From Flavobacteriia bacterium (lineage in GTDB: Bacteria; Bacteroidota; Bacteroidia; Flavobacteriales_D; Crocinitomicaceae), in NCBI GenBank assembly GCA_947464135.1, contig CANHVK010000015.1:1-37608 (forward strand): a stretch of DNA of 37,608 nt. The letters run 5' to 3'. This document shows, in pieces, positions 1 to 37,608 of the stretch (the first letter of the stretch is position 1; each line of letters starts with the position of its first letter). The notes beneath the pieces are model-generated. The model ran no database searches and had not been told where the DNA came from. It worked only from the letters and a program-made list of their open reading frames with translations. A program made the position numbers and the translations under genes.

Positions 1-1
1 A

Positions 2-724
2 ACTTTACGTAAAAGTAAAACCAATAAAAATTTAATTGTAAAGGAACTAAAAGACGAAAAATCATTTGATGATCAGGCTATTAAAATAGACTCATTTATA
101 CTTGCTTATGGAAAAGTAGCAAGTTCACTTGATTATTCTAAATCAGATGGAACTTTTATCCATGTGGATGCACATTTAGATGAAAAAGACCATTTTTTAC
201 TTGTTGAAGAGGAATTTGAAAACCCTGTTTCAAATGAAAAAGGGACCAAAAAATATTACTTTCAAAAAGATAAAATTTTCAAGACTGTTGAAGAATTTCT
301 TGAAAAAGAAATATATAAAATTAGAGTATCTTATTATGCTCCTAATGGAACTTGCTTAAAAACAAAAGAAAACACTGCAACTGATGCCTTTACTATTAAT
401 AAAAAGAATTATGTAGCTGTTCCTAAATACGTATGTAATTTTGATAAAGCACTTCGAGTTTTAAATCAACAAAAAGAATTTAGAATTACTTTTCAAGGAT
501 TTGTTAAAGCGAAAGAAGGAGAATATATGATAGTAGGTGCTCCAGGAAAAGATGCTTTTACAAGTGCATTACGAGTTTCTTTACAAGATCCATTCATTCA
601 AGAAATTAAAAAAGATGAAGTTAGCTTCCTAAATGGAACAATCTATTTATCTTTTGAGAAAATTCGTGAAACCAATGGATTTACCTATCAACGATTGATT
701 AAGGGTTCTTGGGAGAAACTATAA
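2..724 (+). CDS. Unknown protein, 5' end cut by window edge
   Basis: The reading frame is open from base 2 to the TAA at 722-724 with no in-frame ATG, so the true start lies left of the window and only the last 240 residues are visible. A GTG at 164 gives a 186-residue frame, but coding sequence clearly continues upstream of it. The protein is lysine-rich and hydrophilic with no membrane segment in the visible part. The C-terminal half has alternating hydrophobic stretches that suggest beta structure. I do not recognise a family or a catalytic motif, and there is no gene context to the left. The gene is followed by a palindromic repeat and converges on kbl. Confidence 0.75.
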   Translation, partial: TLRKSKTNKNLIVKELKDEKSFDDQAIKIDSFILAYGKVASSLDYSKSDGTFIHVDAHLDEKDHFLLVEEEFENPVSNEKGTKKYYFQKDKIFKTVEEFLEKEIYKIRVSYYAPNGTCLKTKENTATDAFTINKKNYVAVPKYVCNFDKALRVLNQQKEFRITFQGFVKAKEGEYMIVGAPGKDAFTSALRVSLQDPFIQEIKKDEVSFLNGTIYLSFEKIRETNGFTYQRLIKGSWEKL

Positions 725-733
725 GAATTAAAA

Positions 734-812
734 TTCCTCCCTTGAGGATGAATTAAAGGAGGTGATATATTAAATACGTCACCTCCCCTGCCCATCCTCA
801 AGTAGGGAAGAA
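734..812. repeat. Nested palindromic intergenic repeat
   Basis: Two nested inverted repeats fill the gap between two convergent genes. The outer arms are 734-750 (contains CCCTTGAGGATG) and 793-812 (contains CATCCTCAAG). The inner arms are GGAGGTGA at 758-765 and TCACCTCC at 779-786, perfectly complementary. A related element with TCACCTCCC and CCCTCCTCAAGGAGGG lies at 14214-14244. This looks like a dispersed REP-like element that could also act as a transcription end for both genes. Confidence 0.7.
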
Positions 813-820
813 ACTATAAA

Positions 821-2011
821 TTATTCGATTACTTTTAATTCCTTACCAACTTTGATAAAAGCTGCGATTGCTTTATCTAAATCAGCGATTGTATGTGCAG
901 CAGAAATTTGTGTTCTAATGCGTGCAGCACCTTTCGCTACAACAGGATAAAAGAAACCTATCGCATATACCCCTTCTTGTAATAATTTATCTGCAAATTG
1001 TTGAGAAAGTGCAGCATCATATAACATAATAGGCACAATTGGAGAATCACCTGGTTTGATATCAAATCCTGCAGCAATGATTCTTTCTTTGAAATATTTT
1101 GTGTTTTCCTCTAGACGATCTCTTAATTCAGTTGTCGAACTTAAAATATCAAACACTTTAATTGATGCACCAACAATAGCTGGAGACAACGAGTTTGAAA
1201 ATAAATACGGACGAGAACGTTGACGTAAAATTTCGATGATTTCTTTTTTACCAGTAGTATAACCACCCATCGCTCCTCCTAATGCTTTCCCTAAAGTTCC
1301 TGTGATAATATCTACACGATTCATTACGTTACAGTATTCTGGAACACCACGACCTGTTTTACCAATAAATCCAGCAGAGTGACATTCATCCGTCATAACC
1401 AATGCATCGTATTTATCTGCTAAATCACAAATTTGGTCTAATTTAGCGATGTCACCATCCATAGAAAATACACCATCAGTCACGATGATTTTAAAACGAG
1501 CATCTTTGGCAGCAATCAATTGTGCTTCTAAATCAGCCATATCAGAGTGCTTATAACGGAAACGTTTTGCTTTACATAAACGAATACCATCGATAATTGA
1601 CGCGTGATTCAATTCATCTGAAATTATTGCATCTTCCTCTGTAAATAAAGGTTCAAAAACACCCCCATTTGCATCAAATGCTGCAGCATACAAAATAGTA
1701 TCTTCCGTACCATAGAAATCAGCAATCTTACGTTCTAATGTCTTGTGAATATCTTGAGTACCACAAATAAAACGAACTGAAGACATTCCATATCCGTGGG
1801 TATCTAATGCGTCTTTTGCTCCTTTTACAACTTCAGGATGAGAAGATAATCCTAAATAGTTATTAGCACACATAATTACTACCTCATCTCCTGATGAAAC
1901 TGTTACTCGAGCTCCTTGCGGTGAAGTAATAATTCTTTCTCTTTTGAAGATACCTGCTTCCTCAATATTTTTTAATTCTGTCGATAGAAAATCTTTGATT
2001 TTTCCGTACAT
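821..2011 (-). CDS. kbl: Glycine C-acetyltransferase (2-amino-3-ketobutyrate CoA ligase)
   Basis: A PLP enzyme of the alpha-oxoamine synthase family that cleaves 2-amino-3-ketobutyrate with CoA into glycine and acetyl-CoA, the second step of threonine breakdown through threonine dehydrogenase. The 396-residue length matches the family. The Schiff-base lysine is K242 in [10 protein letters not shown]. The cofactor-ring aspartate is in TDECHSAG (D208), and the N-terminal [13 protein letters not shown] and [14 protein letters not shown] motifs are intact. It is cytosolic, with no signal peptide. It is transcribed alone and divergently from the chemoreceptor gene, with a 105-bp gap. A one-mismatch -7 element (TACCTTTA on the minus strand, 2032-2039) precedes it. 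No threonine dehydrogenase gene is in the window. 8-amino-7-oxononanoate synthase is the main alternative, but the sequence fits Kbl much better. Confidence 0.95.
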
Positions 2012-2089
2012 AATGTTTTAATTTAGCATTGTAAAGGTAAGAATTTTTCAAAACTGACACAGGTCATAATTTAAGGCATTTCGATGTTC

Positions 2090-2097
2090 TAAATTTG
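2090..2097 (+). promoter_or_regulatory. Promoter -7 element TAAATTTG (chemoreceptor)
   Basis: Exact match to the Bacteroidota -7 consensus TAnnTTTG, 19 bp upstream of the ATG at 2117. The TTG at 2099 that would lengthen the reading frame falls at or before the expected transcription start, which supports the ATG. Confidence 0.65.
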
Positions 2098-2116
2098 TTT
2101 GACAAAGTTTCAGGTT

Positions 2117-4192
2117 ATGGGTTTATTTTCTTTTAACAACAATCAACATTTAAATTCAATTAAATCAGCAGTAGAACAACTGAAAGAAGGAAATTATTCT
2201 TCTGTTCTAAAGAGTGATGATAATGAATCGAATACAACATATAAAGAAGTGGTTCACTCGATTGAGTCATTACGCAAAGAATTAGCACAAGCAAAAACCA
2301 TCATAGAAGAATTTGCTAAAGGAAATTTCACGCTACCACAAAACATTTCTAAAAATAATTGGACAAACTCGCTCCAAAATCTTTCAGAAAAAATACTCAA
2401 TGAACAAAAAATCATTGCTCAAAAAGAACGAGAAATGGAGACAAAAATGTCTTTGATAGACAAATTATGTATCGTTTCCGAAACTGATTTAAAAGGATAC
2501 ATCACCTATGTCAATGATAAATTTTGTGAAGAAGCTAAATATACCCGTGAAGAATTAATAGGGCAAAATCATAACATTGTTCGACATGCTGATATGCCAA
2601 AAGAAGCCTTTAAACAATTGTGGCAAACCGTTGGAAATGGACAAATTTTTAATGCTCCTGTAAAAAACAGAAGAAAAGATGGAACACCATATTATGTAAA
2701 TGCAGCAATAGGACCTGTTTTAGATGAAAATGGAAAGCCTCAAAAATATATCGGAATTCGTTACGACCTTACTGAAGAAACCTACCAACGATTAGAAGCA
2801 CAAGGAATTGTTCGCGCTATAGATGCTTCTTTTACCTATGCGACTTTTGATAAAAATGGAACAATTCTACAGGTTAACGAACAATTTGCAAAAATTCTGA
2901 AATACAAACCAACCGAATTAATCGGTAAAAGCCATCGAAATTTAGTTAAATCAGAAATTGCAAATTCGGTAGAATATATTCAATCTTGGAAATCGTTGAA
3001 TGAAGGGGCGGCGCATCAAAATAACTATCAACTTCAAACATCAGACAATCAATCAATATGGATACAAGGAGTTTACTCTTCTATCAAAGATGAAATGGGG
3101 CGCATTGAAAAAATCATTATGGTTGGAATGGATGTAAGCGACTCAACTGAAGCAGCCAATGAAACCAAGCGAGCAACAAAAGAAGCAATACGAGTTTTAG
3201 ATGGCTTGTCAAAAGGTAATTATTCCGAACGATTTGCAATTAAAACGAATCCTGAACTTGAAATTCTCGGAAATTCTCTAAATCATACCGTTGATGAATT
3301 AAAAATTAAAACACAAAACGACGAAGAAAATAAAAAAGCAGTTGTAGAAATTAGTCGGGTAATTAATGCAATGGCCGAAGGTGACTTAACGCAACGCTAC
3401 ACTATTGATTCTCGAGACGATTTACAAAAAATGGGAAATGCTTTTAACAGAACAATTTCGATTTTTAATAACCTAATCAACCAAGTAAAAGAAAATGTAG
3501 TTCGAATTGCAGAAGCAGGAAATCAAATGTCACATTCTGCTGTTCAATTATCGGAAGGAGCGACGAATCAAGCAAGTTCTGTGGAAGAAATATCTGCGTC
3601 CATGGAAGAAATGACAGCTAATATTCAACAAAACACAAGCAATTCAAAACAAACAGAAAGAATATCCACTAAAGCAGCAAATGATGCTACAAAAAGTAAA
3701 GAATCTGTTGATGAAACAGTTAGTTCAATGCAATTAATTGCTTCTAAAATTTCTATTATCGGAGAAATTTCAAGACAAACGAACTTATTAGCACTGAATG
3801 CAGCAGTAGAAGCAGCAAGAGCTGGTGAACACGGTCGTGGATTCTCGGTAGTGGCAGCAGAAGTAAGAAAACTAGCAGAAAGAAGTCAATTAGCTGCATC
3901 AGAAATTGACCAAGTATCTAATAAAAGTGTGGAAATTGCAAAACGTTCAGGAGTAATGCTTACCGAAATGACTCCTGAAATACAAAGAACCTCGGACTTG
4001 ATACAAGAAATTACCGCATCAAGTGCAGAACAAAGTTTGAGTGCAGAACAAATAAATAATGCAATTCAAACTCTGAATTTTGTTGTTCAAGAAAATGCAG
4101 CTACCGCTGAAGAAATGGCAGCCAACGCAGAAGAATTAAATGCACAAGCTGAAGAATTGAATAGTGCAGTTGACTTCTTTAAAACAACTTAA
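2117..4192 (+). CDS. Soluble PAS-PAS methyl-accepting chemotaxis protein, Aer-like
   Basis: A chemoreceptor of 691 residues. In order: an N-terminal helical stretch, an Aer-type PAS domain (about 115-225, with [16 protein letters not shown] and [13 protein letters not shown], as in flavin-binding Aer sensors), a second PAS (about 233-343), HAMP-like helices (about 352-450) and a signalling coiled coil. The hairpin tip around 560-600 carries [18 protein letters not shown] and [19 protein letters not shown] see no membrane segment, so the receptor should be cytosolic and sense an internal cue such as redox state. It ends in FKTT without the CheR-tethering pentapeptide. No che genes are nearby. 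It converges on the EamA gene with one base between stops. The start was chosen because a TAnnTTTG element overlaps the upstream TTG. Confidence 0.92.
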
Positions 4193-4193
4193 A

Positions 4194-5087
4194 TCAGCCT
4201 TTTTTATTTACAAGATAGATTCCACTTAATATGATAATCATTGCGACGATTTGCAAAAAGTGAATTTGTTCACCGAATTGAGTACCAATTAAAACTGCAA
4301 CAATCGGAATGATGTAGCTAACACTCGTTGAAAAAATGGTAGAAGAAATCGCTATTAATTTATTAAATAAAAACAAAGCCACCGCAGTACCAACGATACT
4401 CAAAATAGAAATAAAAAATAACCCCTCTAATGCTTTTGGATTGGCTTGAAGAACTTGATAAGTACCTGCAAAAAATGTAATGAATAAGGAAGGAAGAATA
4501 GAAGTTGCAAAAGAAAGTGAAGCTATTTCCATCGCTGAATAATTCGTAAGTTTAAATTTTATCGTATTAATTGAAATACCATAACATATGGTTGCAAGCA
4601 CAACAGAAATAATATGTTGTAAATTACCAGAAAATGAAACAGTATTACCAAATAAAATCAGTAAATAAACTCCAACAAAAGCAATAGACAATCCCAATAT
4701 TTGAAATGATTTAATATATTGTTTAAAGAAATAAACACCTATCAAAACTGTAAAAACAGGCGTTAGACTATCGATAATGGCAGTCAACCCAGAAGACAAA
4801 CCTTCTTCAGCATAAGTAAATAATAATGCAGGAAAAAAATTACCGAAATACCCCACAATTAAAAAGTACAACCAATCTTTTTTGCTTTGAACTTTTTTGA
4901 TGTTTAATATAATTAATGGCAATAAAACAATACCAGCAATGACAATACGAAGCACACCAACCTGAAGCGATGAAAATATTGGAGTACCATCCAAGGAATG
5001 CATCCCTCGTTTCATCAAAATAAACGAACTGCCCCAAATAAAGCTTAATAAAATAAGATAAAACCAGGCTTGCGTTTTTTGATTCAT
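4194..5087 (-). CDS. EamA/DMT-family transporter
   Basis: A 297-residue inner-membrane protein with about ten hydrophobic segments in two similar halves, as in the drug/metabolite transporter superfamily (two EamA repeats). The first repeat begins with LILLSFIWGSSFILMKRG, whose WGSSF motif is typical of EamA proteins. Substrate cannot be told from sequence; family members export amino acids, nucleobases or other metabolites. It is divergent from the ThrE-type exporter with 53 bp between start codons, so an amino-acid or metabolite efflux role for the pair is a reasonable guess only. Its own -7 element lies 4 bp before the ATG. Confidence 0.9.
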   Translation of the reverse strand: MNQKTQAWFYLILLSFIWGSSFILMKRGMHSLDGTPIFSSLQVGVLRIVIAGIVLLPLIILNIKKVQSKKDWLYFLIVGYFGNFFPALLFTYAEEGLSSGLTAIIDSLTPVFTVLIGVYFFKQYIKSFQILGLSIAFVGVYLLILFGNTVSFSGNLQHIISVVLATICYGISINTIKFKLTNYSAMEIASLSFATSILPSLFITFFAGTYQVLQANPKALEGLFFISILSIVGTAVALFLFNKLIAISSTIFSTSVSYIIPIVAVLIGTQFGEQIHFLQIVAMIIILSGIYLVNKKG

Positions 5088-5091
5088 AAGC

Positions 5092-5099
5092 CAAAGGTA
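5092..5099 (-). promoter_or_regulatory. Promoter -7 element TACCTTTG (EamA transporter)
   Basis: Exact TAnnTTTG match on the minus strand, ending only four bases before the ATG at 5087. The transcript should therefore start at or within a base or two of the start codon, that is, be leaderless or nearly so. Confidence 0.6.
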
Positions 5100-5111
5100 G
5101 AAAGAAAAATG

Positions 5112-5119
5112 TAACTTTG
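5112..5119 (+). promoter_or_regulatory. Promoter -7 element TAACTTTG (ThrE-type exporter)
   Basis: Exact TAnnTTTG match, 21 bp before the ATG at 5141. The longest open frame starts with the TTG at 5117-5119, which is the end of this element, so that start is unlikely. Confidence 0.65.
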
Positions 5120-5140
5120 ATTTACGCTTTTAAACACATT

Positions 5141-6340
5141 ATGGCAAAAGACGAAACCTTAAATTTTATACTTCAAAGTGCAAAATTACTTCACGAAAAT
5201 GGTCTCCCTACTCACCGATTAGAAGAACGAATGAATGAAGTATGTAAAGCATTACATATAGAAAGCCAGTTTTTCTCTACACCAGGGTCCATATTTGCGA
5301 GTATTAAGATTGACGAAGTAGCACATTCTCATATGATTAAAGTTACTGACAATGAACTCAATCTTGAAAAAATTGACCTCATCGAACATGCCATCAAGAA
5401 AGTTATTTCAAAAACGATAGTACCTTACGAAGGAATAACTGAATTGAATAAAATTAAAACCCTTAAAAATCGCTATTCAGCAAAAATTTCCATTATTTTT
5501 ATGGGTATTTCAACTGCAGCGGCAGCTTGTGTTTTTGGTGGGGAACTTCCGGCAATATTAAGCGCATTAATCATAGGTCTTGGCATCGGAAGTCTTGGGT
5601 TGTTATTGCGATATATCCCACAATTAGACAAAGTATATGCCTTGTTAGCAGCTGTTTGGGCGGTACTCGTTTCAGGTATCTTCAATAGTTATTTTAAAGA
5701 TTTTCAACTAGATATTGCTACCATTTGTGGATTAATCTTACTAATTCCAGGATTCACTTTTACTGTCTCTGTAACAGAAATGGTGAATAATCATCTCATA
5801 GCAGGATTGAGTCGTTTTGCTACTGCTTTTATCACTTTTGTCATGTTAGCGATTGGAATTGGAGTGGGCGAATCAATCATTTTAAAATTGCATCTGACGA
5901 ATGGCACCAATAATTGGGGAACATTACCTTTTTGGAAAGAATGGATTGCTTTAATTTTTGTCCCGTTGGGGTTTGTAGTATTGTTTAAAGCAAAACCAAA
6001 AGACTTTTGGTGGATATTAATTAGTTGTTGGATTTCGTATTTTTCATTTAAAATCGGAAATCAATTCACATCTAATACTACGGCTGTATTTCTTGCTTCA
6101 CTAATGTTAGGAATAGTAAGTAATCTATTTTCACTAAAAACAAAACGCAACCCTTCGGTAATGTTAGTACCCGGTATGATTTTGTTAGTACCTGGTTCTC
6201 TTGGCTTTTTAAGCATTTCAAAATTAGTTGAAAGCGATGTGGTGGCAGGAATTCAAATAGCAATCAATATGCTAACTACTTCTATGGCATTGGTATTGGG
6301 AATTATATTTTCGAATGTATTTGTTAGAAATAAAAATTAA
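5141..6340 (+). CDS. Threonine/serine exporter family protein (ThrE)
   Basis: A 399-residue membrane protein of the ThrE family (DUF1212 followed by the DUF3815-like half in one chain). The cytosolic N-terminal part (residues 1-120) has the typical LLHENGLPTHRLEERM and STPGSIFASI motifs. It is followed by about ten membrane segments in two five-segment halves (about 120-255 and 265-395). Family members export threonine and serine by proton antiport; the actual substrate here is inferred. The start is the ATG after the promoter element, giving MAKDETLNF. The stop codon shares bases with the stop of the convergent glycosyltransferase gene (4-bp overlap), leaving no room for a terminator between the genes. 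Confidence 0.88.
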   Translation: MAKDETLNFILQSAKLLHENGLPTHRLEERMNEVCKALHIESQFFSTPGSIFASIKIDEVAHSHMIKVTDNELNLEKIDLIEHAIKKVISKTIVPYEGITELNKIKTLKNRYSAKISIIFMGISTAAAACVFGGELPAILSALIIGLGIGSLGLLLRYIPQLDKVYALLAAVWAVLVSGIFNSYFKDFQLDIATICGLILLIPGFTFTVSVTEMVNNHLIAGLSRFATAFITFVMLAIGIGVGESIILKLHLTNGTNNWGTLPFWKEWIALIFVPLGFVVLFKAKPKDFWWILISCWISYFSFKIGNQFTSNTTAVFLASLMLGIVSNLFSLKTKRNPSVMLVPGMILLVPGSLGFLSISKLVESDVVAGIQIAINMLTTSMALVLGIIFSNVFVRNKN

Positions 6341-7206
6341 ATCTGCTCGAAATTCTTGTACCTGATATCAATTCCTAAATATTTTCTGCAAAATCGTTTA
6401 AATTTATCTTTCGTTTTTTCTTTATTGAAGGAAATATCGTAATCAAATTTCCAATTTTTAGTTTTAATTCTATCCTGCATAACTTCTGGATGCGTTTCAT
6501 TGAAAATAGCCAAAGAATCAATATTTTCACTATAATTAAACTCTATTACTTTTTTTACATTTTCTTCCATCCAAATATCATCATGCCACATTCTATGAAA
6601 AGATTCTTGTTTTAACTGCATTTTTTCAGGTGGTTTTACCCAACCATAATGATACATCCAAGCATCTATTCTTTTTACTTTTAGTTTTTCATTAGGTAAT
6701 TTTCTAAATCCTTGCGCATCACGGTATGAAAAAATATCTTTTCGATTACGAATAACCCTAATTTCATCTGGATACCAACTAATAGAAGTACCTACATAAT
6801 CATAAGATCCATAAAAATGTAGGTAATTAAATAAAAGACCTTCTACTTTTTTATCGTCCTTATACTGTAACATTGCTTGTTTTATGACAGGAATATACTT
6901 TTCATGTAACACCTCATCACCTTGAATATAAAATGACCAATCAGCATCTGCAGCTATTGCATCAAAAGCTTTATCAGTTTCTAAAGCTAAAGTTCGACCG
7001 CCCTCTCTAACGGAATCATCCCAAATAGTTTCAATAATTCTCACTTTTGGATCAATACCCTTAATGAGTTGAAGTGTTTCATCTTCTGAATTTCCAACAG
7101 CAACAACTACTTCATCACATAATGGTAAAATTGAACGAATTGCTTCAACAATAGGATAGTCGTATTTTATTGCGTTTCTAATAAAAGTGAATCCACTTAC
7201 TTTCAT
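6337..7206 (-). CDS. Glycosyltransferase family 2-like protein
   Basis: A 289-residue soluble protein resembling GT-A fold family 2 glycosyltransferases. The start MKVSGFTFIRNA, the early beta-strand VVVAVGNSEDET and the acidic motif YIQGDEVLHE near residues 94-102 (in place of the usual DxD that binds the metal-sugar nucleotide) support this. The C-terminal region after residue 150 is rich in Trp, Tyr and His and may form the acceptor site. It stands alone, without neighbouring sugar-nucleotide or polymerase genes, so acceptor and donor are unknown. Similar proteins are often annotated only as 'glycosyltransferase family protein' in Bacteroidota. A TATTTTTG promoter element lies 19 bp upstream. 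Confidence 0.72.
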   Translation of the reverse strand: MKVSGFTFIRNAIKYDYPIVEAIRSILPLCDEVVVAVGNSEDETLQLIKGIDPKVRIIETIWDDSVREGGRTLALETDKAFDAIAADADWSFYIQGDEVLHEKYIPVIKQAMLQYKDDKKVEGLLFNYLHFYGSYDYVGTSISWYPDEIRVIRNRKDIFSYRDAQGFRKLPNEKLKVKRIDAWMYHYGWVKPPEKMQLKQESFHRMWHDDIWMEENVKKVIEFNYSENIDSLAIFNETHPEVMQDRIKTKNWKFDYDISFNKEKTKDKFKRFCRKYLGIDIRYKNFEQI

Positions 7207-7225
7207 AAAATTTCAATTATTTTAA

Positions 7226-7233
7226 CAAAAATA
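7226..7233 (-). promoter_or_regulatory. Promoter -7 element TATTTTTG (glycosyltransferase)
   Basis: Exact TAnnTTTG match on the minus strand, 19 bp before the ATG at 7206. A TTG lies 21 bp further upstream on the same strand, a spacing compatible with the -33 element. Confidence 0.6.
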
Positions 7234-7239
7234 TATAAC

Positions 7240-7247
7240 CATATTTG
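7240..7247 (+). promoter_or_regulatory. Possible -7 element CATATTTG (cysteine-repeat lipoprotein)
   Basis: One mismatch to TAnnTTTG, 43 bp upstream of the ATG at 7291. Weak on its own, but it is the only candidate in the short divergent gap. Confidence 0.35.
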
Positions 7248-7290
7248 TTATTTACAACCTAAGATGTTAATTTTAATAAAACTTATGAAT

Positions 7291-7911
7291 ATGAAAAACT
7301 GGACTATTGTATTTTTAACTGCATTTTCTTTTTTATTTTTCTCTTGTGAAAAATTTAATTTCGATACACCTGATGGTTCAGGAAATGGTGGTAATTCAGG
7401 AAATGGAAAAGACACGGTTTACACTGAAGTAAAAGCTGAATTCATCAAAGATTGTACCGGCTCTTATTTACGTATGGATGGTAACGATTATAAAATCTGC
7501 AATACTGAAAATACAGCTTCATATGAGCATAATGATGTGATTTATGCATCCATTCAAAAAGTGAAAGAATGCACTGCTACTTCAACATATATTATGACTT
7601 GTAAAATGTACCATGCATTTGTTGCTACTATTGAAGTGAGAAAAAGTCAATTGCTTTACAGACCAACAAAAGAAATTACAGTAACTACACAAAAAATGAA
7701 AGTAGTGAAAGATTGTTCTGGAACTTACATCCAACACGATAATGTTGACTACCAAGTTTGTAACAAAGATATATTAGCGAAATATAAAGATGGAGATTGG
7801 CTCATTGCTAGTTTTTATAAATTAAAGGAATGTACTGAAAAAGGAGACCAAGCAGTTTGTATGCTTTACCATGAAAATAAAGGTTGGGTGAAAGTATATG
7901 ATATTCAATAA
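7291..7911 (+). CDS. Lipoprotein with a tandem four-cysteine repeat
   Basis: A 206-residue lipoprotein. The signal peptide ends in FLFFSC, giving a lipidated C19, followed by a Gly/Asn-rich linker (28-40). The mature part is two copies of one unit, about 47-117 and 135-203, each with four cysteines at matching spacing: C55, C70, C94, C104 and C142, C157, C181, C190. Shared motifs are KDC(T/S)G, the Cys-Asn pair, the K-E-C-T block and M(Y/L)YH. The even cysteine count suggests two disulphides per unit. I do not recognise the family or a function. Upstream ATGs at 7264 and 7285 are in frame, but the ATG at 7291 gives the clean signal peptide MKNWTIVFLTAFSF. It converges on the bd-like oxidase operon. 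Confidence 0.8.
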   Translation: MKNWTIVFLTAFSFLFFSCEKFNFDTPDGSGNGGNSGNGKDTVYTEVKAEFIKDCTGSYLRMDGNDYKICNTENTASYEHNDVIYASIQKVKECTATSTYIMTCKMYHAFVATIEVRKSQLLYRPTKEITVTTQKMKVVKDCSGTYIQHDNVDYQVCNKDILAKYKDGDWLIASFYKLKECTEKGDQAVCMLYHENKGWVKVYDIQ

Positions 7912-7922
7912 ATTTTAAAACA

Positions 7923-7955
7923 GCAAGGGCCATCTCCATCGGAAATAGCCCTTGC
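7923..7955. terminator. Hairpin terminator between convergent genes
   Basis: Perfect 8-bp stem GCAAGGGC (7923-7930) / GCCCTTGC (7948-7955) with a 17-base loop. On the minus strand the stem is followed by TGTTTT, so it probably ends the oxidase operon. No T-run follows on the plus strand. Confidence 0.6.
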
Positions 7956-7983
7956 ATCAGTCATCGTTAACTTAAACCAAAAT

Positions 7984-8145
7984 CTAAAACAAGCCTTTGA
8001 TAAACTGATAATCCTTTTGGGATTTGTTGGGAATGTTAACTACTTCTTTGTCTTTTCCTAACGTTGCTGTTAATACAGCTAAATCAATCAAATAACGTAC
8101 TACAGTAAAAAATAGAACAATGTCAATTAAAATAATCCAGAACAT
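7984..8145 (-). CDS. 53-residue single-span membrane peptide, candidate oxidase small subunit
   Basis: A short ORF below common length cut-offs, starting seven bases after the stop of the upstream cytochrome gene and on the same strand. The protein begins MFWIILIDIVLFFTVVRYLI, a clear membrane segment (residues 2-28), followed by a lysine-rich polar tail ending in FIKGLF. Tight spacing and gene order imply cotranslation with the two haem subunits. Canonical bd oxidases have small one-helix subunits (CydX in Escherichia coli, about 37 residues) encoded just after cydAB, and cbb3 oxidases have CcoQ, so this is a positional and structural analogue. I see no sequence similarity strong enough to call it CydX. 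The operon terminator follows 28 bp downstream. Confidence 0.72.
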   Translation of the reverse strand: MFWIILIDIVLFFTVVRYLIDLAVLTATLGKDKEVVNIPNKSQKDYQFIKGLF

Positions 8146-8152
8146 AAACTTA

Positions 8153-9481
8153 TTATTTTGAGTTAATACTTAAAATGTATTTTGATAGTTCATCTAAATC
8201 ACCCTCTGAAAGAGAACCAAAGGAAGGCATCTGAGGATAATCTGGACGTTTCTTACCAGGAGCCTTAATCCACGCTTTCAATCCATCTCTATTTTCTTTA
8301 TAAATAGATACCATTTCAGTCATTGGAGGACCAACTAATTTTTCTTTCTCTTGATGACACGAAGAACAATTTTTCTTAAATAATCCTGCACCAACGGCAA
8401 ATTCACCTAAAGTTGTATCTGCCTCAACCGTTTCAATTACGGGATGTAAACGTGCATCTTCAGATTGTTTTTGAAACTCTTTCGTTTTTGCAGCAACCAA
8501 TTTTTGATGAGGACTTAAAGCATTGTGTCGATACATTTGTCTACTTCCCCCGTAGATAACAAGATAAAACAAAACAAACGTAACAATCTTTCCATAATAT
8601 ATTCTATTTTCAGGCGCTGCAACCATTGATTTCCAAGTGTAAATTGCAGAAATAACGAGCATAACTCCAGCAGAAATAACACTAATAAGAACATCAAAAC
8701 CATAACCTTTAGAAGGTAACGTAAGGACAACTACAACTCCAAATAAAATTTGCAATCCTAACCCTATAAAAGCAATATTATAGCCTAATTTCATTAAATC
8801 ATTACGTGTTAATTCAGTATACAACTTCTCAACTCTGTAACGTAAACGCTTGTGATAACCAACTAAGAAAACACCTGTAATGGTGATACATGCACCCAAG
8901 AATTCAAAATAGCGAGGGAAAACATTGGGTAAAACTAACGCATCTAAAAATCCACTTACTGTACCCCACTTCTCAGGAAACATCAACAGGTTCACATTCG
9001 TTAAGAAAATAAGTGGAATAAATAAAAATATACCAACAGCAGTAGCAATAATTCCGATATGTACTCTTCTACTTTCAGCTAAAGCATCCCATGTATATTT
9101 ATGTAAATAAGTTAATAAAAAAGCAACAGTAACTAAAGGTATAATCAAAATCCAAGCGAAGCCTGTTAATGCATTTGCAGAATAAAAATAGATAGTATAA
9201 AGGGTATTAATACACAATAAAGGTGCAACACCTAAAACAACTGCCATACTTTTATTAACAGTAATTGTTTTCGCTACTTCGTGTGCAAAAGTATCATATT
9301 CTTTATTTTTTAACCCTTTGATTTGCGCCCATAAAGTAATAATAGACCCGCCGAGCATAAGATTTATAAAAATAATGTGCGCTAAAAATGATACTATTAA
9401 TAAGGTCACTAACAACCATTCAGGTAGAGGTAATTCTAACGGAATATCCTTTGGTATTGGGGTAGAAACTTTGAATAACAT
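8153..9481 (-). CDS. CydA-fold membrane protein with C-terminal cytochrome c domain
   Basis: A 442-residue protein with about eight membrane segments (residues 20-315) and a class I cytochrome c domain at 355-442, with haem-binding CSSCH at 372-376 and a likely axial Met in YPQMPSF (M418). TM1 holds LAHIIFINLMLGG, which lines up with the CydA segment containing the haem ligand His19 (YHFLFVPLTLG). TM8 ends in GGSRQMYR, a possible remnant of the CydA GRQPW motif, and VLPNVFPRYFEF occupies the place of the CydA TM5 start. The acidic pairs of CydA TM3 are not obvious here. I infer the second, more divergent subunit of a bd-superfamily oxidase (a CydA'- or CydB-like partner). The gene starts 5 bp after the stop of the partner subunit. 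Confidence 0.7.
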   Translation of the reverse strand: MLFKVSTPIPKDIPLELPLPEWLLVTLLIVSFLAHIIFINLMLGGSIITLWAQIKGLKNKEYDTFAHEVAKTITVNKSMAVVLGVAPLLCINTLYTIYFYSANALTGFAWILIIPLVTVAFLLTYLHKYTWDALAESRRVHIGIIATAVGIFLFIPLIFLTNVNLLMFPEKWGTVSGFLDALVLPNVFPRYFEFLGACITITGVFLVGYHKRLRYRVEKLYTELTRNDLMKLGYNIAFIGLGLQILFGVVVVLTLPSKGYGFDVLISVISAGVMLVISAIYTWKSMVAAPENRIYYGKIVTFVLFYLVIYGGSRQMYRHNALSPHQKLVAAKTKEFQKQSEDARLHPVIETVEADTTLGEFAVGAGLFKKNCSSCHQEKEKLVGPPMTEMVSIYKENRDGLKAWIKAPGKKRPDYPQMPSFGSLSEGDLDELSKYILSINSK

Positions 9482-9486
9482 AATTC

Positions 9487-10920
9487 TTATTTTTTAAATT
9501 GTTCAACACTGTTAACAGGGTTAATTTTCACCCCTTTTGTTTGTGCTCCTTCGACACTTTCACCTGAAGTTTGTAAACTTTTAATAAAATGTGCTAAAGC
9601 ATCTAACTCTTTTTCATTTCCTGGGAATGGAGGCATATACGTCCTACCCATATGCATATTTGGAATATATCCAGCCACTGAAGCAACATCCAATGGTTTA
9701 CCAAAACCATACATACGTTCGAAAACATAGGTAATAGAATTCACCCCTTTCGCTGTATGACATCTACTACATGTTAACATAAACACATCTCTCCCTGCTT
9801 CAATTTTATTTTCTTCCGTTATTTCAGTCGTTGATGCATACGTTGCATGTTTCAATACACCATCTTTTTTATATAATGGATAATCTTCTACACGTAATAA
9901 GTTTGAGTACATATATCCACCGATAACATAAGGTTTTCTAATAAATTCTCTCACTCTTTCAAACATCCCTAAGAAACCAAAGACAAAAAAACAAGGAATT
10001 ACCACCATCCACATTTTAATTTTACTCGGTGTAAATACACCAAACATTGCTAAAATTAAGACCGAAGAAATGGCAACGATTATTACAATTTTAAGGATAT
10101 CATAGTATTCTTGAAAGTCCATCGTACCAACAGCGGTACTCATATTCTCAACCATAGCTTCAGGTAATACATTCCAATAATTAAACGCAGCAAAAAGAGA
10201 TAATGGAGCCCATACCAAAATCCATTTTGAGGAAAGTTTTACGCTTCTTTTTAATAACTCTTTATTTTTTCGCGCAAAGAAAAAAGCTAATGTCATTCCA
10301 TAAACACCACCAACCAACATAGCAGTAGGAGTTCGAAATAAGAGTTGAGGTAAATAAATCGGATTAAAAACACCATTGATTAATGAATGGTCATTATTCC
10401 AATTTCCTGGATCCATCATAAAACCTAAAATGGCAACAATCAACGCCATAGTAATCCATGAGAAAACTGCTAAAAACCAACCAAAACGAATGTGACGCAT
10501 TTTCGAATGAAGCGATTTATTTGCGTTCTTCCAGGTTAAGAAATAGATTAAAATTAATACTACTTCGGTAACGAAAACTATCCATTCAATAAACCATGCC
10601 CAAAAGAAAACACGAATTAAACTTGCTATAGAAGAGGGACTAATTAATGCCGCAGAAAACCATATCCCCACTCCTGTCATTGCACCAATTGTTGTTGTAA
10701 TAATAAATGCAACTTTCATTTTTTTATAAATGAAGTTATCCCATTCAAAATCAGTTATTTGATTAGATGGTGAATTCTTAACTCCTTTATATTCTAACCA
10801 AGTAATATAAGGAATAAAACCTACAGCAAGTCCATGATTAATAAGGACGTGTAGGATGGCTATCACAGCGATTAAAAATCGATTGTTTAGCCAATCTAAA
10901 TGAAATAAAGGAAAATCCAT
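9487..10920 (-). CDS. CydA-like bd-superfamily oxidase subunit fused to cytochrome c
   Basis: A 477-residue membrane protein. Blocks matching CydA in order: H24 in LHVLINHG (CydA His19 region), TIGAMTGVGIWF (CydA GVATGLTMEF), E112 and E119 in IEWIVFVTEVV (CydA Glu99/Glu107), FMMDPGNW (CydA GWMQNP), FNPIYLPQLLFRTPTAMLVG (CydA TM5), and E325 in EFIRKPYVI (CydA EYGRQPWAI). The quinol-binding Q-loop between CydA TM6 and TM7 is absent, and Phe/Arg stand where the haem b558 ligand His186 should be. The C-terminus (370-477) is a cytochrome c with CSRCH at 384-388 and a likely Met ligand in YMPPFPG (M429). I infer a terminal oxidase that takes electrons from cytochrome c. The start is the ATG at 10920; the TTG at 10950 overlaps a promoter-like GAACTTTG. 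Confidence 0.75.
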   Translation of the reverse strand: MDFPLFHLDWLNNRFLIAVIAILHVLINHGLAVGFIPYITWLEYKGVKNSPSNQITDFEWDNFIYKKMKVAFIITTTIGAMTGVGIWFSAALISPSSIASLIRVFFWAWFIEWIVFVTEVVLILIYFLTWKNANKSLHSKMRHIRFGWFLAVFSWITMALIVAILGFMMDPGNWNNDHSLINGVFNPIYLPQLLFRTPTAMLVGGVYGMTLAFFFARKNKELLKRSVKLSSKWILVWAPLSLFAAFNYWNVLPEAMVENMSTAVGTMDFQEYYDILKIVIIVAISSVLILAMFGVFTPSKIKMWMVVIPCFFVFGFLGMFERVREFIRKPYVIGGYMYSNLLRVEDYPLYKKDGVLKHATYASTTEITEENKIEAGRDVFMLTCSRCHTAKGVNSITYVFERMYGFGKPLDVASVAGYIPNMHMGRTYMPPFPGNEKELDALAHFIKSLQTSGESVEGAQTKGVKINPVNSVEQFKK

Positions 10921-10940
10921 AGTAGTTAATTTTACTCCGA

Positions 10941-10948
10941 CAAAGTTC
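10941..10948 (-). promoter_or_regulatory. Candidate -7 element GAACTTTG (oxidase operon)
   Basis: One mismatch to TAnnTTTG on the minus strand, 20 bp before the ATG at 10920. No -33 match is visible at the usual distance, which would fit an activator-dependent promoter. A TTCAACTTT repeat lies about 24 bp further upstream. Confidence 0.45.
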
Positions 10949-10971
10949 AATCATTCACTTACAAATAGGTA

Positions 10972-10980
10972 TTCAACTTT
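10972..10980 (-). promoter_or_regulatory. Candidate AraC-type operator, copy 1
   Basis: AAAGTTGAA on the minus strand (TTCAACTTT on plus). It is placed just upstream of the candidate -7 of the oxidase operon, where an AraC-type activator usually touches RNA polymerase. Confidence 0.4.
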
Positions 10981-11022
10981 AAAGGCAATGATTTCAATTT
11001 TTACACCCTTGAATTTTAAAAT

Positions 11023-11031
11023 TTCAACTTT
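11023..11031 (-). promoter_or_regulatory. Candidate AraC-type operator, copy 2
   Basis: Second AAAGTTGAA on the minus strand, 51 bp upstream of copy 1. It overlaps a near-palindrome TTGAATTTTAAAATTTCAA at 11010-11028. Confidence 0.38.
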
Positions 11032-11053
11032 TTATTTCGTTTTTTATACCTAA

Positions 11054-11920
11054 TTACATTGTGTCAATACGACGAAACTTCTCTGGCGGAAAACCCGTTT
11101 CACGTTTAAACATTGTAATAAAATAACTAACATGTTCAAATCCAAGTTTATCTGAAATTTCATTTACAGAATCATTCGTATAATGCAATAATCGTTGTGC
11201 TTCAATTATTATTCTTTTGCGAATAATCTCTCCTGCTGTCTTACCTGTCTCTTCTTTACAAATTTTATTTAGGTAATTCGGACTAAGATGCATTTGTTCT
11301 GCAAAATCGCAAGGGAGTTTGTATTTATCAAAATACTTATCAACTAAACTTTCAAACTCTATTATTCTTTCTCGTTTTATGCTCTTCACATAGGTATTAG
11401 GAACGATGGAAAAAGCACGATCAACTTGAAATAATAATATGTTTAAGTAAGATCTCAACACTTTACTACTTGTTTGTTGATGCGTTAAAAACTCATCATA
11501 CATAAAATTTAAAATGTCAAATGATTTTTGAAATTGATTATTATTCAATCGAATGCAAGGTTTTGATTCTTGTTTCAAAAAATCAAATTGATATAAAACG
11601 TTGTTATTGTAACGTAAGGAAAAAAAATCTTCTGTAAAACAGATTACTTTTCCTTTTGCTATTTTATCTATTTGTAATTTATTTACACTTTGGGGTTTGA
11701 TAACAATTGCTTTAGGTTGATCAATAATAACTTTGTGGTTATCTATAATCATTTCTCCAACAGCATTCTCAACGAGATAAAGCGAAAAATAAGTTGATTT
11801 ATGGGGATATTCAAGAATTGGGTGTTTTTCAAGTATTCCTTCTAAATCTTCCATCCATAAATTCTTCACTCCTTGTCCAAACATACCAATCGTGCGTACT
11901 GGTATTTCAGATGAAAACAT
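11054..11920 (-). CDS. AraC-family transcriptional regulator
   Basis: A 288-residue regulator with an N-terminal cupin-like sensing region (about 20-150) and a C-terminal double helix-turn-helix (about 190-285). Typical AraC signatures are LHLSPNYLNKICKEETGKT in the first HTH region and SDKLGFEHVSYFITMFKRET in the second, ending with FPPEKFRR. The ligand is unknown. It lies between the SCO/GxCYL pair and the oxidase operon, all on the minus strand. The motif TTCAACTTT occurs twice in the 133-bp gap after it and once in the gap before it, so I infer that it controls the oxidase genes and perhaps itself. Only 40 bp separate it from the preceding stop codon, so it may also be cotranscribed with the SCO operon. 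Confidence 0.92.
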   Translation of the reverse strand: MFSSEIPVRTIGMFGQGVKNLWMEDLEGILEKHPILEYPHKSTYFSLYLVENAVGEMIIDNHKVIIDQPKAIVIKPQSVNKLQIDKIAKGKVICFTEDFFSLRYNNNVLYQFDFLKQESKPCIRLNNNQFQKSFDILNFMYDEFLTHQQTSSKVLRSYLNILLFQVDRAFSIVPNTYVKSIKRERIIEFESLVDKYFDKYKLPCDFAEQMHLSPNYLNKICKEETGKTAGEIIRKRIIIEAQRLLHYTNDSVNEISDKLGFEHVSYFITMFKRETGFPPEKFRRIDTM

Positions 11921-11926
11921 AAAATA

Positions 11927-11964
11927 TTGATTTTAAAGTGGATAATTCAACTTTCTAAAATCAA
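11927..11964. repeat. Inverted repeat between GxCYL gene stop and araC start
   Basis: TTGATTTTAAAGT (11927-11939) faces ACTTTCTAAAATCAA (11950-11964) with a short spacer and a two-base bulge. It covers the stop codon of the upstream gene and contains the third TTCAACTTT copy. It could be a weak terminator of the SCO operon or an operator for the AraC gene. Confidence 0.5.
11946..11954 (-). promoter_or_regulatory. Candidate AraC-type operator, copy 3
   Basis: Third AAAGTTGAA on the minus strand, 25 bp before the AraC ATG. Its position is compatible with autoregulation. Confidence 0.35.
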
Positions 11965-12338
11965 CATGTTTTTGGAGGATGAAAAAATCGAAACGTATTT
12001 TGACTACGATAGAAATTCTGATAAAGTTTATTTAATGTTTGATTTGAATTTATGATCTCCATATTTGGAATTTCATTTACATACTCTTTTGAAATAAATA
12101 ATTGAATTTCCTTCAATTTAAAATCTGGAAATTTATGTTCTTGCTTATCTACTTTTTTAAATTGTTTGTCTAAATAACAGGAACCTTTACAAACAGGAAT
12201 TTTATCAAATCGATTAATACAAAGATTACTTTCAATATAAGCGCGATTTAAACAAAAATCAATTAATACGAAGGTCTTATAAGTAGCACTAACTACAAAA
12301 ACAGTAACTAAAAGATATGTTATTACCTTCTTAATCAT
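11961..12338 (-). CDS. Small membrane-anchored GxCYL/HPP protein 1
   Basis: A 125-residue protein with an N-terminal membrane segment (about 5-27) and a periplasmic part carrying C40, C50 and C54 in VCKGSCYLDKQ, with a C-terminal FFHPPKTC. A paralogue with the same layout (a Cys, then NCNGKCYLAKQ, ending FHPPTV) is encoded at 13708. I recognise this as a Bacteroidota family of uncharacterised small proteins, but I know of no assigned function. The CxxxC pair matches the spacing of SCO copper sites, and the terminal HPP could add ligands. Its ATG overlaps the SCO stop by 4 bp (ATGA), so the two are translationally coupled, which supports a shared role in thiol or copper handling. Confidence 0.75.
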   Translation of the reverse strand: MIKKVITYLLVTVFVVSATYKTFVLIDFCLNRAYIESNLCINRFDKIPVCKGSCYLDKQFKKVDKQEHKFPDFKLKEIQLFISKEYVNEIPNMEIINSNQTLNKLYQNFYRSQNTFRFFHPPKTC

Positions 12339-12946
12339 TCTTTAACCAATAATTCAATGTCTTTGATTAAGCGTTTTGTTTCCTTTTTGTTTGTACCATC
12401 ATAAACTCCACGAATATGTCTATGTTTATCGACTAACAACAAACCACCACCATGAATATAACCACCTGGTGCAGTGCTGTCTTCTCCCGCTATCGTAAAA
12501 TACCCATTTTCTGCAATGTCATAAATTTCTTTCTTTTCTCCTGTTACAAAATGCCATTTTGAATGAGAAATTCCCAATCTATTTGCATATGCTTTAAGTT
12601 TCTGAATAGTATCATGTTCAGGATCAATAGTATGCGACATGAAAGCAATGCGATTATTATTTAGATAATGCTTATACACTTTCTCTGTTTCTTTGGTCAT
12701 TTTAGGGCATATCGTTGGACAATCCAAAAATATGAAAGAGGCAACGTATATTTTATCTTTAAATGTATTATTATTAATTAGTTGATTATTTTGATTTCTA
12801 AATTCAAAATTTGGAACAATAGGATAATTGGTATCATTTCCGACAATTATAGGATCTCCTAAAATGGGCAATTTTTTGTCCGTTGAAGACAAATTACAAC
12901 CAACTAGTAACACCAAAAAATTACAAAATATAATTAGTCGAAACAT
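12335..12946 (-). CDS. SCO1/SenC family lipoprotein (copper chaperone / thiol protein)
   Basis: A 203-residue lipoprotein (lipobox LLVGC, C17) with a thioredoxin-like fold. The SCO metal site is complete: CPTIC in FLDCPTICPKM and the distant His in YIHGGGLLLVD. SCO proteins deliver copper to the CuA site of cytochrome oxidase or act as thiol-disulphide reductases in the periplasm; here the protein is probably anchored to a membrane facing the periplasm. It heads an operon with a GxCYL/HPP protein and possibly the AraC regulator. The nearby oxidase is bd-like and needs no copper, so either this SCO serves a distant copper oxidase or it works in the copper cluster on the other side. A one-mismatch -7 element, TAATTTTA, lies just upstream. 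Confidence 0.92.
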   Translation of the reverse strand: MFRLIIFCNFLVLLVGCNLSSTDKKLPILGDPIIVGNDTNYPIVPNFEFRNQNNQLINNNTFKDKIYVASFIFLDCPTICPKMTKETEKVYKHYLNNNRIAFMSHTIDPEHDTIQKLKAYANRLGISHSKWHFVTGEKKEIYDIAENGYFTIAGEDSTAPGGYIHGGGLLLVDKHRHIRGVYDGTNKKETKRLIKDIELLVKE

Positions 12947-13022
12947 GACTGTAAAATTATTACAATTATAATTAGTTATGTAAGATGGTAATCTATTTAA
13001 TTAGTCAAAATAAGAAATAAGC

Positions 13023-13057
13023 ATAAAAAATTAAATAGAAAGTATAAAAAATTAAAT
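13023..13057. repeat. Direct repeat with 21-bp period upstream of a promoter
   Basis: The 14-mer ATAAAAAATTAAAT occurs at 13023-13036 and again at 13044-13057, a 21-bp period equal to two helical turns, just upstream of the -33 region of the next gene. Such phasing fits a dimeric regulator site or a bent UP-like AT tract. Confidence 0.45.
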
Positions 13058-13078
13058 CAACTTGCTTTTATATTGAAT

Positions 13079-13086
13079 TTTCTTTG
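13079..13086 (+). promoter_or_regulatory. Candidate -7 element TTTCTTTG
   Basis: One mismatch to TAnnTTTG, 15 bp before the ATG at 13102. The TTG at 13084 that lengthens the frame is the end of this element. Confidence 0.45.
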
Positions 13087-13101
13087 CTGAAAAAATATCC
13101 C

Positions 13102-13599
13102 ATGAAAATCAAATCTACATTTTTAATGATGACAAGTATGATTTTGTCATCATCTATTTTCGCACAAACAAGCGAAGAAATTACATTAAAACCGAACTTT
13201 TATGAAAATTTGTCTGCATTTTACATAATCATTGGAATTATTCTTTTATTAATGATAACGATTAATGTTATCTCAATGGCATTCAAAGGAATGGTTAAAA
13301 AAACTACTGAAATTATACCCTTAGAGAAAAGGAGTGAACGTATTGGTAAATTATTATCTGAATTTAACAAAATGATTATTATCGCTTTATTGCTTTTCAT
13401 TGGTACTTATGTAGTGTCAAACTTAAAATTAACATTTACACTTCCTGGAACTACAACCGAAAAAACACCGTGGTTACAAGTTCATCGTAGTGATTTATGG
13501 TTTTTTATTGGCATCATTCTTATAGAAATCAGCATCGTAGTATTTTTAATGAGAGCATTTAATAAGGTTTTGTTTGTCCATACAAAAAATAAGAATTAA
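13102..13599 (+). CDS. Unknown membrane protein with signal peptide
   Basis: A 165-residue protein. Residues 1-21 form a signal peptide ending SSSIFAQ. Membrane segments follow at about 39-61, 91-107 and 131-152. The loop between the first two is basic (KGMVKKTTE, EKRSERIGK) and therefore probably cytosolic. I recognise no motif: there is no CxxCH and no cysteine or histidine cluster. It starts the plus-strand side of the copper-related region, divergent from SCO and 108 bp before the second GxCYL/HPP gene. Its small size and several spans could suit an accessory or anchoring subunit, but no function can be assigned. The ATG at 13102 is preferred over a TTG that overlaps the -7 element. Confidence 0.72.
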   Translation: MKIKSTFLMMTSMILSSSIFAQTSEEITLKPNFYENLSAFYIIIGIILLLMITINVISMAFKGMVKKTTEIIPLEKRSERIGKLLSEFNKMIIIALLLFIGTYVVSNLKLTFTLPGTTTEKTPWLQVHRSDLWFFIGIILIEISIVVFLMRAFNKVLFVHTKNKN

Positions 13600-13695
13600 A
13601 AAATGTGTCTAAACTTCTTTAGAATCACTTTATGATTATTATCATAAATTTTGATTTTTATGCTAAAATTTAAAAATTTACTCATGTAAAATATC

Positions 13696-13703
13696 TAATT
13701 TTG
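13696..13703 (+). promoter_or_regulatory. Promoter -7 element TAATTTTG (GxCYL/HPP protein 2)
   Basis: Exact TAnnTTTG match ending four bases before the ATG at 13708, so the transcript should be leaderless or nearly so. Confidence 0.6.
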
Positions 13704-13707
13704 CAGC

Positions 13708-14106
13708 ATGAAAAACCTAACATACAAGATTTTTGCTTTTTGTATGATCAGTTTGTTTGTCTCTAACACACTGATCAAAGCAGGTTTATTCATTAATTAT
13801 CAATTTAACAAGGCTGAAATCACACGAAAATATTGTGAGAACAAAGCAAAGCCAATGCTGAATTGTAACGGTAAATGTTATTTAGCAAAACAGTTAGCTA
13901 AAGAACAATCCAAAGAAGAACAATCGAATAAAATTGATTTTGGGAAGTACAAATATGAAACCAACGAATTCACAGTAACTACTCCTGAATTCGGTTTTGA
14001 AAAATATACTGAAGTTAGTCTTTCTCAATCGAAGAAAGATTTCTACTATCAAACGACTTCCTCTGACAAACATACAGGGAATATCTTTCATCCGCCAACA
14101 GTTTAA
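13708..14106 (+). CDS. Small membrane-anchored GxCYL/HPP protein 2
   Basis: A 132-residue paralogue of the protein at 11961-12338: an N-terminal membrane segment (about 7-30), C43, then C53 and C57 in LNCNGKCYLAKQ, a Lys/Glu-rich stretch with AKEQSKEEQ, and the C-terminal IFHPPTV. Both copies share the order Tyr/Asn after the helix, one lone Cys, CxGxCYLxKQ, and terminal HPP. Role unknown; I infer periplasmic metal or thiol handling from the cysteines and from the neighbours (SCO, Met/His-rich barrel, MbnP). It has its own TAATTTTG promoter and is followed by a 195-bp gap containing a palindromic repeat, so it is probably transcribed apart from the barrel gene. Confidence 0.75.
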   Translation: MKNLTYKIFAFCMISLFVSNTLIKAGLFINYQFNKAEITRKYCENKAKPMLNCNGKCYLAKQLAKEQSKEEQSNKIDFGKYKYETNEFTVTTPEFGFEKYTEVSLSQSKKDFYYQTTSSDKHTGNIFHPPTV

Positions 14107-14213
14107 TATCAAATTTAAATGTCAGTATATCAAATTGATGTATTGATATGTAATTGAATTTGGTTTTTGTTTCTTTAGGAAAAGATATAAGTTATAGGTA
14201 TTAATGCATTTTA

Positions 14214-14244
14214 TCACCTCCCTTTATCCCTCCTCAAGGAGGGA
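14214..14244. repeat. Second copy of palindromic intergenic repeat
   Basis: TCACCTCCC (14214-14222) followed by the hairpin TCCCTCCT-CA-AGGAGGGA (14227-14244). It shares the TCACCTCC and CCTC..GAGG units with the element at 734-812 and may be a shortened copy. It could serve as a terminator for the preceding gene. Confidence 0.55.
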
Positions 14245-14301
14245 AAATCAAATTCAATTTAGAATAATCATTTAATTTTCGAATTTGCACAACTTGTTGC
14301 G

Positions 14302-15336
14302 ATGAAACTTTTAGGGTGGATCGTAATACTATTATTTCTAAATCAAGTAATAGCACAAAACGACACAACAAATTATAGCGTTTCCTGTCATTGTATTAGG
14401 AACTTAACTCCGTCGGGTGTAATGATTAGTCATGTGCATCCAAAGTCAGAATGGATGGTAAGTTATCGTTTTACCCAAATGAACATGGGAAAACCGACTA
14501 GTACCTCATCAGATATTTACAATCAATATTTGACGTATACACCATCCATGCGAATGAATATGCACATGCTGATGGCGATGGTAGGTATTACAGATCGATT
14601 GACAGTAATGGGTATGTTTCATTACATGCAAAATAGCATGCCGATGGAAATGATGACAACACATGATCACGATCATTCTCATGCAGATGGACACTCGTCT
14701 ATGGATATGCACACCGATGGATTAGGAGACACAAAACTTTTTGCGATGTATGGGTTGGTTAAAACCGATAACCAGCAATTACTTATTTCCAATGGGGTAA
14801 GTATACCAACTGGTAATTTCTCTGTTCAGGGATCCGCATCAGACATGTTATACGAAGGAAAACGTTATCCCTATATGATGCAATTGGGTTCTGGTTCATG
14901 GGAATACCTGCCAAACATCACCTATGTTTACCAAAAAGAAGACGTAGCATTGAGTTACCAAACAGCTGGAGTAATTCGTTTGAATAACAATACAAATGGT
15001 TATCGGCTTGGAAATGAATGGTACAACACTACTTGGATTGGTTATAATTGGTGGGAGAATATCGGATCTACCCTTCGTGTAGAAGGAACTATTTCTGAAA
15101 CAATTCACGGACAAGATCAACAAGTTTATACATACAATGAAATAGGAGCCAATCCTGCAAATTATGGAGGAACCCGTCTATCTGCTTTTTTGGGCACGTC
15201 GTATGAGCTAGAACTAGGATCATTAACAAATTGTAGAATTGCCCTAGAGTATGGAATTCCATTCTATCAAAAATTAAATGGGATTCAAAACAAGGCAACA
15301 TCTACTTGGAATGCATCATTAAACTTTTCATTTTAA
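14302..15336 (+). CDS. Met/His-rich outer-membrane beta-barrel protein, likely copper-related
   Basis: A 344-residue protein with a signal peptide (residues 1-18, ending VIAQ) and a beta-barrel-like pattern of short amphipathic strands ending in LNFSF, the aromatic C-terminus of outer-membrane proteins. It resembles the 'transporter' barrels grouped with the phenol MetA-type family (inference). Its most striking part is residues 60-137: many Met and His, including MRMNMHMLMAM, then HDHDHSHADGHSSMDMH, typical of copper or silver binding. A CHC motif (C29, H30, C31) follows the signal peptide. It leads a tight run with an MbnP lipoprotein (5 bp later) and a small cytochrome (2 bp later), so I infer an outer-membrane step of copper handling. 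Confidence 0.78.
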   Translation: MKLLGWIVILLFLNQVIAQNDTTNYSVSCHCIRNLTPSGVMISHVHPKSEWMVSYRFTQMNMGKPTSTSSDIYNQYLTYTPSMRMNMHMLMAMVGITDRLTVMGMFHYMQNSMPMEMMTTHDHDHSHADGHSSMDMHTDGLGDTKLFAMYGLVKTDNQQLLISNGVSIPTGNFSVQGSASDMLYEGKRYPYMMQLGSGSWEYLPNITYVYQKEDVALSYQTAGVIRLNNNTNGYRLGNEWYNTTWIGYNWWENIGSTLRVEGTISETIHGQDQQVYTYNEIGANPANYGGTRLSAFLGTSYELELGSLTNCRIALEYGIPFYQKLNGIQNKATSTWNASLNFSF

Positions 15337-15341
15337 CTACT

Positions 15342-16115
15342 ATGAGAATTTCAATTTTATTTATTACACTTTTATTGGTTGCTTTTTCATGCAGAAAAGA
15401 AGAAATAGTAACTAATACTCCAACAACTGATAATACTCCAAAAGGACGTTTGGTTTTTCACCTACATACTTTCATTGGAGATTCTGAAGTAGATGGATAT
15501 GATATAGATATGACTACTCCTGAGGGTAGAAAAATCTCATTGAATAGAGCGCAGTTTTATATAACAAATGTTCAATTAGTAAAATTAGATGGAAGTATTT
15601 ACAATGTTCCAAGCAAAGGAGCATTAAAAGTATTCGAATCGGAAAGTGTGGTAATTGGCGATGTGAATGTAGGCAACTACAAATCCATACGTTTTAAATT
15701 AGGCTTGATTCCAGAAACAAATTTGCTATTACCAACTGTAGAAGGGTATTCAAATTTGCTAAATCAATCAGAAATGTGGTTTAATAATACTGCCAAAGCT
15801 AATGAATATGTGTTTTTGAATTTTGCTGGAAAAATCGATACAACCAAAGCGATGAATGGGGAAAAAATTCCCTTTGAATACAAAATTGGCGGGAATGATA
15901 ACTTAGTTACTATTGAAATGCCTGAACAAGGGTTGACAATTTTAGAAGGTCAAATTGGGTACGGACATATGATCATTGATTATAGTAAATTCTTTACAAA
16001 CATCGATTTAACCAAAAACGAAAACCTAACGATTCAAAGTTTAGCGGATAACAAAAAAACCATCGTAACAACCCTTAAAACGAACATTGCATCCATGTTC
16101 AAATACGAAAATTAA
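15342..16115 (+). CDS. MbnP-like lipoprotein 1
   Basis: A 257-residue lipoprotein (lipobox VAFSC, C17) of the MbnP family of periplasmic copper-binding beta-sandwich proteins. Supporting motifs: RLVFHLHTFIGD near the mature N-terminus, SLNRAQFYITNVQLVKLDG (a conserved 'F.Y.ISN..L...DG' block), GNYKSIRFKLG, and QSEMWFNN with W146 in the region where the family has its reactive tryptophan. In methanotroph MbnP a Trp is converted to kynurenine by MbnH and then helps bind copper. Here the surrounding WSWKSGY consensus has drifted to MWFNN, so activity of this copy is less certain than of copy 2. The start is the ATG at 15342, 5 bp after the barrel stop; the longer frame begins inside that gene. 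Confidence 0.8.
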   Translation: MRISILFITLLLVAFSCRKEEIVTNTPTTDNTPKGRLVFHLHTFIGDSEVDGYDIDMTTPEGRKISLNRAQFYITNVQLVKLDGSIYNVPSKGALKVFESESVVIGDVNVGNYKSIRFKLGLIPETNLLLPTVEGYSNLLNQSEMWFNNTAKANEYVFLNFAGKIDTTKAMNGEKIPFEYKIGGNDNLVTIEMPEQGLTILEGQIGYGHMIIDYSKFFTNIDLTKNENLTIQSLADNKKTIVTTLKTNIASMFKYEN

Positions 16116-16117
16116 AA

Positions 16118-16498
16118 ATGAAAAAAGCACTTTTCATAGTTTCTGTTTCTCTCGCCTTTGTAGCTTGTAAAAAAGGTACTACCGAAGTGGTGTGTAACCC
16201 ACCTGCAACGGTATCTTTTAAAAATGACATTCAACCCATATTCAATGCAAATTGCAATACTTCAGGATGTCACTCAGGAAACAAACCTGCGGGAAATTTA
16301 AACCTTGAAAGTGCAAATGCTTATGCTAATTTAATGGACTCTAAAAGTGGATATATCGACCTTTTACATCCAGAAAATAGCATTTTGTATGTTTCCATAA
16401 CTTCAAAAACGAATCCAATGCCACCATCTGGAAAATTAGATGAATGTGTAACAGGATTAATTTTGAAATGGATACAGCAAGGAGCGAAAAAAAATTAG
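16118..16498 (+). CDS. Small cytochrome-like lipoprotein with CX4CH motif
   Basis: A 126-residue lipoprotein (lipobox AFVAC, C17) with one cytochrome c-like domain. The motif is C46-NTSG-C51-H52, four residues between the cysteines instead of two, within IQPIFNANCNTSGCHSG. A likely axial Met is in NPMPPSGKL and the domain ends LILKWIQQGAK, as in small Bacteroidota and planctomycete-type cytochromes with 'W...GA'. The protein at 18578 is a paralogue with a normal CVSCH. Whether CX4CH holds haem covalently here is not certain; the family resemblance suggests it does. The gene starts 2 bp after the MbnP-like gene, so it is cotranscribed and may carry electrons to or from the copper protein system. 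Confidence 0.78.
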   Translation: MKKALFIVSVSLAFVACKKGTTEVVCNPPATVSFKNDIQPIFNANCNTSGCHSGNKPAGNLNLESANAYANLMDSKSGYIDLLHPENSILYVSITSKTNPMPPSGKLDECVTGLILKWIQQGAKKN

Positions 16499-16512
16499 GC
16501 TTCGAGAAGGTC

Positions 16513-16607
16513 AGTAACTTCGACTTTGCTCAGTTTGACTGACTGAACAAAGAATCTGCCTTAGTGAGCATAAACGAAGTTACTGTCCGACTGAGCGTAG
16601 TCGAAGT
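16513..16607. repeat. Composite REP-like inverted repeat
   Basis: Two interleaved inverted repeats. AGTAACTTCG (16513-16522) pairs perfectly with CGAAGTTACT (16575-16584). ACTTCGACTTTGCTCAGT (16517-16534) pairs with ACTGAGCGTAGTCGAAGT (16590-16607) in 16 of 18 positions. The unit ACTTCGACTxxGCTCAGT is a dispersed repeat I associate with Bacteroidota genomes. The two pairings share bases, so the RNA could switch between two hairpins. The element separates the two halves of the copper cluster. Confidence 0.7.
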
Positions 16608-16645
16608 CAAAATAGAATTAGAATAAAAACTTAAAATTTAAAAAA

Positions 16646-17467
16646 ATGAAAAAAGTAAAATTAACGATCGTTGCAGCAGCAACATTAATCTTAGGATTAA
16701 CATCTTGTAAAAAAGAGGAAACTACACCTACAACAACTACACCTACTGGTAATGGTACTGTAAATATCGAATTTGCACACAAATACGGTATGATGAACGA
16801 AAATAATTTTGAACTTGAAAAAGAATTCATTCATCCAATGAAAAAAGACACGATGTATTTCTCTAAATTCAAGTATTTCTTTACGAATGTACGTTTGAAA
16901 AAAGCGGATGGTACTTATTGGACAGAAACTGAAAGCTATCATTTAATTGACTTAGCAAAACCAAGTTCATTATCTTTAAGTTTAGCAAATGTACCTGCTG
17001 GTGATTATACTTCTTTGGAATATACTTTAGGTGTTGATAGTGCTAGGAATGTATCTGGAGCTCAAACAGGTGATTTAGCAACTACAAACGATATGTATTG
17101 GAGCTGGAAAAGCGGTTACATTATGTTAAAAGCAGAAGGAAAATACTTAGATACTGCTAAACAAAAAACATTTGTATTCCATTTAGGAGGATTTAGCGGT
17201 GCAAATAATATCGTTACTAAACGTTCGTTAGCTCTTGAAAACACAAACAAAGTAAGTGTTTCAAACGGGAAAAAAAGTACGATCTCTATCGAAGTTAACC
17301 CAGGATTATTATGGCATACTGCAGAAACTGTAAAAAAATCGAATATGATTCATATGCCAGGTGCTAATACTATTAAAATGGCATTAGGTGATAACGGCAC
17401 TACCGGTTTTGGATTTTTTAATAGCCCTTATGGATTCTCTGTTAAAAAAGTGACTAATAATCAATAA
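16646..17467 (+). CDS. MbnP-like lipoprotein 2
   Basis: A 273-residue lipoprotein (lipobox GLTSC, C21) and a clear MbnP-family member: VNIEFAHKYG at the mature start, FSKFKYFFTNVRLKKADG, PAGDYTSLEYTLGVD and NDMYWSWKSGYIMLKAEG. The last holds W152 and W154, the conserved Trp region where MbnH forms kynurenine in methanotroph MbnP. H45, H100, H179 and H224 are possible copper ligands. The domain ends NPYGF-like (FNSPYGFSV). It probably binds copper in the periplasm or at the outer membrane. A strong terminator directly follows, so only part of the transcription should continue into the MbnH-like gene, keeping the binding protein in excess over its modifying enzyme. Confidence 0.88.
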   Translation: MKKVKLTIVAAATLILGLTSCKKEETTPTTTTPTGNGTVNIEFAHKYGMMNENNFELEKEFIHPMKKDTMYFSKFKYFFTNVRLKKADGTYWTETESYHLIDLAKPSSLSLSLANVPAGDYTSLEYTLGVDSARNVSGAQTGDLATTNDMYWSWKSGYIMLKAEGKYLDTAKQKTFVFHLGGFSGANNIVTKRSLALENTNKVSVSNGKKSTISIEVNPGLLWHTAETVKKSNMIHMPGANTIKMALGDNGTTGFGFFNSPYGFSVKKVTNNQ

Positions 17468-17474
17468 AAAAATT

Positions 17475-17508
17475 GATTCAGGAGAATTAATCTTCTCCTG
17501 AATCTTTT
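17475..17508 (+). terminator. Strong hairpin between MbnP-like 2 and MbnH-like genes
   Basis: Perfect 12-bp stem GATTCAGGAGAA / TTCTCCTGAATC (17475-17486, 17493-17504) with a 6-base loop, followed by TTTT. It lies inside an apparent operon and is likely a partial terminator. Confidence 0.75.
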
Positions 17509-17519
17509 AACTTTCATGT

Positions 17520-18539
17520 ATGAAATACATTTACATCCTACTCATACTTTTTATAACATTTTCTTGCCAAAAAGAAGAAGCAATAATTTCTCCTGTTAAT
17601 TCTTTCACCTTTGATCAACCTACTCATTTTCCTAAGCCAGTCTATTCATATGCCAACAATCCACTAACAAAAGAGGGGTTTGAACTAGGACGTTTTTTAT
17701 TTTACGATCCCATACTTTCACTTGATAGTTCTATATCATGTAGCTCTTGTCATGCTCAACCTCATGGTTTTGCAGACCACAATATTCCGTTAAGTAAAGG
17801 AGTGAATGGAAAATTTGGCAAACGAAATGCACCCGCTCTGATGAACTTAGCTTGGTCACCCGCATTTATGTGGGACGGAGGTGTAAATCACATTGAAGTG
17901 CAACCATTAGTTCCTTTAACAGATGAACATGAAATGGGAGAATCAATAGCAAATATTGTCATTAAATTAAATCGTAGCACCTTTTACAAAAAGAAGTTTA
18001 AAGAAGCATTTGGTATAGAAACAATTACTGATCAAAAGCTACTTCATGCGTTGGCTCAATTTACATCGATGTTAGTTTCAGCTAATTCAAAATACGATCA
18101 AGTAAAGTCTGGTAAAGCAACTTTTACAGAAGATGAAAATCAAGGATATGAATTATTCAAATCTTATTGTAATACTTGTCATACAGAACCTCTTTTTACC
18201 AACTATTCATATCGTAATAGTGGTTTAGAAAAAGAAATTATAGATATTGGAAGAGAGCGTATTACCCTAGAACCAACTGACAAAGGAAAATTCAAAGTTC
18301 CTTCCTTACGCAATGTAGAATTTACTTATCCTTACATGCATAATGGAAGTATTTTTAACCTAAAAGAATTGATGAAATTTAAAGCTAATGGAATACAAAT
18401 TTCAAATACAACAGATCCATTAATTATGAATGGTTTTCCATTATCTGATAAAGACCAAGCGGATCTTATTGCTTTTCTTAAAACATTGAGTGATTTTTCT
18501 TATATCGGCAATGTGAAATATGCAGAACCAATACGTTAA
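17520..18539 (+). CDS. MbnH/MauG/cytochrome c peroxidase-type di-haem lipoprotein
   Basis: A 339-residue lipoprotein (lipobox ITFSC, C16) with two c-haem sites, CSSCH at 74-78 and CNTCH at 217-221, in the fold of bacterial di-haem peroxidases. Family motifs are ELGRFLFYDPILS, HGFADHN, RNAPALMNLAW, MWDGG, PLTDEHEMG, FKVPSLRNVE and YPYMHNGS. Classical members reduce peroxide; MauG and MbnH instead use a high-valent di-haem to oxidise tryptophan in a partner protein. Being adjacent to two MbnP genes strongly favours the MbnH role, oxidation of an MbnP Trp to kynurenine, though a plain peroxidase cannot be excluded. TAACTTTC (17508-17515, one mismatch to the -7 consensus) could give it a promoter of its own after the terminator. 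Confidence 0.88.
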   Translation: MKYIYILLILFITFSCQKEEAIISPVNSFTFDQPTHFPKPVYSYANNPLTKEGFELGRFLFYDPILSLDSSISCSSCHAQPHGFADHNIPLSKGVNGKFGKRNAPALMNLAWSPAFMWDGGVNHIEVQPLVPLTDEHEMGESIANIVIKLNRSTFYKKKFKEAFGIETITDQKLLHALAQFTSMLVSANSKYDQVKSGKATFTEDENQGYELFKSYCNTCHTEPLFTNYSYRNSGLEKEIIDIGRERITLEPTDKGKFKVPSLRNVEFTYPYMHNGSIFNLKELMKFKANGIQISNTTDPLIMNGFPLSDKDQADLIAFLKTLSDFSYIGNVKYAEPIR

Positions 18540-18577
18540 AATAAAACGATTTATACTTACGATTAAATAAATTAAAA

Positions 18578-18925
18578 ATGAAAAAATTATTTCCAATTAC
18601 TTATATCTGTTTATTCTTTATTTCTTGTAAAAAAGAAAATACAAACACTGTAACACCCATTAATAGTAATGTAGAAAATTGTTCAAAAACAATTTCATAT
18701 AAAACTGAAATTGCACCAATGTTCAACACTTATTGTGTAAGTTGTCATTCATCAATCCAAGCAAGTGGTGGAATAAATCTCTCTGGATATAATAATACTT
18801 CAACACATGCTACTAGTTCTTTAAACTCTATCAAAAATGGATCTATGCCTCCCATGGGTTCAATTCCTGACAGTTTAATCCAAAAGTTAAATTGTTGGAT
18901 TAATCAAGGAAAGTTAAATAATTAG
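18578..18925 (+). CDS. Small cytochrome c lipoprotein
   Basis: A 115-residue lipoprotein (lipobox LFFISC, C17) with one c-type haem site CVSCH at 53-57 in APMFNTYCVSCHSS and a likely axial Met in GSMPPMGS. It ends NCWINQGK, parallel to the KWIQQGAK end of the CX4CH protein at 16118, of which it is a paralogue. It lies 38 bp after the MbnH-like gene on the same strand. A role as electron carrier for the di-haem enzyme is the natural inference. It is the last gene of the copper-related cluster. Confidence 0.85.
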   Translation: MKKLFPITYICLFFISCKKENTNTVTPINSNVENCSKTISYKTEIAPMFNTYCVSCHSSIQASGGINLSGYNNTSTHATSSLNSIKNGSMPPMGSIPDSLIQKLNCWINQGKLNN

Positions 18926-19014
18926 AGACTTTTAAAATACGTACATATCCTTACATCTGTTTGATAGTTAGATAATTTCACTTATTAAGATTTTTAAAAA
19001 CAACTTTTTCGTAG

Positions 19015-19022
19015 TACTTTTG
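19015..19022 (+). promoter_or_regulatory. Promoter -7 element TACTTTTG (propeller-SpoIIE sensor)
   Basis: Exact TAnnTTTG match, 18 bp before the ATG at 19041. The 115-bp gap upstream holds nothing else that I can recognise. Confidence 0.6.
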
Positions 19023-19040
19023 CTTTCAAATTAATCAAAA

Positions 19041-22000
19041 ATGATGAAAAAATTACTTGTTTTATCTTTCTTATTTATAAGTTGTTACTTCTTCTCACAA
19101 GATGGAGGAAACTATTTCATTAAAAATTTCGATCAAAAAGTTTCTGGATTAAATGGACAGGCGTGGACAGGAATAGAAGATAATAATGGCGTTTTATATT
19201 TTGCTTCAGGTACTAAAGTTTCGATGTATGATGGAAGAAACTGGACATCTGTTCAATTAACAAATCAAGCCCCTCCACTATCTTTTTGTAAGAATGAAAA
19301 AGGAATCATTTACGTTGGTGGTGTAGGTGAGTTCGGATACCTACAACCTAATAAACAAGGATTAATTGAATATGTATCTTTAAAGAATAAAGCTCCAAAA
19401 GATAAAAGAGATTTTCAAAATATTTGGACTTGCGTAAGTAATGAAGGATTTGTCTACTTTGCAACGGATAATGGTATATTTTCGTGGAATGGGAAGGAAG
19501 TAAAATTCATCAAAAAACCAGTTTTTATGACCTTAATAAAAATCGGTAACCAAGTTGTTTTTTGCTCTCCCAAAGAAGGGTTGATGGAAATTGATAAAGG
19601 GATTGTAAAACCTATGAAAAATGGGAAAGCTTTTATCAATACTCCTGTTGTAGGTGGGGTTAAAATATCAAAAGACGAAATCTTATTTTTAACGGGAAAA
19701 GACCCCGTAATGATTTACAATACTAATTCAGGTGAAATCAACAAAACTCAAAATCAAATACTTTCTTATAATAATTTTCTTCTTCAAGCCTATGTATATA
19801 GTGTAGATAAAACCGTTAATAACAAAATTATCATCGGAACTATCTACCAAGGTGCGCTTATTTTCGATTTAAATGGTGTGTTACTTGGACAAGTGAATAC
19901 AAAAACAGGGCTTTTAAACAATGCTGTAAATAAAGTATTTAACGACCGTATGGGTAACACCTGGTTGTGTACTGATAAAGGAGTAGCTCGATTAGAAATA
20001 AATTCAGGTTTAAAAAATTGGAGTCAAAACGAAGGAATTGATGGAGCTGTAGAAGATGTTATTGTTTATAATAATACGGTTTATGTAGCAACTGCTGTAG
20101 GGGTAAAATATTTAAAAGACGGCGTATTTGTTCCTATAGAAGGATTACGAGATGAAAATTGGGAATTTATTCAATTTAAAAACAGATTATTTCTTGGAAA
20201 TGCTAACGGACTTTTTGAAATAAATCACTCAACAAAAACAGTAACTCAAATATTTGATAAAAATACTGTTTGGTCTGTTAATCAAAAGGATGACAAACTA
20301 ATTCTTGGAAGTACTGATGGAGTGTACGAATTTACACTTGAAACGAAAGTATACAAACAAATTGCAAAAACAAAAAGTGCTGTTAGAAGTATTGCTTTAG
20401 ATGGTAAAAACAGAATTTGGTTTGCTACTGAAAATACAGGTGTTGGTTATGTTAATAATCAAAAAGTAGAATACCTATCTCGTAAAGAAGGATTAAAATT
20501 TGATGGTTATAACCAAGTTTTTAGAATAAAAGATAAAGCATATGTAGGAACAAAAGCAGGATTATATATCCTAGATGACACAAAAAATAAACTTGTTAAG
20601 GCTTGTGAATTTGGGGAATTTATGTGTAAGGAAGAAACTGGGGTTTTCAGAATGAAACAATTCGGTAAGGATATGATTTTTACATCTACCTATGGAGATA
20701 ATAGTGCACGTTTTTCATTAATAAATATTAAAAATAAAAATAGAGATACACTTCATCTAAAGCAATTACCTAAAATGCATATCTATTCTTTTTGTGAGAA
20801 TAACAATATTATGTGGTTAGGTACTCCTTTCGGACTTTATCAGTACAATAAAAACGAAATAAAAAATACTAAATATCAAAATAAAGCACTTGTAAGACAA
20901 GTGTTTGTAGGAAAAGATTCACTTCTTTTTGGTGGTTCGTTTTTAAATTTTGACGAGAATAAAAATGCAATTATTGGTAATACTCAAATTACAAAATTGA
21001 ATCCTAAAATCGACTACGATTTAAATGAAATGAATTTTGTTTTTACAAGTCCATTCTATAATAATGAAGATAAAATACTTTACCAATACAAATTAGAAGG
21101 ATTTGACGAAGAATGGTCTGCTTGGAGTGCGGATAACTTTAAAAGTTATACCAACTTATTTGAAGGGAAATATACTTTTATGGTGCGTGCTCAAAACGTA
21201 TTTGGACAAATTTCAGAAATTGGTAAATTTAGCTTTAAGATTACTCCACCTTGGTATAGAACTATTTATGCATACATTATATATGTTTTAGTTTTTGTAT
21301 TCTCGATATACACATTTGTAAGAATGTATACGAAAAGACTAAGAGAAGCTAATATTCGATTAGAAAAAATTGTAGCAGAACGTACAGCTGAAGTGGTGAA
21401 ACAAAGAGATGAAATCCAAGAAAAAAATGAATTAATTACCGAAAGTATTGAATACGCGAAAACCATCCAAGAAGCTATCATTACCTCTGATGAGTATTTT
21501 AGAAATATCTTTAGTGACTTATTTATATTATTTAAACCGAAAGATATCGTAAGTGGTGATTTCTATTGGGGGTATAAAACAAAATCAAACAAGATATTCT
21601 GGGTTGCTGCCGATTGTACAGGTCACGGTGTACCAGGAGCGTTCATGACCATGATTGGGATGTCCTTACTAAATGAAATTATAATCGAAAAGGAAATAGA
21701 GAATACCAATGAAATCTTAGATTTATTAAGAGATTCCGTTATTAAAACATTAAATAAAAATGTTGATTTAGATTCTGATGAAAAAATGCGTAATGGTATG
21801 GATATCGCTATTTGTTGTTGGGATCTAAACACAAATGAACTTTCATATTCAGGTGCAAACAACCCTATGTATATCTTTAGAAATGGTGAATTATTAGAAT
21901 ATAAAGCAGATAAACAACCTATTGGTATTTACAAAAAAATGACTCCTTATACAAAACATACAGTTGAACTACAAAAAGGAGATAAGATATATACCTTTAG

Positions 22001-22190
22001 TGATGGATACGCAGATCAAATGAATGAAGAAGAAAACAGATTCAAAATTGCAAACCTTAAGAAAGCGATTTTAGAAGTTGGTGCTCAACCTACTGCATCT
22101 CAAAGAGAATTCTTCGATACAACCTACGAAAATTGGAAGGGAAGTTATGAGCAAATGGATGATGTTGTATTAATTGGGGTAGAAGTTTAA
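19041..22190 (+). CDS. Periplasmic beta-propeller sensor with cytoplasmic SpoIIE (PP2C) phosphatase
   Basis: A 1049-residue transmembrane receptor. A signal peptide (1-19) leads into two-component-regulator-type propeller repeats (about 35-640, many 'DNNGVLYFAS', 'GNTWLCTDKGVARL', 'KNRIWFATENTGV' blades), a Y_Y_Y domain (about 665-740, QYKLEGFDEEWSAWS), one membrane span (about 744-765), a coiled coil (770-820) and a SpoIIE/PP2C phosphatase (about 830-1047). Catalytic metal-binding aspartates are visible in VSGDFYWG, AADCTGHGVPGAFM (D858) and FSDGYADQ (near D988). The usual HTH or histidine kinase of hybrid propeller sensors is replaced by the phosphatase. The SiaB kinase and SiaC phosphoprotein genes face it across a shared terminator, so SiaC-P is the probable substrate, as SiaA acts in Pseudomonas. 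Confidence 0.93.
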   Translation: MMKKLLVLSFLFISCYFFSQDGGNYFIKNFDQKVSGLNGQAWTGIEDNNGVLYFASGTKVSMYDGRNWTSVQLTNQAPPLSFCKNEKGIIYVGGVGEFGYLQPNKQGLIEYVSLKNKAPKDKRDFQNIWTCVSNEGFVYFATDNGIFSWNGKEVKFIKKPVFMTLIKIGNQVVFCSPKEGLMEIDKGIVKPMKNGKAFINTPVVGGVKISKDEILFLTGKDPVMIYNTNSGEINKTQNQILSYNNFLLQAYVYSVDKTVNNKIIIGTIYQGALIFDLNGVLLGQVNTKTGLLNNAVNKVFNDRMGNTWLCTDKGVARLEINSGLKNWSQNEGIDGAVEDVIVYNNTVYVATAVGVKYLKDGVFVPIEGLRDENWEFIQFKNRLFLGNANGLFEINHSTKTVTQIFDKNTVWSVNQKDDKLILGSTDGVYEFTLETKVYKQIAKTKSAVRSIALDGKNRIWFATENTGVGYVNNQKVEYLSRKEGLKFDGYNQVFRIKDKAYVGTKAGLYILDDTKNKLVKACEFGEFMCKEETGVFRMKQFGKDMIFTSTYGDNSARFSLINIKNKNRDTLHLKQLPKMHIYSFCENNNIMWLGTPFGLYQYNKNEIKNTKYQNKALVRQVFVGKDSLLFGGSFLNFDENKNAIIGNTQITKLNPKIDYDLNEMNFVFTSPFYNNEDKILYQYKLEGFDEEWSAWSADNFKSYTNLFEGKYTFMVRAQNVFGQISEIGKFSFKITPPWYRTIYAYIIYVLVFVFSIYTFVRMYTKRLREANIRLEKIVAERTAEVVKQRDEIQEKNELITESIEYAKTIQEAIITSDEYFRNIFSDLFILFKPKDIVSGDFYWGYKTKSNKIFWVAADCTGHGVPGAFMTMIGMSLLNEIIIEKEIENTNEILDLLRDSVIKTLNKNVDLDSDEKMRNGMDIAICCWDLNTNELSYSGANNPMYIFRNGELLEYKADKQPIGIYKKMTPYTKHTVELQKGDKIYTFSDGYADQMNEEENRFKIANLKKAILEVGAQPTASQREFFDTTYENWKGSYEQMDDVVLIGVEV

Positions 22191-22210
22191 TTAAAAAGTA
22201 TATGACAAAA

Positions 22211-22245
22211 AATAGGCTGCTCAAATTTGAGCAGCCTATTTTTTT
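22211..22245. terminator. Bidirectional perfect-palindrome terminator
   Basis: A 30-base perfect palindrome (22211-22240; arm AATAGGCTGCTCAAA) flanked by an A-run on the left and a T-run on the right. It should stop transcription from both convergent operons. Confidence 0.9.
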
Positions 22246-22258
22246 GGGAATAATTAAA

Positions 22259-22630
22259 TCAAACCTCTTTTATTTCATGAGATATTTCAACTAAATCAAG
22301 TAACTCTTCACCGGCTTCTTGCATTTCTTCGTCATCTGATTGATAATACCATATAACGTGTAGGTCTTTTGATTCAGCAAACTTTTCAAACAACTCAAAT
22401 AAATCAAGTAAAATTTTACTCGTTGAAGTGTTAAAATAATCCATTTTCACCTCAAAAATCATTTTTTCCGATGTTTCTTCAAAAAAGGCATTTAACCATT
22501 CAAACATTGGTTTGTAAAATTGCATAGGATTTTCAGGCCTAGAATTCCCAGTTAATGAAAATACTTTTTTATCAGGATCTAATTCAATTTGAGGTGTCAT
22601 CTTAGTCGCCTCCACAAAATATCTTTCCAT
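22259..22630 (-). CDS. siaC: SiaC-family regulatory phosphoprotein (DUF1987)
   Basis: A 123-residue STAS-like protein of the SiaC/DUF1987 family. Motifs: FSLTGNSRPENPMQFYKPM near residues 24-42, then KMDYFNTSTSKILLDL, where T68 sits in NTSTSK, the same position as the Thr phosphorylated in Pseudomonas SiaC as I recall it. In the Sia system, SiaB phosphorylates SiaC, the SpoIIE phosphatase SiaA removes the phosphate, and free SiaC activates the diguanylate cyclase SiaD. No GGDEF gene is in this window, so the output partner is unknown. It begins 2 bp after the SiaB stop, in one operon, and converges on the SpoIIE-sensor gene. Confidence 0.9.
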   Translation of the reverse strand: MERYFVEATKMTPQIELDPDKKVFSLTGNSRPENPMQFYKPMFEWLNAFFEETSEKMIFEVKMDYFNTSTSKILLDLFELFEKFAESKDLHVIWYYQSDDEEMQEAGEELLDLVEISHEIKEV

Positions 22631-22632
22631 GA

Positions 22633-23184
22633 CTAATAATTTTTTAAATCTACAGTAATTAAAAATGTAAAGTTTGAAGTTTCAATATCATGGTATTCAA
22701 CAGTAAATTTGATGTTTTCTGTAGATTTTCTAGCAATTTCTATTAAACCTAAGCCAGCATCCCCTTCTCTAGATAATTTACCATGTTTTAGTTGATCCTT
22801 ATATAACTTAGTTAGTTCCTCTTGATTCGCAAAATTCAATTCTTGAATTGTATTAATTAAAGGTCCAACTTCAGAATTAGGCACTAAATTTCGAGTAGAA
22901 ATATATAACCTACTATTTAAATCTAGATGACATATAAAACTTGATACATGTTGTGAAGGATACCTAACAGCATGCTTGCAAACATTATCCAATGCTTCAG
23001 TAACAATTTTAAGAATTTTTTTCTTAGCAACTAACTCAATATTCCTAGCGGTCATTCTATCATCTATTTGAGTTATCACTGAATTTGTATTAGACCAATC
23101 AAAAGGCTCATTTAAAATTAAGACTTCTGATGCTACACTTGGTACTCCTAAATTTTCTAAAACATTTAATATTGGTAACGACAT
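22633..23184 (-). CDS. siaB: SiaB-family protein kinase (DUF6272)
   Basis: A 183-residue GHKL-type ATP-binding protein. The N-box is VTEALDNVCKHA (N67) and the G-box is EGDAGLGLIEIARKS (141-154), as in the SiaB family and in anti-sigma kinases such as SpoIIAB/RsbW. There is no sensor or membrane domain. It should phosphorylate the adjacent SiaC on Thr. The gene is first in a two-gene operon (siaB-siaC). I see no good TAnnTTTG element in the 91-bp leader, only a strongly A/T-rich tract before the ATG. The antagonistic phosphatase is the convergent propeller-SpoIIE protein. Confidence 0.88.
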   Translation of the reverse strand: MSLPILNVLENLGVPSVASEVLILNEPFDWSNTNSVITQIDDRMTARNIELVAKKKILKIVTEALDNVCKHAVRYPSQHVSSFICHLDLNSRLYISTRNLVPNSEVGPLINTIQELNFANQEELTKLYKDQLKHGKLSREGDAGLGLIEIARKSTENIKFTVEYHDIETSNFTFLITVDLKNY

Positions 23185-23233
23185 AACTTTAACTTTTTTT
23201 TATTAAAATAGTAAAAATTTCTTAAAAATGAAA

Positions 23234-23255
23234 AAGGAGAATAAAAATTCTCCTT
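23234..23255 (-). terminator. Hairpin terminator after the isomerase gene
   Basis: A 9-bp stem AAGGAGAAT / ATTCTCCTT with a 4-base loop. On the minus strand it is followed by a T-rich stretch (TTTCATTTTT), 20 bp after the stop of the isomerase gene. Confidence 0.75.
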
Positions 23256-23275
23256 CAATCATAAAAAATAATTAT

Positions 23276-24259
23276 TTAGTATTTATCTAATTTTTCTTTA
23301 AGTTCATTAATAACATCAATTTCGATTGGGTCAACATGATTCAATTCTGCAAGATAAAAAGAAGCCCAATCTACCACATTAATAAAATGTATAGAACGCT
23401 CCATGATCGTATCTCCTTTAGCCTCCAATGTGTAGATATGTGCATGTTTCTTTGCTATATAATCTCTAGAAAATTCCATACGAACTCTATTTCTATCAAA
23501 CCAATCTTTGGAATCAAAAAATAAAACACCATAACTATCATTACCTAAACCCCATCCCACTAATTCATTATGGTTCATTTCTGGAATTACATGATGAATA
23601 CAAAGAATTTTAGAATTCTCGTTAAACTGTTGTCTTGCACGAATGGCAACTGCTTCATAATTAGAAGCTGAATACATTAGTAAATTTTTTGCCTTGATAA
23701 AAGAAGCTAAACAACGAGCTTCTTTCATAAATTCTTCTTGATTATCAAGTAAAAACGTTGCGCAACTTCTATATCTCTCAAGATTAGAATGTGAAATTAA
23801 TTCTAATTGAGTAAAAATATTCAATAACTGTCCTAATGAAAAAGCCAATGTAGTTCTTGGCGGATTACCCCCCGGAACAAGAACAACTTCATAACCATTC
23901 GATTCACAAAAAGCTTGAAGTTTACCTCCAGATGTTAAGCCTATAATATGAGCTCCCGCTTTTTTTCCTGCTTCTAAAGAATATAATGTTTCTTCCGTAT
24001 TTCCAGAATATGAACATCCAATAACTAAGGTATGTTGATTTACAAATGCTGGTAAAGAGTAATCTTGAACTAATATTATAGGAGTTTTAACTTCATCCTG
24101 AATCCATTGTGAAACAATTTTACCACCGATACCGGACCCTCCCATACCACAAATCACAATGTTGTTAATTTGATATTTAGGTTTCTTAAAAGTATACCTA
24201 GATGCAATCTCTAACGATTCAGTGATATTGTGCGGAAATGCTTCGATCAATTTGTACAT
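23276..24259 (-). CDS. Bifunctional phosphoglucose/phosphomannose isomerase
   Basis: A 327-residue SIS-domain enzyme of the PGI/PMI family, which interconverts glucose-6-phosphate or mannose-6-phosphate with fructose-6-phosphate in glycolysis and sugar-nucleotide supply. The first SIS domain has VICGMGGSGIGG and the phosphate-binding SYSGNTEET. The catalytic region has PEMNHNELVGWG (Glu and His). LVPGGNPPRTTLAFSLGQLL is also typical. The length fits this family (about 320-340), not classical Pgi (about 550). The start is the ATG at 24259, giving MYKLIEAFP: the TTG at 24286 is the end of a TACTTTTG promoter element and is rejected. The gene is transcribed alone, with its own terminator. Confidence 0.93.
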   Translation of the reverse strand: MYKLIEAFPHNITESLEIASRYTFKKPKYQINNIVICGMGGSGIGGKIVSQWIQDEVKTPIILVQDYSLPAFVNQHTLVIGCSYSGNTEETLYSLEAGKKAGAHIIGLTSGGKLQAFCESNGYEVVLVPGGNPPRTTLAFSLGQLLNIFTQLELISHSNLERYRSCATFLLDNQEEFMKEARCLASFIKAKNLLMYSASNYEAVAIRARQQFNENSKILCIHHVIPEMNHNELVGWGLGNDSYGVLFFDSKDWFDRNRVRMEFSRDYIAKKHAHIYTLEAKGDTIMERSIHFINVVDWASFYLAELNHVDPIEIDVINELKEKLDKY

Positions 24260-24283
24260 ATAAGCAATATTTGGATGCTGTGA

Positions 24284-24291
24284 CAAAAGTA
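24284..24291 (-). promoter_or_regulatory. Promoter -7 element TACTTTTG (isomerase)
   Basis: Exact TAnnTTTG match on the minus strand, 24 bp before the ATG at 24259. Its final TTG coincides with the start of the longest open frame. Confidence 0.65.
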
Positions 24292-24340
24292 AGGATTTGA
24301 TTGAAATAATATTTAATTATAAGAATTTTAGAAGAAAAAA

Positions 24341-25846
24341 TTAATAATTTAATCTATCCTTATTTCTCCATAAAGAAGATTGAATACCTATAGATAAAAA
24401 TAAATCTGATTGTCTTTTATTTTCGAAAAATAGTAGCCTAATTCGTGGTTCAATAAAGATATGCAGGTTCTTAGCAATTGTGTTTTTTATAAAAACATAT
24501 GCAAATCTTGTTCCTAAATGAATTCCCCTTAAAGTAACCCCTTGACCTACTCTATTATTAAACTCATACGGGTGTTTGCTATACGATTTATAGATATCTC
24601 CTCCATAAGAAATACTTTTAAACCCTACGCTATCCACTCCTTTAATAAATGCTTGTAAAAAAACATCAATATTAAGATGGTTACGAAATGAAAAATAAGA
24701 ATACTCTTGATATAATTCTGCAAAATTGGAGCCAAGCGAATGACCTATAGGTAATCCTTGATTTCCATAGACAATTCCAGGATTTGTTTGAGAAAATACA
24801 TATGGTCTCATATATGTAAATTCTACAAAATATTTTTTAGCTGTTTTAAGACTATCTGTTGTTTTCTTAGATACTTCTAACCCTAAATTAATACCATACT
24901 TATTTGCCCACCAACCATTTCTTGCTCGAAAAGCAGATAATAAAAAATCATCAAGCAAAAGTTGACCGTAAACTCTTGTTCGATTTAAGCTATTAATATT
25001 TTTCTTTCTACCAAAAACATAAGAAAATTCTGCACCTAAAATTATATTATCAGCCGAAGCTAAATTATACTCTTGTGGTCTAAAGAATAGTATAGGATTT
25101 AAATATTCTACTTCAAATCCTCTATTGTATAGCGTATCTTTAATTTGATAAACAACAGACTCAAATAAACGAAACTGTAACTTTGATAATCCTTTATGAT
25201 TATAGGAAAACACGTGAGATACATTTCCTTTTGGTTCAAAATGACCAGCAATTTTTTCCCTTAAGACATCTTGTCTAAAAGAATAACTTATCGATTTACT
25301 GAATTTTAAACTCAAACTTAGAAAAGGATTACTTATCCCAGTAGATGAAGAATATAATGAACGGTAACTAAATCCAGATTGTGGTCGATCCATTCCTAAA
25401 TTCATAGAAAACAGCTTGATTCTATATGACACAGAACCATTAAAATCTAAATAATAAAGCGTTGGATTTCCAAATAAACTATCTTTTATAGGATTTAAAA
25501 AGAATGACTTTGTTTGCGGATCAGAAAAATAAGGGATACTTGAATTACTTGTTATTCCACCTCTAGAGTAAATGTTTCCTTCCCAATGATGGCCTTTTTG
25601 ACCTATTTTTTGAAACCGATATTGAAGAGAAATTCCAGTCTGATAAAAATTATTTTTAGTAGCAGTAGCAAAAATTAAATCTGGTGCCAATCGAAAATCG
25701 CCAATTAATGAATCTTTATCTCCATATATTAAATTAAACGTTTTATTCTCCATTGGAGAATTTAATGCAGAAATAGAAACAGAATCAATCTCTTGGCTTA
25801 AGGATATAAAATGTATAAATAATAATATGGTCGCTAATATTCTCAA
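24341..25846 (-). CDS. Outer-membrane barrel, RemB/Wzi-like paralogue 2
   Basis: A 501-residue protein with a signal peptide (residues 1-17, ending ISLSQ) and a dense pattern of amphipathic beta strands typical of an outer-membrane barrel. It is a diverged paralogue of the product of the gene upstream: both contain a block of the form 'LP.xH..G.NF.E....Y.Y' (here LPIGHSLGSNFAELYQEYSY) and a preceding 'L.P..F..xx....S..N.I.G' block. I place both loosely with the capsule-assembly Wzi-like / gliding-motility RemB-type barrels of Bacteroidota. That is from overall pattern and is uncertain. Its ATG overlaps the stop of the upstream gene by 4 bp, so translation is coupled. Confidence 0.65.
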   Translation of the reverse strand: MRILATILLFIHFISLSQEIDSVSISALNSPMENKTFNLIYGDKDSLIGDFRLAPDLIFATATKNNFYQTGISLQYRFQKIGQKGHHWEGNIYSRGGITSNSSIPYFSDPQTKSFFLNPIKDSLFGNPTLYYLDFNGSVSYRIKLFSMNLGMDRPQSGFSYRSLYSSSTGISNPFLSLSLKFSKSISYSFRQDVLREKIAGHFEPKGNVSHVFSYNHKGLSKLQFRLFESVVYQIKDTLYNRGFEVEYLNPILFFRPQEYNLASADNIILGAEFSYVFGRKKNINSLNRTRVYGQLLLDDFLLSAFRARNGWWANKYGINLGLEVSKKTTDSLKTAKKYFVEFTYMRPYVFSQTNPGIVYGNQGLPIGHSLGSNFAELYQEYSYFSFRNHLNIDVFLQAFIKGVDSVGFKSISYGGDIYKSYSKHPYEFNNRVGQGVTLRGIHLGTRFAYVFIKNTIAKNLHIFIEPRIRLLFFENKRQSDLFLSIGIQSSLWRNKDRLNY

Positions 25847-27456
25847 AAGTCAAAATATTCGTTATTCAAAGTCGTTCTCAAGCCAAACCAAACGCAATTA
25901 TATGTTTGATGAATTTTGTAATACACACTAGATCTTCCCTGGTATTTCAGAAAGATAACACCATTATATAATTTGTTAAATCGCCATCCAAATTCATAAT
26001 CACCCGTTATAGTATTTCCAAAATCCAACTTACCAAAAGTAAGTCCATTGAAAATAGAAGTTGCTTCAAACTGCTGCAAGTTTGTTCCACCTTGTGTTAA
26101 ATAAATACTTGTTTTTCCTTGAAGATAAAGTCTTTTGTATTCGTAATATAACTTTATAAATATTTCATTAAAATTATTCCCTTTAGGGTGAGCGGTGGGT
26201 AAATTATAATGACTGTATGCTAATTTTGGATTCGCATCTGCATAAAAGTTTTTAGGGACTTGATTCCATTCCAACTGAACGGATGCGTTTTTGATTTTAA
26301 AAGCATCAAACCAATAAAAACCAAGTTGATTTGCAACTAAAAAAACTTTATCTACTTGATCAACTGCTACTTGGCCATATATTCGTATGTCTTTCAAAGC
26401 ATAATCAAGGTTTAAACCACTAATTCCATTTAATACATTCGATCTACCCAAAGAAAAATCATTTTGTAAGAATGGAAAAGGAATTAATTGTTCTAAAATA
26501 AAAGGATGGTAAGTCGTTGAATCCCCTAACAATTGATTTCCAGCTGAAAATAGACTAATCGAAAAAGATGGAGATGGTTTGTAAGTCAAATAATTTAAAG
26601 CGAAAAACTTACTCTCATAATTTGACTCAACCGCTTTAGTCAACGGTTTACGGTATAAATTTAAATTTTTCTGATATAAAACCTGATATTCAAATTTAGG
26701 ATGAATCTTCCAATTAAATCGAATTTTAGGTGCATAAAAACTATTGTCAGATAATAATAATGACCGATAACCAGAACCAATAAAATTTCGATTATTTCCA
26801 GTTTCAATTGAAAATGTTGGATGTAAAGCAAAACGAATTACTCCAGAAGAATAAGCATAATCTAGACCATATTCTTTAAATGGTTTAGTACGAGACCCAC
26901 CTGGAACTACTGCATTCTGTAAACTATAACCGATTAATTGATCTTTTAAGTAATATACAGAAGAGTCCGGCAGAAATTTTTTTGCTGCAAAATATAATTC
27001 TCCTCTGCTTGCCATAAACTCTCGCTCATAATTTTGAAATCGTGCTTGATTTTCAGCAAATGTAAATTGAAATGAAATTTTATCATAAACCTGTCCTTCA
27101 ACATAAATTCCTCTTGTATTTCGAAATAATGGATATCCTGTACTATCAAAATTATTTCTACCTCTGGCTAGATTAATTAATGGATCTATATTAATTTGAC
27201 CTACATCTGTTTTTAACTCCAAAAGATGATGTTTATACAAAAGTTCAGAAAAGTCAAAATACTGTTTACTAGAGTCTCTATTAATATAATGTGTATTTAA
27301 CTCACTTTCATTTTGAGGATAAAAAGTAGAAATACTTCTTTTTCCAGAAGATTTTAAAAAATGGTGTTTATAAAAAGACTCCATTGGTATTAACTTCTGC
27401 TGAGAATATATCATTCCCAAAATGAAAATAAATAACAATGCAGTAACTAACTTCAT
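25843..27456 (-). CDS. Outer-membrane barrel, RemB/Wzi-like paralogue 1
   Basis: A 537-residue protein with a signal peptide (1-18, ending GMIYSQ) and a predicted beta-barrel. The stretch TRGIYVEGQVYDKISFQFTF, the block RNFIGSGYRSLLLSDNSF and the 'HPKGNNFNEIFIKLYYEYK' motif resemble Bacteroidota proteins annotated as Wzi-family capsule assembly or RemB gliding proteins. RemB is needed for normal gliding in Flavobacterium johnsoniae; whether this organism glides is unknown. The ATG overlaps the stop of the CysQ-like gene by one base (TAATG), and its own stop overlaps the next barrel, giving a coupled three-gene operon. The coupling to a PAP phosphatase could hint at sulphated surface polymers, but that is speculation. 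Confidence 0.7.
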   Translation of the reverse strand: MKLVTALLFIFILGMIYSQQKLIPMESFYKHHFLKSSGKRSISTFYPQNESELNTHYINRDSSKQYFDFSELLYKHHLLELKTDVGQINIDPLINLARGRNNFDSTGYPLFRNTRGIYVEGQVYDKISFQFTFAENQARFQNYEREFMASRGELYFAAKKFLPDSSVYYLKDQLIGYSLQNAVVPGGSRTKPFKEYGLDYAYSSGVIRFALHPTFSIETGNNRNFIGSGYRSLLLSDNSFYAPKIRFNWKIHPKFEYQVLYQKNLNLYRKPLTKAVESNYESKFFALNYLTYKPSPSFSISLFSAGNQLLGDSTTYHPFILEQLIPFPFLQNDFSLGRSNVLNGISGLNLDYALKDIRIYGQVAVDQVDKVFLVANQLGFYWFDAFKIKNASVQLEWNQVPKNFYADANPKLAYSHYNLPTAHPKGNNFNEIFIKLYYEYKRLYLQGKTSIYLTQGGTNLQQFEATSIFNGLTFGKLDFGNTITGDYEFGWRFNKLYNGVIFLKYQGRSSVYYKIHQTYNCVWFGLRTTLNNEYFDF

Positions 27457-28274
27457 TATGTATTTGGAATTAATTCAGCTTTCAACGCTGCCGATTTACC
27501 AATAAAATGTGGATTATGTAAATCTTCTTTGTTGTATATGAGAGGCATTCCTGTTTGTAAATGTAAAATCTCACCTCCTAATTCTTCTAAAATTGCCTGA
27601 CCTGCAGCAATATCCCATTCCATCGTTGGGGCAAAACGAGGATAAATGTCGGCAATACCTCTTGCGAAATCAAAAAACTTCAAAGAACTACCTTTTCTTT
27701 TATAAATTACTTCCCCAACCTGTTGCTCTAAATTCGATACAAACTTTTGTGTAGCGGGAGTATCATAACTTCTAGATGCTAATAAAACGATGGGATTATT
27801 TTTTGTTTTCCTTAATTCAACCTGTTTATTTTCATAAACAAAGCCAGTTTCATCATATTTAGCTATAAAAACACCGAATCCTTCACCTCCGTACAATACT
27901 TCTTTATTCACTGGAGAAACGATGATCCCAAAAATGGCTTGTTGATTTTCTATAAAAGCAATATTTATGGCGAATTCACCATTTTTTTTCAAATACTCTT
28001 TAGTTCCATCTAATGGGTCAACACACCAATTTTTGATCCAGTTTTTTCTGATTGAATAAGATTCATTTACAATCTCTTCACAAATTACAGGAAAACCTGT
28101 TTTATTTAATCTTGAAACGATGAAATCGGATGATGCTTTATCCGCTGCTGTAACAGGAGTTCCATCAGATTTATCTGTACTTTCAACGTGACCTTTATAA
28201 AAGTCCATCAAAATAAATGAAGCTTCTATGCCAATTGTTATTGCTTGTTGGTAATGATTTGGTAATCCCTGCAT
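27456..28274 (-). CDS. cysQ: CysQ-type 3'(2'),5'-bisphosphate nucleotidase
   Basis: A 272-residue Mg-dependent phosphatase of the inositol-monophosphatase superfamily. The metal-binding motifs are intact: VICEEIVNE (Glu pair), WCVDPLDGTKEYLKKNGEF and EWDIAAGQAILEE. The KEY after DPLDGT is typical of CysQ, which turns 3'-phosphoadenosine 5'-phosphate (PAP), the by-product of sulphate activation and sulphotransferases, into AMP. Inositol monophosphatase is the alternative, but DGTKEY argues for CysQ. The longest frame starts at a TTG at 28292; the TATTTTTG element at 28281-28288 makes the ATG at 28274 the start. No cysDNC genes are nearby. It leads an operon with two outer-membrane barrels. Confidence 0.9.
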   Translation of the reverse strand: MQGLPNHYQQAITIGIEASFILMDFYKGHVESTDKSDGTPVTAADKASSDFIVSRLNKTGFPVICEEIVNESYSIRKNWIKNWCVDPLDGTKEYLKKNGEFAINIAFIENQQAIFGIIVSPVNKEVLYGGEGFGVFIAKYDETGFVYENKQVELRKTKNNPIVLLASRSYDTPATQKFVSNLEQQVGEVIYKRKGSSLKFFDFARGIADIYPRFAPTMEWDIAAGQAILEELGGEILHLQTGMPLIYNKEDLHNPHFIGKSAALKAELIPNT

Positions 28275-28280
28275 ACAAGA

Positions 28281-28288
28281 CAAAAATA
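28281..28288 (-). promoter_or_regulatory. Promoter -7 element TATTTTTG (cysQ operon)
   Basis: Exact TAnnTTTG match on the minus strand, six bases before the ATG at 28274. Transcription would start almost at the start codon. Confidence 0.55.
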
Positions 28289-28316
28289 ACAAATAAGCGG
28301 AAGTAATTAAAATTGA

Positions 28317-29195
28317 TTATTTTGTACTAATCGTTTTTTTCTTTGTGAAACTCTTTTGTACCGAAAAATAACCCAATGCACCATTGGTAAATAATGGGTC
28401 AGGATTGGATGGAGTAGCACTTTGTCTTCCTCCTTGATTCAAAATCAAATTATAGAAGTAACGAAATACTTTATATTCAATATTTATTAATGTTAATTCT
28501 AATTCAACAGATTCAACCAATGTGTCCTTCCCATCTTTTTCAACTTTGAATTTTGGAAGATCATTCACAATCGTATCTGGTGAAAATTCAGGTAAATCAA
28601 AAATAGGCTTTCTAGTTACAGTAACTCCATCCAAATTTTGATCATCATCAATAAGAATTTTATTGATTTTCACCCCATTTTTCTTTGCTTTATATTGATA
28701 CCAATTCGGTACTCCTTTAGGTGTTTCATTTCTTAATGCGACAACAGAATAATTATATCTTCCAAATGTTTTTTGTTTGTAAACACCAATTGAATCCAAT
28801 GGTATAGAAACTGTTGGACAACTGCTACTTGCAATATAGGTTTTACCTGATTCGATAACTTTTAATTCAAAAGTCTTATTTGCACCAAAAAAATCGACTG
28901 GTGTAGTTGCTACATATTCTCCGTTAGATGCGTGGTTAAATTTAACGGAATTAGTTCCGTTAGTTAATGTTACATCAGCTGTAGTTATTGGAACACCCCC
29001 TATTTCATTATCAAAATTAACCGTTTGTTTGATTGTAATTCTATGGTTCGTACTATCAACATCGATAGGTGCTTCAATAATAATTTTTGGATTTTCTTTA
29101 TTCAAATCTAAATTAATTACCTTTTCACAAGAATAATTAATAAATAATATTATTAATCCAAAAAAATATCGGATAGAATTGAGTTTCGTATTCAT
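28317..29195 (-). CDS. DUF4249 family lipoprotein
   Basis: A 292-residue lipoprotein with lipobox INYSC (C23). Mature sequence EKVINLDLNKENPKIIIEAP, followed by Ig-like beta sheets, is the typical start of the Bacteroidota DUF4249 family, which is regularly encoded beside a TonB-dependent receptor. Later blocks fit the family too: ITTADVTLTNG, NGEYVATTPVDFFGANKTFELKV and SSSCPTVSIPLDSI. It begins 1 bp after the stop of the TonB receptor gene and presumably acts with it at the outer surface, as SusD-like partners do, although it is not a SusD homologue. Substrate unknown. Confidence 0.88.
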   Translation of the reverse strand: MNTKLNSIRYFFGLIILFINYSCEKVINLDLNKENPKIIIEAPIDVDSTNHRITIKQTVNFDNEIGGVPITTADVTLTNGTNSVKFNHASNGEYVATTPVDFFGANKTFELKVIESGKTYIASSSCPTVSIPLDSIGVYKQKTFGRYNYSVVALRNETPKGVPNWYQYKAKKNGVKINKILIDDDQNLDGVTVTRKPIFDLPEFSPDTIVNDLPKFKVEKDGKDTLVESVELELTLINIEYKVFRYFYNLILNQGGRQSATPSNPDPLFTNGALGYFSVQKSFTKKKTISTK

Positions 29196-29196
29196 A

Positions 29197-31515
29197 TTAT
29201 TTAAATTTAAAATTATACGTAATTGCTGGTATCCATCTGAATAGAGAAGTTTGAACTGCTTCTGTTACATTAGGATTTCCTTCTTTTTCACGGAATGCAA
29301 TCGTGTAAGCATTTTCTCTACCATAAGCATTATAAATGGAGAAATTCCAACTACTCTCATACTTTTCTGTATTCTTTCTTATCCAGTTTACTCCTAAATC
29401 TAAACGGTGGTAATTGGGCATTCTACCACCATTTCTGTCAGTATATAAAAATTGAGTCTGACCTTCAATCGTATATTTTCCTGATGGAAAAGTTACCGCG
29501 TTTCCTGTGTAAAACACAAACAATGCTGAAATAGATAATTTTGGCGTTAAATCATAAATGGTAACTACTGATAAATCGTGCGTTCTGTCTTGTTTTGCAT
29601 TATACCAAGTACCATTATTAATTCCTTCAATTTTTCTTTCTGATTTAGATAAACAATAAGAAATCCAACCATTGAATTTTCCTGTTTTTTTCTTTAAAAT
29701 CATTTCCAACCCATACGCTCTACCTAAACCGTAAAGTAACTCTCCTTCTAAAACCTGGTTTGCTTGGGTATTTGCACCATTACGGTAATCAATCTGATTT
29801 TGCATATACTTGTAATACACTTCCGCATTGAATTCATATGCATTTTCTTTGAAGTTTTTAAACCATCCGAATGCAGCTTGATCAGCAATTTCAGGTTTTG
29901 TATTAATAGTAGAACCTAATATAACATCTGTTGGTGAAGCGGTTGTCGCATTCGAAACTAAATGAATATTTTGTGCATTTCTTGAATAAGCTAGCTTGAA
30001 ACTTTGGTCTTCCTTATATGCATAACTCATCGAAAATCTTGGTTCTAAAACAGGATATGTTTTAATAAATTGATTATCTGAATAATTTAAAGTATCATTT
30101 ACGCTTCCATTTGCATCATAGGTATACATTTCCTGACCATTTCCTAAAACGGAAAAAGTAGATAATCTAACGCCATAATTAACTGATAATTTATCATTTA
30201 CTTCCCAATCATTTAAAACAAATAAAGCTCCTTCAATAGATTTCGAAGGATTTAGCTGAACAATACCCGTAGAAACCCCTACTGAACCTAACAATTGACC
30301 AGGTGTAATGTTATGATTAATAACATTTAAACCAAACTTGATTTTATTTTTTGAATTAGCATAATATTGAAACTCTTGTTTCAAATTGTAATCTAATACC
30401 TTCGATTTAATAGTAAAATCAACATTCTCTGCCTTAATGGCGATTTTATAATCATACGAACTGTAAATTACAGATGTATTTGAAAATAACTTTGGAGAAA
30501 TGATGTGGTTCCAACGCATCGTTCCTGTTGCATTTCCCCAATCTATTCCAAAAGCCCCTCCAAAACCTAATTTGTCACGACCGAAATAACCGGACATATA
30601 TAATTTATCTTTCTGACCTAGTTTATAATTCAGTTTTGCATTTAAATCATAGAAATACAACGTATTGTCTTTAAAATCTTCTGTAGCTTTTAGGAATACA
30701 TCAGCATAGGTTCTTCTTCCTGTAATCAAAAAAGAAGATTTATCTTTTACCAAAGGACCTTCTACGTTTAGTTTAGAAGAAATCAATCCTAATCCACCGC
30801 TTACATTGTAACGTTGGTTATTTCCTTCATTCATTTTAATATCTAACACCGAAGACAATCTTCCTCCAAGGTTTGCCGGTTGATTTCCTTTGTATAAAGT
30901 AGCATCTTTAATTGCATCTGAATTGAACGTTGAGAAAAAACCCAATAAGTGAGAAGCATTGTAAACCGGTGCTTCATCCAATAAAATCAAATTTTGATCA
31001 GATCCACCCCCTCTAACATAATAACCAGAATTACCTTCCCCAGCACTTTTTACACCTGGTAATAATTGCATCGTTTTGATAATGTCTTTTTCACCAAGTA
31101 ATACCGGAATTTTAGCAACTGCTTTTGGGTCAATTTTTTCAACACCCATTGTTGCTTGCTTCACATTTGCATCTGCTTTTTGAGCTGTAATAACAACAGT
31201 CTTCAATTCTTTAACTCGGTCTCCTGGGATAAGCTTAACATCCAAACGAGTGTTTGATTGTAAGTCAACTTCTTTTTCAACTGGAACATATCCAATTTGA
31301 TTGTAGATTAATGTGTATTTACCTGCGGGAATGGTAATCGAATAAAAACCGTATTCGTTTGTAAATGAACCTGCGGCAACACCCTTAACTTTTACCTTGA
31401 TTCCAATTAAAGCTTCTCCTTTTGTACTGTCTGATACTGTACCACTTACAGTAAATTTTTCCTGCGAAAAAACAGAGAATGCAGAAAAAAATAAAATAAA
31501 AAAAATATACCTCAT
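29197..31515 (-). CDS. TonB-dependent receptor with carboxypeptidase-like N-domain
   Basis: A 772-residue outer-membrane receptor: signal peptide (1-17), CarboxypepD_reg-like domain (about 20-105, VSGTVSDSTKGEALIGIKV and SFTNEYGFYSITIPAGKYT), plug (about 120-230, KTMQLLPGVKSAGEGNSGYY, VRGGGSDQNLILLDEAPVYN, GGRLSSVLDIKMNEG) and a 22-strand-type barrel ending in YNFKFK. It imports an unknown ligand using TonB energy. At 772 residues it is shorter than SusC-type receptors (about 1000). It forms an operon with the DUF4249 lipoprotein. The TonB box is not obvious. The 116-bp upstream gap holds a TAGTTTTG element and a small A/T-rich hairpin (TTTCTAAA/TTTAGAAA, 31532-31554) that would lie in the mRNA leader. 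Confidence 0.94.
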   Translation of the reverse strand: MRYIFFILFFSAFSVFSQEKFTVSGTVSDSTKGEALIGIKVKVKGVAAGSFTNEYGFYSITIPAGKYTLIYNQIGYVPVEKEVDLQSNTRLDVKLIPGDRVKELKTVVITAQKADANVKQATMGVEKIDPKAVAKIPVLLGEKDIIKTMQLLPGVKSAGEGNSGYYVRGGGSDQNLILLDEAPVYNASHLLGFFSTFNSDAIKDATLYKGNQPANLGGRLSSVLDIKMNEGNNQRYNVSGGLGLISSKLNVEGPLVKDKSSFLITGRRTYADVFLKATEDFKDNTLYFYDLNAKLNYKLGQKDKLYMSGYFGRDKLGFGGAFGIDWGNATGTMRWNHIISPKLFSNTSVIYSSYDYKIAIKAENVDFTIKSKVLDYNLKQEFQYYANSKNKIKFGLNVINHNITPGQLLGSVGVSTGIVQLNPSKSIEGALFVLNDWEVNDKLSVNYGVRLSTFSVLGNGQEMYTYDANGSVNDTLNYSDNQFIKTYPVLEPRFSMSYAYKEDQSFKLAYSRNAQNIHLVSNATTASPTDVILGSTINTKPEIADQAAFGWFKNFKENAYEFNAEVYYKYMQNQIDYRNGANTQANQVLEGELLYGLGRAYGLEMILKKKTGKFNGWISYCLSKSERKIEGINNGTWYNAKQDRTHDLSVVTIYDLTPKLSISALFVFYTGNAVTFPSGKYTIEGQTQFLYTDRNGGRMPNYHRLDLGVNWIRKNTEKYESSWNFSIYNAYGRENAYTIAFREKEGNPNVTEAVQTSLFRWIPAITYNFKFK

Positions 31516-31564
31516 AAATTAATAACAACAGTTTCTAAACAAACTATTTAGAAAAATGTTTAAT

Positions 31565-31572
31565 CAAAACTA
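31565..31572 (-). promoter_or_regulatory. Promoter -7 element TAGTTTTG (TonB receptor operon)
   Basis: Exact TAnnTTTG match on the minus strand, 49 bp before the ATG at 31515. It gives one of the longest leaders in the window, with a small hairpin inside it. Confidence 0.55.
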
Positions 31573-31631
31573 ATCAATTACGACTATTTATATGTAAAAA
31601 TTTCGACAAATGAAAAATTAACCACGTCGAA

Positions 31632-31829
31632 TCACTCTTCAAGCTCTTTTAAAATCTGATTCACATCTTCTTCTGTAGTAGATAATTTCAATTTGCAAAA
31701 TTTTATCAATTCAGCAGCACGTTTCACCTTGATTGCCAAATCATCCACAGAAATTTCACCATCCTGAATTTCTTGTACAATCTCTTGTAACTCTTCAAAT
31801 GCATCTGTGTATTTCATATCATTCTTCAT
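31632..31829 (-). CDS. xseB: Exodeoxyribonuclease VII small subunit
   Basis: The small subunit of exonuclease VII, which degrades single-stranded DNA in both directions. YTDAFEELQEIVQEIQDGEI followed by VDDLAIKVKRAAELIKFCK matches the XseB helix pair. About 65 residues is the usual size. Start choice: a TTG at 31838, ATG at 31829 or ATG at 31817 are in frame. I chose 31829, which overlaps the end of xseA by 11 bp; 31817 would start just after the xseA stop and give the shorter MKYTDAFEEL. It is coupled to xseA and followed by a 116-bp gap to the TonB receptor gene. Confidence 0.9.
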   Translation of the reverse strand: MKNDMKYTDAFEELQEIVQEIQDGEISVDDLAIKVKRAAELIKFCKLKLSTTEEDVNQILKELEE

Positions 31830-33276
31830 TTTTATCAATGTTAGTAATTTTAGTTTTTATTATATGAGAGTAAGTTATTAATTCTATTTCATCATTAATT
31901 TCAGGCAACTTATTTTGATCTATTATTTTTCCGTTAAAAAGCGGGATTGCATAGCCTCGTTTTAAAATGTTTTTTGGGTCTAATAAATTTACTACTTGTT
32001 CTTTTTCTTTCGCTTTTTGTAATTCGTTTTTCAAGTGATTTTTCGCATAAAATACAAGGTTTTGTTGTGATTGAATGAGATTAGTGATTAATCTTGGTTT
32101 CTGATTAGTATTCCAATTGGTTAACTGTTTTTGTAAAAACGAAAGTTGAACTCTTTCCTTTTGATTAAAATTTTGAACCTGAATCTTAATCCATTCTGAA
32201 TTCCTTAAAACGTGTTGTTTTTGAGAGTTCATTTTACTTTTCGTCTCATTAATAATATGTTGGGAAATATTCTTTAATTCATTATTATCATTCAAAAATC
32301 GTGTAATTGAAACTTGACGAAACATTTTCAATTCATTTTGGAAAGCATCTTTTGAAAATTTAAAGACGGATTGAACTTTATTTTTAATGGTTTTCAACGC
32401 ATCATTCAACGGAACGGAAAAATTATGAAAACATTGGAGTAAAAATTCACCTAATTCAGTTGGGGTAATGGCACTCTTATGTGCAACTAACTCTGCTACA
32501 GTAACATTTGTTGAGTGACCTATTCCTGTTAAAATAGGCAAAGGGAAAGTAGCGATGGCTTTGCTCAACTCATAATTATTATAACACGACAATCCTATTT
32601 CTCCACCGCCACCACGAACAATTACAACGGCATCAAAATGTGATTTGACTTTTTGAATCCTATTAAGTTGATAAATAATAGAACTCACAGCACCATCTCC
32701 ATTCAATTGGGCTTGAAATAACATAAAAAAGAAGGTGTAACCCCAACTATTTGATTTAGTAACACTATAAAAATCAGACAATCCCTTACTTGATTCAACA
32801 GAAATAACAGCAATTCGTTTCGGCAACAAAGGAAAAGACAATTGATGATTTTTATAAAATAAGCCTTCCTTCTCCAACCGTTTAATAGTCTCTTCTCGTT
32901 CCTTGTGCAGTTCACCCAAAGTGAACGATGGATCAATGTCAATAATATCTAAAGACAAACCATATACAGGATGATATACTATTTTCACTTCAAAAAGCAA
33001 TAACATTCCATCTTGAATTGGTTCTTTCACCACTTTTGAAAAAGTATCCATAATACGTTCAAAATTGGTTTTCCAAATCTGACCGCGCATATCTGCTACA
33101 ATAATATCATTCTCTTTATAAACCAATTCAGGATAACAATGTCCTTTCATCGTGTAATTGAGCTTATGCATCTCTGCTTTTACCCAATAGGTCCGATTGT
33201 ACCTTTCTTGCAAGGTTTTTTGAATGGAGTTTGCAACTTGTTTAAGGGTAAATATTTCCTTTTCAGACGTTGTCAT
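31819..33276 (-). CDS. xseA: Exodeoxyribonuclease VII large subunit
   Basis: The catalytic large subunit of exonuclease VII, 485 residues. An N-terminal OB-fold (about 10-110, WVKAEMHKLNYTMKGHCYPEL) is followed by the catalytic core with KRIAVISVESSKGLSDFY, VVIVRGGGGEIGLSCYNNYE and PILTGIGHSTNVTVAELVAHK. A long charged helical region (about 280-430) and a short C-terminal segment with LKRGYAIPLFNGKII complete the protein. RGGG, the GIGHxT motif and the His/Lys pair are all present. It forms an operon with xseB and is divergent from the PpiD-like gene; a one-mismatch -7 element (TCTTTTTG, 33290-33297) lies 13 bp before the ATG. Confidence 0.96.
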   Translation of the reverse strand: MTTSEKEIFTLKQVANSIQKTLQERYNRTYWVKAEMHKLNYTMKGHCYPELVYKENDIIVADMRGQIWKTNFERIMDTFSKVVKEPIQDGMLLLFEVKIVYHPVYGLSLDIIDIDPSFTLGELHKEREETIKRLEKEGLFYKNHQLSFPLLPKRIAVISVESSKGLSDFYSVTKSNSWGYTFFFMLFQAQLNGDGAVSSIIYQLNRIQKVKSHFDAVVIVRGGGGEIGLSCYNNYELSKAIATFPLPILTGIGHSTNVTVAELVAHKSAITPTELGEFLLQCFHNFSVPLNDALKTIKNKVQSVFKFSKDAFQNELKMFRQVSITRFLNDNNELKNISQHIINETKSKMNSQKQHVLRNSEWIKIQVQNFNQKERVQLSFLQKQLTNWNTNQKPRLITNLIQSQQNLVFYAKNHLKNELQKAKEKEQVVNLLDPKNILKRGYAIPLFNGKIIDQNKLPEINDEIELITYSHIIKTKITNIDKNEE

Positions 33277-33408
33277 AAAGTAAAAATAACAAAAAGAATT
33301 CGTACTAAATTCTTCCTATTAAGTCTTGTTTACAAAAAAATAATGAAGATCAATATTTCAAAAGTCAATTCAGATATGTATATTCGCGTGCTTTAAAAGA
33401 GACTTTAT

Positions 33409-35610
33409 ATGGCTATTATCGGTAAAATCAGAGAGAAATCAGGAATAACAATTGTTTTATTAAGTTTATCTATGTTGGCATTTATTATGTCAGGATGGGA
33501 TAGCATTTTTGGAAAATCAGGTGGGGTTTTAGGATTAGGAGAAGTTGCAGGAGAGCAAGTTGATCCTATCAAATATGATAATTTGGTGAAAGCTGTAATG
33601 CAACAAGATGCACAACAGTATCAACAAATGAATCGCCCGTATACACCACAAGACCAACAAGTATCTGCTGACAGAGCTTGGACTATGTTGGTGGAAAATA
33701 CGATTTTAGAAAAAGAATACGAAAAACTAGGATTAGATGTTAGTAAATTAGAATTTGACGCATATTTATATGGTACTGATGGTTTCACTGTTATGCCAGA
33801 TCTAGCTCAAAGTTTTGTTGATTCATTAACAGGTCAATTTAACCCTAGTTTATTGGAAAAACGTATTACAGAAATGGAATCATCAACAGATCCCCAAGTT
33901 TCAGAACAATGGAAAAATACAAAACAAGCATTTACAGATCAACGAAAAAGTGAAAAATACTTCCAATTATTGGCACAAGGGGTTTATGTAACATCTTTAG
34001 AAGCAGAAGAAGAGTACAAGGCTCAAAAAGAAGTTAAAAGTGTTTCTTATGTAGTTAGAAGATATTCAGATATTCAAGACGATAAAATCAATGTTTCGGA
34101 TGAAGAAGTAAAAGCATACTTTGAAGAACATAAAAATGAAAAGAAATACGAAGCTACAGCAGGAAGAGATTTAAAAATCTTTGATATCGCAATTGCTCCA
34201 TCTAAAAAAGACACCGCTGAGTTTACAAAGAAAATTAACACGTTAAAAACTCAATTTGCTACAGCTAAAAATGATTCAACTTTTGTTTTAGCTAATAGCG
34301 ACTTGAAATTCTATACAAGCACAAGACAGTCTACATTACGTCCAGAAACAGATCAGAAAGCTACACCAGGCTTAACGTTTCCTGCTGCTATGGATACAGT
34401 ATTTAAAATGGCGATGCCAGGTCAAGTAGTAGGGCCATATTTGGATAAAGGAAAATACAGATTGGCAAAAGTACGTGGATTCAATACAAACGTATGTAAA
34501 GTAAGACATATCTTATTAGCTGCACCTAAAGAAGATTCAATCAAAGTTAGAACTACTCAACGTAAAGCAGATAGTTTAGTGAAATTTATAAATAAAGATA
34601 ATTTTGCTGAATATGTTACTAAATATTCGGATGATGGTGGTTCTAAATCAACAGGGGGGGTGATTGAAAATTTCCTTGACTTTGAAATGGTTCCTGAATT
34701 TTCTGCTTTTTCTGTTTCAAAACCAATCGGTACTATAGGAACAGTTAAAACGCAATTTGGTATCCACATTATAGAAGTAATGGAACGTAAAGCGGTTAAA
34801 TACCCAATCGTTTCATTTATTGAAAAAGCACTTACACCAAGTGAAGAAACAGAAAGTTTAATCAATGAAGAAGCGTACAACATTTTGTATTCGTTAGACG
34901 AAAAAGTTTCACGCAAATCTTCTGTTGAATCAAAACTTGAAGCTTTTGATACTTTAGCAAGACAAAAAGGATACATTGTTAGACCGTATAGAATTTCTGA
35001 AGAAAATCCTAAAATTCAAGGTGTTCAAACTCCATTTGCTGAAGATAAATTAATCAAGTTAGCATACGATGAAGATACAGAAATTGGTACATTATGTTCT
35101 GCTCCAATTGAAGATAACGATAGATACATTATTGCTATTGTTTCATCAATCAGAGAAAAAGGTGCACCTGAATTCATCGATGTAAAAGATGTAATGAAAG
35201 CTGAAGTAATTAAAGATAAAAAAGCAGCTATTTTAATTCAACAAATGTCAAAAACAAAAGATTTAGAATTATTAGCTAAGAAAGGTGGTACAACAGTTAC
35301 TAAAGCGGAAATCGTGTTTGCTAATCCACAAATTCAAGGAGCTGGATATGAGCCTGAAGTTGTTGGTTCTTTATTCTCTGGATTAAAAGATGGACAAAAA
35401 ACTTTACCATTAAAAGGTGAACAAGGAGTTTATGTAATTCGTTTAAATAAAACTATTAAAGCACCTGCTACAAGAGAATTCTCTATGGAACAATCACAAT
35501 TGTTGAATAACCAAAGAGCAAATATGAATAGTGAAATTAAAACAGCTTTATTCAAAATGAATGAAGTAAAAGACACACGTAAATTCTCTTCATTAGGAAT
35601 TAAAAGATAA
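33409..35610 (+). CDS. PpiD/SurA-like peptidyl-prolyl isomerase, membrane anchored
   Basis: A 733-residue periplasmic foldase. A short cytosolic start and one membrane anchor (about residues 13-30) lead into a SurA_N-like helical region. A parvulin domain follows at about 360-460, with CKVRHILLAAP, FAEYVTKYSDDGGSKSTGGV and FGIHIIEVMER, matching the rotamase core 'RHIL...YS.D....GG..G...FGYHII'. The C-terminal region (about 500-730) may be a second, degenerate parvulin-like domain plus tail. The architecture is that of PpiD, which assists folding of outer-membrane and periplasmic proteins at the Sec exit. It is followed by a strong terminator, so it forms its own unit. TATATTCG (33379-33386), one mismatch to the -7 consensus, lies 22 bp upstream of the ATG. 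Confidence 0.92.
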   Translation: MAIIGKIREKSGITIVLLSLSMLAFIMSGWDSIFGKSGGVLGLGEVAGEQVDPIKYDNLVKAVMQQDAQQYQQMNRPYTPQDQQVSADRAWTMLVENTILEKEYEKLGLDVSKLEFDAYLYGTDGFTVMPDLAQSFVDSLTGQFNPSLLEKRITEMESSTDPQVSEQWKNTKQAFTDQRKSEKYFQLLAQGVYVTSLEAEEEYKAQKEVKSVSYVVRRYSDIQDDKINVSDEEVKAYFEEHKNEKKYEATAGRDLKIFDIAIAPSKKDTAEFTKKINTLKTQFATAKNDSTFVLANSDLKFYTSTRQSTLRPETDQKATPGLTFPAAMDTVFKMAMPGQVVGPYLDKGKYRLAKVRGFNTNVCKVRHILLAAPKEDSIKVRTTQRKADSLVKFINKDNFAEYVTKYSDDGGSKSTGGVIENFLDFEMVPEFSAFSVSKPIGTIGTVKTQFGIHIIEVMERKAVKYPIVSFIEKALTPSEETESLINEEAYNILYSLDEKVSRKSSVESKLEAFDTLARQKGYIVRPYRISEENPKIQGVQTPFAEDKLIKLAYDEDTEIGTLCSAPIEDNDRYIIAIVSSIREKGAPEFIDVKDVMKAEVIKDKKAAILIQQMSKTKDLELLAKKGGTTVTKAEIVFANPQIQGAGYEPEVVGSLFSGLKDGQKTLPLKGEQGVYVIRLNKTIKAPATREFSMEQSQLLNNQRANMNSEIKTALFKMNEVKDTRKFSSLGIKR

Positions 35611-35630
35611 TTAAAAGTATTTCTTAATTT

Positions 35631-35657
35631 AAAGGCTGTCTCGCAAGGACAGCCTTT
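35631..35657 (+). terminator. Hairpin terminator after the PpiD-like gene
   Basis: Perfect 10-bp stem AAAGGCTGTC / GACAGCCTTT with a 7-base loop TCGCAAG, followed by TGTTTTG, 20 bp after the stop codon. Confidence 0.85.
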
Positions 35658-35675
35658 TGTTTTGAACTAATTTGT

Positions 35676-37472
35676 ATGATATCAGAAGAAATTCAATTAA
35701 AACTCAAAACCATTCCTGATCAGCCTGGAGTTTATCAATATTTTGATGAAGCTGGGAAAATAATTTACGTTGGTAAAGCAAAAAATTTAAAGAAAAGAGT
35801 TTCTTCCTATTTTGTTAAAACACACGATAATGCCAAAACACGCATACTGGTTAGAAACATTAGAGATATTAAATATATTGTAGTTGATACAGAATTAGAT
35901 GCATTGTTACTAGAAAACAACCTAATAAAAAAATATCAACCTAAATATAATATCCAACTCAAAGACGATAAAACATACCCTTGGATATGTATCAAAAAAG
36001 AACCTTTTCCAAGAGTATTTTCTACTCGAACATTTATTCGTGACGGTTCGACTTATTTTGGTCCATATCCTAATGTAAAAGTTTTAAATACATTATTAGA
36101 ACTTATAAGAGAATTGTATCCATTACGCACATGTTCTCTTGATTTAAACCAATCAAACATTCGCCAAAAAAAATTTAAGGTCTGTTTAGAATTCCATATA
36201 GGAAATTGTTATGGTCCATGCGTTGGTAATCAATCTGAAAAAGAATATAATACATACGTAGAAAATATTGAGTCAATTCTAAAAGGACAAATACACCAAG
36301 TAATTCAACATGTCAAAAAAATAATGATGGATTATGCTGCTGAATACAAGTTTGAAGAAGCTCAAAAAATGAAACTTAAACTTGAGTCTTTGGAAAAATT
36401 CAAAGCCAAATCCACTATCGTTTCACCTAAAATTCAAGCAGTTGATGTGATTACCGCCATTGAAGATGAAAAGTCATTTTTTGTTAACTACCTTGTAATC
36501 TCAAACGGATCAATTATTCATGGCATAACGATAGAAATACAGAAAAAATTAGACGAAACAATTCAAGAAGTTACCATATTTGCTTTATTTGAATTACGAG
36601 AACGATTTAAAAGTAACTCTAAAGAAATTCTTACAGATATTCACATTAAAGAACATTTTCCTGAGTTTAAAATTAATGTTCCACAAATTGGTGATAAAAA
36701 GAATTTAATTGATCTTTCTAAACGAAATGTAAAGTTTTATAGACTGGAAAAACTCAAACACGAGAAAATAACAGATCCTGAAAAACATACAAATAGAATT
36801 TTAGAACAATTAAAAAAAGATTTACGACTTAAAGAGTTACCTATTCATATAGAATGTTTTGACAACTCAAATATACAAGGTACTAACCCTGTTTCAGCTT
36901 GTGTTGTTTTTAAAAATGCAAAACCTAGTAAGAAAGATTACCGTCATTTTAATGTAAAAACGGTAGAAGGACCTAATGACTTTGCAACCATGCAAGAAGC
37001 CGTGCACCGAAGATATTCAAGACTCTTGGCAGAAAATGAACCACTCCCGCAATTAATCATTATAGATGGTGGAAAAGGACAATTAGGTGCAGCATTAGAA
37101 ATCTTGGATGGTCTTGGATTAAGAGGTAAAATTGCCATCATAGGCATAGCAAAAAGGTTGGAAGAAATTTTCTTTCCGGGTGATAGTATTCCTATCTATT
37201 TGGATAAGCGTTCAGAAAGTTTAAAAGTAATTCAAAATCTTCGAAATGAAGCACATCGATTTGGAATTACACACCATAGAAACCGAAGAAGTAAAAATGC
37301 TTTTATTTCAGAACTAACAGAAATAAAAGGGATTGGTGAAAAAACTTTTGAAGAATTAATGAAACAGTTTAAAACTATTTCTGCAATTAAAAATGCAAGT
37401 AAAGAAGAGTTAACCAAAGTAATTGGACTATCAAAAGCAATGGTTATTTTAAACTACTTTAAAGAAAATTAA
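35676..37472 (+). CDS. uvrC: UvrABC system protein C (excinuclease subunit)
   Basis: A 598-residue nucleotide-excision-repair nuclease that makes both incisions beside a lesion bound by UvrB. In order: the GIY-YIG domain (about 15-95, GVYQYFDEAGKIIYVGKAKN), a cysteine-containing linker (about 150-185, KVCLEFHIGNCYGPC), a UVR motif that contacts UvrB (about 200-240, AAEYKFEEAQKMKLKLE), an RNase H-like endonuclease (about 385-540, IECFDNSNIQGTNPVSACVV, IIDGGKGQL, HRFGITHHR) and tandem helix-hairpin-helix repeats at the end (IKGIGEKTFEELMKQF). All catalytic blocks look intact and the length is normal. It starts 19 bp after the terminator of the preceding gene. Confidence 0.97.
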   Translation: MISEEIQLKLKTIPDQPGVYQYFDEAGKIIYVGKAKNLKKRVSSYFVKTHDNAKTRILVRNIRDIKYIVVDTELDALLLENNLIKKYQPKYNIQLKDDKTYPWICIKKEPFPRVFSTRTFIRDGSTYFGPYPNVKVLNTLLELIRELYPLRTCSLDLNQSNIRQKKFKVCLEFHIGNCYGPCVGNQSEKEYNTYVENIESILKGQIHQVIQHVKKIMMDYAAEYKFEEAQKMKLKLESLEKFKAKSTIVSPKIQAVDVITAIEDEKSFFVNYLVISNGSIIHGITIEIQKKLDETIQEVTIFALFELRERFKSNSKEILTDIHIKEHFPEFKINVPQIGDKKNLIDLSKRNVKFYRLEKLKHEKITDPEKHTNRILEQLKKDLRLKELPIHIECFDNSNIQGTNPVSACVVFKNAKPSKKDYRHFNVKTVEGPNDFATMQEAVHRRYSRLLAENEPLPQLIIIDGGKGQLGAALEILDGLGLRGKIAIIGIAKRLEEIFFPGDSIPIYLDKRSESLKVIQNLRNEAHRFGITHHRNRRSKNAFISELTEIKGIGEKTFEELMKQFKTISAIKNASKEELTKVIGLSKAMVILNYFKEN

Positions 37473-37608
37473 AAAAAATAGTTTTTATATCACTAGTGTC
37501 CGATAAAAATAGAAATTAATCGATTTACATCCTAGAAGTATTGATTTTACTATGTTGATTTTTGATTTTCAAAAGTAAGCCCCCTTAATTAAGCAGAACT
37601 GAGCTCTA
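37473..37608. other. Non-coding right edge, possible IS or repeat end
   Basis: No gene is visible. An ACTAGTGTCCGATAAAAAT block at 37492-37510 looks like the kind of terminal sequence seen at the ends of some Bacteroidota insertion sequences (from memory, weak). The partner end would lie outside the window. Confidence 0.25.

Follow-up and report, generated by a model that had tools for sequence, protein, structure and literature searches.

To our knowledge, characterised cytochrome bd enzymes use quinol. Branches that do not use quinol have been proposed on phylogenetic grounds. The OR-C family of the bd superfamily, defined by Murali and co-workers in 2021, is reported to have no quinol site and to carry cytochrome c within the enzyme. 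Four papers divide the superfamily into three families, qOR, OR-C and OR-N (PMC10839748, PMC12342949, PMC3578206, PMC13189123). In two of these, CydAA' of the OR-N family, from Nitrospirota and Nitrospinota, is a putative cytochrome c oxidase that is experimentally unconfirmed (PMC10839748, PMC12342949), and a bd-like protein of Nitrospina is devoid of the quinol residues (PMC3578206). Pairs of this superfamily that do not depend on quinol are already known in outline, OR-C and OR-N both being in print.

The pair of genes described here, A and B, lies in a window of 37,608 nucleotides (the whole stretch of DNA analysed) from a Flavobacteriia bacterium. Like the canonical CydAB of the qOR family, it has in A the subunit I fold together with the equivalents of H19, E99, E107, E445 and R448, but it differs in the absence of Q-loop and b558 ligands, in the presence of haem c on both chains and in having a CydA paralogue in place of CydB. 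Its fused cytochrome c and missing quinol site agree with the reported definition of OR-C. With CydAA' it shares two CydA-type chains, the lack of quinol residues and cytochrome c as proposed donor, according to the corresponding papers (PMC10839748, PMC12342949, PMC3578206). The Nitrospina bd-like protein is described as having 14 helices, with three helices where the Q-loop would be (PMC3578206), whereas in A the long predicted helices number 8 and a haem c is fused to the chain. Searches of the open-licence literature found no paper on OR-C1 in connection with cytochrome bd, nor any on OR-C and CydA in Bacteroidota, and a limited search of the same literature found no bench work on the A-B lineage.

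Both genes are on the minus strand and are separated by 5 nt (Table 1). The initial annotation had located a bd-type operon here from position 7984 onwards; two adjacent ORFs are indeed present, the left edge falling beyond the end of B. Gene A encodes 487 residues from a TTG codon, or 477 from the ATG at position 10920, the probable start, at which the alignable homology of many relatives begins. Gene B encodes 442 residues. The small CxxxC-type protein encoded upstream gave no match in a Pfam search. The genome of the window (2.3 Mb, about 84% complete) contains two haem-copper oxidase subunit I genes and gave no match to PF01654 or PF02322.

Table 1. Features of the A-B locus and its surroundings, in positions of the window; residues of A are numbered from the ATG.
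Feature	Position	Strand	Basis
Gene A: CydA-like membrane part, C-terminal class I cytochrome c	9487..10950	-	ORF, cytochrome c domain
A H24 (E. coli CydA H19)	10849..10851	-	alignment; 44/44
A E325 (E. coli CydA E445)	9946..9948	-	alignment; 44/44
A haem c motif CSRCH, residues 384-388	9757..9771	-	sequence
Gene B: CydA-paralogous membrane part, C-terminal class I cytochrome c	8153..9481	-	ORF, cytochrome c domain
B haem c motif CSSCH, residues 372-376	8354..8368	-	sequence
AraC-type regulator, upstream of A	11054..11920	-	PF12833
Small CxxxC-type protein	11961..12338	-	sequence
SCO1/SenC-type protein with CxxxC	12335..12946	-	PF02630
Neighbours on opposite strand (context only)	15306..18925	+	Pfam
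MbnP	15306..16115	+	Pfam
Cytochrome c-type protein	16118..16498	+	Pfam
MbnP, second copy	16646..17467	+	Pfam
MauG-type di-haem protein	17520..18539	+	Pfam
Cytochrome c-type protein	18578..18925	+	PF13442, match below curated cut-off

The kinship of the window proteins to CydA emerges via wider relatives, profiles and folds. Pfam and NCBIfam models matched the cytochrome c part of A and B and gave no CydA match; the bd model PF01654 matched directly none of 44 close A members and one of 47 B members, while it matched 12 of 22 wider A homologues (best E-value 8.8e-21). A profile built from the 44 A sequences found the subunit I of Geobacillus bd oxidase (5doq) with an E-value of 1.6e-6. In profile-profile comparisons, A aligned with CydA at an E-value of 1.3e-4 and only 54% probability, B with CydA at 2.2e-7, and A with B at 1.2e-15. 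AlphaFold models had a mean pLDDT of 79.9 for A, with a weak part around the E445 region (residues 328-338 below 50), and of 91.3 for B. All Foldseek hits at an E-value of 0.001 or better, 8 for A and 4 for B, were bd oxidase subunit I chains, identified as such by name for some and by length and chain for others, with TM-scores of about 0.5. Chains of alternative complex III appeared in the fold list of A at E-values of 0.1 or worse. Taken on profiles and predicted folds, A and B belong to the cytochrome bd superfamily, as the initial annotation had proposed in calling both chains CydA-like. It had also said beforehand what would overturn this, a placement in an unrelated membrane-cytochrome family or predicted structures without the four-helix-bundle pairs of CydA; neither occurred, and both the fold and the profile results speak against such a family.

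The A alignment comprises 43 members taken from the best 80 of at least 579 loci, plus the window protein, and was read against E. coli CydA (from NC_000913). The landmarks claimed for the upstream protein, the His of the first transmembrane helix, the GxxTG block, the Glu pair and the EFIRKP motif, were recovered in this way. G79 and T82-G83 of A correspond to the GxxTG block of CydA, E112 and E119 to E99 and E107, and E325, R328 and P330 of EFIRKP to E445, R448 and P450 of EYGRQP; H24, E112, E119, E325 and R328 are invariant in the 44 aligned members. The quinol oxidase features are lost: opposite the Q-loop of E. coli CydA there is a gap in A, as also claimed, and both b558 ligands, H186 and M393, are absent. 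The Phe/Arg noted at the haem b558 His was found as F195 opposite H186 (a position occupied by F or L, with F in 42/44) and the adjoining R196, kept in all 44. The position of M393 is not conserved in A.

B keeps part of the same framework. In its alignment (46 rows from the best 80 of at least 579 loci, plus the window protein), the equivalent of H19 is present in all 47 members, which bears out the shared His block attributed to the downstream protein; the SRQMYR block, proposed as a remnant, indeed aligns with VREFIR of A, its two Arg being kept in 47/47. The catalytic Glu are gone. The position of E445 holds His in 34 and Gln in 13 of 47 members, the window among the latter; that of E99 is I, V or L, and that of E107 A or V, in all 14 B rows of the 67-row tree alignment. 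Opposite H186, B has His in 41, Glu in 5 (including the window) and Phe in 1 of 47, and no conserved Met corresponds to M393. B is a CydA paralogue rather than a CydB; descent from CydB was considered and rejected (hhalign E-value 0.18, probability 0.3%). From these residues B is probably a non-catalytic partner. Since it lacks the catalytic Glu, the active site is likely in A only and three haem b/d pockets are unexpected: the active-site haem pair is to be looked for in A and not in B.

A tree computed over 203 alignment columns from 67 rows (14 A, 14 B, 13 quinol CydA and 26 distant chains) sets the quinol CydA apart from the others (100/97) and separates an A side (97/95) from a B side (100/99). 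Within these sides, chains of the window kind split off from distant A-like and B-like chains alike, for A at 96/93 and for B at 85/73, an open fork; the program warned of long branches for one B chain (locus L159) and for the join of the B-like rows. These parallel splits fit an old duplication, after which both copies would have descended together as a pair.

The class I cytochrome c announced at both C-termini is present in both chains, with a CxxCH motif and a cytochrome c domain match each. In A, CxxCH and M429 are invariant (44/44 for each). In B, CxxCH occurs in 38 of 47 aligned members, the nine others coming from Alphaproteobacteria (5), Ignavibacteria (2), Aminicenantes (1) and Bacteriovoracaceae (1), and distant B-like chains have an extra C-terminal hydrophobic stretch in place of haem c. 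With the N-terminus presumed to be outside, as in CydA, and loop boundaries set by hand, the 8 long predicted helices and the enrichment of Lys and Arg in alternate loops put both C-termini outside.

A scan of genome contigs with the profiles gave at least 579 encoding stretches, of which the best 80 were analysed. These belong to about ten groups: Bacteroidota, Ignavibacteria, Planctomycetes, Alpha- and Gammaproteobacteria, Oligoflexia and Bacteriovoracaceae, Zixibacteria/GN15, Acidobacteria, Aminicenantes, Verrucomicrobia and KSB1; because many are metagenome bins, single assignments may be wrong. Among genomes of relatives, A had matches in 4 of 99, and in an even draw across the phylum in 28 of 395, the own genome being included in both; in 22 of the 28 the match covers the membrane part, and G210, G214, G217, G337, G347 and G446, which match in the haem c part or an unrelated stretch only, were not counted as relatives. 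By tblastn, the gene directly after A is B in 79 of these best 80 of at least 579 loci; in the remaining one (L102), A is alone and the contig ends after it. ORF calling had missed A or B in 8 of the 80 loci, in 7 of which tblastn recovered both, and in the 72 loci with both ORFs called the spacing runs from an overlap of 124 nt to a distance of 223 nt. In four annotated plasmid records, A goes under the name c-type cytochrome or cytochrome c, and the gene after it is labelled cytochrome C or hypothetical protein.

The pair has, as computed, the fold and residues of the superfamily, neither Q-loop nor b558 ligands, a haem c motif on each chain and strict pairing. What we infer is that A and B form a complex, which donor feeds it, that O2 is its substrate, which haems it holds and on what occasion it is used. 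The missing Q-loop and b558 ligands together with the fused haem c support a cytochrome c-driven oxidase over a quinol-driven one, the option raised by the initial annotation, and A-B is likely, judging from sequences and models, to be a heterodimeric copper-free cytochrome c:O2 reductase of the bd superfamily. A and B would form a membrane heterodimer, which electrons would enter on the periplasmic side via the covalent haem c of A, and that of B, with a bc-type complex or a soluble cytochrome c as their source rather than quinol. They would then pass to two haems in A held by the equivalents of H19 and E445, where O2 would be reduced to water with protons led in via the E99/E107 region. B would replace CydB as structural partner and contribute a second haem c. 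Since it would contain no copper, such an enzyme may be of use where haem-copper oxidases fail, as under copper scarcity.

The electron donor is further illuminated by distant pairs from two other groups of the phylum that are linked to Rieske proteins. In the three regions fetched for this purpose (L158, L159 and L163), the operon order is B-like, Rieske, cytochrome b, A-like in all three, with Rieske and cytochrome b confirmed by Pfam in L158 and L159, and in all six of the smaller loci inspected in these groups a gene recognised by eye as cytochrome b is found upstream of the A-like one. Such operons support feeding via haem c and lend further weight to a cytochrome c-driven enzyme. In the first group the A-like chain retains haem c and all ligands. 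L158 and L163 resemble the window pair in that a B-like partner stands beside an A-like chain whose haem c and active-site residues are all present, but differ from it by the Rieske and cytochrome b genes in the operon and by B-like chains without haem c. Neither L158 nor L163 contains another ORF of at least 100 residues with CxxCH, so that the haem c of the A-like chain would be the natural acceptor of electrons from Rieske. Elsewhere, the A-like chain is fused to a multihaem part with 8 CxxCH in frame (L008, L009). The accessible part of a Melioribacter paper, consulted for the Rieske-linked relatives, contains no mention of Rieske.

In the second distant group, the A-like chain lacks CxxCH, and H19, E99 and E445 are gone as well while E107 is retained, so that the fold can persist without oxidase chemistry. 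The catalytic residues of A indicate capacity, not substrate. A-B could reduce something else, such as nitric oxide or peroxide, or transfer electrons as one module of a larger complex that uses the bd scaffold, in either case without O2 respiration. A non-oxidase use of the fold does exist, as the distant pairs encoded with Rieske and cytochrome b show, one group of them being devoid of haem ligands and haem c. In the window family, however, the oxygen-site residues of A are invariant in 44/44, and no known reductase of another substrate is a constant neighbour in the best 80 of at least 579 loci, many neighbour genes being unidentified; we find this alternative improbable. Less probable by a clear step is that A-B is still a quinol oxidase with a new kind of quinol site and haem c as an accessory. 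Sequence allows us to judge the canonical site only, and the Nitrospina authors, in the part of their paper at hand, left an alternative quinol site open for their bd-like protein (PMC3578206), but the Q-loop and both b558 ligands are missing in A and its haem c is invariant. A cytochrome c-fed O2 reductase stays our preferred reading.

The neighbourhood of the pair, mostly in Bacteroidota, brings in copper. Of the 33 loci nearest to the window, 29 have a related AraC gene, 24 the small cysteine protein and 21 SCO; the corresponding numbers for the remaining 47 of the 80 loci are 0, 3 and 3. By background, SCO would occur by chance in about 2% of such stretches, given 42 matches in 15 relatives over about 43.6 Mb (sum of listed sizes), or about one per Mb, in genomes that differ from those of the 33 loci. 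The window also encodes MbnP twice and a MauG-type protein, two partners associated with the handling of copper. The methanobactin genes of Methylosinus sp. C49 have beside them a distant pair together with a cytochrome c and a RegB-motif kinase, and Thermus copies are near GTP-binding proteins and metal-uptake binding proteins. Of 10 kinases that cluster near the pair, 6 have GGxxNPF, the motif of RegB. That the pair is no oxidase but serves copper enzymes in assembly or redox sensing, being produced together with SCO, would suit the company of the 33 nearest loci, but is scarcely credible given how SCO, the small CxxxC protein and AraC thin out in the other 47 while the catalytic residues stay invariant.

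For the cytochrome c-fed enzyme, these copper-handling neighbours (SCO, MbnP and MauG, and in Methylosinus the methanobactin genes) suggest, with less certainty, a use when copper is short. The choice of oxidase under copper shortage has been studied elsewhere, according to the accessible part of PMC12140626. A copper-sparing use of A-B is a tentative possibility, somewhat doubtful on present grounds. Still less assured, and in our opinion rather unlikely as a whole, is the broadest picture, in which a separate bd lineage with haem c on both dimer halves would be a copper-free cytochrome c oxidase taking over when haem-copper oxidases lack copper, and in which its sister lineage, with Rieske and cytochrome b, would form one quinol-to-O2 machine where the role of cytochrome c1 falls to the haem c of the oxidase subunit.

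This lineage holds real interest through a function still to be proven, a haem c on each of its chains and relatives that are linked to Rieske proteins. The family is compact, made of two genes, and common, with at least 579 encoding stretches. As the Pfam bd model misses it (0/44) and the four plasmid records name A a c-type cytochrome or a cytochrome c, surveys of aerobic potential based on PF01654 would overlook A-B. The pair makes directly testable whether the bd scaffold can run on cytochrome c, and the operons combining Rieske, cytochrome b, A and B offer a second test.

In B, the CydA paralogue accompanying the CydA-like membrane chain A, which ends in a class I cytochrome c, position 193 corresponds to H186, the haem b558 ligand of E. 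coli CydA. It is a His in 41 of the 47 aligned B proteins and is replaced by a Glu in the B protein of the window and in four others.

Features of the window and loci from other genomes or plasmids with relatives of A and B
Locus	Coordinates	Strand	Content
Window	8903-8905		B position 193
Window	15306-18925	plus	consecutive genes: two MbnP-type, one MauG-type di-haem, two small cytochrome c-type
L009	88-2766		B-like gene, multihaem A-like fusion
L158	3696-7905		B-like, Rieske, cytochrome b, A-like
L159	3059-7190		same gene order
L160	5163-8881		tandem of two A-like genes, one B-like gene
L161	5940-8627		B-like gene, multihaem A-like fusion
L163	4244-8462		B-like, Rieske, cytochrome b, A-like
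L164	5267-10662		distant A/B pair, Thermus thermophilus plasmid
L165	8001-10564		A-B pair, Agrobacterium plasmid pLN1-183666
L166	7983-17314		distant A/B pair, Methylosinus sp. C49 plasmid

Several of these pairs are carried by plasmids. That of Methylosinus is accompanied by a cytochrome c and a kinase, which from its GGxxNPF motif we take to be of RegB type, with a response regulator, and the cluster adjoins the methanobactin genes mbnF, mbnM and mbnC. Plasmid pLN1-183666 is typed as conjugative, and downstream of its pair come first genes for an ATP-binding protein and for a response regulator, then tra genes. The Thermus pair has a metal ABC transporter binding protein on one side and GTP-binding proteins on the other, neighbours that may hint at a setting of metal shortage.

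The A-like chain is also found fused to a multihaem cytochrome part (L161 and L009), with eight CxxCH motifs per frame of about 895 aa and the B-like gene immediately upstream. In L160, the B-like gene following the tandem lacks haem c.

In L158 and L163, each arrangement constitutes a single operon, whose A-like chain carries haem c and keeps every bd active-site residue. In the A-like chain of L159, H19, E99 and E445 have been lost, as has the motif for haem c, and A-like chains of this kind are found also in L018, L023 and L024. Such bd-type pairs have perhaps come to play a structural role within a Rieske-cytochrome b complex, and the L158 and L163 operons possibly encode, each within a single operon, a quinol-to-O2 machine.
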